This document shows, piece by piece, positions 1 through 64,000 of a stretch of DNA of 64,000 nt. A program made the translations under genes and the position numbers. How positions within the stretch are numbered: position 1 is the stretch's first letter; each line of letters begins with the position of its first letter. This DNA comes from Peptostreptococcus equinus (GTDB taxonomy: Bacteria > Bacillota > Clostridia > Peptostreptococcales > Peptostreptococcaceae). The DNA is taken from positions 1,240,001 to 1,304,000 of the forward strand of contig NZ_CP114052.1 in the NCBI RefSeq assembly GCF_027125355.1, given 5' to 3'. Below the pieces are notes generated by a model that saw only the letters and a program-made list of their open reading frames with translations, searched no databases and was not told the DNA's origin.

Positions 1-732
1 ACCAGCATCTATCTTATTGTTGTAACTTCCCTTATAATTTTCATTGTCTATGGCTAGAATAACTTTTCCGCCATCTACAATAAATCTCCAAGGTTGCATA
101 TTTAATGATGATGGTGCCATTCTAGCATATGAAAATGCTTCAAATAGAGCTCTCTCTTCTAATACATCAACTGTTGCTGCATTTCCCCAATGATCTATAT
201 ACACCATTTCTTCTACTGATATTCTAGCTGAACCATCTTTGTTTATGTTCATATCAGTTTTTGAATAGTTATCTCCTGTTTTAGCTGAATTTTCTATGTT
301 TTTTAGATTTTCTGCATATCCTAAAGCTATTAAAGCTACTACTTCTTTATCTGTTACTAGTCCTAAAGCTTCTTTTACAGCAGCTTGATCTTTATATGAA
401 ATCCAGCATGAATCTACACCTAAATCTCTAGCCTTTAGTATGGTTCTTTCACCCACATAACCAGCATTCTCTATATGATGTGGCTTGTCTTCTGATAATA
501 ACACTAAATAATTTGGCGCTTCTATCATTACACCCTGATAGCCAGCTACTCCATATAATCTCTTATAGTTGTCGTTTCCTGGGAAAAATTTTGGTTCAAT
601 CTCAATTGTTGGAACTAATTTCTTACATTCACATATAAACTTTTCAAGTTCAAGTAACGCGTTTGTTTCAACTGGTGTGTCCTTAAAATGTCTTACAGAC
701 TTTCCATCCATTATTAATGACTTATAATTCAT
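1..732 (-). CDS. Nitroreductase family protein (3' part outside window)
   Basis: The first 244 codons are visible; the reading frame is still open at base 1, so the C-terminus is missing. The protein looks like a putative TM nitroreductase (FMN-dependent NAD(P)H oxidoreductase family). Its N-terminal half contains the segment SVRHFKDTPVE, and the second half has the FMN-site-like stretch ARMAPSSLNMQPWRF at about residues 203-217, followed by a strand ending in AIDNENY. The ATG at 732 has GGAGG four bases further upstream than usual spacing requires and overlaps the end of cca by 11 bases, so the two genes are translationally linked. The physiological substrate cannot be told from sequence. 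Family assignment is fairly sure. Confidence 0.8.
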   Translation of the reverse strand, partial: MNYKSLIMDGKSVRHFKDTPVETNALLELEKFICECKKLVPTIEIEPKFFPGNDNYKRLYGVAGYQGVMIEAPNYLVLLSEDKPHHIENAGYVGERTILKARDLGVDSCWISYKDQAAVKEALGLVTDKEVVALIALGYAENLKNIENSAKTGDNYSKTDMNINKDGSARISVEEMVYIDHWGNAATVDVLEERALFEAFSYARMAPSSLNMQPWRFIVDGGKVILAIDNENYKGSYNNKIDAG

Positions 733-2146
733 GGTCATACCTCCAATTTATATTGTTGTTTTGTATTTTTCTGGATAAACTCAATAGCTTTTTCTTCTCA
801 TTTGATTCAGGATGTTCCATAACATAATCCAAAATACTATCTAATATATAGCCTATTTCTGCCCCCTGAGCGATATTATTCTCGATTATATCTCTTCCAT
901 TTATACTAAGTTGAGAAACAGAAAAACATTCTCCTCTTAATATTATATCATTAATTGCTTGAAAACAGAATGTTGGATTTTCAAATTTTTCAATAAATTT
1001 TGCAAATAGTGCACATTTTACTAAGTCCACGTCTTGCATATAGTTGAGTATTTTTTTTAATATCATTTTATATTTAACTTTTTCCAGATTATCATTTAAT
1101 AATAATTCAGTTTCTTTATTATTAAGTATATAAAATATTTTTTCAGTTTTTTCTATATTTTTGTTAGAATATCTAAGTTTTTTTAGTATTTCATGTAGTT
1201 TTTCATATTCTACACCTTTGAATATCAATGCTCTTTTCATAGCCATAAAATTTTTTTGATCCAATTTACTCAAATCTGCATTATATTTAAAAAACTGTTT
1301 AAGCCCCAAAGATTCTATTGTTCTCTGTGTATTTTCTTTTATATCAATATTATTCATAAAATATAAAGCAATCTCGTGTATTTTCTTTGATTGATTTATA
1401 GAATCATCATTAGGTATATATCCTGAAAAAATAAATTCTGACATAGAATACCTATTTAATAACTTTATTTTTTCAGGGTCAAACTCAATTATTTTCTCCA
1501 ATTCTAAATTTATTCTTTCTATAGATATGTTTTTAATGTTTTTAGCATTTTTCTCTATTGATTTAAATGTTGTATCATCGATTGTAAATCCTAGTTTTGC
1601 AGAAAATCTTATGGCTCTTATTATCCTCAATGCATCTTCATTAAATCTCTTATCCGGATTTCCAACGCATGAAATTATTTTATTTTTTATATCTTCAATT
1701 CCATTAAACTCATCAATTAAACCACTAATATTATTGTAGGCAAGTGCATTTATAGTAAAATCTCTTCTGGATAAATCATCCTTCAAAGAATTACTAAACT
1801 CTACATTTTCTGGTCTACGATAATCCAAATATTTGCCATCTATTCTATATGTAGTCAGTTCAAATAGGTCACTATCGATTAATACGCTTACTGTACCATG
1901 TTGCACTCCTGTTGGAACAGTCTTTTCAAATATAACTATTATATCTTCTGGTAGAGCATTTGTAGTAATATCCCAGTCGTTGGGTTTTTTATCCATTATT
2001 ATATCTCTTACGCAACCACCAACAATATAAGCTTCAAATCCGTGTTTATGTAGCCTATCGATTATAGACACAGCTTTTATATCTATATTATCCTTTAATT
2101 TTTTTTCTAATATCTCCTTATCAAAAACTCTTAGATCCTTTTCCAT
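722..2146 (-). CDS. cca: CCA-adding tRNA nucleotidyltransferase / poly(A) polymerase family
   Basis: Adds or repairs the 3'-CCA end of tRNAs using CTP and ATP. The nucleotidyltransferase head shows GGCVRD (about residues 43-48) and the catalytic acidic pair in DWDIT (57-61), followed by the RRDFTINALA motif near 130-140. An RNA-binding helical C-terminal half follows, for a total of 474 residues, typical of class II CCA enzymes. An earlier ATG at 2179 overlaps lepA, but the ATG at 2146 has AAGGA at good spacing and begins the conserved region, so I prefer it. No HD motif is evident. It follows lepA directly, so both are probably on one transcript. A poly(A) polymerase role cannot be excluded by sequence alone. 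Confidence 0.9.
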   Translation of the reverse strand: MEKDLRVFDKEILEKKLKDNIDIKAVSIIDRLHKHGFEAYIVGGCVRDIIMDKKPNDWDITTNALPEDIIVIFEKTVPTGVQHGTVSVLIDSDLFELTTYRIDGKYLDYRRPENVEFSNSLKDDLSRRDFTINALAYNNISGLIDEFNGIEDIKNKIISCVGNPDKRFNEDALRIIRAIRFSAKLGFTIDDTTFKSIEKNAKNIKNISIERINLELEKIIEFDPEKIKLLNRYSMSEFIFSGYIPNDDSINQSKKIHEIALYFMNNIDIKENTQRTIESLGLKQFFKYNADLSKLDQKNFMAMKRALIFKGVEYEKLHEILKKLRYSNKNIEKTEKIFYILNNKETELLLNDNLEKVKYKMILKKILNYMQDVDLVKCALFAKFIEKFENPTFCFQAINDIILRGECFSVSQLSINGRDIIENNIAQGAEIGYILDSILDYVMEHPESNEKKKLLSLSRKIQNNNINWRYDHEL

Positions 2147-2171
2147 AATTTTTCCTTCTTTCAAGTTAAAA

Positions 2172-3977
2172 TTAATCATCTAATTTAAGAACTGACATAA
2201 ATGCTTTTTGTGGTACCTCTACGTTACCAATCTGACGCATTCTCTTCTTACCTTCTTTCTGCTTTTCAAGTAACTTTCTCTTTCTAGAAATATCTCCACC
2301 ATAACATTTAGCAAGAACGTCTTTTCTATAAGCTGCTACCGTTTCTCTAGCTATTACCTTGTTTCCAACAGCTGCCTGAATTGGCACAGGAAACTGATGT
2401 CTAGGGATCTCTTCCTTAAGTTTTTCGCACATAGCCTTACCTCTTACAAAGGCTCTCGATTCATGTATTATAAAGCTTAGTGCATCCACCTGCTCTTTGT
2501 TTATTAATATATCCATCTTTACTAGAGTAGATGGTACATAACCCTTCATTTCATAATCAATAGATCCATATCCTCTTGTTCTAGATTTTAAGGCATCAAA
2601 AAAATCATATATTACTTCATTTAGTGGCAATTCATAGTGAAGCATTACTCTTGTATCATCTATATATTCCATATCCTTCATTGTACCTCTTCTCTCTTGG
2701 CACAATTCCATCACTACACCTACATATTCTTTTGGAACAATAATATCACTGTTTACTATTGGTTCTTCAATAACACTTATTTCAGCAGGTTCTGGTAAGT
2801 TTGCAGGATTTTGTATCATCAACTGTTCTCCATCTAGCTTTGTAACCTTGTATATTACTGATGGTGCAGTGGTAATTATATTTAAATCAAATTCTCTTTC
2901 TAGTCTTTCTTGTATTATTTCCATATGTAAAAGTCCCAGAAAACCGCACCTAAACCCAAAACCTAAGGCTGCTGATGATTCTGATTCAAACTCTAAAGCT
3001 GCATCATTTATCTGTAATTTTTCTAAAGCATCTCTTACATTCTCATATTTTTCACCTTCGCCTGGATAAATACCACAATATACCATAGGAGTAGCCTTTT
3101 TATATCCTGGCAAAGCTTCACTGGTTCTATTATGTGCATCTGTAATAGTATCACCTACACGACAACTTCTGATATCTTTTATACTTGCTGCAATATACCC
3201 AACATCCCCTGCAGTCAGGTCTTCAAGTTCTGTAGCATTTGGTGCCATCACACCAACTTCTGTAACTTCAAACTTTTTCTTACTATTCATCATCTCTATC
3301 GTCATGCCTTTTTTAACAGTTCCTTCAAAAATTCTTACATAAGCAACAACACCCTTATATGGATCATAGTATGAATCAAATATCAAAGCTTTAAGTGGTT
3401 CATTAGAGTCTCCTTTTGGAGCAGGAACTGATTTTACAATTGCCTCTAATACATCTTCTGTATTTATATTATTTTTTGCTGACACCAAAGGCGCCTCACT
3501 ACAATCTAATCCTATTAAATCTTCTATTTCATTTTTCACATAATCTGGTCTTGCACTTGGTAAATCAATCTTATTAATTACTGGTATAATTTCTAAATCT
3601 TGTTCTAAAGCTAGATACACATTTGCCAAAGTTTGTGCCTCTACTCCCTGTGCAGCATCCACTACTAGAAGTGCTCCTTCACAGGCTGCCAAACTTCTAG
3701 ATACCTCGTAGTTAAAGTCTACATGTCCTGGTGTATCTATTAGATTTAAATGGTAAGTCTCTCCATCTTTTGCCTTATAAAGTAATCTGACGTTCTGTAG
3801 CTTGATTGTAATTCCTCTTTCTCTTTCCAAATCCATATTATCCAATAGCTGAGACTTCATTTCTCTTTCTGCTACTAGTCCTGTATTTTGAATTAATCTA
3901 TCTGCTAAAGTTGATTTTCCGTGATCTATATGAGCAATTATACTAAAATTTCTCGTTCTACTCTGTCTATCTGTCAA
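2172..3977 (-). CDS. lepA: Elongation factor 4 (LepA), ribosomal back-translocase GTPase
   Basis: Translational GTPase that binds stalled or mistranslocated ribosomes. The 601-residue length is normal for LepA. The G1 motif AHIDHGKST is at residues 15-23, G3 DTPGH near 81-85, and G4 NKID near 135-138. EF-G-like domains II, III and V follow. The C-terminal LepA-specific region is present and ends in a Lys/Arg-rich tail ([17 protein letters not shown]). In many Firmicutes lepA sits beside rpsT, as it does here, although rpsT is divergent. The stop overlaps the possible upstream start of cca. The start at 3977 has GAGG-type upstream purines (reverse complement of ctgccttcctcctc). Very secure identification. 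Confidence 0.97.
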
Positions 3978-4093
3978 CTGCCTTCCTCCTCATCTATTTC
4001 ATTACATAAAGTATCATTATATATTTTACTTTAAATACTGTCTTTGGTAAATATGATTGTAGAAAAAAAAATAATAAAATAATTAACAAAACC

Positions 4094-4122
4094 TTGATTT
4101 TTATACTTTATTCTGTTAAAAT
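4094..4122 (+). promoter_or_regulatory. Sigma-A promoter for rpsT
   Basis: TTGATT at 4094-4099 and TAAAAT at 4117-4122 are separated by 17 bases, close to the vegetative consensus. The predicted start of transcription is about 40 bases before the rpsT ATG, leaving a short leader that carries the GGGAGG ribosome site. No autoregulatory leader structure is evident. Confidence 0.55.
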
Positions 4123-4168
4123 GGTGTATGTTGATTATGAATAATAAACATATGGGGAGGTGAAATAG

Positions 4169-4435
4169 ATGGCAAATATTAAATCTGCAAAAAAGAGAAT
4201 CAGTGTTATAGATAAGAAGACTGCTCTTAACAGAGTTAGAAAATCTCAGATAAAGACAGCTATAAAGAAATTCGACGAAGCAGTTGTTGCAGGAAACAAA
4301 GAAGAAGCAGTAGCTAAATTCCAGACAGCTCAGAAGAAGATATATCAGGTAGCATCTAAGGGAACTATCCATAAGAATGCAGCTGATAGAAAGGTTTCAA
4401 AGTTAGCTAACAGATTAAACTCTATGAACGCTTAA
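4169..4435 (+). CDS. rpsT: 30S ribosomal protein S20
   Basis: Small basic protein that binds 16S rRNA early in 30S assembly. It has 88 residues, the usual length, and starts with the characteristic MANIKSAKKRI. Helical Lys/Ala-rich segments follow, and the C-terminal NAADRKVSKLANRLN motif is typical of S20. The ribosome binding site GGGAGGTG lies 7-8 bases before the ATG. It is a single-gene unit with its own promoter and terminator, divergent from lepA. The opposite-strand open frame across this gene is only a shadow. Confidence 0.97.
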   Translation: MANIKSAKKRISVIDKKTALNRVRKSQIKTAIKKFDEAVVAGNKEEAVAKFQTAQKKIYQVASKGTIHKNAADRKVSKLANRLNSMNA

Positions 4436-4449
4436 TAATTAGAAACTAC

Positions 4450-4559
4450 ATGATATCGACGGGTATCATTGATAATTGTGACTACGCAATGTATAGATAA
4501 ATTCTTGTGTGTCAAACGTTTGAAAATACTAGAATATGATTATGTGTGTCATATGACAC
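4450..4559 (+). other. Structured 3' untranslated region of rpsT
   Basis: Between the rpsT stop and its terminator are about 135 bases that are less AT-rich than other spacers and contain three dyads: a stem ATGATA/TATCAT with an 8-base loop (4450-4469), the palindrome TCAAACGTTTGA (4512-4523) and the palindrome GTGTCATATGACAC (4546-4559). I recognise no known RNA family. It could be a 3'-UTR-derived small RNA or an mRNA-stability element. Confidence 0.35.
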
Positions 4560-4571
4560 TATCGGAATCAT

Positions 4572-4598
4572 AAAAAAACAGCCATTTGGCTGTTTTTT
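4572..4598 (+). terminator. Rho-independent terminator of rpsT
   Basis: Stem CAGCCA/TGGCTG flanked by seven A on the left and six T on the right. The T run gives a standard intrinsic terminator on the plus strand, and the A run lets it also work on the minus strand. Confidence 0.85.
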
Positions 4599-4635
4599 AT
4601 TTGCTCTATTTTCTATACTATATATCAAATCTTTA

Positions 4636-4690
4636 ACATAAAATAAAGGACTTTAATCTACTATATTGATTAAAGTCCTTTATTTTATGT
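4636..4690 (-). terminator. Long perfect hairpin, probable terminator of holA
   Basis: Perfect 23-base arms (4636-4658 and 4668-4690) around a 9-base loop. It sits 46 bases past the holA stop and shows the pattern AAAGGACTTTAATC paired with its complement. The AT-rich outer stem can supply the U-tract for termination in either direction. Confidence 0.65.
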
Positions 4691-4736
4691 ACTTATATTT
4701 ATGTTAATACTTTAAATTTCTATTTGTTTATAAAAT

Positions 4737-5768
4737 TTACTTACAATATTTAGCAATTATTATTTCTATACATAATCTATCATTCATTAAACCATTTTTT
4801 ATTTTATAATCGGCCTCTGCTATAGAATTTAAAATACTTATTATAGAATTATATTCATAATTTTTTGACTGTCTAATTAGCTTATTAAGTGTAAATGGAT
4901 GAATTCCCATAGTCTTAATCATTAAATTATTTGTTAACCTTTTGGAATTTAAATCTTTAACTTGAAGTACTTGGTTAAAGTTCTTTGATAGTCTAGCCAA
5001 TATCCCTAACACAGATTCTCCATTTTCCATTAAATCTTCCAGTACCTTATAAGCACGTTTTGAATTTTTATTTGCTATATAATCAATCAATAAGAAAATA
5101 TCATTTTCTGATTTACTTTTTAACATTTGATTAATTGCATTCTTATCTATTGTATTTCCCTTTCCTACGAAAGCTACTAATTTATTTATTTCATTTTCCA
5201 TATCAGATAGAGTCATTTCTGAAATTCTATCCCTGTATCCACTTAATTCTATAAAATATGCAATATCAGAGTTTTGAATGCTTACATCTGTATTTGAAAA
5301 CTTATCCTGACACCATCTTAATATTTCTATATCCTCTAACTTCTTTAATTCAAGGGTTTTAGATTTTTCTTTAATTTTTTTGACTATTGATTTTCTACTA
5401 TCTATTTGACCATATACAATAAAAATCAGACAAGATGTGTCAGGAAAATTGTCCAATAATTTTATTAGACTTTGCTCATCAGCCTCTGTAAAATTCTTTT
5501 TCTTTCCCAATAGCAAATCTAAATCTTTTATTATTACATATCTTCTCTCATCCATAAATGGTAATGTTTCAACAGCAGTTCTAATACTTTCAATATCTGT
5601 TTCCTTGCCATCTATAATTGATAAATTGAAATCTTTCATATCTGGATTTATTAGATCTATAAATTTATTTTCCAATTCCTCTAATAAATATGTCTCTCTT
5701 CCGTACAACAAATATATATTTTCAATTTTATTTTCTTCTATATCATTAAGTAAATCTACTCTATTCAT
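4737..5768 (-). CDS. holA: DNA polymerase III delta subunit
   Basis: Clamp-loader subunit that opens the beta clamp. The preferred ATG at 5768 gives 343 residues, the usual HolA size, and has AAGGGGA at good spacing; an ATG 39 bases upstream adds an unlikely extension. The N-terminal part has the HolA-type segment NIYLLYGRETYLLEE (degenerate AAA+ fold). This is followed by the conserved ERRYVIIKDLD stretch and a helical C-terminal domain with KMIRQ-like NKLIRQSKNY. It follows comEC as in many Firmicutes (comEC-holA-rpsT order), which supports the call. Walker A is degenerate, as expected for delta. Confidence 0.9.
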   Translation of the reverse strand: MNRVDLLNDIEENKIENIYLLYGRETYLLEELENKFIDLINPDMKDFNLSIIDGKETDIESIRTAVETLPFMDERRYVIIKDLDLLLGKKKNFTEADEQSLIKLLDNFPDTSCLIFIVYGQIDSRKSIVKKIKEKSKTLELKKLEDIEILRWCQDKFSNTDVSIQNSDIAYFIELSGYRDRISEMTLSDMENEINKLVAFVGKGNTIDKNAINQMLKSKSENDIFLLIDYIANKNSKRAYKVLEDLMENGESVLGILARLSKNFNQVLQVKDLNSKRLTNNLMIKTMGIHPFTLNKLIRQSKNYEYNSIISILNSIAEADYKIKNGLMNDRLCIEIIIAKYCK

Positions 5769-5833
5769 CAAACTTCCCCTTAAATTAATAAAACTATTAT
5801 AGCACAAATTTAATATTTATTAAATACAGAGGC

Positions 5834-7156
5834 CTATAAGTTTAAATTCTGTGAATTTTCATATATATTTAATTTTATATATTTTCTCTCTAAATATATG
5901 CTTATCATAAGAATATAAAAATAATATATTAATATTAATTTTATATCAACATTAGTCAAATTAAAATTATTAAAACCATCTGCACCTAAAATACTCAAAA
6001 CTTTCTTCAAAAAGTTTAATAACAGATTATCAGTTAGGGAAAATAATGAAGATATTATAAAAGATATTTTATATGTTATTATTGTAAATATATCCAAAAC
6101 TATTATTACACCTAATAGTGGTACGACAATAGCATTAGCAAGTATAGTAATCAAAGATATACTATTGAAAACATACAATACCAAAGGCATAGTCAGTATA
6201 GATACAGAGAGTGAAATAGCTAAAAAATTGCTGTATACATATTCCTTTATATATTTTTTAAACACAACAATAGATAGGACTGATAAATAGCTTAAATCAA
6301 AGGATATATTATAGATTATATATTTGTTCATCGCTATTAAAAAACCAGCCAATACAAATATTAGATTTACCAAATCTAAGTCCCTCTTTAAGTAATAGCT
6401 TATACTTGCTCCTGTACACATCAATATAGCCCTCATTGTTGATGGTCCTCCACCAATTACTTGATTATAAATAAACAGAATTGTATATATGATAAATATA
6501 TTTCTAAATCTATTCATCGATCCAAAAACAGCAACTAAAACACCAACAATAATTCCTATATGCAGACCAGATATTGCCATTATATGACTAGTACCAGTAT
6601 CTGAAAATATATATTTTTCATCTTGTGTTAGACCTGACTTATCTGCTAATAGCATAGAATTTAATATTGCAGAATTTTGTTTGAACATAATTTTATTGAT
6701 ATCTATAATTTCATTTTTAAACTTTCCAATCATTTCAAAATAATTACTAGTTGATTCTTTTTGACCATATTCCAATATAATTGACTCGGTAAAGTCTTGA
6801 GATTTTAAATATCTTCCGTAATTAAATTTTTTTATATGCAAATTATCTAAATCTTGTTTTTTCCCCGATAGGCTAATTATATCTCCAATTCTAAATGTAT
6901 CCTTTTTTTTGAAGTCATTTATAATTATGTTATCGCTTATATATTGTATTGATTCTTCTTTTTTAATTATATTCTTAATTTTTATGTTCTCTAATTCTAC
7001 ATGATCTGTAGCTCGTTTTTCATTTTTAAATGATCCTTGATATATTTTTTTATCCATATTTTCAATATATAACTTTTCTTTTTTGTACTCATCATAATAA
7101 AATTCTAGATTAAATAATATCACACATATAAAAAAGATTACTCCAAATCTTCTCAT
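5834..7156 (-). CDS. comEC: ComEC/Rec2-type DNA uptake channel, without the C-terminal hydrolase domain
   Basis: Multi-pass membrane protein related to the ComEC DNA translocation channel. It shows one N-terminal membrane segment, a soluble OB-like region (about residues 35-150), and then the family hallmark FSDTGTSHIMAISGLHIG near 185-205. Some eight further hydrophobic segments follow. At about 440 residues it stops after the Competence domain. The metallo-beta-lactamase part that full-length ComEC (about 700-800 residues) carries is absent. A stand-alone hydrolase of that type is encoded divergently at 9702. The ATG at 7156 has AAGG at proper spacing; the ATG six bases earlier abuts the purine run. 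Whether the cell is transformable is unknown. Confidence 0.85.
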   Translation of the reverse strand: MRRFGVIFFICVILFNLEFYYDEYKKEKLYIENMDKKIYQGSFKNEKRATDHVELENIKIKNIIKKEESIQYISDNIIINDFKKKDTFRIGDIISLSGKKQDLDNLHIKKFNYGRYLKSQDFTESIILEYGQKESTSNYFEMIGKFKNEIIDINKIMFKQNSAILNSMLLADKSGLTQDEKYIFSDTGTSHIMAISGLHIGIIVGVLVAVFGSMNRFRNIFIIYTILFIYNQVIGGGPSTMRAILMCTGASISYYLKRDLDLVNLIFVLAGFLIAMNKYIIYNISFDLSYLSVLSIVVFKKYIKEYVYSNFLAISLSVSILTMPLVLYVFNSISLITILANAIVVPLLGVIIVLDIFTIITYKISFIISSLFSLTDNLLLNFLKKVLSILGADGFNNFNLTNVDIKLILIYYFYILMISIYLERKYIKLNIYENSQNLNL

Positions 7157-7212
7157 AATCATCCCTTAATAGTATAGTCATAAGAAATTTAAAGTAAGCT
7201 TAATTTTATTTT

Positions 7213-8376
7213 TTATATGTATTCATTTATATGGTTCACTTTCTTCTCTATAGATAAAATTGAATATAATTTTTCAACCATTTCAATTTCTACTGAATTT
7301 ATTAAGGCAAATTCTTGTGGACTATAGTATGAAAAAATTATAGTGGTAAACTTATCAATTCCAAGTTCTATATCATAACTAGCATCTGAGACTAGCCTTT
7401 TAATAGTTTTATTATCATCTTTATTCTTTCCAATTAAAAATACTCCATTATTATCCAATATATATGGATCAATCACTTTTACTACAATATTTTTATCCGT
7501 ATTTATGTTAATACCTTTTATCAATTTCTCCAAATTTATTATTCTAGACATCATAAAAGGCTTAATTTCAAATTCATGATCTTTTGGATTATCTAATATA
7601 TGTCTTAATGGATCATCAATTACACTTGTCATATTCAACTTTTTACATTGTGTATTGTGGTTAAATATAAATTTTAATATCGATTTATAAGCATCGATAT
7701 TCTTATAATAGCTTTCCCTGACTATAAATTGACCTTGTGAAATTGAATAAACTATATATGCTTGAGGCTTTGAATCTATATAATTTATATATATATATCC
7801 TTCCTCAATTTTCATTTCTTCAATTAATTCTTTATAATATTTTTTATTTCTAATAGCATAAGCATTTCTATATTTTAAAGATTCTTCATAAATATCTATT
7901 AAATCTTCAATTTTTGATTCATCTGCCTGATAAAATTCGCCCTTAATTTTAAATTTTGATAAGGAAAAAATATCTAGCTTTGAATTGAGCATATCATAAG
8001 TATTAACATATCCAAATTTACTATATAATCTAAAATCTATTGGCATCAAAATTGATAACTCTTGACCCCTTTTATACATTTCATTTAAAGAATATGACAT
8101 TAGCTGTCCCATCTTACCCAAGCCCCTAGCTTGAGGAAGGGTTGATACACCCACCACATAAGAAACTTCATATATTTTATCAAAAAGCATTATTTTATGC
8201 TGATTTAGATGGATTGCTGATATTAATTCTTTATTATACTCCAAAACTACAGCATCCTTTGCCCTAAATTTATTTTCAAAATAAAAATTACTATAATCTA
8301 CTCCATCATCAAAGCAATAATCCCAAATTTTTCTAACACTATCTATTTCATTATCTTTACAAATTCTTATATCCAT
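7213..8376 (-). CDS. Eis-like GNAT N-acetyltransferase with SCP2-type C-terminal domain
   Basis: Acetyl-CoA-dependent N-acetyltransferase of unknown substrate. The N-terminal GNAT core shows the acetyl-CoA binding loop VGVSTLPQARGLGKMG (about residues 85-100), with LMPIDFRLYSKFGY next to it. A second degenerate GNAT half follows, then a sterol-carrier-like C-terminal domain. This arrangement and the 387-residue length are those of the Eis/YitI-like family. The ATG at 8376 has AAAGGA eight bases upstream, and an ATG 27 bases earlier is less likely. Eis relatives acetylate aminoglycosides or other polyamines; no resistance role can be claimed here. Confidence 0.8.
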   Translation of the reverse strand: MDIRICKDNEIDSVRKIWDYCFDDGVDYSNFYFENKFRAKDAVVLEYNKELISAIHLNQHKIMLFDKIYEVSYVVGVSTLPQARGLGKMGQLMSYSLNEMYKRGQELSILMPIDFRLYSKFGYVNTYDMLNSKLDIFSLSKFKIKGEFYQADESKIEDLIDIYEESLKYRNAYAIRNKKYYKELIEEMKIEEGYIYINYIDSKPQAYIVYSISQGQFIVRESYYKNIDAYKSILKFIFNHNTQCKKLNMTSVIDDPLRHILDNPKDHEFEIKPFMMSRIINLEKLIKGININTDKNIVVKVIDPYILDNNGVFLIGKNKDDNKTIKRLVSDASYDIELGIDKFTTIIFSYYSPQEFALINSVEIEMVEKLYSILSIEKKVNHINEYI

Positions 8377-8511
8377 AAAAATATCCTTTCTTAATATATA
8401 CAAAATTATTTACAGTACATATATGATTTATCGATTATTTAAACATAAAATGCTTAGCATTTTTGAACATACATTTAGCTCATAATCTATAATAATTATA
8501 CAATATAAATA

Positions 8512-8533
8512 AGGGAGTGTATACACACTCCCT
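8512..8533 (-). terminator. Hairpin downstream of the DUF2156 gene
   Basis: Nine-base arms AGGGAGTGT/ACACTCCCT with a 4-base loop, 14 bases past the stop of the minus-strand gene. The following run on that strand (TTATTTATATTG) is only moderately U-rich, so it may be a weak terminator. Confidence 0.6.
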
Positions 8534-8546
8534 AGTAATTGTAATT

Positions 8547-9452
8547 TTAGACTTCTCTTACAGTATACTTTTCTACAAATCTTTCTGGATAGTATGAAAG
8601 TTTAGCTTTTCTAAGACCTTCAATCCCCATATCTTCTTCTCTATTAACCCATTTTACATCTGGAAATTCATCTACTACAAACATCTTATTTATATATGGA
8701 TATAAACCTCTAATATCTGCATTAGCTTTTTCAATATGTATTAAAGCCATCTCATCATTTATTTTTTCACCCATAGAGAATGCTTGCAGTTTACCATCAA
8801 TAAATACTCCGTAAATTTTTAATTTATCACCTAACACATCATAATTATCAAATAGCTTCTTCATTCCTATAAATTCATCATCTATGCTATCTTCAAAATC
8901 TTGATCTCCATCCTTAGCCTCTCCCCATGATCTTAATAGAGCAAAACATTCAGGAAAATCTTCTTTTGTAAGCAGTCTTCTTTCTACTCTTCCTTCGTAT
9001 TCTCTGCTAAAATGATTTAAATGATTTCTTTTACCACTTAATTTTCTTCCCTTCACAGTTCTTATTTTTTCTGCATCATATACATAGTCAAATAAGTCTC
9101 TTTCAGGTATGTAATCAAATTTATCCGGGTACATTTTTTGTAGCATTTCTACCACATTGTTATCAATACCTCTAAAATATATTTTTTTCTTATCTGTATC
9201 AAACCAATTAATCACATATTCTATAGCCTCAGGTATCTTATCCTTTGGTGCAAGCGGCAGAATTGAGAAAACTTCTCCCTCATGCTCACCCACAAGTACT
9301 GCAAATCCATCACCTATATGATAATGTGTTTTATAAGCATGCTGCCACATAAATAAAGTATTAAAACAATATTCACAAGCTTCATAATCTACTAAATCAA
9401 AATATTTATCTAGCGTTTCTTTTGCATTAATATTTATCTCTTTAAAATCCAT
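8547..9452 (-). CDS. DUF2156 domain protein (phosphatidylglycerol lysyltransferase C-domain-like)
   Basis: Soluble 301-residue protein with the double-GNAT-like fold of DUF2156, the domain that forms the catalytic end of MprF-type aminoacyl-phospholipid synthases. Seen are the N-terminal ACEYCFNTLFMWQHAY segment (about residues 25-40), GKRNHLNHF near 141-149 and a C-terminal WVNREEDMGIEGLRKAKLSY. No membrane segments are present, so it is not an MprF flippase-synthase. The start at 9452 has AAGGAGAT upstream. Proteins of this type are common in clostridia and uncharacterised. Its function may be aminoacyl or acyl transfer, but this is inference. Confidence 0.75.
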   Translation of the reverse strand: MDFKEININAKETLDKYFDLVDYEACEYCFNTLFMWQHAYKTHYHIGDGFAVLVGEHEGEVFSILPLAPKDKIPEAIEYVINWFDTDKKKIYFRGIDNNVVEMLQKMYPDKFDYIPERDLFDYVYDAEKIRTVKGRKLSGKRNHLNHFSREYEGRVERRLLTKEDFPECFALLRSWGEAKDGDQDFEDSIDDEFIGMKKLFDNYDVLGDKLKIYGVFIDGKLQAFSMGEKINDEMALIHIEKANADIRGLYPYINKMFVVDEFPDVKWVNREEDMGIEGLRKAKLSYYPERFVEKYTVREV

Positions 9453-9701
9453 TTAATATACATCTCCTTAGTGTATCAATAAACACTATTATATTTATAC
9501 AATTACTTTTAGTTTTTACAAATTATATAGATATAATAATATGAATTACCAATTCAAAAGTGTTTATTATTTCATTAATGACTTAACATAATTCTTTTTA
9601 GTCTATATTATTAAAATAGTCTTACTTACTCTGTCTATTTTATACCCTTTAGTCCAATATGTAAACATTTTTGATACAATTTAAAAGGAGATAAGCTTTT
9701 C

Positions 9702-10544
9702 ATGAGAAAATTTTTTTTAATTAGCCTAATTCTACTGTGCTCCATATTATTTATAATAAAATTTAATAATCACAATAAATATTTATTAGTGCATGTTATA
9801 GATGTCGGACAAGGTGACTCTACCTTTATTGCAACTCCTTCCGGAAAAACAATATTAATAGATGGTGGTGAAGATAAAAACTATAGAGAAGTTCTTGTAA
9901 ATATTAGAAAGAATAAATTCAATCATATAGATTATATGATTTCTAGTCATAGTGATAGCGATCACAACGGATCCTTAGATAAAATTCTAAAAAAAATAAA
10001 CACCAATAAAATTTTTATGCCAAAAGAAAATGCTGATAATAAAGATTATTTAGAACTTATTTATGAAGCAAGCAATCAACATAAAAAAATCAATCGTATA
10101 AAAAAGGGAGATAAAATACAAATTGATAATGACACTAAAATATTTGTCCTTTCACCAGAATCCATAAAAGAAAAACCCAACGACAACTCGCTAGTACTTC
10201 TAATAAAATATAAAAATCAATTTTTACTTTTTACTGGTGATGCTAGTAAGGATATTGAATCCAAAATAATAACTAAATATAGACTTCCTAAATGTACATT
10301 TTTAAAAGTAGGACATCACGGTTCTAAAAATTCATCATCAAAAGAATTTTTGGATATTATAAAACCAAAAATATCTGTGATTTCATGTGGATATATGAAT
10401 CGACATTCTCACCCACACAAAGAAACCTTAAATAGATTAAAAAATACTAACACAATAATTTATAGGACTGATATTAATGGTGATCTGACATTCTATTTGG
10501 ATGGAAAAAATATATATGCAAAAGATACCTACCAAACAAACTAG
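9702..10544 (+). CDS. Anchored or secreted metallo-beta-lactamase-fold hydrolase, ComEC C-domain type
   Basis: An N-terminal hydrophobic segment (residues 4-20) is a signal anchor or signal peptide and places the enzyme outside the membrane. The mature part begins HVIDVGQGDSTF, the hallmark of the ComEC hydrolase domain. The metal-binding motif SHSDSDHNG is at about 85-93, then DGDA-like FTGDAS near 180, KVGHHGSKNSSS near 207 and HSHPHKE near 235. It probably cleaves nucleic acid or a phosphodiester. It lies divergently 2.5 kb from a ComEC channel lacking this domain. AAGGAG precedes the ATG by about 10 bases. Stand-alone homologues are common in clostridia, so partnership with that channel is not proved. 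Confidence 0.85.
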   Translation: MRKFFLISLILLCSILFIIKFNNHNKYLLVHVIDVGQGDSTFIATPSGKTILIDGGEDKNYREVLVNIRKNKFNHIDYMISSHSDSDHNGSLDKILKKINTNKIFMPKENADNKDYLELIYEASNQHKKINRIKKGDKIQIDNDTKIFVLSPESIKEKPNDNSLVLLIKYKNQFLLFTGDASKDIESKIITKYRLPKCTFLKVGHHGSKNSSSKEFLDIIKPKISVISCGYMNRHSHPHKETLNRLKNTNTIIYRTDINGDLTFYLDGKNIYAKDTYQTN

Positions 10545-10614
10545 TGTCATTCTTGGTTTGACAAAGTAAAAGCCCTAATATTATAATTAAATTAATATGT
10601 ATAAGAGGTGAAAA

Positions 10615-11328
10615 ATGAGTAATAATTGGAAATTAAGAACACAAATTGTAATAGGTGAAGATAATATAAATAAATTAGATAAAGCATCTGTACTGGTATT
10701 TGGCGTAGGTGGAGTCGGAGGTTTCGCAATAGAAGGTCTAGTAAGAGCTGGCATAGGTAATATCACGATAGTTGATTATGATACTGTTGACCCTACAAAT
10801 ATAAATAGACAAATTATAGCGCTAAATTCTACGATTGGTGAGGCAAAGGTAGATGTTATGGAAAAAAGAATACTAGACATTAATCCATATATCAATATTA
10901 AAAAACATAAACTTTTATATGATGAGTCCACTAGTGATTTAATTTTTTCAGAGAATTATGATTATGTCGTTGATGCAATAGATATGGTAAAATCTAAAAT
11001 ATTATTAGCACAAGAGTGCGATAAAAGAGGATTAAAATTAATTTCATGCATGGGTATGGGAAATAAGCTAGACCCAACAATGATTGAAATAACAGATATA
11101 TATAGAACGGAAATGTGCCCATTAGCAAAAGTGATGCGTAGAGAAATGAAAAAAAGATATATTAAGAAGCTAACAGTTGTATATTCAAAAGAAAAACCTA
11201 GCGATACAATACTTGTAGAAGAAAATGGTAAATCTCAAAGAGTAAATGGCAGTACATCTTTTGTTCCATCAAGTGCAGGTCTTGCTATAGCTTCATATAT
11301 TATAAGATATTTAACAGATAAGTTATAA
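10615..11328 (+). CDS. tcdA: tRNA threonylcarbamoyladenosine dehydratase (TcdA/YgdL)
   Basis: ThiF/E1-like enzyme that uses ATP to cyclise t6A37 of ANN-decoding tRNAs to ct6A. The adenylation P-loop-like GVGGVGGFAIEGLVRAG is at about residues 30-46, with IVDYDTVDPTNINRQ (51-65) supplying the conserved Asp, Asn and Arg. The family-typical EMCPLAKVMRREMKKR segment follows. At 237 residues the length is usual. The gene is 70 bases after the hydrolase gene and 18 before the next, with GAGGTG before the ATG, so the three plus-strand genes probably form one operon. Confidence 0.88.
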   Translation: MSNNWKLRTQIVIGEDNINKLDKASVLVFGVGGVGGFAIEGLVRAGIGNITIVDYDTVDPTNINRQIIALNSTIGEAKVDVMEKRILDINPYINIKKHKLLYDESTSDLIFSENYDYVVDAIDMVKSKILLAQECDKRGLKLISCMGMGNKLDPTMIEITDIYRTEMCPLAKVMRREMKKRYIKKLTVVYSKEKPSDTILVEENGKSQRVNGSTSFVPSSAGLAIASYIIRYLTDKL

Positions 11329-11346
11329 AATATCAGGAGGTATATT

Positions 11347-12213
11347 ATGAGAGAATTTGAAGTAAGTGCAAAAGATGATTTACTATTGAGTGTATGTGTA
11401 TTTGACCACGATAATCCAAAAGGAATTATACAAATAATACATGGTGCAAAAGAACACTACAGAAGATATCTGAATTTCGCAAAATTTCTTAATGATAGTG
11501 GATATGTAGTATTGCTTTCAGATAACAGAGGACATGGTCATTCTGTTAATAAAAAATATCCCTTAGGACATATGGAAAATATAAAAGAAATTTCAGATGA
11601 TCAGTTTATGCTTAGCCAGATGATTAAAGATATCTACCCTAATAAGGATCTTATTTTATTTGGCCATTCTTTTGGTACATGCATAGCCAGAAAATATTTA
11701 CAAGATCACGATGATTATATATCAAAACTTATAATGTCAGGAACAGTATATTATCACAATGGAGTCAATCAAGTATTGGGCGTTGGTAGAATAATAGGTA
11801 AAAAAAATGGCCTAAATAGTTACAATAAGTTTCTAAGTAAAATTGGTGATATAGATGGCGACAAGTGGGTTGTTAAAAACCCTATGGCACTTGAAAAATA
11901 TAAAAATGATCCACTTTGCAAGTACAAATACACTATTGGAGCTATACTTACTGTGTGGGAATCAGTTTCTGAATTCAAAAATTTCACTGCATATAAAGTA
12001 AATAATCCTCAACTACCTATAGGAATATTTTCTGGTCAAGAAGATCCAATAACAGGCGGTAAAAAAGGAATAAAATCAACTATAAAAATATTAAATCACT
12101 TAGGATATAAAAATATACATACAAAAACATATGCTGATATGAAGCATGAAATACTAAACGAAGTAGATAATATAACTGTATATAAAGATATATTAAATTT
12201 CATAGAAATATAA
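11347..12213 (+). CDS. Alpha/beta hydrolase, serine aminopeptidase S33 / lysophospholipase-like
   Basis: A 288-residue soluble esterase or lipase-type protein. The nucleophile elbow GHSFGT lies at about residues 108-113, and the oxyanion-region IIHGAKEHYRRY at 29-40 and DNRGHGHS at 60-67 are typical of the Hydrolase_4/monoacylglycerol lipase group. The catalytic Asp is likely in SGQEDPIT and His in MKHEIL near the C-terminus. AGGAGG before the ATG gives a strong start. It is last in the plus-strand operon before a bidirectional terminator. The substrate is unknown; lysophospholipid or acylglycerol is a family-based guess. Confidence 0.82.
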   Translation: MREFEVSAKDDLLLSVCVFDHDNPKGIIQIIHGAKEHYRRYLNFAKFLNDSGYVVLLSDNRGHGHSVNKKYPLGHMENIKEISDDQFMLSQMIKDIYPNKDLILFGHSFGTCIARKYLQDHDDYISKLIMSGTVYYHNGVNQVLGVGRIIGKKNGLNSYNKFLSKIGDIDGDKWVVKNPMALEKYKNDPLCKYKYTIGAILTVWESVSEFKNFTAYKVNNPQLPIGIFSGQEDPITGGKKGIKSTIKILNHLGYKNIHTKTYADMKHEILNEVDNITVYKDILNFIEI

Positions 12214-12219
12214 GCAAAA

Positions 12220-12251
12220 AAAGACTAGTCAGATTCACTCTACTAGTCTTT
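12220..12251. terminator. Bidirectional terminator between the hydrolase gene and nusB
   Basis: Ten-base arms AAAGACTAGT/ACTAGTCTTT with a 12-base loop between two convergent genes. A run of A on the left and TTTAATAATT on the right allow termination from both sides. Confidence 0.75.
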
Positions 12252-12256
12252 AATAA

Positions 12257-12754
12257 TTATTTATCTTCTATTATTGAGCCAAGTATACCATTGATATACT
12301 TATATGCATCGTCTTCACAGTATCTTTTAGCCATGTTAACTACTTCATTACAAGTAACTTTTTCTGGTATAGCTATCATATATTTTATCTCTGTAGTAGC
12401 AAGCCTTAATATCGCTACATCTACAGATGGCATAGTATCAACTGTCCAGTTTCTAGCATATTTATTGATTAACGGGTCAATCTCATCTGAATGTGCTTCA
12501 AATGATTGACATATATCCATCAAATATGAACTATCAAATGTTATTTCCTTATACGAATCTATTTGATCTAAGTCACGTCCACCATAATGCTTGTGGATCT
12601 CAATTATATCATCTTCCATTTGATCTACAAAATCTGTTAAATTTTCATACATATTAGACCAGCCTTGATTTAACATAGCTCTTTGATATATGTATTTCAT
12701 AAATATTTCTCTTGAAACACGTCTTTGATTAATTAAATTTTCTGCCCTATTCAT
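12257..12754 (-). CDS. nusB: Transcription antitermination factor NusB
   Basis: Binds boxA RNA with S10 and promotes rRNA antitermination. It has 165 residues, somewhat longer than the 130-150 typical. The characteristic NusB opening RRVSREIFMKYIYQ is at residues 11-24, and the C-terminal VVNMAKRYCEDDAYKYINGILG (split here: VVNMAKRYCEDD near 141-152, KYINGILG near 155-162) matches the family. The start at 12754 overlaps the end of the upstream Asp23 gene by eight bases. A weak ribosome site fits translational coupling. The internal ATG at 12700 would remove the conserved Arg residues and is rejected. Confidence 0.93.
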   Translation of the reverse strand: MNRAENLINQRRVSREIFMKYIYQRAMLNQGWSNMYENLTDFVDQMEDDIIEIHKHYGGRDLDQIDSYKEITFDSSYLMDICQSFEAHSDEIDPLINKYARNWTVDTMPSVDVAILRLATTEIKYMIAIPEKVTCNEVVNMAKRYCEDDAYKYINGILGSIIEDK

Positions 12755-13085
12755 TATCTTTTTTATCTCTTTCTTTCTTTATTCCCATACTTTCAACATG
12801 TATATTTACTTGAGAAACACTTAAACCAGCCATATTCTCTACAGCATTAGTTATATTTTCCTGGACTTTTCTACACACTTCTGGTATAACTTCACCATAG
12901 TTTACTTGTATTCCCATATCTATTATTGCTTGATTATTTTCTATTTCTACTTTTATTCCATTATTTCTAAAAAGTTTATCTGTAAATGAAGTTGATTTAT
13001 CGATTCCGTCAATTTCTAATGCCGCAAAACCTGCTATTGTCTGTATTACATCATTAGATATTCTTACTTGTCCTAAATTTTCCAT
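12747..13085 (-). CDS. Asp23/Gls24 family protein (YqhY-like)
   Basis: A 112-residue member of the Asp23 family. The classic IAGFAALEIDGI motif lies at residues 17-28, the central NYGEVIPEVCRKVQENI at about 63-79 and the closing VSQVNIHVESMGI at about 92-104. The position before nusB is that of yqhY, which in Bacillus has been linked to control of acetyl-CoA carboxylase activity. A second Asp23 protein is encoded at 25452 next to fakA. It overlaps nusB by eight bases and has GGAGGTG upstream. Confidence 0.88.
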   Translation of the reverse strand: MENLGQVRISNDVIQTIAGFAALEIDGIDKSTSFTDKLFRNNGIKVEIENNQAIIDMGIQVNYGEVIPEVCRKVQENITNAVENMAGLSVSQVNIHVESMGIKKERDKKDNE

Positions 13086-13217
13086 TTTGCACCTCCGTAC
13101 ATCTCCGCCTAGCAGAAATTATTCACCAAATTATTTAAATATATGTAAATGCATATATCTAAAGCATCACATTATACCATACATTAAATAATACCAAAAT
13201 ATAGTATATTTTGCAAA

Positions 13218-15191
13218 TTATTTTTCCTTAATCAAACCACTTCTATAAGCAGAAAGTAGAAGTTTCAAGTCTTCAACCTTTTCTTGAAGTGATTGTCCAT
13301 CATTTGTATCTTTAATCCTTTTTCTACTGGCTTTATGCTCTACTAGTACTGATGATGATATTATATCACTTTCATTTTTAACAGCATCTTCTTTGGATGT
13401 GAACGGTTCATGAGCGACTAGTTGCAAACTTCTAGAATTATAAATTAGAGTATATCCAGCCATGCCAGTTTTACTTTGATATGCTCTAGAAAAACCACCA
13501 TCAATTACAAATACTCTGCCATTTCCCTTTACAGGACTTTCACCCTTTATATATTTCACTGGAACATGGCCATTGATTATATGATCTTCATCATAATCCA
13601 TTTTAAATTCATTAAATATATTTCTTAGTATATTTTCATCTTCTCTAAGTGTAAAATATGGGTTCATTTTTTCTACATGAGTTTCTTTATCTTCAATAAA
13701 GTATCTCTCATAGGTTGTCATATCATATTTTCCAAATAGTGAAGAGCATTTACCAGTCCATAAATACCAAAAAAGATCCAATCCATATTGTCTTTTTTCC
13801 TTATCCTCTTCAAAATAACCTTCACGGATAAATTTTTCCATCTTATCTAAAAGCTCTTTACCTTGATATCTATTATTTTTAAGCTTCATCTCCATAAAGC
13901 TTCCATCTTCATTTAAAGGAACACCTCCATGAATTAGCAGATTACCATTATGTTTTAAATATATACTTCCTTTACTGAACATAAAATTTACGTGTTTTTG
14001 AAGTTTATCGCTCATTTTAAAAGAATTTACAAGCTTATTTACTATGTCTTTCTCTTCATCTGTGAGCTTGAAAGGATTATTTTTATCTATTGTTGGGAAA
14101 TTGTTATCTAATAAAGTATAGTCTTTACCCTTTATTCTAATAATCCCCTTATCATAGTCTACTTTATCAAGCAATAATCTATGATTCATATCATATTCTG
14201 GGTGTCTAGAAATAATATCTCCTTCCAATTTAAATTGTATGATACTAATAGCCTTATGCATCTTTGCTATCATAGAAGTTTCTTTTGTATTCACTTCACA
14301 TGAATCAACTTTCGGTTGGAATTTTTTACAAGGATCATCTGCATAAACATTTACTGCAAATGTAGCAAGTGGTAATAGATTTATTCCATAAATATCTTCT
14401 ATAATATCTAAATTTGCATATCTAGATGATATTCTAATAGCATTAGCTATACATGTAGGCTCACCTGCTGCTGCACCCATCCATAATATATCATGATTAC
14501 CCCACTGCATATCCACTGAATGATGTTTCATCAATCTTTCAATAATAAGATCTGGTCTAGGTCCTCTATCATATATATCTCCTACTATATGCAATCTATC
14601 AACTACCAAAGTTTGTATAGCTTTGGAAATAGCATAAATAAAGTTTTCTGCTTGACCTATGTTTATGATAGTTTCTACTAAGGCACAATAATACTCTTCT
14701 TTATGTTCACTTTTTCTATGTTCATGCAAAAGTTCTTCTATCACATAGGCATAGTCTTCAGGAAGTAATTTTCTAACCTTTGATCTGGTATATTTACTAG
14801 AACAATATTTACATAATTCCACTAGTCTATATATATTGATTCTATAAAAATCTTCTATATTTTCATCACTATTTTTTACTAAATCTATTTTGCTTTTCGG
14901 ATAATATACCAATGTTGCCAATGTTTTCTTTTCTGAATCTCTCATAGTATTTGTGAAAAGTTCATCTATTTTTCTTCTAACAACTCCAGAACCATTTTTA
15001 AGAACATGTATAAACGATTCATGTTCACCGTGTATATCTGATAAGAAATGTTCTGTACCCTTTGGAAGATTTAAAATTGCTTCTAAATTGATTATTTCCG
15101 TGCTAGCTTTTGATATTGTTGGATATTGTGTAGCCAATAGTTTTAAATATTTCATTTTAGAATTAATATTCTCAACCGAGTAATTCTCCAT
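13218..15191 (-). CDS. fbp: Class III fructose-1,6-bisphosphatase
   Basis: Gluconeogenic enzyme that hydrolyses fructose 1,6-bisphosphate. The preferred ATG at 15191 (GGAGG upstream) gives 657 residues, normal for Firmicute class III enzymes; an ATG at 15239 would add 16 poorly conserved residues. Metallophosphatase motifs are visible: SDIHGEHESF near 51-60, VGDIYDRGPRPD near 200-211 and GNHD near 229-232. The C-terminal INGHVPVK and DGGFSRAYQ follow. It is probably manganese-dependent. The gene stands alone between yqhY and plsX and would support gluconeogenesis from amino acids, consistent with a peptide-fermenting life style. Confidence 0.95.
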   Translation of the reverse strand: MENYSVENINSKMKYLKLLATQYPTISKASTEIINLEAILNLPKGTEHFLSDIHGEHESFIHVLKNGSGVVRRKIDELFTNTMRDSEKKTLATLVYYPKSKIDLVKNSDENIEDFYRINIYRLVELCKYCSSKYTRSKVRKLLPEDYAYVIEELLHEHRKSEHKEEYYCALVETIINIGQAENFIYAISKAIQTLVVDRLHIVGDIYDRGPRPDLIIERLMKHHSVDMQWGNHDILWMGAAAGEPTCIANAIRISSRYANLDIIEDIYGINLLPLATFAVNVYADDPCKKFQPKVDSCEVNTKETSMIAKMHKAISIIQFKLEGDIISRHPEYDMNHRLLLDKVDYDKGIIRIKGKDYTLLDNNFPTIDKNNPFKLTDEEKDIVNKLVNSFKMSDKLQKHVNFMFSKGSIYLKHNGNLLIHGGVPLNEDGSFMEMKLKNNRYQGKELLDKMEKFIREGYFEEDKEKRQYGLDLFWYLWTGKCSSLFGKYDMTTYERYFIEDKETHVEKMNPYFTLREDENILRNIFNEFKMDYDEDHIINGHVPVKYIKGESPVKGNGRVFVIDGGFSRAYQSKTGMAGYTLIYNSRSLQLVAHEPFTSKEDAVKNESDIISSSVLVEHKASRKRIKDTNDGQSLQEKVEDLKLLLSAYRSGLIKEK

Positions 15192-15291
15192 GTCTTTTAA
15201 ACCTCCTATTATATCAACACTTTTAATATCTATTATCATTAATTTTCTTATTTTTTATAATTTTCTTTATATATTATATTTTATGTTTATC

Positions 15292-16290
15292 TTATTTATT
15301 TTCTATATAAGCTTTTATATTTTCTACAACTTGTCCTTTTTGTAGTGCGATTCCTTGTCTGATTGCATTTTTTATTGCTCTAGCATCTGAGCTACCGTGA
15401 GCCTTTATCATTCCACCTTCTATTCCCAAGAATGGTGAACCTCCAACTTCCTTATAGTCCAATAAACTTTTCACCTTATATAAATCTTTTTTCATCATCA
15501 GTGCACCTATTTTTGACTTAGTTGATGACATCATAGCCTCTTTTAATACTTTAAATAAAGATATTGCCGTACCTTCTAAAGTCTTTAATATCATATTACC
15601 TACAAAACCATCACATATTATAATATCACATACTCCATTTAGAACCTCTCTAGGTTCCATATTTCCTATGAAATTTAAAGCAGGCATATTTTTTAATTCT
15701 TCATAAGTATCCTTCACTAATGAATTTCCTTTACCTTCTTCTGTGCCATTATTAGCAAGGGCAACTCTAGGATTTTCTATTTTAAGCACATTTCTTGCAT
15801 ATATATCTGTCATTACAGCAAAGTCCTTGAGATTCTCAACACTACAATCCACATTTGCACCTGTATCAGACAAAAGCGTTACTCCACCAGTGATTGTAGG
15901 CATACAAGTACAAATACAAGGCCTAGATATACCTTTTATTCTCTTTAAGATAAATATACCTCCACTAAGCAAGGCACCTGTACTACCAGCTGAAATTATT
16001 ACATCAGCTTCTTTATTTTTAACCAAATTCAGTGCTACAACCATTGAAGAATCTTTCTTACTTCTAATAGCTGTAACAGGTTTATCTTCATTTTCTATAA
16101 CTTGACTGGTATGAACTATAGATATTTTTGATTTATCACACTTAAAATCATCTAACTCTTTTTCAATTTTTTCCTTATCTCCAGTAATTATTATTTCTAT
16201 ATCTTTATATTCATTTATGGCCATAAAAGCACCTTCAACTATTGATCTTGGTGCGTTGTCTCCACCCATACCATCTAATACTATTTTCAT
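15292..16290 (-). CDS. plsX: Phosphate acyltransferase PlsX
   Basis: Makes acyl-phosphate from acyl-ACP for phosphatidic acid synthesis by PlsY. The N-terminus MKIVLDGMGGDNAP is diagnostic, with SAGSTGALLSGG near 100-111 and the C-terminal FLGIEGGMIKAHGSSDARA near 290-308. Its 332 residues are typical. GGAGG lies before the ATG. It follows rpmF and yceD as in many Firmicutes. No fapR or fabH/fabD genes are next to it here, unlike the usual order, and a hairpin at 16382-16415 separates it from rpmF. Confidence 0.95.
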   Translation of the reverse strand: MKIVLDGMGGDNAPRSIVEGAFMAINEYKDIEIIITGDKEKIEKELDDFKCDKSKISIVHTSQVIENEDKPVTAIRSKKDSSMVVALNLVKNKEADVIISAGSTGALLSGGIFILKRIKGISRPCICTCMPTITGGVTLLSDTGANVDCSVENLKDFAVMTDIYARNVLKIENPRVALANNGTEEGKGNSLVKDTYEELKNMPALNFIGNMEPREVLNGVCDIIICDGFVGNMILKTLEGTAISLFKVLKEAMMSSTKSKIGALMMKKDLYKVKSLLDYKEVGGSPFLGIEGGMIKAHGSSDARAIKNAIRQGIALQKGQVVENIKAYIENK

Positions 16291-16381
16291 ATAATTTCCT
16301 CCATTTTACTAATAAGTATATTATACCACAAACGATATTAAATTTTATTATACATTATATTGATAAAATATTTTTAAACGC

Positions 16382-16415
16382 TAAAAAGCGTGAACAAGTT
16401 ATACTTGTTCACGCA
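16382..16415 (-). terminator. Intrinsic terminator or attenuator between rpmF and plsX
   Basis: Eleven-base arms GCGTGAACAAG/CTTGTTCACGC (16388-16398, 16404-16414) followed on the minus strand by TTTTT. It lies 29 bases past the rpmF stop, so only part of the rpmF transcript would reach plsX. Confidence 0.75.
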
Positions 16416-16443
16416 AAAAAGTTTTTCTCTTCAATAAATCTAA

Positions 16444-16623
16444 TTAGTCAACAGAAACGACTTCTTTTCCATCATAAGATCCACAAGTTGGACACACTCT
16501 ATGTGGTAACTTTGGTTCGTGGCACTGTGGGCACTCTACGAAACCAGCTGGAACCATCTTTGAATTAGACGCTCTTCTCATGTTCTTTTTAGATTTAGAT
16601 GTTCTACGCTTTGGTACTGCCAT
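16444..16623 (-). CDS. rpmF: 50S ribosomal protein L32
   Basis: A 59-residue ribosomal protein, too short for many gene finders. It starts [18 protein letters not shown], the standard bacterial L32 opening. The zinc ribbon has its four cysteines as CPQC (31-34) and CPTC (44-47), so this is the zinc-binding (C+) form. GGAGGTG lies seven or so bases upstream of the ATG. It is 17 bases after yceD, the usual pairing, and ends before a terminator. Confidence 0.97.
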
Positions 16624-16640
16624 GAAGACACCTCCTTACT

Positions 16641-17159
16641 CTATTTTAACAATTCTTTTAGTTTAGCAAATCTTGGATCAATGTCATCAACCTCTATGGA
16701 ATCTTCACACATACAAATTTGAGTGTTTAGATCTACACCACAGCCCGAACATATTCCTTTGCAATCATCATTACAGAGAACTCTCAGAGGTATATTATAA
16801 CTCAAAGTACTATTGACAATATCAGTTAAATTAACTTGCATACCATCTAATAAAAATACATCTGAATCCTCAAAGTCTGCCTCGTCATAGTTTTCTCTCA
16901 TTAAATATGCATCTAGACTATAATTTATTGGGACCTCAACATCGCAAAGACATCTGCTACAATTAGTCTTGTAGACAAAGTCTACATCAGCCTTTATTAT
17001 GTAGTTTTTTCCTGCTCTTACGACCTTTCCCACAAGATGCATAGGTGATAATAGTTCATATTTTTCTTGATGTAAGCTAATATGTCCTACATTTTCACTC
17101 ATATCAAAATCAATTTGTTCCTTATCTCTATTAAAAAGAGATTCAATATTTAACATCAT
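16641..17159 (-). CDS. yceD: DUF177 family protein YceD
   Basis: A 172-residue protein of the YceD family, almost always encoded upstream of rpmF. In plants and E. coli the family is linked to 23S rRNA accumulation. Seen are the CSRCL motif (about residues 59-63) and the second cysteine cluster CKGICSGCG (about 134-142), followed by the family-typical DPRFAKLKELL near the end. The four to six cysteines may bind zinc. GAGGTG precedes the ATG at 17159; a second ATG follows directly. A consensus promoter lies upstream. Confidence 0.9.
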   Translation of the reverse strand: MMLNIESLFNRDKEQIDFDMSENVGHISLHQEKYELLSPMHLVGKVVRAGKNYIIKADVDFVYKTNCSRCLCDVEVPINYSLDAYLMRENYDEADFEDSDVFLLDGMQVNLTDIVNSTLSYNIPLRVLCNDDCKGICSGCGVDLNTQICMCEDSIEVDDIDPRFAKLKELLK

Positions 17160-17188
17160 GCTATCACCTCTAAAAACATTACCTAATT

Positions 17189-17217
17189 ATTATACCTATA
17201 CTAAAATACTTTGTCAA
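17189..17217 (-). promoter_or_regulatory. Perfect-consensus sigma-A promoter for yceD-rpmF(-plsX)
   Basis: On the minus strand TTGACA (17212-17217) and TATAAT (17189-17194) both match the consensus exactly with a 17-base spacer. It is the strongest vegetative promoter seen in the window. Transcription would start about 20-25 bases before the yceD ATG. Confidence 0.8.
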
Positions 17218-17262
17218 GCATTTTAGCCTTATAGATAAAATAATAAATTACTTATATTATAA

Positions 17263-18459
17263 TTATTTAGATAATTTTACTGTATCCTTAGCTATCATTA
17301 ATTCTTCATTAGTTGGTATTAATAATATCTTCACCTTAGAATCGTCAGCTGATATTATTCTATCTTTTCCTCTTACGTTATTCTTTTCTGCATCTAGCTT
17401 AACACCCATGAAATCCATATTTTTACATATCATTTCTCTCATGGATATTCCGTTTTCACCAAGTCCTGCTGTAAATACTATAGCATCTACACCATTCATT
17501 TCAGCAGCGTAAGCACCAATATACTTTTTAACTTTCTGCGCATAAGCTTCTAAAGTTGTCTGAGCTAATTCGTTTCCTTCAGTAGCCGCATCTTCTATAT
17601 CTCTAAAATCTGAAGATATACCAGTCATACCTAAAACTCCTGATTCTTTGTTCATTAGCTTATCAACACCTGCTATATCTAAGTTTTCCTTTTTCATTAT
17701 AAAAGGTATTATAGCTGGATCTATATCACCACATCTAGTTCCCATTATTAATCCTTCTAATGGAGTAAGTCCCATTGTTGTATCTACTGATTTTCCACCA
17801 TCAACAGCTGTTAATGATGCACCATTTCCTAAGTGACAAGTTATAATTTTTAAGTCTTCTGGCTTCTTATCTAACATTTCAGCAGCTTTCTGTGAAACAT
17901 ACATATGACTTGTTCCATGGAATCCATATCTTCTTACTCCATGCTTAGTATATAATTCATATGGTAGACCATATAAGAATGATTTTTCAGGCATTGTCTG
18001 ATGGAAAGCTGTATCGAATACACCTACCATTGGTACATCAGGAAGTATAGCCTTGCAAGCTTCAACACCCATTAAGTTAGCTGGATTGTGAAGTGGTGCT
18101 AATTCTGTACAGTATTCAATTGCCTTAATTACTTCATCAGTTAAAACTGCTGAAGAAGCAAATTTTTCACCACCATGTACTATTCTGTGTCCCACTGCAT
18201 CTATTTCAGACATTTCTTTTACTGCTCCAACCTTAGGGTCTGCAACAGCATCTAATACATGTTTAATAGCATCCTTATGATCTTTCATAGCTTCTTCAAC
18301 TATATGTTTACCATCCATACCATCTTTTTCATGTTTTAAGATTGATCCATCTATTCCAATTCTTTCTACTAATCCTTTACAAAGTACTGCTTCATTATCC
18401 ATATCTATTAATTGGTACTTTAATGAAGAACTACCACAGTTTAATACTAAAACTTTCAT
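17263..18459 (-). CDS. ackA: Acetate kinase
   Basis: Interconverts acetyl phosphate + ADP and acetate + ATP, the substrate-level ATP step of Stickland and other acetate-forming fermentations. It has 398 residues. Visible motifs are NCGSSSLKY (7-15), [10 protein letters not shown] near 87-96, DTAFHQTMP near 147-155, RYGFHGTSH near 175-183 and HLGNGASL near 207-214, with the catalytic Asp, His and Arg in place. The gene appears monocistronic with GGAGGT upstream. No pta is in the window. Codon use is that of a well-expressed gene. Confidence 0.97.
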
Positions 18460-18574
18460 CTACATATACCTCCGTTTAATTTTATCATTAATTCATATTT
18501 AATATATCATTTTTTAAATCAAATGTACATAGGAAATTTAAATATAGTGCTTGAAAACACTGTTTTTGATTATA

Positions 18575-19894
18575 TTATATTTTTTTTATTAAACTAATAT
18601 AATCAGGTTCTCCCTTACAAAAACAATCCCTATTTAAAGCAAAATATTTTTGATAATAAATATTTGAAGACCTTAAATCAAAGTCTAGAAGCATTTTGTA
18701 TACAATATTTTCTTCATAATATTTAACTTTTTTTGCCTTGGCTAGGCTCATAATTATTTTAACATCTGAATTATACTTAATTTTTTTTAGTATTTCTCTT
18801 CCTCTATCGTTAAATGCTAAAATTCTAATATAAGGCACTTTTTTTATATGTTTCACTTTTTCCATTTCATCTTTTTGAAGATTTAATAAAATGTTAAATA
18901 AAGATCTTCTAATTTTAGCCCTAGAGTATCTTTTGCTGACCAATGAATCTAATAATTGCTCCATATTCTTGCTGTAAATAATATTTTTTCTAATAGAATT
19001 TTCCAGACCTTCTTTAACTTCAAAAAATGAATCCAGTTTATCTTCCTCTCTCACTACATTCAAACAAATATAATCAAAAAACTCATTTTCATTTAATGGG
19101 ATTATATCATTTTCCAATAATTTCACAATTTCGTTATAAGTTTCACTGCAAATATTTTTTGATATTATATTAATATTATTTTTTAGAATATCTATTTTTT
19201 GACTGTTACTTAATAAAGAGCTATATACATCTTTGCATAGAAAATTTCTAACCGCAGATGCAGAAGAAATACTATTTCCTATGCTGTCATCATTATGGTT
19301 AGAATCTTTTCTAATAATTGTCATACTATTAATTTTTGATTGTATTCTCATCAATTCTTTTTCATATTCTATCGCTAGAATATTATTGGGAGCTCTTAAA
19401 AAATCTTCATCTATCATAATAGATTCATTGTTTACATAATTTAATATTTCAATAAGAGCTTTTTCCCTAGCTTTCGCATATGATTTTTCTTCTTCAAGTA
19501 TTTTATTCAATCTTTCTTCAAATACATCCTTATCTCTTACTAATAAATCTGCTATAGCCTTTATTTTATCAATTTGTCCTAATTCTGATCCATAGCATAA
19601 TGAATCTATACAATTTAGAGAATCTAGTGAGCAAACAGCTCCTCTTGCAAACAATTCCGCTGTTTGTGTTGCGTACATAGATGGTAATTCAATAACCAAA
19701 TCCACTCCGTTTTCTATAGCTATTTTAGCTCTAGTAAATTTATCAATTAACGCAGGACCTCCTCTTTGAACAAAATTGCCACTCATTATGGCTACTAAGT
19801 GAGTACATTTATCTATCTTCTTATATTGATCAATTTGATATTTATGACCATTATGAAATGGATTATATTCTGCTATAATGGATCCTATTCTCAT
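18575..19894 (-). CDS. tmcAL: tRNA(Met) cytidine acetate ligase TmcAL
   Basis: Makes N4-acetylcytidine at the wobble position of elongator tRNA(Met) from acetate and ATP. The nucleotidyltransferase-type opening IIAEYNPFHNGH (residues 5-16) and the following SGNFVQRGGPALIDKFTRA are hallmarks of the YlbM/DUF795 family. The 439-residue length fits. The ATG at 19894 has GGAG six bases upstream; a TTG 12 bases earlier could be read as a start but overlaps that site. It lies next to a coiled-coil gene and coaD. Acetate produced by AckA is a possible substrate source. Confidence 0.9.
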   Translation of the reverse strand: MRIGSIIAEYNPFHNGHKYQIDQYKKIDKCTHLVAIMSGNFVQRGGPALIDKFTRAKIAIENGVDLVIELPSMYATQTAELFARGAVCSLDSLNCIDSLCYGSELGQIDKIKAIADLLVRDKDVFEERLNKILEEEKSYAKAREKALIEILNYVNNESIMIDEDFLRAPNNILAIEYEKELMRIQSKINSMTIIRKDSNHNDDSIGNSISSASAVRNFLCKDVYSSLLSNSQKIDILKNNINIISKNICSETYNEIVKLLENDIIPLNENEFFDYICLNVVREEDKLDSFFEVKEGLENSIRKNIIYSKNMEQLLDSLVSKRYSRAKIRRSLFNILLNLQKDEMEKVKHIKKVPYIRILAFNDRGREILKKIKYNSDVKIIMSLAKAKKVKYYEENIVYKMLLDFDLRSSNIYYQKYFALNRDCFCKGEPDYISLIKKI

Positions 19895-19908
19895 TTTGTT
19901 CTCCAAAA

Positions 19909-20454
19909 CTATATTTGTGACTTATTATTTCTGACTTCTGCAAGAATTTCTGCAAGTGTAGCTTCAACACTGTCAAGTAATTCTACTGAATAACTCCTAG
20001 CCCCTGATTGCAAATCTCTAGAATATTCTGTAGCTTCTCTAATAAGTCTATCCGCTCTTTGCTTTGCTTCCTTTATTATTCTACTCTCAGATACTAACTC
20101 TTCTGCTCTAATTGTAGCCTCTTTCATCATACTTTCAATTTCCGCATCTACTTGTTTATTTTTAATTATTATCTCATCATTGCAAGCCTTGTTTTTCTGA
20201 TCTCTTTCTCTTTTTGCTTCTTCTAATAAAAAATTAGCATCATTTGTAGCTGATTCTAATATAGAATCTTGCTCTCCTATTATCTTTATAGCCTTTTCTA
20301 ATTCATATGGTAGGGCTTCCTTCAACTCATCTATTAAATTTAAAAACTCATCTTTATCAACACCTACTCTTTTTGATAGTGGAAAGCTTGTAGCTTCATT
20401 AAGAGCCAGCTCCATATCGTTTAATATTTCCATAATCTTTATTTGTTCGCTCAT
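19909..20454 (-). CDS. Coiled-coil protein of unknown function (DivIVA/AtpF-like composition)
   Basis: I do not recognise a defined function. The 181-residue product is hydrophilic and almost wholly helical, with a long Glu/Lys/Ala-rich coiled coil from about residue 60 to 160 (QDSILESATNDANFLLEEAK and later KEATIRAEELVSESRIIKEA). It has no membrane segment. Similar proteins beside coaD in clostridia are labelled ATPase or DivIVA-like on composition only, and no Walker motif is visible. The ATG at 20454 has GGAGG five bases upstream. It is probably in the rsmD-coaD-tmcAL transcript. A scaffold or cell-pole role is a guess. Confidence 0.7.
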   Translation of the reverse strand: MSEQIKIMEILNDMELALNEATSFPLSKRVGVDKDEFLNLIDELKEALPYELEKAIKIIGEQDSILESATNDANFLLEEAKRERDQKNKACNDEIIIKNKQVDAEIESMMKEATIRAEELVSESRIIKEAKQRADRLIREATEYSRDLQSGARSYSVELLDSVEATLAEILAEVRNNKSQI

Positions 20455-20492
20455 ATTAACCTCCAATATAGTCTATATTAATCATTATACTT

Positions 20493-20984
20493 TTATTTAC
20501 TAAAATCTTTATTTTTAAGTTCTCTAGCAACGCAATTAGGTACTAATCTATCTATACTTGCATTGAATTTAATTACCTCTTTGATTAAAGATGAGCTTAT
20601 AAATGAATATTTTGTATTTGTTGGTAAAATCACTGTTTCTATTTCATTTTCAAGCTCTTTATTCATATGAGCCATTTGCAACTCATAATCAACATCTGCC
20701 GAAGATCTTACTCCTCTTACAAGAACTGATATATCATTATTTCTACAATAATCTATCAACAATCCATCAAAGAATATAACTTCTACATTATCCAAGTGTT
20801 GCACAGACTCTTTTATTAGATTAACCCTTTCTTCTACTGTGAATAGAGTCGATTTATTTGGATTAATCAATAGCCCAATTTTTAATTCAGCGAATAATTT
20901 TGAGGCTCTTTCAATTATATCCAAGTGTCCATTTGTTATAGGGTCAAAGCTACCTGCAAAAATAGCCCTTATATCTTTATTCAT
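20493..20984 (-). CDS. coaD: Phosphopantetheine adenylyltransferase
   Basis: Penultimate step of coenzyme A synthesis: transfers AMP from ATP to 4'-phosphopantetheine. The motif GSFDPITNGHLDI (11-23) gives the T/HxGH nucleotide site. RGVRSSADVDYELQMAHMN near 88-106 and the ISSS-type FISSSLIKE near 128-136 (ISSTxV in most homologues) complete the active site. It has 163 residues. The ATG follows the rsmD stop by one base, so the two are coupled. The sporulation gene ylbJ, often adjacent in spore-formers, is not here. Confidence 0.96.
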   Translation of the reverse strand: MNKDIRAIFAGSFDPITNGHLDIIERASKLFAELKIGLLINPNKSTLFTVEERVNLIKESVQHLDNVEVIFFDGLLIDYCRNNDISVLVRGVRSSADVDYELQMAHMNKELENEIETVILPTNTKYSFISSSLIKEVIKFNASIDRLVPNCVARELKNKDFSK

Positions 20985-20985
20985 T

Positions 20986-21537
20986 TTATTCTCCCACTGA
21001 ATAAAAAGTAAGTTTTGTTAAACCATACTTTTTTTCCTTATTTTTTTTGAGTAATGTTCCATCTACAATTTCAGTTTTTGCATCATGCTCTACTACAACT
21101 ATGGTAGAGTCCTTTATTATATTAGCTACTTCTATGTTTTTTAAAACCTCTTCAAACAAACCTTCATAATAAGGAGGATCAACAAATATTATATCTATCT
21201 TTTCACCCTTAGCTTGTAATTTGGAAAGAGCCAATTTATAATCGCACTCAAACATCTCTGATTTATTCTCAAATCTAGATTTTTTTATATTCTCTTTTAT
21301 TAATTTTATACTTTCTTTATCTTTATCACAAAAATAAGCTTTTCTAGCTCCTCTTGAAATACATTCTATCCCTAAAGAACCACTTCCTGAAAATAAGTCT
21401 AAGACCACGCTGTCACATATATCAAAAGATATTATATTGAACATGGACTCCTTAACCCTGTCAGTTGTAGGTCTAACTTTATCATTGGCTGGAGCGGACA
21501 ATTTAAGTCCTCTTGCACTTCCAGATATAACTCTCAT
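20986..21537 (-). CDS. rsmD: 16S rRNA (guanine966-N2)-methyltransferase RsmD
   Basis: Methylates G966 of 16S rRNA. The ATG at 21537 with GGAGG upstream gives 183 residues and the family opening MRVISGSARGLKL; the ATG 39 bases earlier is unlikely. SAM-binding DLFSGSGSLGIE is near 47-58, and the catalytic VDPPYYEG (N/DPPY motif) near 117-124. The order recG-rsmD-coaD is standard in Firmicutes. It runs straight into coaD. Confidence 0.95.
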   Translation of the reverse strand: MRVISGSARGLKLSAPANDKVRPTTDRVKESMFNIISFDICDSVVLDLFSGSGSLGIECISRGARKAYFCDKDKESIKLIKENIKKSRFENKSEMFECDYKLALSKLQAKGEKIDIIFVDPPYYEGLFEEVLKNIEVANIIKDSTIVVVEHDAKTEIVDGTLLKKNKEKKYGLTKLTFYSVGE

Positions 21538-21622
21538 TAAATTGCCTCCTAGATTTTTATATCTATATAATACCATATATGCTAGTTTTTAACTAGTTTT
21601 TTTCCTTTGCCTACAAAATATA

Positions 21623-23677
21623 TTATAAAGAAATATTACCATCAATTTCACTAAACATCTGCTCTACTTTTTGCTTTATTCCCTTATTATCCATATTATC
21701 CAAAGTTGGATCATCTGCATATATAAATCGCGCTTCTTTCTGTGCCATTCTTAGTATTTTGATATGTTTAAATAGGTTTGCCACTTTTAGTTCTGGTAAT
21801 CCATGCTGTCTAGTGCCAAAGAAATCTCCCGGTCCCCTTATTTCAAGATCCTTTTCTGAAATGATAAATCCATCATTTGAGGATTCCATTATATTCATTC
21901 TCTTTTTACATATTTCAGATTTCGATGCATAAATTAGATTACAGTAAGATTTATCACTTCCTCTTCCAACTCTTCCTCTAAGCTGGTGCAACTGTGCAAG
22001 CCCAAATCTCTCTGCATTTTCTATTATCATCAAACTAGCATTTGGTACATTTACACCTACTTCAATAACTGTAGTAGCTACTAGTATATTAATTCTACCT
22101 TCCTTAAAATCATTCATTACTTCTTCTTTTTCTCTTGATTTCATCTTTCCATGAAGTAAGCCTACCTTCAAATCCTTAAAATAGTCATATTGTAGTTCTT
22201 CATAAACTTCTTGCGCAGATGAAACATCTAGAACTTCACTTTCTTCAACTAAAGGACATACTACGTATACCTGCCTACCTTTTTCAATTTGTCCTCTTAC
22301 ATTATTTAAATACATCCATTCTCTTTTGCTTTTTTCAATAGCTAAAGTTTCTATTGGTTTTCTACCTGGTGGTAATTCATCTATAATGGATATATCCAAA
22401 TCTCCGTATAATATTAAAGCAAGTGTCCTTGGAATAGGAGTAGCAGTCATTACCAAAATATCAGGATTTTTACCTTTGTCACTTAGCTTAGATCTTTGTC
22501 TTACTCCAAAACGATGTTGCTCATCTGTAATTACCAGCCCCAATTTTTTGAATTTTACCCTTTCTTCTATCAAAGAATGTGTTCCTATTATAATGTCAAT
22601 ATCTCCATTTTCCAACTTTTCTAAAATTTCACTTGTTCTCTTTTTTGTAAGACTACTTGTGAGCATCTCTATTTTTACATCAGAGTTATAGAAAAATTCT
22701 ATAAAACCTTCATAGTGCTGATTAACTAATATTTCTGTAGGTGCCATATACGCTCCCTGGTATCCATTTAAAACGCAATTTGCCAATGCCAACTGTGCAA
22801 CTACTGTCTTTCCACTACCTACATCACCTTGTATCAATCTATTCATTACTTTTTTCGATGACATATCCTCCAATATTTCATCAAGCACTTTGCTTTGTTT
22901 CATAGTTAGTTTAAAAGGTAGTCTATCTTCAAACTTACTTAAATCATCGCTACTTTTAAATTGAATGCCCTCTTCAATTTTATTGCCTGCTTTTATAGCA
23001 AAAAGACCTAGTTGTAAAAACAATAATTCTTCAAATATAAGCCTAAAAAGTGCAATTTTGACATTCTCCTTTACATCTGGAAAATGCATATTTTTTACAG
23101 CGAAATTTATATCACATAGGGCGTATTTATCTCTAAGCCACTTTGGCATATATTCCTTTATTTTTATATCTGAACTATCAAAAATATTTCTTATTATTCC
23201 AATTATATCTTTATTTGTTACACCTTGTGTAAGCTTATATACAGGCATAATCACACCTATATTTTTATCCAGCCTATCATATTCAATCTCGCAATTATGC
23301 ATTTCTATTTTATCATTTACCATTTTAACGCTTCCGAATATCTTTATCCTGTCTCCCACTCGAAAAGTATTTTTTATATATGCTTTATTAAAAAATACAA
23401 TTTTGCATGTTCCAGTATCATCTGAGATAGTAATTTCAGTAATATCCATTCTCCTAGGTCTAAAATTACTGATTCTATCAATTTTTCCCACTACGCTTAT
23501 TTTTTCGGAATCCACTAGCTGAATTATTTTTTTCGTTCTACTTCTATCTTCAAATTGTCGAGGAAAATTAAAAATAGCATCTTCAATTGTGTATATGCCT
23601 AATTTAGCCATTTTCTGTGCTTTTTTTGGTCCAACGCCTTTTACGTATTGTATATCTTCAGTTAAAATACTATACAT
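21623..23677 (-). CDS. recG: ATP-dependent DNA helicase RecG
   Basis: Branch-migration helicase that remodels stalled forks and Holliday junctions. The N-terminal wedge/OB domain covers about residues 1-160 (VKGVGPKKAQKMAKLGI at 13-29 is a helix-hairpin-helix-like lead). The helicase core has Walker A GDVGSGKTVVAQ near 285-296, DEQHRFG (DExH box) near 388-394, TATPIPRT near 416-423 and motif VI QLRGRVGRG near 580-588. With 684 residues it is full length. It lies between fakA (after a terminator) and rsmD. Confidence 0.96.
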   Translation of the reverse strand: MYSILTEDIQYVKGVGPKKAQKMAKLGIYTIEDAIFNFPRQFEDRSRTKKIIQLVDSEKISVVGKIDRISNFRPRRMDITEITISDDTGTCKIVFFNKAYIKNTFRVGDRIKIFGSVKMVNDKIEMHNCEIEYDRLDKNIGVIMPVYKLTQGVTNKDIIGIIRNIFDSSDIKIKEYMPKWLRDKYALCDINFAVKNMHFPDVKENVKIALFRLIFEELLFLQLGLFAIKAGNKIEEGIQFKSSDDLSKFEDRLPFKLTMKQSKVLDEILEDMSSKKVMNRLIQGDVGSGKTVVAQLALANCVLNGYQGAYMAPTEILVNQHYEGFIEFFYNSDVKIEMLTSSLTKKRTSEILEKLENGDIDIIIGTHSLIEERVKFKKLGLVITDEQHRFGVRQRSKLSDKGKNPDILVMTATPIPRTLALILYGDLDISIIDELPPGRKPIETLAIEKSKREWMYLNNVRGQIEKGRQVYVVCPLVEESEVLDVSSAQEVYEELQYDYFKDLKVGLLHGKMKSREKEEVMNDFKEGRINILVATTVIEVGVNVPNASLMIIENAERFGLAQLHQLRGRVGRGSDKSYCNLIYASKSEICKKRMNIMESSNDGFIISEKDLEIRGPGDFFGTRQHGLPELKVANLFKHIKILRMAQKEARFIYADDPTLDNMDNKGIKQKVEQMFSEIDGNISL

Positions 23678-23719
23678 ATATACCTCCTACAATTTTACAT
23701 TTCATATTAATAGATAATT

Positions 23720-23750
23720 ATAAAAAAGAGCTACATATGTAGCTCTTATC
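23720..23750 (-). terminator. Terminator of the yloU-fakA unit
   Basis: Ten-base arms AGAGCTACAT/ATGTAGCTCT with essentially no loop, followed on the minus strand by a run of T. It lies just past the fakA stop and about 40 bases before the recG start. Confidence 0.85.
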
Positions 23751-23761
23751 TAAACTAAATT

Positions 23762-25438
23762 TTATTCTACTGAAATTAAGTAATAGTAAAGTGGTTGACC
23801 ACCATAATAAAGCTCAACATCTACATCATCAAACTTTTCTTGTATCTTTTCAGCGAATGCTCTAGCATTGTCTTCTTCTACATCTTCACCATAGTAAAGA
23901 GTTATTATAGCTGAATCTTCATCAATCATTTTATCTATCATTCTTTCAGTTACTTCAGAAATATCTTTACCTGATGATGCAAGCTTCTTTGCAGTAATAG
24001 CTATGATATCTCCTTGTTTAACTTCTATACCGTCCATAGTTGTATCTCTTACAGCATATGTTACTTCACCAGATTTAATAGATTCCAATGCTGTAATGAA
24101 ATTATCTAAATTTGCCTTAGGCTCTATATCTGGATTAAAATTAATTAGAGATCCTATTCCCTGTGCTATATTCTTTGTAGGTACAACTAATACATTTTTT
24201 TCAGACAATTCTTGAGCTTGATTAGCTGCCATTATAACATTAGAATTATTAGGTAATATAAATATATTATCTGCATTTATCATCTCTATAGCATTCATAA
24301 AATCTTCTGTGGAAGGGTTCATTGTCTGTCCGCCTTCTATAACTATATCTACTCCTAATTCATCAAATATATCAGACAACCCTCTTCCCATAGCTGTGGT
24401 AATGAAACCATATTTTTTCTTTTCTTGTTGTTTTGATATTTCTTCAGGATTAGAAACTTGTTCAACTTCTTCAGTATCTTTTGTTTTTTCTTCTTCGCTA
24501 AGTATTAGATTTTCATGCTGAACTCTCATATTTTCTATCTTAGTAGTCAAAAGCTGACCATACTTTAAAGCTTCCTGTAATACAGATCCAGGATTATTGG
24601 TATGAACATGTACTTTTATCACTCCATCATAACCCACTACTGCAAGGCTATCCCCATATTCAAGCATAATATCTCTAATTGTCTCTACTTTTACTGTATC
24701 AGAATCCAATATAAATTCAGTACAGTATCCAAATTTTATATCCTCACTATTTATTGAGTTAGCTCCTATATTAGTTTCTGTTTTACTCTCTCCGTTTGTA
24801 TTTACTTCTATTAGCTCAATGTCTTTTCCTCTAAGTGTAGATAGCATACCTTCATATACACATACTAATCCCTTACCACCTGAATCGACTACACCAGCAT
24901 CTTTTAAATTCTTTAACAACTCTGGTGTCTTTTCTAAAGACTTGTTTGCTTCTACAACAAACTGATTCATAAACTTAAGTAGGTTATCATTCTTTTTTGA
25001 ATCTTTTACTGCAAATTCACTTGATTCTCTTACAACTGTTAGTATTGTCCCTTCTATAGGCTTAATTACAGCTTTATAAGCAGTATCTGATCCGCTTTTA
25101 AATGCATTGGCAAGATCTCCTATACTTAGAGTCTTCTTTCCTTCAACTGATTTTGCTATACCTCTTATTATCTGTGATAGGATAACTCCAGAGTTACCTC
25201 TAGCTCCCATTAACGATCCTTTTGATAGAGCTTTTCCTATTTCAGTTATATCATCTGATTGAACTTTATTAAGTTCCTTTATTGCCGATGAAATAGTCAT
25301 AGACATATTAGTTCCTGTATCCCCATCAGGAACAGGAAATACGTTTAGTTCGTCTATAATTTCCTTATTATTTTGAAGATTATTTGCCCCTGAAATGAAC
25401 ATCTTTCTAAATAATCTTCCATCAATCCTATTATTCAT
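23762..25438 (-). CDS. fakA: DAK2-domain fatty acid kinase-type protein (FakA/YloV)
   Basis: Kinase subunit that phosphorylates exogenous fatty acids held by a FakB carrier. The DhaL/DAK2 domain occupies about residues 1-200, with the nucleotide and magnesium motif NVFPVPDGDTGTNM (28-41) and KGSLMGARGNSGVILSQI near 69-86. A linker rich in Glu/Lys (about 310-340) separates the C-terminal DegV-like/FakA regulatory half. Its 558 residues match FakA. It follows an Asp23-family gene, the conserved yloU-yloV pairing. No fakB is in the window. Confidence 0.9.
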   Translation of the reverse strand: MNNRIDGRLFRKMFISGANNLQNNKEIIDELNVFPVPDGDTGTNMSMTISSAIKELNKVQSDDITEIGKALSKGSLMGARGNSGVILSQIIRGIAKSVEGKKTLSIGDLANAFKSGSDTAYKAVIKPIEGTILTVVRESSEFAVKDSKKNDNLLKFMNQFVVEANKSLEKTPELLKNLKDAGVVDSGGKGLVCVYEGMLSTLRGKDIELIEVNTNGESKTETNIGANSINSEDIKFGYCTEFILDSDTVKVETIRDIMLEYGDSLAVVGYDGVIKVHVHTNNPGSVLQEALKYGQLLTTKIENMRVQHENLILSEEEKTKDTEEVEQVSNPEEISKQQEKKKYGFITTAMGRGLSDIFDELGVDIVIEGGQTMNPSTEDFMNAIEMINADNIFILPNNSNVIMAANQAQELSEKNVLVVPTKNIAQGIGSLINFNPDIEPKANLDNFITALESIKSGEVTYAVRDTTMDGIEVKQGDIIAITAKKLASSGKDISEVTERMIDKMIDEDSAIITLYYGEDVEEDNARAFAEKIQEKFDDVDVELYYGGQPLYYYLISVE

Positions 25439-25451
25439 TCTTTTCCTCCTG

Positions 25452-25802
25452 TTATTTGACCCTTATTCCCTGTACATTTACTGTAACTTGGTTTACCTTA
25501 ATAGCAGAATAAGTTTCAACAGTATATTTAATTCTCTCAATGATGTTATTTGCAACAGTCGTGATATTTGTTCCATATTGTAAAATTACAAATATTTCAA
25601 TATCTATCTGATTTTCACTAATTTCTATTATATTAACACCTTTTGTTGCGTTTTCTCCTTTTAGTAACTCTACAATACCTTTTGACTTAGAAGAGAAACC
25701 TACCAGACCGTAGCTTTCAACTGCTGCCTTATATGTAAGTTGAGCAAGAACATGCTTATCGATTTCAATTTTACCTAATTCATTATTTAATACTGAGCTC
25801 AT
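25452..25802 (-). CDS. Asp23/Gls24 family protein (YloU-like)
   Basis: A 116-residue Asp23 family protein with the opening LGKIEIDKHVLAQLTYKAA (about residues 9-27) and closing IKVNQVTVNVQGIRV. Always paired with the fakA homologue in Firmicutes, which suggests a link to fatty acid or envelope metabolism, but the molecular role is unknown. The gap to fakA is 13 bases, with an AGGAGG site in it. It diverges from rpmB. Confidence 0.88.
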   Translation of the reverse strand: MSSVLNNELGKIEIDKHVLAQLTYKAAVESYGLVGFSSKSKGIVELLKGENATKGVNIIEISENQIDIEIFVILQYGTNITTVANNIIERIKYTVETYSAIKVNQVTVNVQGIRVK

Positions 25803-25886
25803 ATCTTACCTCCTAATAATATATATGCACAATTCTAGTACATACACTATATTATACAAAAAAACTTCTAATATTGCAATTTTTAC

Positions 25887-25915
25887 TTGATTTTTTTTTA
25901 GCACTATGATATTAT
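25887..25915 (+). promoter_or_regulatory. Sigma-A promoter for rpmB
   Basis: TTGATT at 25887-25892 and TATTAT at 25910-25915, 17 bases apart, upstream of the rpmB ribosome site. A T-rich spacer is present. Confidence 0.5.
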
Positions 25916-25962
25916 TAAATATGTTTTTAGGCTTAATATCATATTATTAAGGAGGTGTAAGT

Positions 25963-26151
25963 ATGTCAAGAGTGTGTAGCGTGTGCGGAAAAGGCAGAGT
26001 TTCAGGAAACAATGTAACTCACTCAAACAAGCATAACAAGAGAACTTGGTCAGCAAACTTAAGAACTGTTAGAATAGTGGAAAATGGAACACCAAAGAAG
26101 GTTTCTGTTTGTACAAGATGTTTACGTTCAGGAAAAGTTGAAAGAGCATAA
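25963..26151 (+). CDS. rpmB: 50S ribosomal protein L28
   Basis: A 62-residue ribosomal protein. The opening SRVCSVCGKGRVSGNNVTHS gives the zinc-type CxxC pair, and CTRCLRSGKVERA at the end gives the second pair, so this is the cysteine-containing L28 form. KRTWSANLRTVRI in the middle is diagnostic. AAGGAGGTG lies before the ATG. It is a single-gene unit divergent from yloU-fakA, as in Bacillus. Confidence 0.97.
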   Translation: MSRVCSVCGKGRVSGNNVTHSNKHNKRTWSANLRTVRIVENGTPKKVSVCTRCLRSGKVERA

Positions 26152-26159
26152 TAAATTAA

Positions 26160-26196
26160 GGGTTCAATCTATAAATAGATAGATTGAACTTTTTTT
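26160..26196 (+). terminator. Terminator of rpmB
   Basis: Eleven-base arms GTTCAATCTAT/ATAGATTGAAC with a 6-base loop, followed by seven T. A clear plus-strand intrinsic terminator. Confidence 0.9.
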
Positions 26197-26231
26197 ATAT
26201 TAACTATTTATTAAAATTAAAACTATATAGT

Positions 26232-26297
26232 AACTTTATTTGTATAAAAACCTAGGCTATACTAAAGTATAGCCTAGGTTTTTATACAAATAAAGTT
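26232..26297 (-). terminator. 32-base perfect inverted repeat after the histidine kinase gene
   Basis: Arms 26232-26263 and 26266-26297 are exact complements of each other with only two bases between them. It sits 10 bases past the kinase stop. On the minus strand the stem core is CCTAGGCTATACT-like with AT-rich outer parts that can act as a U-tract. The arm length is well beyond what an ordinary terminator needs. Confidence 0.6.
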
Positions 26298-26306
26298 TAG
26301 ATTATA

Positions 26307-28685
26307 TTAAATTTCTGCCTTAGGGAATGAAATAATAACTTTGAACAAATCACCATCAAGTTTTATTTTGAATTTTCCTCCTTGTATTTCAGTATAGGAT
26401 TTTGCTATTGAAATACCTAGCCCAGAACCTTCAGTATTTCTTGATTTATCTCCTCTTTTAAATCTTTCCATTACTTCATCTGCTTCAAAGTCTATTTCAG
26501 TAGCAGATATATTTCTAAATACTATATCTACTATATTATCTTGTTCTATTATATCTAGATATGCTCTACTATTTTCCATAGCATATTTAGATATATTTAC
26601 TAATAAATTTTCAAAAATTCTATATGTTCTTTCTCCATCAATATTCACTATTACTTTTTGTTGTGGATATTTTGTTATCAATACAACATTCTTCGAATTT
26701 AACCTATCAGATATTTCTCCAATTGTCTGTTTAGTCAATTCTACTATATCCAAAGGGGCCATTTCTAATTTTATATTGCCCGTTTGAGCTTTAGAAATTT
26801 CAAATATATCATCAATTAGTAATTTCAATCTTTCTGATTTTCTATAAATTGTATCAATATATTTTTTGTTTTCTTCACCAACATTTGAATTTCTAAGTAA
26901 ATCAGCATAAGAAATTATTGATGTTAGTGGTGTTTTTAAATCATGAGATACATTTGAAATTAATTCGCTTTTCATTCTCTGACTCTTTATTTCTTCTTGT
27001 ACAGACATTTTATAGGCAAGTTGCAAGCTTATAAGTTGTCTTTTTAGTTCTTCATATACACCCACATCTTCATTTATTATATCTTTGTCTAATTTACCAT
27101 TTGCTAAATCCCTAGTAAGACCAACTAATTTTTCATAATCATCGTTGCTATCACTAAGTTCTTTCATAACTATTTTAATATAAAATGCAACTACAATTAC
27201 ATAAATAACTATACTTATTATCCATGGAATAAAATTATTCGGACTTGTTATTGCCAAGGCAATGGAACCTATAATTCCGATTATAACACCTATTAAACAC
27301 ATCCTATTTATTCTATTTTTAAAGTCAGCATTTATTATGCCTAATATAAACTTACAAGTATTTTTACAAATTATTGATAATATCAAGATTATAGCACTTC
27401 TCTGCTTGAAATATTTTACCACACCAGATTCCAAAATTTTTTTAAATAACAATGTTAGTATTACCACAGACATAAAAATAATAAACCAATATGATATATT
27501 TAAAAAATTTACTATCTGCTTAGCTAGATTAATTCCTATATCTTTAGAAATTATAGATTTTAATAAATTACCAGTAATAGTCTCTCTTACTATTCTTATA
27601 GGTACATCATTACTCATAAGAGACCTCTCTACAAAATAAAATATTATTAAAATCAATTCAAATGGCAATTTAAATATTGATTTAATACCTCTAAATCCGC
27701 TTATTAATTTAGATGGTGTTAGTATAAGTATAACTACTATTGCTAGTATAATATTTCTGCCCAATGTTTCTATTGTGGCATATGAATTTCTTTCGTGTCT
27801 ATTTATATAGGAACTTATCGTATCATTTTTACTATAAAATGAATTGTCAATTGACTTTGGTATTGCATATATAAACCTTGTATTTTTTATAGATTCTACT
27901 TTAAAGTCAGAAAAACTTTCCGAGTATTCAATATCACTAAGTGCATATATTTCACCCAAATTTTTATCAGATTCTAAATTCAAAAAATAATTATTCATCT
28001 TCTCAAAATCTAATCCTTGACTATATACCAATTTATATTGACCTTTAGCATCATAATCCATCACTAAAAAATTAATAAAATTCTTTTTTATATAATCATC
28101 AGTTTCTTCATATGAATTTTTTATTTGATTATAATTTTCTTTATCCTTATCTGCTTTTCTAAAATTGTCTATATTATCAATTGTAGATTTAAAATCATAG
28201 TTTGTAATTTTATATCCTGTATCTTTATTTATAGACATGTACTTTATATTACCATCAGAATTCAAAATAAAATTACTAATACCATCAAATACATTATCAA
28301 ATGAATTCCTTACTGTTTCATAATCTAGTTTGGATGAGTAATAGTCTACATCGATATTTGCAATCATAGAATCAATTGTATCTTTCGTTAGATAAAGTTC
28401 AGAGGGTCTAAGCAGTTTATTATTCTCTGATTGATACTTTTTGTAATATAAATAATAATTGGAATAGAAGATATCAGAAGCGTAATCTCTATTCTCAAAT
28501 GTATTTGTGTTATTTTCTTTTAACTTTATTTCTACATTATGATACCTATATATCATAAAAAAAGACAATAAAAGTATTATAACTGCCACTACGGCAGTTA
28601 CAACATTATCTTTTTTTCTATCTTGGTCATTTTCCAATAATTCGCCTTTTAGTTTTTTTCTATGCTTTGTCAATTTTATATCCAA
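26307..28685 (-). CDS. Sensor histidine kinase with large extracellular domain and multiple membrane segments
   Basis: A 792-residue kinase. A short Lys-rich cytoplasmic start is followed by membrane segment 1 (about 29-46), then a roughly 260-residue polar, Asp/Tyr/Asn-rich extracellular domain, then some six further hydrophobic segments between about 308 and 500. The catalytic part has a HAMP-like linker, the H-box NVSHDLKTP with His581, the N-box ENLLVN near 692-697 and the G-box GSGLG near 753-757. It phosphorylates the response regulator encoded just upstream, whose gene overlaps it by 26 bases. The signal is unknown. The extra membrane domain and long sensor make it unlike simple two-segment kinases. 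Confidence 0.88.
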   Translation of the reverse strand: MDIKLTKHRKKLKGELLENDQDRKKDNVVTAVVAVIILLLSFFMIYRYHNVEIKLKENNTNTFENRDYASDIFYSNYYLYYKKYQSENNKLLRPSELYLTKDTIDSMIANIDVDYYSSKLDYETVRNSFDNVFDGISNFILNSDGNIKYMSINKDTGYKITNYDFKSTIDNIDNFRKADKDKENYNQIKNSYEETDDYIKKNFINFLVMDYDAKGQYKLVYSQGLDFEKMNNYFLNLESDKNLGEIYALSDIEYSESFSDFKVESIKNTRFIYAIPKSIDNSFYSKNDTISSYINRHERNSYATIETLGRNIILAIVVILILTPSKLISGFRGIKSIFKLPFELILIIFYFVERSLMSNDVPIRIVRETITGNLLKSIISKDIGINLAKQIVNFLNISYWFIIFMSVVILTLLFKKILESGVVKYFKQRSAIILILSIICKNTCKFILGIINADFKNRINRMCLIGVIIGIIGSIALAITSPNNFIPWIISIVIYVIVVAFYIKIVMKELSDSNDDYEKLVGLTRDLANGKLDKDIINEDVGVYEELKRQLISLQLAYKMSVQEEIKSQRMKSELISNVSHDLKTPLTSIISYADLLRNSNVGEENKKYIDTIYRKSERLKLLIDDIFEISKAQTGNIKLEMAPLDIVELTKQTIGEISDRLNSKNVVLITKYPQQKVIVNIDGERTYRIFENLLVNISKYAMENSRAYLDIIEQDNIVDIVFRNISATEIDFEADEVMERFKRGDKSRNTEGSGLGISIAKSYTEIQGGKFKIKLDGDLFKVIISFPKAEI

Positions 28686-29367
28686 CGCCCCACACCACCT
28701 TTAGGTACCTTGGATTTTTTGAATCCAATTCTATCTTTTCTCTAATATTTCTAATATGTACCATTACTGTATCTGTATTGATAGCAGTTTCATTCCATAC
28801 TTTTTCATATATCTCTTCAGATGAAAATACTCTACCTGGATTTTTCATAAGTAAATTCAATATCTTAAATTCTATGGGAGTTATTTTAATATTAACTCCA
28901 TCTACTGAAACACTACGAGTATTTTCATTTAATTCTAGGCCTCCTATTACATAGGCATCTTCTTTGTTATCATCTGCATCACCACTAAAATTTAAATACT
29001 TTGTATATCTTCTAAGTTGAGAATTTACCCTTGCCAATAATTCTAACGGCTTGAATGGTTTATTTACATAGTCGTCGGCTCCTACATTAAGACCCATAAT
29101 CTTATCTACTTCTTCATTTTTTGCCGATAGTATTATTACAGGAAAATTATATTTTTCTCTTAATTTTATTATCATAGATGTACCATCCATAATAGGCATC
29201 ATTATATCTACCAATGCTAAATGAATTTCATTTTTTTCTATTTGTTCCAATCCCTCTTGTCCGTTTGAAGCCTTGATTATATTGTAGCCTTGATTTTTTA
29301 GATATATCTCTATAGCTTCAGCTATTTCTTTTTCATCCTCAACTACTAAAATATTATACGTATTCAT
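28660..29367 (-). CDS. OmpR/PhoB-family response regulator
   Basis: A 235-residue two-domain regulator. The receiver domain has the acidic pair ED (10-11), phosphoacceptor Asp54 in LALVDIMMP, and the Lys of NKPFKPLELLARV near 104. The winged-helix DNA-binding domain (about 130-235) ends with the typical NTDTVMVHIRNIREKIE and VWGVGYKID. It is translationally coupled to the kinase by a 26-base overlap. The target genes cannot be told; the nearest candidates are rpmB-yloU-fakA and thiN. AGGTTATTT precedes the ATG with GGAGG. Confidence 0.93.
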   Translation of the reverse strand: MNTYNILVVEDEKEIAEAIEIYLKNQGYNIIKASNGQEGLEQIEKNEIHLALVDIMMPIMDGTSMIIKLREKYNFPVIILSAKNEEVDKIMGLNVGADDYVNKPFKPLELLARVNSQLRRYTKYLNFSGDADDNKEDAYVIGGLELNENTRSVSVDGVNIKITPIEFKILNLLMKNPGRVFSSEEIYEKVWNETAINTDTVMVHIRNIREKIELDSKNPRYLKVVWGVGYKIDKA

Positions 29368-29409
29368 AAATAACCTCCAATTAACAAAAGTATAAACTAT
29401 TTTTATTTT

Positions 29410-29559
29410 TTAACTAAATATCTCAGTCATTTCAATGGCTAATCTACCATTAATATATGCTACTATCTTTATTCTTAATACTTTTTTATGATTAATGATG
29501 AGACTAGAGCTAATTAACTTTTTATTGCTCTCACTAAATTTTATCTTTTTATTAAGCAT
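29410..29559 (-). CDS. Possible 49-residue small protein after thiN
   Basis: An open frame starts with an ATG that overlaps the thiN stop (ATGCTTAA) and reads 49 codons in an AT-rich spacer. The product is Lys/Ile/Ser-rich with a more protein-like second half (KKVLRIKIVAYINGRLAIE at about residues 25-43). No clear ribosome binding site is seen, so it would depend on coupling to thiN. It lies where spore-formers carry spoVM, but it does not resemble SpoVM. It may be chance. Confidence 0.25.
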   Translation of the reverse strand: MLNKKIKFSESNKKLISSSLIINHKKVLRIKIVAYINGRLAIEMTEIFS

Positions 29560-30223
29560 CTTTATCATATTTGACTATAAGTAAAGAACCGTCTCTTACA
29601 TTAATGTGACATACATCCTCTAGCATAGTATTTGATATTCCTCTGGGTCTAGAGTATTCCATGTCAAATTCATTCAATGGATATTCAAGCCCACATAAGG
29701 TTACACCATTTGCATTTCCACCTACTGGTATAGTTGATACTATATTTCCTTTTTTCCCTCTAATAGTCAATTCATCATTTTCAAGTAAATAAATTTCTTC
29801 GTTCTCAGAAAGTATTCTTGAATAAGCATTTTGTTTAGCTATATATTTCAATAATAGTACATTGGCTATTTCATGATCTATTCTACCACCCAGAGCCCCA
29901 TATATATCAATTAATACAGCCCCTTCCTCACAGGCCAACAATACTGCAAGTTCAGTATCAGTCTCATTTTTCTTTTCTGGATATTTTTTTTTATTAACAC
30001 CTAAGTTGATAAATTTATCTAGAACTTCCTTATCAATTGAATCCATATCTCCTACCATATGATTAGGAACTATATTTAATTTATCCAAATGATTACATCC
30101 ACCATCTACCCCAATAATAATATCATATTTCATATCATTCAAGATGGTAGAAACTTTATTATAATCTGTTATTACTCCATTAAGCACAAGACATGCTTTT
30201 TTCGCAGTATAAAATCTGTCCAT
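29552..30223 (-). CDS. thiN: Thiamine diphosphokinase
   Basis: Transfers pyrophosphate from ATP to thiamine to make thiamine diphosphate. Its 223 residues show IIGVDGGCNHLDKLNIVPNH near 35-54, the metal-binding GDMDSID near 58-64, KNETDTELAV near 85-94 and GGRIDHEIANVLLL near 111-124. In Firmicutes it follows rpe and rsgA exactly as here. AAGGAAG precedes the ATG. Confidence 0.95.
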   Translation of the reverse strand: MDRFYTAKKACLVLNGVITDYNKVSTILNDMKYDIIIGVDGGCNHLDKLNIVPNHMVGDMDSIDKEVLDKFINLGVNKKKYPEKKNETDTELAVLLACEEGAVLIDIYGALGGRIDHEIANVLLLKYIAKQNAYSRILSENEEIYLLENDELTIRGKKGNIVSTIPVGGNANGVTLCGLEYPLNEFDMEYSRPRGISNTMLEDVCHINVRDGSLLIVKYDKDA

Positions 30224-30228
30224 AAAAA

Positions 30229-30885
30229 TTAATCTTCCTTTACTGAATTTCTTAACCCTCTTACCGCTTGGTTTATATCTTCTTTACCAAAAATTGCAGA
30301 ACCAGCTACTAAAATATCCGCTCCAGCTTGAACTAACATATTAATATTATCTTTATTTACCCCACCATCGACTTGAATCTCAATATCAAGCTTTCTATCT
30401 TTTATCATTTTTTTTAATTCTTTTATCTTATTTAATGTTTCTGGTATAAACTTCTGCCCTCCAAACCCTGGATTTACTGACATAAGTAGAACCATATCAA
30501 TATCTTCTAAAACATGTTTGATTGTTTCAACTGGTGTTGCCGGATTTAATACTACTCCTGCCTTAATATTATGCGACTTAATATTTTGTATTGTTCTATG
30601 TAAATGCTTACAAGCTTCTTGGTGTACAGTAATAATATCAACACCTGCATCAGCTAAATCGCCTATATACATATCAGGATTTTCAATCATAAGATGTGCA
30701 TCAAATACCATATTAATATCTTTTCTTATACTTTTTATAATTTGTGGTCCAAAAGTAATATTAGGTACAAAATGCCCGTCCATAACATCTAAGTGCAGAT
30801 ACTCGCAACCTGCTTTTTCAACTTTCTTGCAGTCTTCTAATAACCTAGAAAAATCTGCTGATAATATAGATGGTGCTAATTTCAT
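30229..30885 (-). CDS. rpe: Ribulose-phosphate 3-epimerase
   Basis: Pentose phosphate pathway enzyme interconverting ribulose 5-phosphate and xylulose 5-phosphate. The ATG at 30885 gives 218 residues and the standard opening [14 protein letters not shown]; the upstream ATG adds 22 residues read from inside rsgA and is rejected. Motifs are [12 protein letters not shown] near 32-43, HQEA near 84-87, [11 protein letters not shown] near 139-149 and DGGVN near 175-179. Its ribosome site AGGAGG lies within the last codons of rsgA, one base before which that gene ends. Confidence 0.96.
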
Positions 30886-30886
30886 A

Positions 30887-31777
30887 TTATTTCCTCCTGT
30901 ATCTTTCCTTTGATTTAATAATTTCATCAAGTATTTGTATATAACTATCATATCTTCTTTTAGAAATTTTTCCTTCTTTTACAGCCTCTTTTACTGCACA
31001 TTCAGGTTCATTTTTATGTATACATTTATTTCCAAACCTACAATTATCAAAATTTCTAAATTCTATAAAATATTCCTTTAATAAATCTGGATCCACTTCC
31101 GTTATATCTAAAGAACTAAATCCAGGAGTATCTGCTACAATTGCATTTTTACCAATAGTATAGAGTTGTGCATGTCTTGTTGTATGCTTACCTCTTCCTA
31201 ATTTTTGAGATATTTCTGCAGTTTTCAAGTTAAATTTTGGTTCTATAGCATTTAAAATACTAGATTTTCCAACTCCTGATTGACCTGCAAATACTGATAT
31301 ACTATCTTCTAACTCATTTAATAATTTATTTATATTTTCTCCTGTTTGTGCACTTACTGATATTACTTTATATCCAATATTTGTAAATTCTTCTTCTATA
31401 TTTTTTCTAATATCATTATCATCTAAATCTGTTTTAGTTAAAACTATTATTATTTCTAAATTTTCCATCTCAGAAAAAATTATAAATTTATCAAGCAAAG
31501 TCAAATTTGGCTTCGGCGCTTTAATTGCAAAGGTAATCATAACTTTTTCTATATTTGCTATTGGTGGTCTAACCAGTTCAGATGTTCTAGGATAAATCTC
31601 ATCTATTACTCCCTTTAATTCTACTGTATCTAAAACCGTAATCTTTACTTTATCACCAACCAAAGGTGTTATTTTATTTTTTCTAAAAAGACCTCTTGCC
31701 TTACATTCATAAATTTTATCTGCTACTTTTACATAATAAAAACTACTTATTCCTTTAATTATAATTCCTTCTAACAT
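30887..31777 (-). CDS. rsgA: Ribosome small-subunit-dependent GTPase RsgA
   Basis: Circularly permuted GTPase for late 30S maturation. An N-terminal OB fold (about 1-70) is followed by G4 LTKTDLD (about 115-121) ahead of G1 [12 protein letters not shown] (about 168-179) and G3 DTPGF, the permuted order typical of RsgA. The C-terminal zinc site is [15 protein letters not shown] near 256-270. With 296 residues it is complete. It lies between the ymfI-like/prkC group and rpe. Confidence 0.96.
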
Positions 31778-31854
31778 TATACCTCCAAATAGTCAATCAT
31801 ATTAATATGATAACATAATAGAGTTTTCAAATAAAGTATTATAAATAATTTATT

Positions 31855-32589
31855 CTATATAACAAAGCCCCCATTGCTACTAAATACTTGACCAGTTATA
31901 AAATCTGCCTTACTAGATGCTAAAAATATAGTTAAATTGGATATATCTTTTGCACTCCCGAGCTTCATGAGTGGTGTTTGATTCTTTAATGACTCTATAT
32001 CTTCTGCCTTATAGTCATTCATCATATCTGTCATTATTACACCTGGTGCTATGGCATTTACATTTATATTACATGGACCAACCTCTTTTGCTAGTGCTTT
32101 TGTAAAACCATTTACAGCTGCTTTTGATGTAGAATAGGCCACTTCACATGAAGCTCCACATATACCCCACATAGAACTTATATTTATTATTTTTCCTGAA
32201 TGCTGGCTAATCATTATTTTTAAGGCTTCTTTTGAACATATAAAAACAGACTTTACATTTGTATCCATAATATTATCCCATTTTTCTACATCCATATCAG
32301 TAACTAAACCTTCATATGATATTCCAGCATTATTTATCAATAAATCTAACCTTTTATATTTTTCATTTATATATTTAAACATTGATGCTATTTCATCTAC
32401 TTTTGATACGTCAGCCTTATATATATGAGCATCATACTTTTTATAAACTAATTCATCTAATAATTCCTTAGCTTTATCTTCAGATTTATTATAGTTAATT
32501 ATCAGTCTATAACCTTCTTTGGCAAGATCTAGACATATTTGTCTGCCAATACCTCTTGATCCTCCTGTTACCAGAGCAACTTTGTCCAT
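31855..32589 (-). CDS. Short-chain dehydrogenase, YmfI/FabG-like
   Basis: A 244-residue Rossmann-fold oxidoreductase with the cofactor motif TGGSRGIGR (8-16), NNAGIS near 87-92, catalytic Ser in INISSMWG near 134-141 and YSTSK (Tyr/Lys) near 152-156. FabG (3-oxoacyl-ACP reductase) and YmfI (5-aminopentanonyl-EF-P reductase) are close in sequence. There are no fatty acid synthesis genes around it, which mildly favours the EF-P-type or another role. It stands between a terminator after prkC and rsgA. Substrate assignment is uncertain. Confidence 0.85.
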   Translation of the reverse strand: MDKVALVTGGSRGIGRQICLDLAKEGYRLIINYNKSEDKAKELLDELVYKKYDAHIYKADVSKVDEIASMFKYINEKYKRLDLLINNAGISYEGLVTDMDVEKWDNIMDTNVKSVFICSKEALKIMISQHSGKIINISSMWGICGASCEVAYSTSKAAVNGFTKALAKEVGPCNINVNAIAPGVIMTDMMNDYKAEDIESLKNQTPLMKLGSAKDISNLTIFLASSKADFITGQVFSSNGGFVI

Positions 32590-32616
32590 ATTATCTCTCC
32601 ATTCTACTTTAAATTA

Positions 32617-32652
32617 TAAAAAAAGAGTTACCTAATGATAACTCTTTTTTTA
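32617..32652 (-). terminator. Terminator after prkC
   Basis: Stem AGAGTTA/TAACTCT with an 8-base loop and a run of seven T on the minus strand, directly past the prkC stop. Confidence 0.85.
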
Positions 32653-32663
32653 TTACACTATTA

Positions 32664-34454
32664 TTAATTGTTGTCGATAGTATTTCCCGATGTTGTACCT
32701 GAATTACCACCGGTACCAGTACCTGGGGTAATTTGATCTCCTGGATTAGTGTTATTATTATTGTTATTATTATTGTTGGTATTAGGTTTTGTGTTTGAAT
32801 TTGTGTTGCTATTATTTGTATCTGTATTATTATTTTCTGAATCATCTATAATACTAGGTTCTTCCACCTTCTTTTCTCTACCTTTACTAACAATTAAAGA
32901 TACTTTTTGACCTTCTTCATTTGATCCACCAACTAAACTCTGTTTTAATACTGTACCCTCTGGAGCACTATTATATTCATACTTAACATTTCCCAACAGT
33001 AATCCATTATCATTAAGAAGTTTTTCTGCCTGAGAAAGGCTTAATCCTATTACATTAGGTACTGGAACCTTGCTAGCTCCACTACTTACTACAACATTTA
33101 CAGAATCACCTTTCTTCAAATGTGTCTTAGGACTCGGTGATTGACTAATTATTTGACCTTCTGGTATCTTTGAACTTGATTCCCTTGACTGAACTACTAA
33201 TTTTAGACCAGCCTCATCTAGTGCACTTTGTGCTTGATCTACATTCATCTCTACCAAATTAGGAACTATAGCTTCCTCAGTAGATTGATGATTTCCAAAT
33301 GGATTAAATCCAAAATATTTAGCTGCTACAACACCATAGCCCAATAAAATTAATATCAGTATCACAGCTATTATTTTTAGCCTTCTTCTTGCCTTTGGAG
33401 ATTCTTTTTTAGCTTTCTTCTTGTCTTTTTTAGACTTTTTAGTTTTTATATCATCTTCATATTCATCTTCATAATATGCATCATCTTCGTAATCGTCATA
33501 ATAATCGTCATCGTAATAATCATCATCTTCTTCATTATTTATCTCTGGCTTTCTTCCATAAAAATAACTTAAATCACGATCTGACATATTTCCTTTTGCA
33601 AAAGTGTCATAATCTTTCATATAAGAAAGATCAATATTTCTCTCTACATATTCAATATCTTCTATTAAATCTTCTGCTCTAAGATATCTATTCTCTGGAT
33701 CTTTGTCAGTTAGCTTTGTTATTATTGTTCTTACACTCTTAGGTATTCTTACTACTTCTTCTTCTGTAAATCCAACATTCTCATTAATATGCTTTAATGC
33801 AATTGATATTGGACTATCTCCATTGAATGGTACTCTTCCTACTATCATTTCATATAGAACTATACCTAAAGAATATAAATCAGCATTACTTGTCAAATGC
33901 TTACCCTTTGCCTGTTCTGGAGAAATATAGTGTACCGAACCAATCACACTACCCATATTAGTCATAGTTGAACTACTAACTGCCTTTGCTATACCAAAAT
34001 CGGCTACCTTTACCTGTCTACCATCTTTAGAAATTAGTATGTTGTGGGGTTTGATGTCTCTATGAATAATACCATTTCTATGGGCAGCGCTAAGTGCCTG
34101 AGCTATTTGTTTTGCTATATCAAGTGCTGTATATTCTTCTAATGAGCCTTCTTCTTGAATAATTTCTTTTAAATTTTGCCCATCTACATATTCCATTACA
34201 ATATAATGAACTTTACCATCTTCTCCAACATCATACACATTAACAATATTTGGATGTGATAATGATGCAACGGCTTCTGCTTCCCTTTTAAACTTTACAA
34301 GAAATTCTTGATCATCGACGAATTCAGGTCTCAATACTTTGACAGCCACTACTCTATTTAATAGTTTATCCTTAGCTTGGTATACAAATGCCATACCACC
34401 ATCGCCAATTTTTCTTAAAATTTCATATCTATTTCCCAATACGGTTGCTCCCAT
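32664..34454 (-). CDS. prkC: PASTA-domain Ser/Thr protein kinase PrkC/Stk
   Basis: Membrane kinase that senses peptidoglycan fragments. The kinase domain (10-270) has Lys39, HRDIKPHN (131-138) and DFG (152-154). A juxtamembrane stretch very rich in Asp and Tyr (about 304-336) and then Lys (337-360) leads to one membrane segment (360-378). Two PASTA repeats lie outside (about 395-459 and 463-526). The last 65 residues are an Asn/Thr/Gly-rich tail with a run of eight or more Asn. Most relatives have three or more PASTA repeats and no such tail. It is paired with the phosphatase gene 11 bases upstream. Confidence 0.95.
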   Translation of the reverse strand: MGATVLGNRYEILRKIGDGGMAFVYQAKDKLLNRVVAVKVLRPEFVDDQEFLVKFKREAEAVASLSHPNIVNVYDVGEDGKVHYIVMEYVDGQNLKEIIQEEGSLEEYTALDIAKQIAQALSAAHRNGIIHRDIKPHNILISKDGRQVKVADFGIAKAVSSSTMTNMGSVIGSVHYISPEQAKGKHLTSNADLYSLGIVLYEMIVGRVPFNGDSPISIALKHINENVGFTEEEVVRIPKSVRTIITKLTDKDPENRYLRAEDLIEDIEYVERNIDLSYMKDYDTFAKGNMSDRDLSYFYGRKPEINNEEDDDYYDDDYYDDYEDDAYYEDEYEDDIKTKKSKKDKKKAKKESPKARRRLKIIAVILILILLGYGVVAAKYFGFNPFGNHQSTEEAIVPNLVEMNVDQAQSALDEAGLKLVVQSRESSSKIPEGQIISQSPSPKTHLKKGDSVNVVVSSGASKVPVPNVIGLSLSQAEKLLNDNGLLLGNVKYEYNSAPEGTVLKQSLVGGSNEEGQKVSLIVSKGREKKVEEPSIIDDSENNNTDTNNSNTNSNTKPNTNNNNNNNNNTNPGDQITPGTGTGGNSGTTSGNTIDNN

Positions 34455-34465
34455 AATAACACCTC

Positions 34466-35218
34466 CTATATTGAAACTATTATTACAGTAACATTGTCCT
34501 TGCCAGACTGCTCATTTGCAAGTTCGACTAAATTATCTGCAATATCATTTAACTCACTATCCATTGATAACACATTTTCGATTCTGTATTTTTCAACGGC
34601 TCCGGTTAGTCCATCTGTAGCTAATAAAAGTTTATTACCTTCTTCTAATTCTACTGTAAATACATCGACTATTACCACTGGCTCAGTACCAACTGCCCTA
34701 GTTATTTTATTTCTATCAGGATGAATTCTAGCTTCTTCCTCAGTTATTATGTTAGCTTTTACATATTCTTCTACAATTGAATGATCTACAGTAATTTTTT
34801 CAAGCTTCCCAGCTCCCTTATACAAATAACATCTACTATCGCCTACATTAGCTATATATGCTTTATTTTCATAAACTATAGCCATTGTTAATGTAGTTCC
34901 CATACCATCATAAGTCGCATCATCTTGTGCTTTATCATATATAAGATTATTTACCGTATTATAAGCCTGAATTATTAAATCATCCAAATACTCAGTTTTT
35001 ATTTCTTCATTATTATCAAAATTATTATTAAAAAATTCAATAATATTATCTACTGCTAGCTGACTGGCTACCTCCCCTTTGTTGTGGCCACCCATACCAT
35101 CTGCAATGGCAAAAACTCCTACTTCTTTGCCCTCACATATTTCAATTATTTCCCCTTTGCAATAGTCTTCATTATTCTTTCTAACCATTCCAATGTGGGA
35201 TGTACACACAAAATCCAT
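34466..35218 (-). CDS. prpC: PP2C-type Ser/Thr phosphatase PrpC/Stp
   Basis: Removes phosphate from PrkC and its targets. The ATG at 35218 with GGAGG upstream gives 250 residues. Metal-binding motifs are IGMVRKNNEDY (9-19), VFAIADGMGGH (about 33-43), and GDSRCYLY plus DGLTG and GKDNVTV in the second half. It follows rlmN in the usual rsmB-rlmN-prpC-prkC order. A further upstream ATG at 35233 overlaps rlmN and lacks a site. Confidence 0.95.
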   Translation of the reverse strand: MDFVCTSHIGMVRKNNEDYCKGEIIEICEGKEVGVFAIADGMGGHNKGEVASQLAVDNIIEFFNNNFDNNEEIKTEYLDDLIIQAYNTVNNLIYDKAQDDATYDGMGTTLTMAIVYENKAYIANVGDSRCYLYKGAGKLEKITVDHSIVEEYVKANIITEEEARIHPDRNKITRAVGTEPVVIVDVFTVELEEGNKLLLATDGLTGAVEKYRIENVLSMDSELNDIADNLVELANEQSGKDNVTVIIVSI

Positions 35219-35236
35219 ATAGTTCCTCCTCACAAG

Positions 35237-36268
35237 TTACTTAAATTTTCTTCTAAGCTGACCACAAGCACCACCTATATCTGATCCCATAGAATTTCTT
35301 ATAGTAACTGGTATCCTATTCTTTTCCAAATAATTTTTAAATCTATTTATATACTCAATTTTTGGTTTTTCATAATCCCTTTCCTCTATAGGGTTTACAG
35401 GGATTAAATTCACATGACAAAGCATTCCCCTAAGCAATTCAACCAATCTTGCTGCTTCTTTGTCAGAATCATTTTTATCTTTGATAAGAGAATATTCGAA
35501 TGTTATTCTCCTATTAGTTTTCTCAATATAATACCTACACACTCCCATAATATCTTCAATTTTATATTTGTTTGCTACAGGCATTATTTCTCTTCTTTTA
35601 TCGTCAAAAGGAGAGTGAAGTGATATTGCTAAATTTATAGGTATCTGTAAATCTGCAAGTTTTTCAATTCTATCAACTAATCCACAAGTTGAGAGTGTTA
35701 TATGTCTATTTCCTATATTTAATCCATTTTCTTCGTTTACTAACTTCAAAAATCTTATTGAATTATCATAGTTATCAAGTGGTTCACCACTTCCCATCAT
35801 TACTATATTTGAAACTCTTTTACCTAAATTTTCTTGAACTTTCATTATTTGATCAAGTATTTCCCAAGCTTCTAAATTTCTAATTAAACCATCGACTGTA
35901 GATGCACAGAAGTTACACCCCATTCTACATCCTACTTGATTTGAAACACATACGGTTAATCTATTTTCATACTCCATAGCAACAGTTTCTATTATGTTAC
36001 CATCGTTTAATAAAAAAAGATACTTTTTTGTATTATCAACTTTTGATTCAAATTTTTCTTCTATTTCAATGTTTCCAATAATTGAGTTTTCTCTTAGTTT
36101 TCGTCTTATATTTTTTGGGATATTATTCATTTGGTCAAAATCTTTAATATCTCTATAAATCCAAGAGAAAATCTGTTTTCCTCTAAATTTTGGCAAACCT
36201 AAAGAAACAATAAAATCTACTAACTCTAGCTCTGTTAAATTCTTCAGAACAAGCTTTTCTCCATACAT
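35237..36268 (-). CDS. rlmN: Dual-specificity RNA methyltransferase RlmN
   Basis: Radical SAM enzyme that methylates C2 of A2503 in 23S rRNA and A37 of some tRNAs. The cluster motif CRMGCNFCAS lies near 110-119. GEPLDNYDN, with the conserved Gly-Glu-Pro, follows near 162-170. The second catalytic cysteine is near the C-terminus in GGACGQLRRK. It has 343 residues. The gene lies 22 bases after rsmB. The ATG at 36268 has AGAGGTGTGG upstream. Confidence 0.96.
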   Translation of the reverse strand: MYGEKLVLKNLTELELVDFIVSLGLPKFRGKQIFSWIYRDIKDFDQMNNIPKNIRRKLRENSIIGNIEIEEKFESKVDNTKKYLFLLNDGNIIETVAMEYENRLTVCVSNQVGCRMGCNFCASTVDGLIRNLEAWEILDQIMKVQENLGKRVSNIVMMGSGEPLDNYDNSIRFLKLVNEENGLNIGNRHITLSTCGLVDRIEKLADLQIPINLAISLHSPFDDKRREIMPVANKYKIEDIMGVCRYYIEKTNRRITFEYSLIKDKNDSDKEAARLVELLRGMLCHVNLIPVNPIEERDYEKPKIEYINRFKNYLEKNRIPVTIRNSMGSDIGGACGQLRRKFK

Positions 36269-36290
36269 TATACCACACCTCTATTAATTT

Positions 36291-37631
36291 TTAAATTTTT
36301 TTCATTCTACAAATAAAGAAGCCATCCATTTTTACCTTATTAGGTAATATATTTATATATGCATTCTCATATTTATTTATAAATTCCAGATTGTTTATTA
36401 TATCCAATTCAAATTCTTTATTATTTTCTAAAAACTTATTTATTATATCTATATTTTCTTCTTTGAATATAGTACAAGTGGAGTATATTATTACTCCTCC
36501 TTTTTTTAAATATTTACTGGCATTTTCTAATATATTATACTGTATTTTTGGTAATTCTTGTAGATCTTCTTCCTTCTTATATTTAATTTCTGGCTTACGT
36601 CTTACTATTCCCATACCTGAACAAGGTACATCACATAGTATGTAATCAAAAGAATCCAACTTATTCTGATCTAATTTTAAAGCATCCGAAATCGAACATA
36701 TATTATTTTTTACCCCTAATCTTTTAACATAGGATTTAATAAGTTTTATTTTATGTTTATATATATCACACGAAATTACTTGTCCACTATTTTCAAGCAT
36801 TTCACATATATGCATTGATTTTCCACCAGGTGCTGCACATACATCTAGTACTTTTACATCTTTATTAGGATTTAAAGCCTTAGCTACCATCATTGAACTA
36901 AGATCTTGTACGCTAATATATCCATTTCTAAAAAGTATATTGTCTTCTATTGATTTAATATTCTCAACTTCTAATGCTTCATTAACATCTTCTACTTCTC
37001 TTACACTTATTTTCTCTTTTTCAAGTTCAGATATTATATATTTTTTTAAATCTTCAAAGGAATTAAATTCATTTTTTTTCAACATATTTATTCTTAAGTA
37101 AATCCTTGGTTTTAAAGATAGGGATTTTACAATATCTATGGCCTCATTGAAACCATATTGCTCAACTAATTTTTCTACTATCCATCTTTCAAAGGAATAT
37201 TTTATAGAAATATTTTCTATAGAATCCTCTTTAAGTACTCTTATTTTTTCCTTATCTCGTGCTATGTTTCTAAGCACAGCATTTACAAAACCTGAAGACT
37301 TATAATCAATTTTCTTTATAATTTTTACTGACTCATTAATTGAAGCATAATCTTTACTTCCCTGTAAAAAAATCAACTGATATACACCCATTCTTAAAAC
37401 TATTTTTACAGAATGAGCCATCTTTTTGACCTTTATCTTAGAATATTGATTTATTATATAATCTAAGTAAATTTTATTTTCTAAAACACCATATACAAGT
37501 TCTGTGGTAAACCCTCTATCCGAATCATTTAATTTACTATCCCTCAAAAAAGAGTTTAATGAAATATTAGAATAATTTTTATTAATTTCAATATCCATCA
37601 ACACTCTGTATGCTAGCTTTCTTGCTGTCAT
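36291..37631 (-). CDS. rsmB: 16S rRNA (cytosine967-C5)-methyltransferase RsmB
   Basis: Two-domain enzyme: an N-terminal NusB-like helical domain (about 1-140, SDRGFTTELVYGVL motif) and a C-terminal SAM domain with DVCAAPGGKSMHICEML near 265-281 and the catalytic cysteine in DVPCSGMG near 332-339. STCTIFKEEN carries the second conserved Cys. The 446-residue length is normal. AGGAG precedes the ATG. A 39-base perfect palindrome lies just upstream of its ribosome site. Confidence 0.95.
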   Translation of the reverse strand: MTARKLAYRVLMDIEINKNYSNISLNSFLRDSKLNDSDRGFTTELVYGVLENKIYLDYIINQYSKIKVKKMAHSVKIVLRMGVYQLIFLQGSKDYASINESVKIIKKIDYKSSGFVNAVLRNIARDKEKIRVLKEDSIENISIKYSFERWIVEKLVEQYGFNEAIDIVKSLSLKPRIYLRINMLKKNEFNSFEDLKKYIISELEKEKISVREVEDVNEALEVENIKSIEDNILFRNGYISVQDLSSMMVAKALNPNKDVKVLDVCAAPGGKSMHICEMLENSGQVISCDIYKHKIKLIKSYVKRLGVKNNICSISDALKLDQNKLDSFDYILCDVPCSGMGIVRRKPEIKYKKEEDLQELPKIQYNILENASKYLKKGGVIIYSTCTIFKEENIDIINKFLENNKEFELDIINNLEFINKYENAYINILPNKVKMDGFFICRMKKI

Positions 37632-37647
37632 ATTATCTCCTCACACG

Positions 37648-37686
37648 TATAATATGACTATATGTTCAACATATAGTCATATTATA
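37648..37686 (-). repeat. 19-base-arm perfect palindrome upstream of rsmB
   Basis: Arms 37648-37666 and 37668-37686 are exact complements around a single base. It lies 17 bases before the rsmB start and about 100 bases past the yugP-like stop. Its outer part reads TATAAT on the minus strand, so it overlaps a possible -10 element. It could be an operator or a terminator without U-tract. Confidence 0.5.
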
Positions 37687-37784
37687 AATCACTAATATCT
37701 CTAATAACTCTTAATTACTTATTGCTAATATTTATATTAATACTTATATTATTAATATAAGTATATTTAAATTAATAATAAATA

Positions 37785-38480
37785 TTAATCATCACTTCCC
37801 ATTCTTGCTATCAATACTAACCTAAGTAACTGAAGTATTGATGAAAGAGCTGCTGCCACATATGTAAGTGCCGCTGCACTTAAAACTCTTCTACATTCTC
37901 TGTTTTCATCATCGCTTGATATACCTAATGCTTCAAGTTGCTTTATAGCTCTACTAGATGCATTAAATTCAACTGGTAAAGTTACAATTTGGAACAATAC
38001 TGTTGCAGCAAACAACATAATCCCTATGTACAAAAACCTAGGACTAACTAGAAATCCAGCCATAATTACTATCCAAGAAGCTGATGATGCGAAATGTACT
38101 ACTGGTACAATTGCTGTCCTAAAAGTAAGTGGAAAATAACCCTTGCTGTGCTGTAGGGCATGTCCACATTCATGAGCTGCCACAGATATAGAAGTTATTG
38201 AATTTCCATGATAAACTTCTTCAGATAATGAAACTGTCTGATTTCTAGGATCATAATGGTCACTCAATACACCACCAACTGGATATATAGGTATATGACT
38301 TAATCCATTACTATCTAAAATTCTTCTTGCCACATCAAATCCAGTCATTCCTCTTTGTGATCTTACTTTAAAATATTTGTTTGTAACTGATTTTACTTTA
38401 AAAGATGCATATAAAGATATCAAAATAGCTGGTATCATCAATAGCATAGTACTGTCATAAAAACCATATGGATAATACAT
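37785..38480 (-). CDS. YugP-family zinc metallopeptidase, membrane-bound
   Basis: A 231-residue membrane protein with an N-terminal membrane segment (about 8-25), the zinc motif AAHECGHALQH near 106-116, and hydrophobic segments near 130-170 and at the C-terminus. These features define the YugP/DUF-type neutral zinc metallopeptidase family. Substrate unknown. It lies between fmt and rsmB, a common placement in clostridia, and ends before AT-only inverted repeats. Confidence 0.88.
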   Translation of the reverse strand: MYYPYGFYDSTMLLMIPAILISLYASFKVKSVTNKYFKVRSQRGMTGFDVARRILDSNGLSHIPIYPVGGVLSDHYDPRNQTVSLSEEVYHGNSITSISVAAHECGHALQHSKGYFPLTFRTAIVPVVHFASSASWIVIMAGFLVSPRFLYIGIMLFAATVLFQIVTLPVEFNASSRAIKQLEALGISSDDENRECRRVLSAAALTYVAAALSSILQLLRLVLIARMGSDD

Positions 38481-38535
38481 TAATCCACCTCATTTCTTTC
38501 CTAATAACATTATTATTAATATTAATAGTTTAAAA

Positions 38536-39465
38536 TTAATTTAAGCTTGACCCTACCTCTATCTTATTGCCTTTTATATATTCAGATACTTGCATTCTCT
38601 TTTTATTTGGCATTTGAATCTCACTTATATTAAGTATACCCTCTTTGCATGAAATTCTAATACCATTTTTATCAACAGATAAAATTTTACCTGGTTCTTG
38701 TTCTGAATTTTTATTTTCTACAGAGGATTTCCATATTTTCATCTTTTGGTCATTATATATTGACCATGCTCCAGGCCATGGAACTACCCCTCTTATTAGA
38801 TTATGTAAGTCGTTAGCTTTTTTATTAAAATCTAAATGACCTAAATCTTTATCCATTAATGGTGCATAGTTTGATAATGAATCATCTTGTTTTATTCTTT
38901 TATTTGTACCGGCTTCAATATCCTTTATAGTATCTATTAGCAATTCAGCGCCTTGTACCATCATTATATCATGTAACTGACCAGCATTTATTTCATTATC
39001 TAGTTCAAACTCCTTAGTAGATATAATATCTCCTGTATCAAGCCCTTCATCCATATACATTATTGTTACACCAGTTTTCTTTTCACCATTTATAATAGCC
39101 CAATTTATAGGTGCTGCACCCCTATATTTAGGAAGTAAAGATACATGAATATTTATACATCCAAACTTTGGCAATTCTAGAAGTTCTTTTTTTAGAATTT
39201 GGCCAAATGCAATAACTACTATTAAATCTGGATTAATTTCTTTCATTCTCTTCATAAAACCAGTTTCAGTAGTCTTATTAGGTTGCAATATTTCAATATT
39301 TTTTTCTATAGCAAACTCTTTTACTGGAGAATATGCTAATTTCTTGCCCCTACCTTTAGGTCTATCTGGCTGAGTAACTACAGCACATACTTCATGCTCA
39401 CTATTTACTAGTTTTTCTAGGGATGGTACTGCAATATCTGGTGTGCCCATGAAAACTATACGCAT
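38536..39465 (-). CDS. fmt: Methionyl-tRNA formyltransferase
   Basis: Formylates initiator tRNA with 10-formyl-THF. The formyltransferase domain has FMGTPDIAVPSLEKL (6-20) and the catalytic Asn-His-Asp set in NIHVSLLPKYRGAAPINWAI (split: NIHVSLLPKYRG near 106-117; GLDTGDI near 143-149). The C-terminal OB domain begins near 205. The ATG at 39465 lies one base past the def stop with AAGGTG inside def, so the pair is coupled; a GTG nine bases earlier is the alternative. It has 309 residues. Confidence 0.96.
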   Translation of the reverse strand: MRIVFMGTPDIAVPSLEKLVNSEHEVCAVVTQPDRPKGRGKKLAYSPVKEFAIEKNIEILQPNKTTETGFMKRMKEINPDLIVVIAFGQILKKELLELPKFGCINIHVSLLPKYRGAAPINWAIINGEKKTGVTIMYMDEGLDTGDIISTKEFELDNEINAGQLHDIMMVQGAELLIDTIKDIEAGTNKRIKQDDSLSNYAPLMDKDLGHLDFNKKANDLHNLIRGVVPWPGAWSIYNDQKMKIWKSSVENKNSEQEPGKILSVDKNGIRISCKEGILNISEIQMPNKKRMQVSEYIKGNKIEVGSSLN

Positions 39466-39466
39466 A

Positions 39467-39913
39467 CTATTCACCTTCTTTTACTTTTTCTACAAATAGT
39501 ATTCCTTCTAAGTGATCCAATTCATGGCAAAATGCTCTAGCCAAAAATCCTTCACCTTCTACCAAAATATCATTTCCATCTCTATCTTGAGCCTTTACCT
39601 TTACATAACTAGGTCTAGTAACTTCGCCAACATAATCCACAACGCTAAGGCAACCTTCTACATCTGTTTGTTCCCCCTTAGCTTCAAGTATCTCAGGATT
39701 TATTAATTCTATTAATCCTTCTCCTATATCAACTACTACAGCTCTTCTAAGTATTCCTACCTGTGGAGCTGCAAGACCTACTCCATCTTCACTATACATA
39801 GTATCAGCCATATCATTTAAAATAGAGTGCAATCTTTCATTAAACTCTATAACTGGCTTTGATTTTTTATTTAATACTGGATCTCCCATTTTTAATACAT
39901 TTCTAATTGCCAT
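39467..39913 (-). CDS. def: Peptide deformylase
   Basis: Metalloenzyme that removes the formyl group from nascent proteins. The three signature motifs are seen: [10 protein letters not shown] (44-53), EGCLSV (86-91, metal Cys) and HELDHLEG (130-137, metal His and catalytic Glu). Its 148 residues are typical of clostridial type. It lies 9 bases after priA and one base before fmt. Confidence 0.97.
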
Positions 39914-39922
39914 ATTTTCCTC

Positions 39923-42388
39923 CTATATAAATGTGTTTGGATTCAATTCCAATGATATACTTACGCTTTTATTAAAAATTTCTTCATACTTTTCTATACA
40001 TATATATTTTACCATAGCTTTCAAGTCCTTGATATCCACTTGTGTGTCTTTTATTACAACTTGCCACCTATATTTATCTTTTATTTTATTTATTGAACAT
40101 TCATTTGGCCCTAAAATCAATGGCTGAGAATACTTTGAACTAGATTCGATTAAATACTTAAAAGTTTTATAAAATTTATATGAATCCTCTTTTACCTGAT
40201 TATAGTTTTTACCCGAAAATACTATTCTCAAAATATTGTTAAAGGGTTCGTAAGCAAATGCCTCTCTTAACTTAATTTCTGACTCATAAAAGGCTTTATA
40301 ATCATAACTAGCAGCTTTGTTGATTACAAAATGATCTGTATCATAAGTTTGTAATATTACCTTTCCTTTTTTGTCAGCTCTTCCCGCTCTACCAGCTACC
40401 TGTGTTATTTGCTGAAAGGAATGCTCAAATGATCTGTAGTCCGGATAGTTTAACATCATATCCGCTGACACTATTCCTACCAATGTCACATTATCAAAAT
40501 CATGTCCTTTTGATAAAATTTGAGTCCCTATTAATATCTGAGCTTTTCCTTCATTAAAATCACTTAATATTTTTTCCAATTGACCCTTTTTAGAAGTGGT
40601 ATCCTTATCAATTCTAAGTACTTTATAATCAGGGAACATTTTTTTTATTTCTTCCTCTATTTTTTGAGTACCAAATCCTATACTCGAAATTTTATTTGAG
40701 CCACATACAGGACATATATTAGGAATTTCCTCTTCATGTCCACAATAGTGGCATACTCCTTTATTTTTATACTTATGGTAAGTAAGAGATATATCGCAGT
40801 TTTTACATTTAAATACATGACCACAATTCTTACAAGATACAAAATTAGCATAACCTCTTCTATTCAAGTATAAAATAACCTGTTCGCCTTTTTTTAATGT
40901 TTCTCTAATTTCACTTGTTAATTTTTTGCTTAAATCAGATTTATTACCTATTTCCACTTCTTTTCTCATATCCACAATTTCAATGTTAGGCATAGACATA
41001 TTGTTAGCTCTATTATCCAATTTAAGTAAATTATATATACCTTGAGTGGCTTTTAAATAATCACTAATTGATGGTGTTGCTGATCCCATTACTAAACATA
41101 TATTTTCTTTTATAGATTTATATCTAGCTACTTCAAGTGTGTCATATTTAGGTGTCATTTCTGATTTATAGGACATATCATGTTCTTCATCTATAATTAT
41201 TAAGCCTAGTGAATTATATGGTAAAAATATAGACGATCTAGTTCCTATGACTATTCTTATATTGCCATCTTTTACTTGTTTATACATATCATGTTTTTGA
41301 CCTTCTGATAATTGGCTATGATATATTCCAACAATTGATCCAAATCTACTTCTTACTCTTGAAATCATCTGAGGCGTAAGTGCTATTTCTGGAACCAAAA
41401 ATAAGCTATCCAGTCCTATATCTAGCATATATTTTATTAATTCTAAATATATTTCTGTCTTACCACTTCCAGTTACGCCATGTAGTAAAAAGGGCTTATT
41501 TTCTATATTTTCATCCTTATAACTTTTTGTTATTTCTTCAAATATATGTTTTTGATTACTATTTAATTCAATTTGTTTATCTGGATGGAAGTAATTTTGT
41601 TTGACTGATCTATATGCTTGTACTTCATCAATTTTTACAATTCCTTTTTTCACCATTGATTTTACTGTACTACTGCCTACTTCAAATATATCTCTAAGAT
41701 CATTTAATAGTATTGATTCATTTAAGGATAACAAATAAATTAATTTTTCTTGTTTCTTACCTAATCTTAATTTTTCTTCTTCAATATACTTAAGCAATTC
41801 TTCATATGGAATACTGAGAGATACATTTAATAATTTTATTTGATTTATTTTTTCTTTATATATCCATTTAGCAGCTATTAAATTTTTGTCTAACAATTTT
41901 TTTATAAGGCTATACCCGTAATTAGATAAGCAGTAGTTATAATATAGTTGTTTTTCACTCCTGATTTCTTTTAAGAGCTTACTTTCCTTTTCTGATAAGT
42001 CTACAGTAGTATAATTCTTTAATTCTAATACTTTTATCGACTCATTTTTATATCCCTTAGGATAAAAAAGAGAAATAACATCGTTATAAGTACACATATA
42101 CCTATTTCTCATCCAAAATATTAATCTTATTTGATTTTTTGAAAACATAGGTTCCTTGTCAAGTATATCAAAAATATCTTTTACCTTGTCAGCCTCTATT
42201 TTATCTTTACTATTTATATATTTACTAATACTAACTACAAAACCTTCTATAGGTTTGTTTGACTTTCCAAAAGGCAGGCTTACTCTGTGTCCTATCCTTA
42301 ATTCATTTTCCAAATGTTGAGGCAGAGAATATGTAAATAACATATCAGAGTATCTGCCCTTATTTCTTAATATAACTTGTAAATACAT
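39923..42388 (-). CDS. priA: Primosomal helicase PriA
   Basis: Restarts collapsed replication forks. The ATG at 42388 with GGAGG gives 821 residues and begins YLQVILRNKGRYSDMLFTY (DNA 3'-end binding domain). The helicase core has Walker A GVTGSGKTEIYL near 303-314 and DEEHD near 396-400. The zinc module with eight cysteines starts at CKNCGHVFKCKNC and continues through CHYCG and CPVCG. The C-terminal domain follows. An ATG at 42424 overlaps the terminator hairpin and is rejected. Confidence 0.96.
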   Translation of the reverse strand: MYLQVILRNKGRYSDMLFTYSLPQHLENELRIGHRVSLPFGKSNKPIEGFVVSISKYINSKDKIEADKVKDIFDILDKEPMFSKNQIRLIFWMRNRYMCTYNDVISLFYPKGYKNESIKVLELKNYTTVDLSEKESKLLKEIRSEKQLYYNYCLSNYGYSLIKKLLDKNLIAAKWIYKEKINQIKLLNVSLSIPYEELLKYIEEEKLRLGKKQEKLIYLLSLNESILLNDLRDIFEVGSSTVKSMVKKGIVKIDEVQAYRSVKQNYFHPDKQIELNSNQKHIFEEITKSYKDENIENKPFLLHGVTGSGKTEIYLELIKYMLDIGLDSLFLVPEIALTPQMISRVRSRFGSIVGIYHSQLSEGQKHDMYKQVKDGNIRIVIGTRSSIFLPYNSLGLIIIDEEHDMSYKSEMTPKYDTLEVARYKSIKENICLVMGSATPSISDYLKATQGIYNLLKLDNRANNMSMPNIEIVDMRKEVEIGNKSDLSKKLTSEIRETLKKGEQVILYLNRRGYANFVSCKNCGHVFKCKNCDISLTYHKYKNKGVCHYCGHEEEIPNICPVCGSNKISSIGFGTQKIEEEIKKMFPDYKVLRIDKDTTSKKGQLEKILSDFNEGKAQILIGTQILSKGHDFDNVTLVGIVSADMMLNYPDYRSFEHSFQQITQVAGRAGRADKKGKVILQTYDTDHFVINKAASYDYKAFYESEIKLREAFAYEPFNNILRIVFSGKNYNQVKEDSYKFYKTFKYLIESSSKYSQPLILGPNECSINKIKDKYRWQVVIKDTQVDIKDLKAMVKYICIEKYEEIFNKSVSISLELNPNTFI

Positions 42389-42400
42389 TTCTCCACCTCC

Positions 42401-42430
42401 TAAAAACGGGGAATGTTTTATCATCCCCCT
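42401..42430 (-). terminator. Terminator-like hairpin between coaBC and priA
   Basis: Eight-base stem (42408-42415 with 42422-42429, one G-U pair) and TTTTT on the minus strand, directly before the AGGAGG of priA. It starts 9 bases past the coaBC stop. It would limit read-through into priA-def-fmt unless antiterminated. Confidence 0.65.
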
Positions 42431-42438
42431 AAATTTTT

Positions 42439-43647
42439 TTATCTATTCAACTCTTTTAATGCTTTATCAAGTATTATATTTCCTACTTCTTCTTTTAGAA
42501 GCTTTGGAAATTCTTCTATATTTCCATGCACATCAATTATCTTTACTATATTAGTATCTGTGCCAAAGCCTGCACCCGATTTAGTTAAATCATTAGCAAC
42601 AATAAAATTAAGATTTTTCTTTTTTATTTTCTTTTTAGCATTTTCCAATACATCGTTCGTTTCTGCAGCAAAACCAATTAAAACTTGATTCTCTTTTATT
42701 TTCCCAAGTTCCATTGCAACATCCTTATTTCTGTCCAATTCTATTATTAAGTCATCATCTGATTTTTTAATCTTTTTATCACAATAAGTTTTAGGCTTGT
42801 AGTCAGCTACTGCTGCGCTTTGAATCACTATATTTGCATCCTTAAATTTCTCTGTCATTGCATCATATAAATTTTCAGCAGATTCTATTGAAATAAACTT
42901 ATCCACACCTTTAGGTATTTCTAAATTTGTTTTTCCAGACACCAAAGTGACTTTAGCACCGCGCTCTATTGCACTTTTTGCAATGGCATAACCCATTTTA
43001 CCACTAGATCTGTTTGTAATATATCTCACTGGATCTATTGCCTCAATTGTAGGACCTGCAGTGATTAAAACTTTTATATCTTTTAAATCCTTGTTTATAT
43101 TTTTATTTGTAAAGTAATTTTCAACATAATTAACAATTGTATCAACATGAGCTAATTTTCCTTTACCTATGTCCCCACAGGCTAGCAATCCTTCGTCTGG
43201 TTCTATGAATAAACATGAGTGTTCTTTTAGTTTTTTAATATTATCTTGTACTATTGAATTTTCATACATATTCGTATTCATAGCTGGTGCAATTACTACT
43301 TGAGATTTTGTTGCCATAACAGTGGTCGTAAGCATATCATCTGCAATACCGTTAGCCATTTTACCTATAAAGTTTGCAGAAGCTGGCACTATTAAAAACA
43401 TATCTGCCTTTTTAGCTAGTTCAATGTGTTCAACTTCCCAAGTCTTTGGTTCTTCAAACATATGGTTAATTACAAAGTTATTACTTAAGGTTTGGAATGT
43501 CATAGGCTGTACAAATTCACATGCTGACTTGGTCATAATAACATGTATATTAAAACCTAGTTTCTTTAATTTACTAACAATATCACATGATTTGTAAGCC
43601 GCAATGCCACCTGTCACTCCAACTACAATTGTCTTATCATTATACAT
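42439..43647 (-). CDS. coaBC: Bifunctional phosphopantothenoylcysteine decarboxylase/synthase
   Basis: Two steps of coenzyme A synthesis. The N-terminal FMN-dependent CoaC half (about 1-180) has VTGGIAAYKSCD (9-20) and the PAMNTNMYEN motif near 116-125 with the catalytic Cys region LACGDIGKGKL near 154-164. The CoaB half begins at about 190, with AGPTIEAIDPVRYI and NRSSGKMGYA near 195-220 and the AADY-type AAVADYKPK. At 402 residues it is complete. It lies after rpoZ as in many Firmicutes. Confidence 0.96.
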   Translation of the reverse strand: MYNDKTIVVGVTGGIAAYKSCDIVSKLKKLGFNIHVIMTKSACEFVQPMTFQTLSNNFVINHMFEEPKTWEVEHIELAKKADMFLIVPASANFIGKMANGIADDMLTTTVMATKSQVVIAPAMNTNMYENSIVQDNIKKLKEHSCLFIEPDEGLLACGDIGKGKLAHVDTIVNYVENYFTNKNINKDLKDIKVLITAGPTIEAIDPVRYITNRSSGKMGYAIAKSAIERGAKVTLVSGKTNLEIPKGVDKFISIESAENLYDAMTEKFKDANIVIQSAAVADYKPKTYCDKKIKKSDDDLIIELDRNKDVAMELGKIKENQVLIGFAAETNDVLENAKKKIKKKNLNFIVANDLTKSGAGFGTDTNIVKIIDVHGNIEEFPKLLKEEVGNIILDKALKELNR

Positions 43648-43707
43648 AATATCTACTCCTAAATTAATGCCAAAACTTTATATCAAACTCTTTTATATTA
43701 ATTTTTA

Positions 43708-43974
43708 TTATTCTTGTTCTAACAATTTTCTTTCTTGTTCAATCTTGTGAGCAATTTCTTTTTCTAAAATTTCATTTTCTGTTAATAATCTGTAATCAAC
43801 CTTACCTGCAATTATTTCCTCACTAGCTACTACAACTGGCTTATCTGTAGGGTCTGCTTCTATTAAAGGTTCATTGTTATTTACAAGTTCTCTTGCTCTT
43901 TTTGAAACTGTTGCGATTAAATAATATCTATTATCTATCTTTTCTACTATATCATTAAGTGATGGTTTTAACAT
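43708..43974 (-). CDS. rpoZ: RNA polymerase omega subunit
   Basis: An 88-residue subunit that helps assemble beta-prime. LKPSLNDIVEKIDNRYYLI (2-20) and TVSKRARELVNN (23-34) are the family hallmarks, and IAGKVDYRLL near 55-64 follows. It starts three bases after the gmk stop with its ribosome site inside the end of gmk. The order gmk-rpoZ-coaBC is standard. Confidence 0.95.
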   Translation of the reverse strand: MLKPSLNDIVEKIDNRYYLIATVSKRARELVNNNEPLIEADPTDKPVVVASEEIIAGKVDYRLLTENEILEKEIAHKIEQERKLLEQE

Positions 43975-43977
43975 AAT

Positions 43978-44595
43978 TTAAATCTCCTTTTTAAAAATAC
44001 TTATAATTTCTTCTTTATATCTTATTACTTTTGATCTCTCTGCATTTACTATACTCATTACTTGATCAGCAGATTTCTCTATGCTATCATTAAAAATAAA
44101 ATAATCATAATCCTTTATCAGTTTTATTTCACCAAAAGCAGACGACATTCTTTTTTCAATCTGATCTATAGTTTCTGTTCCTCTACCAACTATCCTATTT
44201 TTAAGCTCATTTAGACTTGGCGGTAAAATAAAAATAAATACTGCTTGCGGAAATTTCTTTTTAACCTGCATAGCCCCCTGCATTTCTATTTCCAAGATTA
44301 TGTCAGTGCCATTTTCTAATTGATCGTATATTTCTTGTTTTGGCGTTCCATAATAATTATCATATACTCTAGCATATTCCAACAATTGCCCGTTTTCTAT
44401 CATATGCTCAAATTGTTCTTTTGTTTTGTAGTAATAGCTTATACCTTCAACTTCTCCAGTTCTAGGTTGTCTAGTAGTTGCTGAAACAGAAAGCATAATA
44501 TTATCGTTATTTTCGATTACTTTTTTGCATACAGTACCTTTTCCTGCACCACTTGGCCCTGAAACAACTAGCAATAGTCCTCTTTTCTTTAACAT
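43978..44595 (-). CDS. gmk: Guanylate kinase
   Basis: Phosphorylates GMP to GDP. P-loop SGPSGAGKGTV lies at about residues 12-22. The GMP-binding TRQPRTGEVEGISYYY and the lid residues follow. The 205-residue length is usual. It lies 15 bases after yicC. The small remA (DUF370) gene that commonly sits between yicC and gmk in Firmicutes is not present in that gap. Confidence 0.97.
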   Translation of the reverse strand: MLKKRGLLLVVSGPSGAGKGTVCKKVIENNDNIMLSVSATTRQPRTGEVEGISYYYKTKEQFEHMIENGQLLEYARVYDNYYGTPKQEIYDQLENGTDIILEIEMQGAMQVKKKFPQAVFIFILPPSLNELKNRIVGRGTETIDQIEKRMSSAFGEIKLIKDYDYFIFNDSIEKSADQVMSIVNAERSKVIRYKEEIISIFKKEI

Positions 44596-44610
44596 TACAT
44601 CCTCCTATAA

Positions 44611-45504
44611 CTATTCTATATTTTGAATCTGCTCTCTTATTTTTTCTAGTTCAGATTTAATTTGAATTACTAAATTAGTTATATTAATATCAGAAGACTT
44701 TGATCCGATAGTATTAACTTCCCTATTCATCTCTTGAATCAAAAAGTCCATTTTTCTACCTATAGAATCTTCTATATTTATAGCATCTCTCATTTGAATT
44801 ATATGGCTTTTAAACCTAACTATTTCTTCTGTTATACTAGATTTATCTGCAAAAATTGCAATTTCTTGCGCTAATCTTGACTCGTCTACTTTATTAGATA
44901 CATCTAGTAATTCACTTAATCTAGTCTCTAGTCTAAGTCTATAATCATCTACTACTGTATCTGAAAAGTTCTCTATCTTTTGTATAGAACTTTCTAAAAT
45001 ATTAGATCTTAGTAAAATATCTTCTTTTAGCTTCTCTCCTTCAATTACTCTCATATTACATAATTTTTCAAGAGCATTTCTACTTGCTTTTTCAAACATA
45101 TACCATAACTTTTCTTCATCTTCTTGAGCTTCTTCTTGCTTTATAACATCAGGAAATCTAGCTATATCTATAGGAGAAATAGTATTTAATGATTCTTTAT
45201 TATTCATCACATTCTCGCTAATATCGCTAATAATATTATAATATTGCTTAGCTAAATCTTTGTCATAGTCTAATTTTAAACCACTAGTTCCTATTACATC
45301 AAATTTGATATATGCATCCATTCTACCTCTAGATATATATTCTTTTACCAATTGTCTAAATCTATCTTCTAAAAATGATATTTTTCGCGGTATTCTAGGA
45401 TTTATATCAAGATATTTGTGGTTAATAGTCTTGCACTCCACGCTAATACTATAGTTTTCATCTTTATATTCACCGATTCCAAAACCGGTCATACTTTTAG
45501 CCAT
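44611..45504 (-). CDS. yicC: YicC family protein (endoribonuclease-type)
   Basis: A 297-residue protein starting AKSMTGFGIGEYKDENY, the YicC hallmark. A central helical region and the C-terminal DUF1732 segment (EEIVRFKSHIIQMRD, then GRKMDFLIQEMNREVNTIGSK) follow. YicC proteins have been described as a distinct endoribonuclease family in E. coli and Bacillus. GGAG precedes the ATG. It heads the yicC-gmk-rpoZ-coaBC run. Confidence 0.92.
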   Translation of the reverse strand: MAKSMTGFGIGEYKDENYSISVECKTINHKYLDINPRIPRKISFLEDRFRQLVKEYISRGRMDAYIKFDVIGTSGLKLDYDKDLAKQYYNIISDISENVMNNKESLNTISPIDIARFPDVIKQEEAQEDEEKLWYMFEKASRNALEKLCNMRVIEGEKLKEDILLRSNILESSIQKIENFSDTVVDDYRLRLETRLSELLDVSNKVDESRLAQEIAIFADKSSITEEIVRFKSHIIQMRDAINIEDSIGRKMDFLIQEMNREVNTIGSKSSDINITNLVIQIKSELEKIREQIQNIE

Positions 45505-45610
45505 AATCTATCTCCAATTCTAAATAAATATATTCAGTAAATTTAATTATAACATATTTTAACCTGATTTTTACATTTTATATAAGTTTTCTTTATTTTT
45601 ATTTCAAAAT

Positions 45611-46432
45611 TTAAAGCTTAGATAAATATTCTTCTAATTTTTTTGAAAAAGTTCTTCCTTTATTAACTACAAAAGAATGAGTAGAATTTTCAAAAATATA
45701 TGTTCTTGTATTCTCTATTTTTTCCTCTAAATACTCGACCGTATCAGGTGTCATCATGGATCCTGGACTTGCAAAAAATAATACGGTTGGAATATCTATT
45801 TTTTTTAGTATAGGTCTAAAGTCTTCATAGCATATTGAAAACCACATCGATGTGATTGAATAGTATGAATTTCCTTCTAAATCCATATCTATCAGTCTTT
45901 TTAAGGCTTTTTCTGATTTATATTTTAAACTAGGATCTATGTCATAGTACATATTTAAATATGCTTCCTTCATATCATCGAATTGCCATGCTAATGAATC
46001 TAATAAATCATCCTTTGTAAATTTTCCATTCATAATTCCTAGTTTCCACTCATTATCATTTGTTATTTTAGGGGTTATATCACAAAGTACGATAGAATTG
46101 AGTCTATATGTCCCATATATTTCTATATACTTGTACAATACACTTCCTCCCATTGAATATCCAACTATTGTTAGATTATCAAGTTTTAGAAATTCAATCA
46201 GTTCTTTTAAATCCTCTGCTAAATGTCTTAGTGACATATTTTCATTAGGTTTATCTGATAGACCAAAACCTCTATGGTCATATATTATTTTTCTATATCC
46301 CTGCATATTTTTAAAACAATAATCAAAGTCATGATGTGAGCTGCCCCAAGCATGTAAAAATATAATAGGTCTTTGATCTGTATTTGTGTCTTCGTAATAT
46401 ATTTTATAACCTTTACTATTTGTAAAATACAT
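45611..46432 (-). CDS. Alpha/beta-fold hydrolase
   Basis: A 273-residue soluble hydrolase. The oxyanion region FLHAWGSSHHDFD is near 25-37, YDHRGFGLSDKP near 50-61 and the nucleophile elbow GYSMGG near 92-97. The catalytic His is likely in NSTHSF near 250. It lies eight bases after rqcH and likely shares its transcript. It resembles the general esterase/haloperoxidase-like group. Substrate unknown. Confidence 0.82.
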   Translation of the reverse strand: MYFTNSKGYKIYYEDTNTDQRPIIFLHAWGSSHHDFDYCFKNMQGYRKIIYDHRGFGLSDKPNENMSLRHLAEDLKELIEFLKLDNLTIVGYSMGGSVLYKYIEIYGTYRLNSIVLCDITPKITNDNEWKLGIMNGKFTKDDLLDSLAWQFDDMKEAYLNMYYDIDPSLKYKSEKALKRLIDMDLEGNSYYSITSMWFSICYEDFRPILKKIDIPTVLFFASPGSMMTPDTVEYLEEKIENTRTYIFENSTHSFVVNKGRTFSKKLEEYLSKL

Positions 46433-46440
46433 AATTTCTC

Positions 46441-48210
46441 CTAATCTTCAAAGATTTTAATCTTTGCTTTTTCCTCATCGCTAGGTGTAATATATACAGT
46501 CTTATTTGTTTCATAAATCACCATTCCTGGCTTTGCACCGGAAGGTTTTTTTACATATTTTTTGAAAGTGTAATCGACTGGCACATTTGAAGACATTCTT
46601 GCCTTACTATAATATGCTGCTAATGTAGCGGCCTGAATTATTTCGCTATCATCTACAGTTTTTCCCGCACATTTTATTAACACATGAGATCCTGGTATAT
46701 CTTTTGTATGAAACCATAAATCTTCATTATCTGCTAGTCTTAAAGTTAGATAATCATTTTGCTTATTGTTTTTACCGACTAATATTAACTTACCCTTAGA
46801 TGACATAAATTTCATATAACTTGTTGTAGGCTTATTATTCTTCTTTGGCATTTTCCAAGCTTTTATATAGCCTTCTCTCATTAATTCTTCCTTTATTTCT
46901 TTTAACTCTTTTTCATTCTGACAATTTTCTATAGATAATATTATATTTTCTAAGTAGTCTTTTTCTTCTAGATTATCCTTCATCATATTCGTGATTTCTT
47001 CTCTAGCATTTTTTAATTTGTTATATTTTTTATAATATTTTTGGGCATTTTCTGAAGGGCTTAAATTTTTATTTAACTCTATACTAACCTTTTTATTATT
47101 ATCATAAAAATTCTCTACTTCTATATTTTCCATACCTTTTTTAATCAGATAAATATATGCAGTTAATAATTCACCCTTTAACTTGTATTTATCAGCCGAT
47201 TTAGCTTCTTTTAGTTCTTTTTTTTGTTTTTCTATCTTATTTGTTAGTCTTTCAAGTTTTAATTGTATAGTCTTCTTTACAGAAGAAGACTTTTGTTTCA
47301 TTCTTTCTTTACTATCTTTTTCAAAATAGTAATTTTCTAATAACGAAGATACATCTGGATATTTTACTTCATTCAAATCTTCATACTGATTTAGTTTTAT
47401 AGTACTAAATTCCACTATCTTGTCAATTTTTTTATCTACTATCATATTAGGATAAATCTTTCCAAGTTCTATATTGGCAAAAATCAACCTAATTTCTTTT
47501 AAAATAGCTTTTATATTTTGGTCTGTTAAATCAGATGAATCAATATTTTGATCTATACCAATCCTATAGCAAATTTCCCTTGCAATAAGTGGAGATAATC
47601 CCAATACAGTCATATATATAGCCTTATATATAGGTCCGTCAAAACTAACTATCATCTCCCTAAATAATTCACCTTCGATTTTTTCTTTTGGATTTATCTT
47701 ATCTTGTACTGGCGGTAATTCATAATCGTTACCTGGTAAAACTTGTCTTAATCTACTGACACTTATTGGTACTCTTTTTATAGAATCTATAATTTTACCA
47801 GTTTTTTCAGAGACTAAAATAATATTGCTATGCTTTCCCATTATTTCAATATATAAAAACTTTCTAGTTTTTTCTTTTAGTTCGTCATATGAATCTACAG
47901 CAATTTTAATTATTCTTTCAAATCCAATTTGTTCAATGTGATCTATTACACCGGATTGTATATGTTTTCTAAGCGTCATACAAAAAACAGGTGCTTTTTT
48001 AGGATTATTTTTATCATATTGATCTGATATATATAATCTTGGGTTTGAAGCACTAGCACTGATCACAAACTTATAATTATCCTTACCTGCTCTAATCTTG
48101 AGGCATATTTCATCTTTTTCCGGTTGGTATACCTTATCTATTTTACTTGCAACTAATTTATCATTGAGCTCATTAGCTAAATTACTTACAACTATTGCAT
48201 CTAAAGACAT
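46441..48210 (-). CDS. rqcH: Ribosome-associated quality control protein RqcH (NFACT family)
   Basis: Binds peptidyl-tRNA-blocked 50S subunits and adds C-terminal alanine tails. The opening SLDAIVVSNLANELNDKLV and the N-terminal DNA-glycosylase-like NFACT-N domain (about 1-270) are followed by a long Lys/Glu coiled coil (about 290-450). The NFACT-R domain holds DLWFHTKDIPGSHVLIK near 500-516. Older annotation calls this fibronectin-binding protein A. With 589 residues it is full length. It lies 10 bases after pyrR. Confidence 0.93.
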   Translation of the reverse strand: MSLDAIVVSNLANELNDKLVASKIDKVYQPEKDEICLKIRAGKDNYKFVISASASNPRLYISDQYDKNNPKKAPVFCMTLRKHIQSGVIDHIEQIGFERIIKIAVDSYDELKEKTRKFLYIEIMGKHSNIILVSEKTGKIIDSIKRVPISVSRLRQVLPGNDYELPPVQDKINPKEKIEGELFREMIVSFDGPIYKAIYMTVLGLSPLIAREICYRIGIDQNIDSSDLTDQNIKAILKEIRLIFANIELGKIYPNMIVDKKIDKIVEFSTIKLNQYEDLNEVKYPDVSSLLENYYFEKDSKERMKQKSSSVKKTIQLKLERLTNKIEKQKKELKEAKSADKYKLKGELLTAYIYLIKKGMENIEVENFYDNNKKVSIELNKNLSPSENAQKYYKKYNKLKNAREEITNMMKDNLEEKDYLENIILSIENCQNEKELKEIKEELMREGYIKAWKMPKKNNKPTTSYMKFMSSKGKLILVGKNNKQNDYLTLRLADNEDLWFHTKDIPGSHVLIKCAGKTVDDSEIIQAATLAAYYSKARMSSNVPVDYTFKKYVKKPSGAKPGMVIYETNKTVYITPSDEEKAKIKIFED

Positions 48211-48220
48211 TTTTTACTCC

Positions 48221-48748
48221 TTACTCACAAATTATCACTGAATCCTCACCATCATACTCAGTAAATCTAACTTGTACTTTTTCATTTTTTGAAGTAGGCA
48301 CATTTTTACCTACAAAATCCGCCCTTATTGGAAGTTCTCTGTGGCCTCTATCAATCAATACAGCTAACTGTATTAGACTTGGTCTACCATTATCTATTAT
48401 ATAGTCTAGTGCTGCTCTAATAGTTCTTCCTGTATATAGTACATCATCTACTAGAATTACAGTCTTACCTTCTATATCAAGGTTAAAATTCTCATCTTTT
48501 GTATCCATGATTTTATCATGCGTAATATCGTCCCTATAAGGTGTTATATCTATAAACTCACACTCTATTTGTGCAGATTCAATTGCTCCTATCTTTTCAG
48601 AAATCATCTTGGCAAGTGGTATTCCCTTTGTTTTGATTCCTATAATACACATATTTTCTACACCTTTATTCTTTTCTATGATTTCATGGCTTATTCTTGT
48701 TATAGCTCTCGTCATAGCCTTTTGGTCCATTATTTTTGCTTTTTCCAT
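48221..48748 (-). CDS. pyrR: PyrR: pyrimidine operon attenuator / uracil phosphoribosyltransferase
   Basis: UMP-responsive RNA-binding attenuator, with weak UPRTase activity in some species. The PRPP motif VILVDDVLYTGRTIRAAL is near 94-111, and ALTRISHEIIE-type ITRISHEIIEKN near 16-27. It has 175 residues. The ATG lies one base after the rluD-type gene and GGAG lies before it. No pyr biosynthetic operon or PyrR-binding leader is in view, so regulated genes lie elsewhere. The lspA-rluD-pyrR order is typical of Firmicutes. Confidence 0.95.
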   Translation of the reverse strand: MEKAKIMDQKAMTRAITRISHEIIEKNKGVENMCIIGIKTKGIPLAKMISEKIGAIESAQIECEFIDITPYRDDITHDKIMDTKDENFNLDIEGKTVILVDDVLYTGRTIRAALDYIIDNGRPSLIQLAVLIDRGHRELPIRADFVGKNVPTSKNEKVQVRFTEYDGEDSVIICE

Positions 48749-48749
48749 A

Positions 48750-49733
48750 TTACTCCTTCTCCAAAATTTTTAATGTTTCTATAAAATACTTTGGTAATTC
48801 TGAATCAAATTCAATATATTCATTCCTTGTAGGATGCATAAATCCAAGTTTTCTAGCATGTAATACTTGCCCACTTAACTTTGAAAATCTTTTGTTTTTA
48901 AAACCATACAAAGGATCTCCCAATATAGGTCTATTAATTGAAGCTGTATGCACTCTTATTTGATGTGTTCTACCAGTTTCTAGATTCGCTTTTATATGAG
49001 AAAAACCCTTGTAATTATTTATTAATTTTAAATGTGTAATGGCATTTTTGCCATTTTTCTTTACAACAGCCATCTTTAATCTATTTTTTGGATTTCTTCC
49101 AATTATTGTTTCTATTGTTTTTTCATCCCAATCTACATTTCCGATACAAATCATCTCATATTCTCTAGTTATAGAATGTATCTTAAATTGTTCCGATAAT
49201 TTTTGATGTGCATAATTATTTTTTGCTACCACTAAAAGTCCCGATGTATCTTTATCTATTCTATGAACTATTCCAGGCCTTATAATTCCATTAATATTAG
49301 ATAGTCTATCCTTACAGTGATACATCAGTGCATTTACCATAGTATTATCCATATTACCTGGAGCTGGATGTACAACCATACCTTGGACCTTATTAACTAT
49401 TACAATGTCATCATCTTCGTACACTATATCTAAGGGTATATCTTGTGGAATCACTTCTAGTAATTCAGGCTCAGGCATAGCAATTTGAATTTGATCATAT
49501 AAAGATAACTTGTAGCTTGCTTTCTCTATTTTTTCATTAACTAAAACTCTATCTTCTTTAATTAATTTTTGTATGTATGATCTTGATATATCCTTATACT
49601 GCTTAGATAAAAAATAATCCAACCTATCTCCTATATTATCTTCTTCAACAGAATAAACCGCTACATTTTGACTTTGGTCAAAAATCTCTTTATCTTGTAT
49701 CACATCTTTCTCTTGACCTATATCAAGATTCAT
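48750..49733 (-). CDS. RluD-family 23S rRNA pseudouridine synthase
   Basis: An N-terminal S4 RNA-binding domain (about 35-85) is followed by the synthase domain with the catalytic Asp in HRIDKDTSGLLVVAK near 158-172. GRTHQIRVH near 255-263 is the second signature. It has 327 residues. Its ATG shares one base with the lspA stop (TAATG), a coupled pair. It is usually named ylyB in Bacillus relatives; the exact uridine targets (RluD-like or other) cannot be told. Confidence 0.93.
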   Translation of the reverse strand: MNLDIGQEKDVIQDKEIFDQSQNVAVYSVEEDNIGDRLDYFLSKQYKDISRSYIQKLIKEDRVLVNEKIEKASYKLSLYDQIQIAMPEPELLEVIPQDIPLDIVYEDDDIVIVNKVQGMVVHPAPGNMDNTMVNALMYHCKDRLSNINGIIRPGIVHRIDKDTSGLLVVAKNNYAHQKLSEQFKIHSITREYEMICIGNVDWDEKTIETIIGRNPKNRLKMAVVKKNGKNAITHLKLINNYKGFSHIKANLETGRTHQIRVHTASINRPILGDPLYGFKNKRFSKLSGQVLHARKLGFMHPTRNEYIEFDSELPKYFIETLKILEKE

Positions 49734-50176
49734 TAAACTTCATCCTTTCCACTTCTGATTAGGCATATGCATAATAATATAGTTCCTAATACAACCAGTA
49801 TATCTGCAAAATTAAACACATATGACCATATTATTTTAAAATCAAAAAAGTCTATTACATATCCTAACCTCAGCCTATCAACTAAGTTTCCTATAGCACC
49901 AGAAATTATCATCGCTATACTAATTTTTGCCAATTTAGTAGATTCTTCCTTATGAATAAAATATATACCTGCAATTAAAACTATAAGCGCTATAATTATA
50001 AAAACATATTGCATATTTTGTAGCATACCAAAAGCAGCTCCACTATTTTCTACATATGTCAAATGAAAAACCCCATCAATTATACTCATTCCTTGTGTAT
50101 TTTCTAATGTATTTTTTACAGTTATTTTACTTGCTTGATCTATTATTAGAAGAATTATAATTAGTATTTCGTACAT
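49733..50176 (-). CDS. lspA: Signal peptidase II (prolipoprotein signal peptidase)
   Basis: Membrane aspartic protease that cleaves lipoprotein signal peptides. It has 147 residues with four hydrophobic segments. The catalytic motifs are NSGAAFG near 50-56, GNLVDRLRLGYVIDF near 97-111 and FNFAD near 122-126, with two Asp in place. It starts an operon with the pseudouridine synthase and pyrR. Its 5' side is a 235-base AT-rich spacer. Confidence 0.95.
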   Translation of the reverse strand: MYEILIIILLIIDQASKITVKNTLENTQGMSIIDGVFHLTYVENSGAAFGMLQNMQYVFIIIALIVLIAGIYFIHKEESTKLAKISIAMIISGAIGNLVDRLRLGYVIDFFDFKIIWSYVFNFADILVVLGTILLCICLIRSGKDEV

Positions 50177-50359
50177 ATTTTGCCCTTTCTATAAGTAATT
50201 AATTTCAACACTTATTTTAATTATATAATATCTATTATATAATTATATCATAATCAAGCCCTATAATTCTATTTATAAAACATTAGTTTTTTATTATAGT
50301 TATTCAATTTAATAAATTCATATATAATACTTTCACTTTATAAATATTTTTATTTTACA

Positions 50360-50398
50360 TAAAAAAAGAACTCAAAAAGACTAGCTTTCCAAGTTCTA
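50360..50398 (-). terminator. Terminator of trpS
   Basis: Imperfect stem AGAACT/AGTTCT with an inner AAAG/CTTT pairing, followed on the minus strand by seven T. It begins 14 bases past the trpS stop. The rest of the spacer to lspA (50177-50359) shows only AT-rich sequence. Confidence 0.6.
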
Positions 50399-50411
50399 GA
50401 AAATTTATTTT

Positions 50412-51422
50412 TTATTTATTTTTTTTAGGTATAAAACCAATTTGATTATATACCTTTTCTAAAGTTTGAGCAGCTCTTATCTGTGCCTTTTCAGCACCTT
50501 TTGCATATATGCTTTCAAGATAATCAGGATTCTCTAATAAATAATTATATTTTTCTCTTATAGGTCTAAGAGTTTCAACTACTGCTTCTGCCATTTCTCC
50601 CTTGAATGCTCCATATCCCTTGCCTTCGTACATAGATACTATTTCTTCTACGCTCTTATCTGTCATAGCTGAATATATATTTATAAGATTTTTTATACCT
50701 GGTTGTTCATCTGAGTATTTAACTATACCTACTGAATCTGTTACAGCACTTTTAATTTTCTTTGCAGTTGTTTCTGCACTCTCAGCTAAAAGTATAAATG
50801 CCTTTTCATTTGAGTCAGATTTAGACATTTTCTTTTCAGGTTCTTGCAAACTCATTACTCTAGCAGTTTCTTTAGGATAGTATCCTTCTGGTACTACAAA
50901 AGTATCAGAAAACCTAGCATTGAATCTGTTTGCTAAATCTCTAGCTAATTCCATATGCTGTTTTTGATCATCTCCAACTGGTACTAAATCTGCTTGATAT
51001 AAAAGAATATCAGCCGCCATTAATACTGGATATGTAAATAGACCAGCATTTAAATTAGCTTCACTCTTTCTAGATTTATCCTTGTACTGTGTCATTCTAT
51101 TCAATTCGCCCATATATGTCATCGTACATAATACCCAATTCAATTCCGCATGTTCATGTACATGTGACTGTACAAATATTGTATTCTTATCTGGGTCAAT
51201 ACCGCATGCTAAGAACTGAGCTAATAGTTCAGTGGTCTGTCTCCTTAATACCTCTGGATCTTGAGGCACTGTAATAGCATGCATATTTACCATACTGTAA
51301 TAACATTCGTAATCGTCCTGCAATTTAGTCCAGCTTTTTAGAGCTCCTAAATAATTACCTAATGTCATCTTACCAGATGGCTGAACACCACTAAATATTA
51401 CCTTTTTTTCACGATCGCCCAT
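50412..51422 (-). CDS. trpS: Tryptophanyl-tRNA synthetase
   Basis: Class I synthetase of 336 residues. The HIGH-type motif lies in PSGKMTLGNYLGAL (15-28) and KMSKS in EKKMSKSDSN near 197-206. VPVGDDQKQHMELARD near 147-162 is the tryptophan/ATP region. The spacer upstream (51423-51529) is only about 107 bases and shows no T-box leader pattern, so the gene does not appear to be T-box regulated here. Confidence 0.97.
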   Translation of the reverse strand: MGDREKKVIFSGVQPSGKMTLGNYLGALKSWTKLQDDYECYYSMVNMHAITVPQDPEVLRRQTTELLAQFLACGIDPDKNTIFVQSHVHEHAELNWVLCTMTYMGELNRMTQYKDKSRKSEANLNAGLFTYPVLMAADILLYQADLVPVGDDQKQHMELARDLANRFNARFSDTFVVPEGYYPKETARVMSLQEPEKKMSKSDSNEKAFILLAESAETTAKKIKSAVTDSVGIVKYSDEQPGIKNLINIYSAMTDKSVEEIVSMYEGKGYGAFKGEMAEAVVETLRPIREKYNYLLENPDYLESIYAKGAEKAQIRAAQTLEKVYNQIGFIPKKNK

Positions 51423-51529
51423 TATATATATGTCTCCTTTAGATTTATTTTGACAAATTTATTTTTTTCTTTGCCATAAGTATGTTTTTATTATATCACT
51501 GGGATAAAATTTATACAATATTTGAAATC

Positions 51530-52228
51530 TTATAATCTTTCTAACATTCCTACTACCATATCTTTTGAAGTATCTGCAGCTATCTTTACAAACTCATCAA
51601 AAGTTTTAGCAGCACTTCCATCTGCTTTATCTGATATTGCTCTTATAACTACAAATGGAACTTTATTGCAATACGCTACATGTCCTATAGCTCCACCTTC
51701 CATTTCACAGCAGTATCCACCAAAATGATTCCTAAGTTCATCCTTTAAAAAAGGATCAGCTACAAATATATCGCCAGTAGCAATTCGTCCTTTGTATGCA
51801 TGATATGGGGTGTCATTACTTTCAAATACTTCATACGCTATATCAACTAGTCTCTGATCTGCTTTAAATATTGAAGTTTCCATAAGTGGTAAAGTTCCCT
51901 TTGGATCACCCGCTGCAGAAGCATCTATATCATGTTGCATTGCATCTATAGATATAACCACATCATTGATATTTAATTTTTCATATAGTGCACCTGCTAC
52001 CCCTGTGTTAATTAATGCATCAACTTTGAATTCGCTAATCAAAATTTGTGTACACATCGCTGCGTTAACTTTTGCAATACCACATTTAACTACAACAATA
52101 TTTTTCCCTTTTAAATGACCTTCATAAAAGTCCAAACCTGCTATATGTTTAACTTCTTTATTTTCTATCATCGCTTTTATAGCTTCAACTTCTTCTTCCA
52201 TTGCTCCAATAATTCCTATTTTTTCCAT
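51530..52228 (-). CDS. mtnN: 5'-methylthioadenosine/S-adenosylhomocysteine nucleosidase
   Basis: Removes adenine from SAH, MTA and 5'-deoxyadenosine, clearing radical-SAM and methylation by-products. It has 232 residues with the opening KIGIIGAMEEEVEAI, NTGVAGAL near 74-81, CCEMEGGAIGHVAY near 171-184 and the catalytic Asp in RAISDKADGSA near 194-204. TAATGGGAGG-type site precedes the ATG. It lies alone between trpS and the YeiH-type exporter. Confidence 0.95.
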   Translation of the reverse strand: MEKIGIIGAMEEEVEAIKAMIENKEVKHIAGLDFYEGHLKGKNIVVVKCGIAKVNAAMCTQILISEFKVDALINTGVAGALYEKLNINDVVISIDAMQHDIDASAAGDPKGTLPLMETSIFKADQRLVDIAYEVFESNDTPYHAYKGRIATGDIFVADPFLKDELRNHFGGYCCEMEGGAIGHVAYCNKVPFVVIRAISDKADGSAAKTFDEFVKIAADTSKDMVVGMLERL

Positions 52229-52340
52229 TAATGCCTCCCATTTTTATTCAGTATAATTAAGTAATTATATTTTTATACTACAGTAGTAAGTTTCATATTA
52301 TTATATATGTAGACTGAGTATTTTTCAATAATTTTGTTCA

Positions 52341-53399
52341 TTAAAAAATTCCTAATATTTTTTGCATAGATATACTTACAACTATAATAGATATCCAACA
52401 ACACATTCCTAATAATAGTGGTTTTTGACCAGTTCTAATAAGTTTTACTATATTCGTATTAAGCCCTATAGCTCCCATTGCCATAATAATAAAGAATTTG
52501 CTAATTGCCTTCATTGTTACAATAAATCCAGCAATAAACGATGATAGAAATCCTTCAATTATACCCACTCCTATCATATAGTCAAAAATAGTAGTTATAA
52601 TTGAACATAATATAAAATATAAAATAAATGATGGCAGCATACCTCTAGCACTGAATTTCTTTTCTGAATTTTTACTTTCTTTTCTCTTATAATATATAGA
52701 TAAACAAAATGTAATAGGTATTATAGCAAGCGTTCTAGTTAATTTAACTATTGTAGCTGAATCCAGCACCATAGAACCTGTCCTGTGAATGGAATCCCAA
52801 GATGAAGCCGCTGCAGTAACTGAAGATGTATCATTTACAGCCGTTCCTGCAAACAAAGCAAATCCCTGATTGGTCATACCAATAATATCTCCCATAGATG
52901 GAAATATTATTGCCGCTATTACGTTAAAGAAAAATATTACTGATATTGCTTGAGCTATTTCGGCATTGTCAGCATCAATTACTGGCGCTGTAGCTGCAAT
53001 TGCTGAACCACCACATATTGATGAACCTACTCCTATCAAAGTAGCTATCTTTGCTGGTATATTAAATGCCTTCGAAATCATATAAGACACAATTAAAGAT
53101 GTTAAAATCGTTGACATTATAATTGGCAATGATATTTTCCCTACTTTAATAATCATTTGAAGGTTTAATCCAAATCCCAATAAAATAACCGCGTATTGCA
53201 GTATTTTTTTTGATGTAAAGTTAATTCCCTGATTTAAATTTTCTCTTTTTCCCTTAATAAGGTTAGCTAAAATCATACCAATTATAATCGAAAAAACTGG
53301 TCCTCCAATTATCGGAACCATCTTACCTAAAAAATATGCTGGAATTGCAATCAACACACAAAATACAATGCCTTTTACTTTTTCGCTAAAATTCCCCAT
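52341..53399 (-). CDS. YeiH/UPF0324 family putative sulfate exporter
   Basis: A membrane protein of 352 residues from the ATG at 53399 (GGAGG upstream); an ATG at 53471 would add 24 residues outside the family. About ten hydrophobic segments are seen. The family motif LLGFGLNLQMI lies near 72-82 and GVGSSICGGSAIAATAPVI near 117-135, with NDTSSVTAAA near 189-198. The family is named as sulfate or sulfonate exporters on thin evidence. It sits past the terminator of the prd operon and so is probably transcribed separately. Confidence 0.85.
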   Translation of the reverse strand: MGNFSEKVKGIVFCVLIAIPAYFLGKMVPIIGGPVFSIIIGMILANLIKGKRENLNQGINFTSKKILQYAVILLGFGLNLQMIIKVGKISLPIIMSTILTSLIVSYMISKAFNIPAKIATLIGVGSSICGGSAIAATAPVIDADNAEIAQAISVIFFFNVIAAIIFPSMGDIIGMTNQGFALFAGTAVNDTSSVTAAASSWDSIHRTGSMVLDSATIVKLTRTLAIIPITFCLSIYYKRKESKNSEKKFSARGMLPSFILYFILCSIITTIFDYMIGVGIIEGFLSSFIAGFIVTMKAISKFFIIMAMGAIGLNTNIVKLIRTGQKPLLLGMCCWISIIVVSISMQKILGIF

Positions 53400-53470
53400 A
53401 ACACACCTCCTATGATTATAATAATATTTTAACACAATATATATTAATACTAAAGAGTATGTAGTTATCA

Positions 53471-53506
53471 AAAAAGGAAATCAAAAATTATTTTGATTTC
53501 CTTTTT
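53471..53506 (-). terminator. Terminator of the prd operon
   Basis: Perfect 16-base arms (53471-53486, 53491-53506) with a 4-base loop, GGAAATC core and T-rich ends. It lies about 80 bases past the TauE-type gene and 72 upstream of the YeiH gene. Confidence 0.8.
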
Positions 53507-53584
53507 GTATATTTAAAGTTTATTTTTGATAAATATTAAATTTAATAAAATATGTGTATCAATTTATCAATCTCATTTTTATAA

Positions 53585-54490
53585 TTACATTGTACTTGAT
53601 ACTTGTTTTCTCTTTCTTCCTCTTAATCCAGCTGTAAACATAGTATAAGCAGTGTATAAAATAACCGCTACGATTACAAATTTAAGTTTTTCTACATCTG
53701 CTGATTTTACCAAGAATGCTGCTATAGCAACACCTATAATACCAAATATAGTTATCATAAGAGAAGCTATTCTGTTATAAGTACCTTCTTTAATAAATTT
53801 GATTGAACAAGTAGGCATTAATAAAGCACAAGATCCCATCATTATAGGGAATGCCGCCTTTACATCCATACCTAGTAAGAATATCATAGCCATACATGGA
53901 GCATAAAGACCAACACCTGCTGTCATAAGTGCACCAAGTATAAAGTTTACTACAATACCTATTATTAGCTTAACTCCAGTTAATGATGTAGCTGTTTTAC
54001 CAGCCGCAAATAATCCAAAGTAAGGATGAGTTATAAGCATTATCATAGCTGCTGCAAACAAACAAATACCCATTACTAATTGTATTTTTGTTTCATCCAT
54101 CTTTGATATTATACCAGCACCTATATAAGAACCTATAGCTGCTGCTACTACTAATGAAATTAATGTTATTGGATCTACTTTTACAGCAGTTGTAAATATA
54201 ATAGCTTCAAACAACACTGGAAGAGCACAAGAAACATTTAATGTTCCTGGTATATCCTTATCTTCTATATCAACTTTTAAAAGTTTGAATAATGCCACTA
54301 TAGGTCCAAATGATCCAATTCCTAAAGTATCGCAAAAATTAGTTAAAAATCCTATAAATCCTGTTTTACCTAAGTTTGAAGCTGATGTATTACCGATATT
54401 ATTTTTATTTTTTACTATATCTATTCCCATAATGCCAGCAGTTCCAGCTGCTGCTAAATAAAATACTGCCATTAATATCTTTACAATCAT
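53585..54490 (-). CDS. TauE/SafE-family sulfite exporter-type permease at the end of the prd operon
   Basis: A membrane permease of 301 residues from the ATG at 54490 (GGGAGGA upstream); an upstream ATG adds a Cys/Tyr-rich 25-residue leader without a site. Eight or so hydrophobic segments are visible. LTNFCDTLGIGSFGPIVALFK near 43-63 (two parts) and the second repeat GVGLYAPCMAMIFLLGMD near 195-212 are typical of the family, which exports sulfite, sulfoacetate and other organosulfur anions. It follows prdF by 97 bases inside the terminator-bounded unit, so a role in proline reduction is possible. Confidence 0.85.
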   Translation of the reverse strand: MIVKILMAVFYLAAAGTAGIMGIDIVKNKNNIGNTSASNLGKTGFIGFLTNFCDTLGIGSFGPIVALFKLLKVDIEDKDIPGTLNVSCALPVLFEAIIFTTAVKVDPITLISLVVAAAIGSYIGAGIISKMDETKIQLVMGICLFAAAMIMLITHPYFGLFAAGKTATSLTGVKLIIGIVVNFILGALMTAGVGLYAPCMAMIFLLGMDVKAAFPIMMGSCALLMPTCSIKFIKEGTYNRIASLMITIFGIIGVAIAAFLVKSADVEKLKFVIVAVILYTAYTMFTAGLRGRKRKQVSSTM

Positions 54491-54587
54491 TTTAAATCCT
54501 CCCAAACATAATGAATAAGATGATAAGTATCCTAACATACATATTCTGTTAGGATAACCTATCAAATTTCAAGACTTATTATAAGTC

Positions 54588-55595
54588 CTATTTTAAAATA
54601 AAACCGTGCTTAACTGGGTCAGTCTCATCTATAACGAAATGATTGAATCCAGTAATATACGCTGATCCTGAAATCTGAGGAATTATAGCGTCAAACTCTC
54701 CAACTTTAGCTTTTCCTACGATTTCACCTTCAAATATTGTTCCTAAGATTGATTCATAGTAGAATTTATCTCCTTCTTTGAATTCACCCTTAGCGTGTAA
54801 AGTAGCTAATTTAGCACTTGTTCCAGTTCCACATGGAGATCTATCAACCTGTCCCTGACCAAATACAACACAGTTCTTTAACGTAGCACCTGGAGTATCA
54901 GTTTCAGACCACCATTCAATTAGGTCAACTGTCTTAATATGAGCTAATTCTGGATGCTGAATTTCTATTTCATTGTTTATTATATCTCTTAACTGCATAC
55001 CAACTGAATTTAATATAGCAGCATTTTCAGGTTTAATTTCTACACCAATCTGGTCAACCTTTACGATTGCAAAGAAACTACCACCGAAAGATATATCAAA
55101 TTTGATTTTACCATATCCTGGTAATTCAACTTCCTGATCTTTTTTGTATAGGAATGAAGGTACATTCTTGAAAGAAACTTTTTTAGCTTTTCCTTCTTCA
55201 ACCTGAACTTCTCCTCTGATTATACCAGCTGGAGCTTCCTGAACGACCTTAGTAATAGGTTCCTTAACTTCAACCATTCCTGTTTCAACAGCAACAGTCA
55301 TTGCGCCTATTGTTCCGTGTCCACACATATTAAGGTATCCACCACCGTCCATGAAAATAATTCCAAAGTCAGCTTCTGGATTTGTAGGTTGCGTAATGAT
55401 TGAACCAAACATATCATTATGTCCTCTTGGTTCTAACATTATTGCAGTTCTAAGATAATCAAGATTATCTTCTAACCACTGTTTTTTCTCAGGCATATTT
55501 GCACCGATGATATTTGGAATACCACCGACAACTATTCTTGTTGCTTCACCCGCTGTGTGAGAATCAACTGCATGAATACTTCTACTAAATTTCAT
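54588..55595 (-). CDS. prdF: Proline racemase PrdF
   Basis: Cofactor-free racemase that converts L-proline to the D-proline used by proline reductase. The two catalytic cysteines are present: Cys91 in MCGHGTIGA and Cys255 in DRSPCGTGTS. The opening HAVDSHTAGEATRIVVGG also fits. With 335 residues it is the length of C. sticklandii and C. difficile enzymes. Hydroxyproline epimerases are related, but the position after prdE makes proline racemase the better call. AAGGAGG precedes the ATG. Confidence 0.95.
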   Translation of the reverse strand: MKFSRSIHAVDSHTAGEATRIVVGGIPNIIGANMPEKKQWLEDNLDYLRTAIMLEPRGHNDMFGSIITQPTNPEADFGIIFMDGGGYLNMCGHGTIGAMTVAVETGMVEVKEPITKVVQEAPAGIIRGEVQVEEGKAKKVSFKNVPSFLYKKDQEVELPGYGKIKFDISFGGSFFAIVKVDQIGVEIKPENAAILNSVGMQLRDIINNEIEIQHPELAHIKTVDLIEWWSETDTPGATLKNCVVFGQGQVDRSPCGTGTSAKLATLHAKGEFKEGDKFYYESILGTIFEGEIVGKAKVGEFDAIIPQISGSAYITGFNHFVIDETDPVKHGFILK

Positions 55596-55625
55596 AATAC
55601 AACCTCCTTAAAGATATTATTATTT

Positions 55626-55655
55626 TTTTAACTAATATAGTTAAAATTTTTTATT
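55626..55655. other. AT-rich dyad between prdE and prdF
   Basis: The stem TTAAC/GTTAA with T runs on both sides lies in the 133-base gap between prdE and prdF. It could act as a weak terminator or processing site. Confidence 0.3.
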
Positions 55656-55728
55656 TTAATATTTAGATGTTTTTAAAAATGCAAATATGTTAGCATTAAA
55701 AAACAATAAAATTATTCATAAATTACCA

Positions 55729-56196
55729 TTATTTAACTTTACGCATCTTCATTTTCAAAAATACCAGAGCCTTTCTTGCATCTACTTCATTGACATTGTT
55801 CTCCCCAACGACTTCTGTCTCGATACCTTCCTTGCTCTTATTTATATCAATAATTGTGTCCATATACTTGTTTGTAACAACAAACTTAGCTTGTGTTCCG
55901 TTAAAAGTAACACCTACAGCTGGTATATTTCTTTTTCCAATTTCTTCAAATGTATTTGCGTAATCAACATGTGAATTACCCCATCCATCTGCACTTAGAA
56001 TTACACCATCAGCTCTCATTGCTTCACACCATGCTGCAGCTCTCTGGCCTACTAAATTTTTATATTTATTATCGTCAGGCGTTCCAACAACGATTATTCC
56101 AGCAAAGTCAATATCAGTATCTTCACCGAGTATTTTTACTAATGGATCCCTAAACATATGTAATGAAGTCTCTTTTGTAGAAGGACCTATTCCCAT
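55729..56196 (-). CDS. prdE: PrdE, homologue of the PrdA C-terminal (beta) subunit
   Basis: A 155-residue protein aligned along its length with the PrdA part after its self-cleavage site: MGIGPSTKETSLHMFRDPL here against CIGPASKEMSRHYWREPL in PrdA, then VGTPDDNKYKNLVGQR and GWGNSHVDYANTFEEIG against PrdA equivalents. The pyruvoyl-forming Cys is missing (Gly in that place), so it should not form a pyruvoyl group. Its start (AGGAGGTG upstream) lies 13 bases after prdD. Role in the reductase complex is unknown; prd genes of this kind are part of known proline reductase loci. Confidence 0.9.
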   Translation of the reverse strand: MGIGPSTKETSLHMFRDPLVKILGEDTDIDFAGIIVVGTPDDNKYKNLVGQRAAAWCEAMRADGVILSADGWGNSHVDYANTFEEIGKRNIPAVGVTFNGTQAKFVVTNKYMDTIIDINKSKEGIETEVVGENNVNEVDARKALVFLKMKMRKVK

Positions 56197-56209
56197 AAAT
56201 AAACACCTC

Positions 56210-56968
56210 CTAAACCATTGCTCTTAAGATTCCATCCCTATATTCATTAGGGGATAGTATCATAGGCATATTACACATATCAATAATTGAAGTTCCACCT
56301 TCATAACCACTTGGTTCTTCAGGGAAAAGCAAGTTATCATACATTGCACCTTGTCCAGCTATCTGTTTTACAAGTACTACTTTTTTCTTGCCTGGGCATA
56401 TCTTATCTAAATATTCATATGAACCATAGGATTGTCTTCCATCAATAGTCTTTAATAGTTTTCTAACTTCTTGAATGAATTTATCACATGTGTCGAAACA
56501 AGCATTAGGTAAACTTCTATCAAAAGGTAAACCGCCTTTAACAGTAATATCCATGTGAATTATTATATCATTTACATCAGGTGTACCACATCTCCCAAGA
56601 ACTAATTGTTCTTTTAGGTTACCTTCAGATGATCCAAATTCATGCATTTGACGTCCATCCTCATCTACTCCGGTTAACATAACATAAGTACCTGTAATAG
56701 TATGCGTAATTCCTTCACCCATACCACCTAAAACTTTTGCCGATATTGGTATTATATCCATAATAGTATTGATTTCCCTATCATAGTCACCAGGCTTTAT
56801 TATTTCTAATTTTATATCAGTTATTAAATCGTTTGCATCTTTTAATTCTTGGATTTTATCTTTACAAATTTCAAGAACTTCACCTTTAATAGCAAATCTA
56901 TCTTCAAATTTGACCTCACTAATGGCAAAAGGTTTAATTACAAGTTTTCTTAGTATCTTTTCTTCCAT
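56210..56968 (-). CDS. prdD: PrdD, homologue of the PrdA middle (alpha) region
   Basis: A 252-residue protein matching PrdA from about residue 170 to 421: ILRKLVIKPFAISEVKFEDR here against ILRTLVKKHYKIDKVVFGEK, then MGEGITHTITGTYVMLTG, EFGSSEG and IAGQGAMYDNLLFP against MGQGAMHDNLILP. It lacks the N-terminal cysteine-rich domain of PrdA. It stops at DGILRAMV, the position of PrdA Thr421. With prdE it forms a two-gene version of processed PrdA. The upstream gap holds a strong hairpin. Confidence 0.9.
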   Translation of the reverse strand: MEEKILRKLVIKPFAISEVKFEDRFAIKGEVLEICKDKIQELKDANDLITDIKLEIIKPGDYDREINTIMDIIPISAKVLGGMGEGITHTITGTYVMLTGVDEDGRQMHEFGSSEGNLKEQLVLGRCGTPDVNDIIIHMDITVKGGLPFDRSLPNACFDTCDKFIQEVRKLLKTIDGRQSYGSYEYLDKICPGKKKVVLVKQIAGQGAMYDNLLFPEEPSGYEGGTSIIDMCNMPMILSPNEYRDGILRAMV

Positions 56969-56998
56969 ATAATTACCATCCCTTTTTTAAAAGTATAG

Positions 56999-57022
56999 CC
57001 ACATCCTCAAATGAGGATGTGG
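56999..57022 (-). other. Hairpin between prdB and prdD
   Basis: Perfect 11-base arms CCACATCCTCA/TGAGGATGTGG with a 2-base loop in the 115-base gap. On the minus strand it is followed by CTATACTTTTAAAA rather than a U run. It is more likely an mRNA processing or 3' stabilising element, or an attenuator, than a full terminator. Confidence 0.55.
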
Positions 57023-57083
57023 ATACTTATTTATAACAAACAAATTAACAAAGTGATTTATTTGAATATATATCTATCAAAAA

Positions 57084-57815
57084 TTATATAGATGCATGAT
57101 ATTCAAATGGTAGTGGTACTATCTTTCCAGCAGATGGAATAGCAATTAACTGCTCTAAAGTAGCCTTTAATATTCCTGTCTGCATTTCCACATTATGTGG
57201 TTCTCCAGCGTTAGCACCCATAGGTACTAGTGGAGCAACTGCTCTTGGAGTACCATTTTGTCTAACTACTGGTGGAAGAGCTGCTATTATTATTGTTGGA
57301 ATACCAGCTTCTTCTATTGCTCTCTGCACGATCACGGCAGTTCTATGACAAGTACCTCAGCCTGCTGTCATAACAACGCCATCTACACCTTCTTCTTTTA
57401 GTTTGGCAGCTATAGCAGGACCTGTTTCATTAGTGAAAACTTCCTGGTTTCCTCCACCACCCATAAAAGCATAGTGCATTGGTGCAACGCCCTTTATGAA
57501 ACCTTCCTTAGCAAGTTCATGCAATCTTTCGATTGGGAACATGCAGTTTACGTCTCTGTTTACATCTGAGTTATCATATCCACCATGTGATACCATTAAA
57601 TCAGCTGGAGTTGCTGTATCAGGTACTGCTCTATATCCTGTATCCCCTGCTAGATTAAATCTTTCATCTGATTTCATATGTACACCGGCAGCAGTTGCTA
57701 GTGCTATTACCATTTCATTCAATGGCTTTGTTACAGGAGCCCAAACTGGAGGTGGTGTGATTGGCACATAAATCTCAGATTGAAGTCCTTGTACTGTAGT
57801 TAACTTCTGACTCAT
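57084..57815 (-). CDS. prdB: D-proline reductase subunit PrdB, selenoprotein (UGA = Sec153)
   Basis: Selenocysteine subunit of D-proline reductase. The frame runs through a UGA at 57357-57359, which reads as Sec at residue 153 of 243 in MTAG-Sec-GTCHRTA, a UxxC redox pair. Sequence on both sides is conserved and in the same frame, and the known PrdB carries Sec at this place. Sec attacks D-proline at C-alpha while the PrdA pyruvoyl group binds it. The gene has GGGAG upstream and lies 23 bases after the small protein gene. Automated annotation may split it into 152- and 83-codon pieces or call it a pseudogene. Sec machinery is not in the window. Confidence 0.96.
57324..57340 (-). promoter_or_regulatory. 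Candidate SECIS hairpin of prdB
   Basis: On the mRNA strand, 16 bases past the UGA, CTGCCGTGATCGTGCAG can fold with CTGC/GCAG outer and CG/CG inner pairs, a bulged U and a UGAU loop. The spacing and bulged U resemble bacterial SECIS elements, though the stem is short. Confidence 0.35.
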
Positions 57816-57838
57816 TGTATTTCTCCCTTCAATTTATT

Positions 57839-58204
57839 TTAGAGCTCTGACTCGATATTTTTAATCTTTGCTTGTAAATCTTCAAGTATTTGAGATTTTT
57901 CTTTTATAAGCTTTTCAATTCTTGTCAAGTTCTCTTCTTTTTTTATAGCTTCAATTTTTTTCTGACCCTCTAATTTTCTTAGATATTCCTCGTTAGGTTC
58001 AGGACGTAATACCTCTGGGCTGCTTAGCATAAACCCGACTTCTTGTCCTACCTGTGGGTTATAGTCAGTTATAAGCATTCTATTTGGTATTTTAAATTGT
58101 CCAAGTCTACCTTTGAGGTCTATAGTTATAGCGCCACCCTCAACTTTTGTTATTACACCTTCGTAATATTTCTCAGATGACATATATCTTAAATCTTCTT
58201 GCAT
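57839..58204 (-). CDS. Small beta-barrel plus coiled-coil protein between prdA and prdB
   Basis: I do not recognise a characterised function. The 121-residue protein has a strand-rich first half (YYEGVITKVEGGAITIDLKG at about 13-32, GQFKIPNRMLI, GQEVGFML), which looks like an S1/OB-type small barrel. A second half of Lys/Glu helix follows (about 75-121, KEENLTRIEKLIKEKSQIL), likely a coiled coil. It has no cysteines and no signal peptide. It lies 40 bases after prdA and 23 before prdB, inside the catalytic core of the operon. A role in assembling PrdA with PrdB, or in RNA or Sec-related translation, is speculation. Confidence 0.8.
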   Translation of the reverse strand: MQEDLRYMSSEKYYEGVITKVEGGAITIDLKGRLGQFKIPNRMLITDYNPQVGQEVGFMLSSPEVLRPEPNEEYLRKLEGQKKIEAIKKEENLTRIEKLIKEKSQILEDLQAKIKNIESEL

Positions 58205-58244
58205 TTCTGACCTCTCATTCTACTTTTTTTAGACAAATATAAAA

Positions 58245-60179
58245 TTAGTGTCTTTCTCCTTCTACTGGAGTATATGTATCTTCTACTATACCAGCTGCTA
58301 TATCATCTTTTTCGTATAGTGCGCTTCTCTTTCTAGTCATATTTAATGATGTTTCATTCTTTTCTAGTGGAATCTCTATACCTAGAGCTTTTTCTATAGC
58401 ATCAATGTTATTTAGTTTAACGTTATTGTTCCATTTTCTTTCTGGAGCCTTAACTTCAACACCTTCGATTGCGTTCTTTAACATAGCTATAATTCTGTAT
58501 GCTTCTTCCGGAGCTAATGTATTATTTTCAAGTATTTCATTTTCAATACCTTGTCTAGACTTATTATTATCAACCATATGAGTCATGTACTGGTTACCTA
58601 CAACTAGAGCACCCTGTACTGCACAATAAGATACACCAACTACTGGAATACCTCTCATACCTATCTGTTCTATATGTGAAGCAAAATCTATATGATTGTT
58701 ACCAAATCCTTCTGTAGTTACTACTGCACCATCAACTTCCATAGATTCTACTAGCATACCTAATCTCTTAGATACATAGAATTTTTCTGAATTTGCCTGT
58801 GGTGAACCAACAAATACAACACCTACTAAGTCGAACTCTTCATCTTCCATAGCCATAGTTACTAATGGTTCTCTCCAATAATGTCTTGACATTTCTTTTG
58901 AAGCTGGTCCTATACAAGTAAGTGCATGTATACCACCATCTAATACTTCAAGTGGAGATAATACTACTGGAACATTTCCTAAGTCAACATTTGGTCTTGC
59001 ACCAAGAGTTCCGACTGGCTCTACTGGTAATATTAGGTTGTCATGCATTGCACCCTGACCCATTATTTCCTTAACAACAACAATTTTCTTCTTTCCACTT
59101 CTTCTATATTGAGTAATTTCTTCTGTATCTACTATTAAAGAATCATCCTCAACAGCCTTTAAAGCTTCTCTTATTTCCTGAGTTACATAGTCAAATGCTT
59201 TATGAGCAGCTAGCGGTCCTGGTCTTTCCATATTAGTACCTTCTTTAATTGTAACCTGACCTTTGATGAATATTTCACCAAAATCTGCAGCACCTGGTCT
59301 ACCCCACATCATTGTAGTATCCATAGCTCCTTCAGATGAACCAAATTCACCTATTTGAACACCGTTTGCATCAGTACCTGTAAGTACCATTACTACACCA
59401 TCAAGAACTCTAGTAACACCTTCACCTAAGTCACCTGATTCTTTTGTAGCTACAGGTTGTAAATCTAATACAGCTTCTGAATATTCATTGTATCTATCTG
59501 GTGTTATTATATCAAGCTTTAGATCATATACAAGTTCTTCAGTGTCAACTGCTTCTTTACATATATCTTCTGGAGTTCTTATAGTAAGAGTTGTTCCATC
59601 AATAGATGTCTTTTCTCCAAATACAACTTTATCTATTTTGTAGTGTTTCTTAACTAATGTTCTAAGAATCTTAGTCTCTTCTTTAACTTCTGCCTGAGCA
59701 ACTTCTCCAACTGGAGCAACCTGACTAGCAACAGCCTGTCCACCTACATTTGCGCCACCTAAAGCACCAACTGGTATTTCAAGATTTATATCTTTACCTT
59801 CACCTATATGGATTTTAAATACACCAGAAGCATTTACTGGCGCAAAAGGTTGAGCCTGAGCTGGAGCAACTTCTTGAGCTACTTCTTCATTTTCTTCAGC
59901 AACCTCTTCCTCTTCTTCACTTCCTGAATTATAATCTTTTACATTGTCTGTAGTCATTGGTGATAATGCATCAAGAGTTTCAGTTAATGTAGCTCCTAAT
60001 ACCTGACCAATTGTTAGTACATTTTCTGGAATTTCCAATAATCCTGAATCAACTAGATCTGGGAATATAGCTGGATCTTCTAGATTAGCAGCCTCTACTA
60101 CTGTTCCTGCTTCAAATCTGCAACAGCAGACAGCTGGATCATTAGCATGTGCCTTTGCTGTTTCGTTAGTTATTGACAT
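58245..60179 (-). CDS. prdA: D-proline reductase proprotein PrdA
   Basis: Proprotein of the pyruvoyl enzyme D-proline reductase (D-proline to 5-aminovalerate). It has 644 residues. The N-terminal domain (about 1-80) has the CCC cluster at 18-20, then an acidic Glu/Ala/Gln/Pro linker (83-170) and the alpha part up to Thr421. Self-cleavage is expected between Thr421 and Cys422 in HALTCIGPASKE, Cys422 becoming the pyruvoyl group of the 23-kDa beta part; this numbering matches the known enzyme. AAGGAGG precedes the ATG. Codon use is that of a highly expressed gene. Two hairpins lie before its ribosome site. Confidence 0.96.
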   Translation of the reverse strand: MSITNETAKAHANDPAVCCCRFEAGTVVEAANLEDPAIFPDLVDSGLLEIPENVLTIGQVLGATLTETLDALSPMTTDNVKDYNSGSEEEEEVAEENEEVAQEVAPAQAQPFAPVNASGVFKIHIGEGKDINLEIPVGALGGANVGGQAVASQVAPVGEVAQAEVKEETKILRTLVKKHYKIDKVVFGEKTSIDGTTLTIRTPEDICKEAVDTEELVYDLKLDIITPDRYNEYSEAVLDLQPVATKESGDLGEGVTRVLDGVVMVLTGTDANGVQIGEFGSSEGAMDTTMMWGRPGAADFGEIFIKGQVTIKEGTNMERPGPLAAHKAFDYVTQEIREALKAVEDDSLIVDTEEITQYRRSGKKKIVVVKEIMGQGAMHDNLILPVEPVGTLGARPNVDLGNVPVVLSPLEVLDGGIHALTCIGPASKEMSRHYWREPLVTMAMEDEEFDLVGVVFVGSPQANSEKFYVSKRLGMLVESMEVDGAVVTTEGFGNNHIDFASHIEQIGMRGIPVVGVSYCAVQGALVVGNQYMTHMVDNNKSRQGIENEILENNTLAPEEAYRIIAMLKNAIEGVEVKAPERKWNNNVKLNNIDAIEKALGIEIPLEKNETSLNMTRKRSALYEKDDIAAGIVEDTYTPVEGERH

Positions 60180-60219
60180 AGCAAAAAACCTCCTTAAAAT
60201 ATTTTTATTATATATATTG

Positions 60220-60248
60220 CAAATATCTATTCAATGAATAGCTATTTG
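60220..60248 (-). other. Stem-loop in the prdA leader (proximal)
   Basis: Thirteen-base arms with one mismatch (60220-60232 and 60236-60248) around a 3-base loop, about 30 bases before the prdA AGGAGG. No U run follows, so it is likely a processing or stability element rather than a terminator. Confidence 0.45.
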
Positions 60249-60264
60249 TAATCAAATTTTGTTA

Positions 60265-60277
60265 AGCCCTGTGGGCT
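60265..60277 (-). other. Short GC hairpin after the stand-alone PrdA N-domain gene
   Basis: AGCCC/GGGCT with a 3-base loop, the only GC-rich spot in the spacer. It lies 35 bases past the upstream stop and 17 bases before the second stem-loop. It may end part of the transcripts or mark an RNase site. Confidence 0.35.
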
Positions 60278-60311
60278 ATTTTGAGGGATCCTGCATTAAA
60301 TGTAATATTAC

Positions 60312-60740
60312 CTAAATAACTGGAAATTCAAGTTTAATATCTTTTCCTTCAGCTATATAAATCTTTATTACTCCCGAAGCCAAATTTGATTGACTTGTAT
60401 TTACTGCATTTGATGAATCCACATTTGTTTTTTCTTCTATAGCATCATCACTTTCTTCCTCAATATCAGCCTCTTTAGATGAATCATCCTTAAAATCCTC
60501 TACATTGTCTGGAGTCATCGGTGATAATGCATCCAGAGTTTGAGTTAATTTTGCTCCTAAAACTTGACCTATAGTTAAAACATTATCTGGAATTTCTAAC
60601 AATCCCGAATCTACAAGATCTGGAAAAATTGCCGGATCTTCTAAATTTGCTGCTTCTACTACTGTTCCTGCTTCAAATCTACAACAACATACTGCTGGAT
60701 CATTAGCATGTGACTGTGCTGTTTCATTTGTAATTGACAT
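60312..60740 (-). CDS. Stand-alone copy of the PrdA N-terminal domain
   Basis: A 142-residue protein that repeats the PrdA N-terminus: the first 83 residues differ from PrdA at only about eight places, including the same AVCCCRFEAGTVVEAANLED stretch. An acidic Asp/Glu/Ser linker of different sequence follows. The end SGVIKIYIAEGKDIKLEFPV matches PrdA residues 118-137, and then the protein stops. It lacks the alpha and beta catalytic regions. AGGAGG lies before the ATG, and it is the first gene after the sigma-54 promoter. Many codons differ silently from prdA, so it is under protein-level selection rather than a fresh broken copy. Function unknown. Confidence 0.85.
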   Translation of the reverse strand: MSITNETAQSHANDPAVCCCRFEAGTVVEAANLEDPAIFPDLVDSGLLEIPDNVLTIGQVLGAKLTQTLDALSPMTPDNVEDFKDDSSKEADIEEESDDAIEEKTNVDSSNAVNTSQSNLASGVIKIYIAEGKDIKLEFPVI

Positions 60741-60845
60741 AAATTAACCTCCTCTTTTTATATCAGAAAAACTTCTTTATGATATTTTTAAAACAATGAT
60801 GTTAAATAAATTAATACCTACTACATAAAATACTAGCATTATAAT

Positions 60846-60861
60846 AGCAATTACTATGCCA
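60846..60861 (-). promoter_or_regulatory. Sigma-54 (-24/-12) promoter of the prd operon
   Basis: On the minus strand TGGCATAGTAATTGCT has GG and GC exactly ten bases apart and matches TGGCAC-N5-TTGCW at nearly every place. It lies about 105 bases before the first prd gene and downstream of prdR, which encodes a sigma-54 activator. No sigma-A promoter of similar quality was seen in this gap. Confidence 0.85.
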
Positions 60862-60987
60862 AAATCGTTTTTCTTTATAATTTATTTGTATTTTTTTTAT
60901 CAACTAATTTTATTAAAATATTATAACAATTTTGTGTATATATAATAATAGCTAAAATCTATAGTTCATATTTAAAAGATATATTGG

Positions 60988-61003
60988 TGTCTAATTTTAG
61001 TCA
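60988..61003 (-). promoter_or_regulatory. Candidate PrdR enhancer site 1
   Basis: TGTCTAATTTTAGTCA, an imperfect dyad (12 of 16 positions symmetric), about 127 bases upstream of the -24 element. The same sequence with one change recurs at 61098, which supports a shared protein-binding site. Confidence 0.55.
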
Positions 61004-61097
61004 CATATATTTGTTTTTTATTTATACTTTTATTTGTTTGATACTTAACTAGCTATTATTAGAGATTCTTTTTAATTTTAAACACACATAATCCTTA

Positions 61098-61132
61098 TGT
61101 CTATTTTTAGTCATATAGACTAAAAATAGACA
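61098..61132 (-). promoter_or_regulatory. Candidate PrdR enhancer site 2/3 (large palindrome)
   Basis: TGTCTATTTTTAGTC (61098-61112) and its exact complement (61118-61132) form a perfect inverted pair with a 5-base centre; each half resembles site 1. It lies about 240 bases upstream of the -24 element and 32 bases past the prdR stop. No U run follows on the minus strand, so terminator function is less likely than binding. Confidence 0.55.
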
Positions 61133-61164
61133 TTTGCTTTAATTTTCTTTTTATTTCGAATTGT

Positions 61165-62583
61165 TTATCCTTCTATATCAAGTTGTTCAATCTTATAATA
61201 TAAAGTAGTCCTAGGAATATTTAATATTTTCGCAGCTTTAGTTTTATTGTTATTCGACATTTTTAAAGCTTCTGTTATTTTCTTTTTTTCCAACATTTCA
61301 ACAGCCTCATTCAAATCCATGGGGTAAATATTAGGTTCATTTGGCATATCAACAGAATCTACTATATATTCAGGGATATCATCAACCTCTAAAATTTCTT
61401 TAGTAGAAAGTACCACCATATTCTCTATAGTATTTTTTAATTCTCTGATATTTCCTTTCCATTTATATCTACAGAGTATTTTAAAAGCATCTTTATTTAT
61501 TTTTAAGTATGATTTATTATTTTCTGCACTCTGCTCATTTAAGAAATGATATATTAATATACCTACATCATCGCTTCTTTCTCTTAATGGCGGTAAATTT
61601 ATTTCTACAACATTTAATCTATAAAACAAATCATCTCTAAATTTGCCTTCTTCAACAAGTTCTTTTAAATTTTTATTAGAAGCTGATATTACTCTTACAT
61701 TGACCTTAATAATATCACTTCCACCAACTCTCATAAATTCTCTTTCTTGAAGCACCCTCAATAATTTTGCCTGCATATTATGTGGTAATTCTCCTATTTC
61801 ATCAAGAAAAATGGTTCCACCATCTGCTAATTCAAATATTCCAGCTTTTCCTGTCCTGGTTGCACCTGTAAAAGCTCCGGGCTCATAACCAAAAAATTCA
61901 CTTTCAAATAATTCCTGAGGAATTGCACTACAGTTTACTGGTATAAAGGTACCTTGTCTTTGGCTATAATCATGTATTGCTCTAGCAAAGACTTCTTTGC
62001 CTGTACCACTTTCACCATGTATCATTATGGAGCTATTCGTAGTAGCAACTTGTTTAGCCATACTTTTAGCTTTTTCTAACAGATATGAATTTCCTAATAT
62101 ATTATCAAAATAACTTCCTGATAAATTTCTTACTTCATTTTCCAAATACTTAATTTTTTCTTGGGTTGCTTCCAGTTCTTTTGATATTTTACTAGCATCT
62201 ATTATGTCTACTTCAGTACAAACTACACCTAAAAATGTTTTACCTTGATAAACGGGATATGCTTGAACTACTCCATATTGATTTTTATTCTCTTGAAAGT
62301 CTTTATTATAATATATATCACTTATGCTAACTTTAGTATTTAATACTCTCTCTGATATTGTATCAACTAAAAAATCGCTCATTTTTTTTCCTAAAATTTC
62401 TGAAGCTGATATTTTATATCTATCTTCCATAAATTTATTCCAAATGATTAATCTTCCTTCTGTATCAATAGCAGATAACCCTTGATTCATAGTTTGTATA
62501 ATAATTTTTTGCGTTTGATACATACGAACTAAGTCATCATATTTCATCCTTTTTGTACTACTATCGATTTGCATATTCAACAT
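61165..62583 (-). CDS. prdR: PrdR, sigma-54-dependent activator of proline reductase genes
   Basis: A 472-residue bacterial enhancer-binding protein. A PAS-type sensor domain (about 22-130) is joined by a short coiled coil (133-153) to the AAA+ core: Walker A GESGTGKE (190-197), the sigma-54 loop GAFTGA (236-241), Walker B GGTIFLDEIGE (255-265) and the FRDDLFYRLN motif (315-324). A Fis-type helix-turn-helix ends the protein (about 434-470). The GAFTGA loop shows it can engage sigma-54. It is the known proline-responsive regulator in C. difficile; here it lies between prdC (divergent) and the operon. GCAGGTG precedes the ATG. Confidence 0.95.
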   Translation of the reverse strand: MLNMQIDSSTKRMKYDDLVRMYQTQKIIIQTMNQGLSAIDTEGRLIIWNKFMEDRYKISASEILGKKMSDFLVDTISERVLNTKVSISDIYYNKDFQENKNQYGVVQAYPVYQGKTFLGVVCTEVDIIDASKISKELEATQEKIKYLENEVRNLSGSYFDNILGNSYLLEKAKSMAKQVATTNSSIMIHGESGTGKEVFARAIHDYSQRQGTFIPVNCSAIPQELFESEFFGYEPGAFTGATRTGKAGIFELADGGTIFLDEIGELPHNMQAKLLRVLQEREFMRVGGSDIIKVNVRVISASNKNLKELVEEGKFRDDLFYRLNVVEINLPPLRERSDDVGILIYHFLNEQSAENNKSYLKINKDAFKILCRYKWKGNIRELKNTIENMVVLSTKEILEVDDIPEYIVDSVDMPNEPNIYPMDLNEAVEMLEKKKITEALKMSNNNKTKAAKILNIPRTTLYYKIEQLDIEG

Positions 62584-62611
62584 TAATTCACCTGCCTTTT
62601 CTTATTAATAG

Positions 62612-62642
62612 ATTATACCACATTTTGTTTTTTATATTCCAA
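62612..62642 (-). promoter_or_regulatory. Possible promoter of prdR
   Basis: Minus-strand TATAAT (62612-62617) with an extended TGG directly before it, and a poor TTGGAA (62637-62642) at a 19-base distance. It would give a leader of about 25 bases. Confidence 0.45.
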
Positions 62643-62715
62643 ACTAAGCTATAAATAAAAGGAAAATATTTTCTTATTTTATAAATTAATAAAATAACTT
62701 TTATAATTTTAACTT

Positions 62716-62743
62716 GTCAAGTCAAAACTATATGATATAATAC
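62716..62743 (+). promoter_or_regulatory. Sigma-A promoter of prdC
   Basis: TTGTCA (62716-62721) and TATAAT (62738-62743) with a 16-base spacer and an extended TG-N before the -10. The expected leader of about 80 bases contains repeated AAATACTA-type sequences (62785-62810) and a strong GGGAGG. Confidence 0.65.
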
Positions 62744-62830
62744 ACATATAAAATAAAAAAACTTACCTGCTTATAAAATACTACTTAAAATACTAAATAC
62801 TACTATATAATTTTTTAGGGAGGTTTAAAT

Positions 62831-64000
62831 ATGTCTAATACTGTACATTTGCTTTTAAAGCAAAATATAGGAGCTAAAAATACTCCAATAGTTAAGGTTG
62901 GAGATGAAGTAAAAAGAGGTCAATTAATCGGTGACTATGAAGGCCTTGGTGCTTATCTTCATTCAAGTGTAGACGGAAAAGTAATAGAAATTAACGATGA
63001 CGAAATAGTAATAGAAGCTAATGATGTTCAGAGTGAAGATTATGTTAAGATTCAGCAAGGTTCAACTATACAAGAAACTGTTAAAAATGCAGGTATAGTA
63101 GGCCTTGGAGGTGCTGGTTTCCCAACACATATCAAGCTTGGAACTGATTTAGGAGGAACTGGTTATATTTTATGTAATGCCGCTGAATGCGAGCCTATCT
63201 TAAGTCATAATATGAACCAGGTTTTAGCAAATCCAAAAAAATTGATAAGAGGTATGCAAATATGTATGGAAGCATGTAATGCAGCACATGGTGTATTTGC
63301 ACTAAAAGAAATACATCCAAAGGAAATTCAAGCCTTGGAAAAAACAATAGACGATCCAAGAATAACTGTAAAAGCTATGCCTGATCTTTATCCAATGGGT
63401 GAAGAAAGAGCTGTAGTTAGAGAATGTCTTGGTGTAGTTCTAGATACAGATAAACTGCCTTCAGAAGTTAATGCAGTAGTAATAAATTCTGAAACTCTAG
63501 GTGCGATTGTAGATGCTGTAGATGATTTAAAACCATTAATAGACAAACAGATAACAGTTGCTGGATACTTAAATACAGCTAATTCACTTGAAATATTCAA
63601 CAATGTACCAATAGGAACAAAGGTTGGAGATTTAATTGAAAGAGCTGGAGGAATTTATAAGTATGGGGAATACGGCGAGATTATAATGGGAGGACCTTTT
63701 ACTGGTCTTAGCACTACATATGATTCTCCAATCAAAAAAGCAACTGGTGGTATATTAGTTACTAAGCCTTACGAAAAAGATACTAGAAAAATGGGTCTTT
63801 TAGTTTGTGCTTGTGGTGGTAATGAAGCTAGACTTAGAGAAATTGCTGGCTATATGAATTCAGAGGTAGTTGGTGTGGAAAGATGTAAGCAAGCTGTAGA
63901 AGGAAAAGGTGGCGTCCTTAAATGTGAAAATCCTGGACATTGTCCTGGACAAGCAGAAAAAATGCTGAAACTTAAGAAAGCAGGGGCTGAAACTGTTTTA
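62831..64000 (+). CDS. prdC: PrdC, RnfC-like electron transfer protein of proline reductase (3' part outside window)
   Basis: The first 390 codons are visible and still open at the window end. The N-terminal lipoyl-like barrel (about 15-60, VKVGDEVKRGQLIGDYEG) and the RnfC/NuoF-type flavin motif GLGGAGFPTH (91-100) with CNAAECEPI (115-123) are clear. Later cysteines lie in LVCACGGNE (Cys326, Cys328) and GHCPG (Cys371). It is thought to pass electrons from NADH to PrdB. PrdC of some relatives is reported as a selenoprotein; no in-frame UGA occurs in this part. GGGAGG precedes the ATG. It is divergent from prdR and has its own vegetative promoter. Confidence 0.93.
   Translation, partial: MSNTVHLLLKQNIGAKNTPIVKVGDEVKRGQLIGDYEGLGAYLHSSVDGKVIEINDDEIVIEANDVQSEDYVKIQQGSTIQETVKNAGIVGLGGAGFPTHIKLGTDLGGTGYILCNAAECEPILSHNMNQVLANPKKLIRGMQICMEACNAAHGVFALKEIHPKEIQALEKTIDDPRITVKAMPDLYPMGEERAVVRECLGVVLDTDKLPSEVNAVVINSETLGAIVDAVDDLKPLIDKQITVAGYLNTANSLEIFNNVPIGTKVGDLIERAGGIYKYGEYGEIIMGGPFTGLSTTYDSPIKKATGGILVTKPYEKDTRKMGLLVCACGGNEARLREIAGYMNSEVVGVERCKQAVEGKGGVLKCENPGHCPGQAEKMLKLKKAGAETVL

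Follow-up and report, generated by a model that had tools for sequence, protein, structure and literature searches.

D-proline reductase serves Stickland-fermenting bacteria as a major electron sink, and glycine reductase, a related pyruvoyl- and selenium-dependent Stickland reductase, has a small, separate selenium redox protein, GrdA. An SAF domain can also be a subunit of its own beside a catalytic large subunit, as in SuyA of SuyAB and the other small subunits of UxaA/GarD-type dehydratases. In 1979, Schwartz and Muller reportedly described, as their title has it, a 'third protein factor' for NADH-dependent proline reduction in C. sticklandii, which may be suggestive of the protein discussed here, or may simply be another known component. 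In the sections of the literature cited, a thiol-exchange role is given for GrdA (PMC3091704, section 8), the pyruvoyl peptide of PrdA is mapped in C. difficile (PMC9908766), SuyAB is assigned to the galactarate dehydratase family (PMC9594981), and the antifreeze-type domain of the sialic acid synthase NeuB caps the other monomer and supplies Arg314 to it (PMC6795526). The same sections of the proline reductase papers give no role for the N-terminal domain of PrdA, and in the open literature, covered mostly as titles and abstracts and with subscription papers and theses largely outside the search, we found no description of this domain as a stand-alone protein.

Such a protein is encoded in the window, that is, the whole 64,000-nucleotide stretch of Peptostreptococcus equinus DNA analyzed here. 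The open reading frame at 60312..60740 on the reverse strand starts with ATG and comprises 142 codons plus stop, in agreement with the separate 142-residue protein of the first-pass annotation, and its product matches positions 1-132 of the 587 positions of the PrdA model TIGR04480 (NCBIfam) with 158.5 bits (E 2.6e-46). This E-value establishes homology to the N-terminal region of PrdA, and the score lies below the at least 700 bits of a full-length PrdA; the protein is likely a prd subunit, and one that the current NCBIfam model leaves unnamed because TIGR04480 demands 700 bits. It shares with PrdA the N-domain, the acidic linker, the hairpin motif and a Cys-Cys-Arg sequence, and is encoded in the same operon or in the same genomes. 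Unlike PrdA, it has no match to PF09338 and hence no Gly_reductase domain, and the pyruvoyl-forming Thr-Cys (T421-C422 of PrdA) falls beyond its end. It had been thought to end cleanly where the alpha region of PrdA begins, but some 38 residues separate its stop from the Gly_reductase domain, which is matched from residue 175 of PrdA. The protein spans the equivalents of the acidic linker and the hairpin of PrdA and ends one residue past the counterpart of PrdA V137.

N-domain, disordered acidic linker, C-terminal beta-hairpin and stop constitute the plan common to the stand-alone copies. In the window copy, residues 1-82 (60495..60740, reverse strand) form a globular domain predicted to be SAF/antifreeze-like, with the codons for Cys19-Cys20-Arg21 at 60678..60686 (reverse strand); this conserved motif is intact in 59 of 60 stand-alones and in 117 of 118 PrdA proteins. 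The linker, residues 83-119 (60384..60494, reverse strand), is mostly predicted to be disordered (pLDDT <50 at 88-115 and 117-119) and is 27% identical to the PrdA linker at the amino acid level. The hairpin motif, residues 120-141 (60318..60383, reverse strand), has predicted strands at 124-129 and 135-140, and its positions 128, 130, 136 and 139 separate the 60 stand-alones from the 118 PrdA proteins. A copy interrupted by an in-frame TAG (L073, 57 residues) and a PrdA piece (L065) were dropped before these counts, which also exclude the copies L224-L228 of a fourth family, f51. Tyr128, Ala130 and Phe139 recur in the window copy and in many copies of another family of the same order, f10, which could reflect ancestry or convergence. 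One stand-alone beside prdA has lost Cys-Cys-Arg (L196 5866-6246, forward strand, genome G901; PAVFAIKIE) and kept the hairpin, the mirror image of a situation in f51 described below.

The fold of the globular domain looks SAF/antifreeze-like, as in the sialic acid synthase cap, and was predicted over residues 13-86. By sequence, the window copy scores 17.9 bits against SAF (PF08666; antifreeze type III, FlgA, C-terminal domain of NeuB/SpsE), compared with a curated cut-off of 21; 16 of 62 aligned members match at E <=0.1, and the f51 member L227 exceeds the cut-off with 25.4 bits. The stand-alones L154 and L071 gave no SAF match at E 0.01, a sequence-profile search of solved structures returned chance-like matches alone (best E 0.18), and no PDB entry proved related in sequence to PrdA or to the short protein. 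Unlike the SAF family, the stand-alone protein has a Cys-Cys pair before the Arg; unlike SuyA and its UxaA/GarD-type relatives, it would have an unrelated catalytic partner and reaction. GrdA differs in being a selenoprotein, whereas the stand-alone gene has no Sec codon.

Downstream of the stand-alone gene come prdA, a CBO2463-domain gene, prdB with an in-frame TGA, prdD, prdE and a prdF-type racemase gene; a PrdR relative is encoded upstream, and prdC lies divergently beyond it. The window genes that we take to be prdB, prdC and prdF were named from general knowledge and by their place. PrdA itself (58245..60179, reverse strand; 644 residues, 996.9 bits with TIGR04480) has its residues 1-137 repeated by the stand-alone gene. 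Between the two genes lies a gap of 132 nucleotides (60180..60311, reverse strand), in which no sigma-54-type site was found; a 12-bp stem-loop in it is not significant (z -1.72) and was rejected as a real element. The ribosome binding site AGGAGG (60748..60753, reverse strand), 7 nucleotides before the ATG, bears out the strong site of its own that had been proposed for the gene. Further upstream follow a sigma-54-type promoter, TGGCATAGTAATTGC (TGGCA-N6-TTGC; 60847..60861, reverse strand), and a palindrome, TGTCTATTTTTAGTC..GACTAAAAATAGACA (61097..61133, no strand assigned), a candidate PrdR upstream activator site that a scan classed as terminator-like. The promoter motif has this single match in the 64 kb window, with 0.24 expected and at least one match in 23 of 100 shuffles. 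The palindrome resembles the TGT/ACA inverted repeats described, in the section cited, as PrdR sites (PMC6615313). As the only sigma-54-type site precedes the open reading frame, together with the PrdR-like palindrome, and the 132-nucleotide gap has none, the frame is most likely the first gene of a sigma-54-driven prd operon, as the first-pass annotation had assumed. In C. difficile, prdA is called the first operon gene in the cited part of PMC6867894, which fits those genomes of the Clostridioides genus group that have no stand-alone gene (5 of 8). As side observations at this locus, a 121-residue CBO2463-domain protein (NF041553; 57839-58204, reverse strand) lies between prdA and prdB and has counterparts in many prd loci. 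The PrdR relative (61165-62583, reverse strand; 472 residues) aligns with no more than the part of the 577-position PrdR model that starts at position 123, with 675 bits against a cut-off of 795, and an N-terminal part appears to be missing; its relatives have 477-482 residues in P. canis, P. porci and P. sp. D1, and 585-606 in other Peptostreptococcus loci.

The stand-alone protein is well supported as being under selection, judged from codon comparisons. Over codons 1-83, 75 of 83 residues are identical to PrdA, close to the 90% noted earlier, with 30 synonymous and 8 non-synonymous changes (dN 0.043, dS 0.87, dN/dS 0.050 by Nei-Gojobori); for codons 1-55 the numbers are 22 and 3 (dN/dS 0.022), matching the roughly twenty silent and very few replacing changes first counted over about 55 codons. 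In the linker and tail, codons 84-142, dN/dS rises to 0.60. Comparisons that leave prdA aside agree: the copies of G013 and G018 differ by 12 synonymous and no non-synonymous changes over codons 1-83, and two f10 copies share 129 of 135 residues at a dN/dS of 0.039. The first-pass annotation, which held that selection keeps the protein, had named a dN/dS near 1 and a lack of conservation as outcomes against it; neither was found, since dN/dS against prdA codons 1-83 is far below 1 and many related genomes keep the lone domain.

The order sample contains 113 matching genomes among 393. The family of the window has 71 genomes, of which 47 match; in 8 of the 47 the short form adjoins prdA, namely in the window, P. 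anaerobius, P. russellii Calf135, Asaccharospora irregularis, CD10-165, CD160, G018 and G040. The P. anaerobius type strain, DSM 2949 (L044/L106), is among the carriers. CD10-165, CD160 and G018 are the carriers in the Clostridioides genus group, and within Peptostreptococcus, three of eight matching genomes carry the short form. In f10 it occurs in 28 of 33 matching genomes: prd genes are found at up to about 5 kb from 7 copies and prdE at 5.5-7.2 kb from another 6, the stretch viewed around 14 more (4-20 kb) is free of prd genes, and the last copy is the TAG-interrupted L073. A rescan of 21 f10 genomes with the short form found a PrdA core (E <1e-150) in 16, fragments or PrdD/PrdE in 4, and only a weak match (7.6e-9) in G357. 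The gene is present in 6 of 31 matching f51 genomes and in 11 of 32 matching genomes of a Lachnospiraceae sample. Two further short frames of f51, in G1200 (L229) and G1173 (L246), were rejected, as they are PrdA or diverged PrdA running off a contig end. In G314, prdA (L065 13466-15333, reverse strand) consists of an N-part of 156-169 residues and a rest of 448; this was discounted as a naturally split PrdA, and is probably due to a frameshift within the Ala-rich linker, the genome being a draft. A plasmid search gave 21 matches; among the 20 listed, 15 fall on annotated prdA, 4 lack annotation and 1 lies where there is no feature.

The stand-alone gene also occurs in a group that we take, partly from general knowledge, to comprise Lachnospiraceae and allies (Merdimonas, Claveliimonas, Mordavella, Suipraeoptans, Dorea and others). 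None of its 16 stand-alone loci has a prd gene within 4 kb, and a full PrdA is encoded in 15 of the 16 genomes, in four of them on the same contig at a distance of 7-23 kb. Among 299 genomes of the Claveliimonas bilis family, which have G774 and G771 in common with this set, full PrdA (E <1e-200) is present in 27 and the stand-alone in 11, with both in 10 (Fisher 6.5e-11, relatedness ignored); a query with the stand-alone protein returned the same 11 carriers, and in two of the 10 that bear PrdA, the gene directly precedes prdA. Upstream of the stand-alones of the group, a palindrome, TATAGA-N5/6-TCTATA, was recognized by eye before a sigma-70-like promoter. With up to 2 of 12 mismatches, it precedes 18 of 22 stand-alones, 20 of 21 prdF and 18 of 21 prdC, compared with none of 21 prdA genes inside the operon and 61 of 539 AT-rich background windows. 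As the motif was taken from the stand-alone set, the prdF and prdC sets alone are independent hits and serve as the test, and the Fisher values ignore relatedness. Since the palindrome is common to all three genes, the unlinked stand-alone gene of this group is apparently part of the prd regulon. The link of the stand-alone protein to Prd is well supported. The palindrome is also in its own right a candidate prd operator at prdF and prdC (loci L183-L202 and L221). In f10, a looser motif precedes 18 of 27 stand-alones, 7 of 26 prdC and 4 of 25 prdF, a weak case for shared control.

In f51, many PrdA proteins have about 700 residues and tandem N-domains, N1 with VVCCRTE and N2 without cysteines. 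In six f51 genomes, prdA is immediately preceded by a stand-alone gene for N1, linker and hairpin; PrdA keeps N1 in four of them, and in the other two, G594 and G1153, it has lost N1 and kept the Cys-less N2. In these two genomes, whose stand-alones are 87% identical, the stand-alone protein is the sole Cys-Cys-Arg domain at the prd locus; each also has a diverged PrdA paralogue of about 600 residues elsewhere. As one species has the domain fused to PrdA and another has it as a protein of its own, it very probably works in trans in the same complex.

In a tree of the N-domain (172 rows, six long-branch rows left out), the stand-alones group with PrdA of their own lineage, and a single clade of all stand-alones is rejected (AU p 1.8e-45; 22 versus 34 rows); there are 13 label changes, at least six of them forced by starred branches, and a clade of the three Peptostreptococcus copies is not rejected (AU p 0.107). 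In P. anaerobius, codons 1-40 of the stand-alone gene are 99% identical to prdA at the DNA level and the linker 55%, and 7 of 17 identical hairpin codons differ silently, a pattern which suggests that gene conversion overwrites the 5' part. Because of gene conversion, the tree does not count origins; repeated origin and repeated conversion are both possible.

On balance we favor the reading that the product of the gene is a detachable subunit of D-proline reductase that acts in trans and would bring a Cys-Cys-Arg lid or redox arm to the pyruvoyl/selenocysteine site. Of the roles that the first-pass annotation had raised, the addition of redox cysteines to the complex fits best, as 59 of 60 stand-alones have Cys-Cys-Arg and the protein carries it for a PrdA devoid of it in two species; competition with, scaffolding of or maturation of PrdA are possible roles. 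By analogy with the NeuB cap, the hairpin, joined to the SAF-like domain by the linker, would dock on the PrdA/PrdB complex as a tether, and the SAF domain could swing onto the pyruvoyl/selenocysteine site. Arg21 might then hold the substrate, and Cys19-Cys20 might help to resolve or re-reduce the Sec adduct, perhaps passing on electrons from PrdC, so that the free form would be a second, exchangeable arm besides the one built into PrdA. NeuB works alike in placing an antifreeze-type domain over an active site that is mainly of another chain and in giving it an Arg, according to the section cited (PMC6795526); in contrast to the fused and domain-swapped domain of NeuB, the PrdA N-domain can be separate and carries cysteines. 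We put forward the lid or redox chemistry of the N-domain, which rests on this analogy, only tentatively. Equally speculative is the wider proposal of an unrecognized third catalytic part of D-proline reductase: a mobile SAF lid with a Cys-Cys-Arg that helps to reduce the proline-selenium adduct, and an exchangeable module that is fused once, fused twice, or freed, in some species replacing the dithiol domain of the neighboring PrdA.

A factor for assembly or maturation, which would attach to PrdA or PrdB while these fold or the pyruvoyl group forms and would be absent from the finished enzyme, is unlikely: it would have no need to keep Cys-Cys-Arg in 59 of 60 copies, nor to take the place of the domain in PrdA itself, as happens in G594 and G1153, and Bednarski in 2001 reportedly dealt, by the title, with in vitro processing of PrdA, which may also count against it. 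A small separate protein encoded first in the operon would nevertheless suit such a factor, the hairpin residues differ from those of PrdA as a transient partner's might, and a protein-stabilizing role has been suggested for the PrdA-like PrdD and PrdE (PMC3091704, section 8, the part cited). Stand-alone domain, PrdD and PrdE tile PrdA, with profile positions 1-132, 163-412 and 415-565, respectively, and could thus together be a second PrdA in pieces; we regard this as improbable, given that all 14 loci L089-L102 have PrdD and PrdE without the stand-alone gene, and that PrdA itself has lost the domain in G594 and G1153. Still less probably, the protein is a decoy or a regulator, in competition with the N-domain of PrdA for PrdC or a similar partner, and adjusts the flow of electrons. 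The same domain without catalytic part would suit this role, and the Cys-less G901 copy could be a pure competitor, but this role leaves unexplained why, in two species, the PrdA beside the stand-alone gene has given up its Cys-Cys-Arg domain. That the gene is left over from a partial duplication in tandem and owes its similarity to prdA solely to gene conversion is barely credible, and is already contradicted by the selection on unlinked copies, despite its position adjoining prdA in f1 and the conversion visible, for example, in P. anaerobius, in view of the low orthologue dN/dS, unlinked copies in two other families, a hairpin conserved beyond the converted stretch and five other Peptostreptococcus prdR-prdA gaps examined that hold no broken remnant; a neutral duplicate is ruled out by dN/dS and the unlinked conserved copies.

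Several bacteria of gut and mouth make, alongside the usual proline reductase, a free extra copy of a small domain of this enzyme with two adjacent cysteines, which evolution has preserved as functional. The freed domain is a natural experiment that presents the N-domain as a module in trans and points to Cys-Cys-Arg as its working residues, and as a small soluble protein it can be added, removed or mutated.

Some neighborhoods deserve mention in their own right. A second prd-like cluster, diverged from the first, is found in Asaccharospora irregularis (L046 7824-13381); it comprises prdC, a prdA with VVCCRTT, prdB and a fused prdD-prdE, and its products are 39-63% identical to the proteins of the window. 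A gene for a double-cubane-cluster anaerobic reductase (L061 10229-11380, reverse strand; NF040772, tested on L061 alone) lies near the stand-alone gene, and such a cluster is beside or near it in 7 of 24 f10 loci (L060, L061, L064, L067, L068, L073 and L077), in differing orders. Flavodoxin-domain genes, the domain having been tested in two of them (L071 7497-8051 and L131 4449-4973, both reverse strand), adjoin the stand-alone gene in 7 f10 loci and are convergent with it in 5 of 16 loci of the Lachnospiraceae group.
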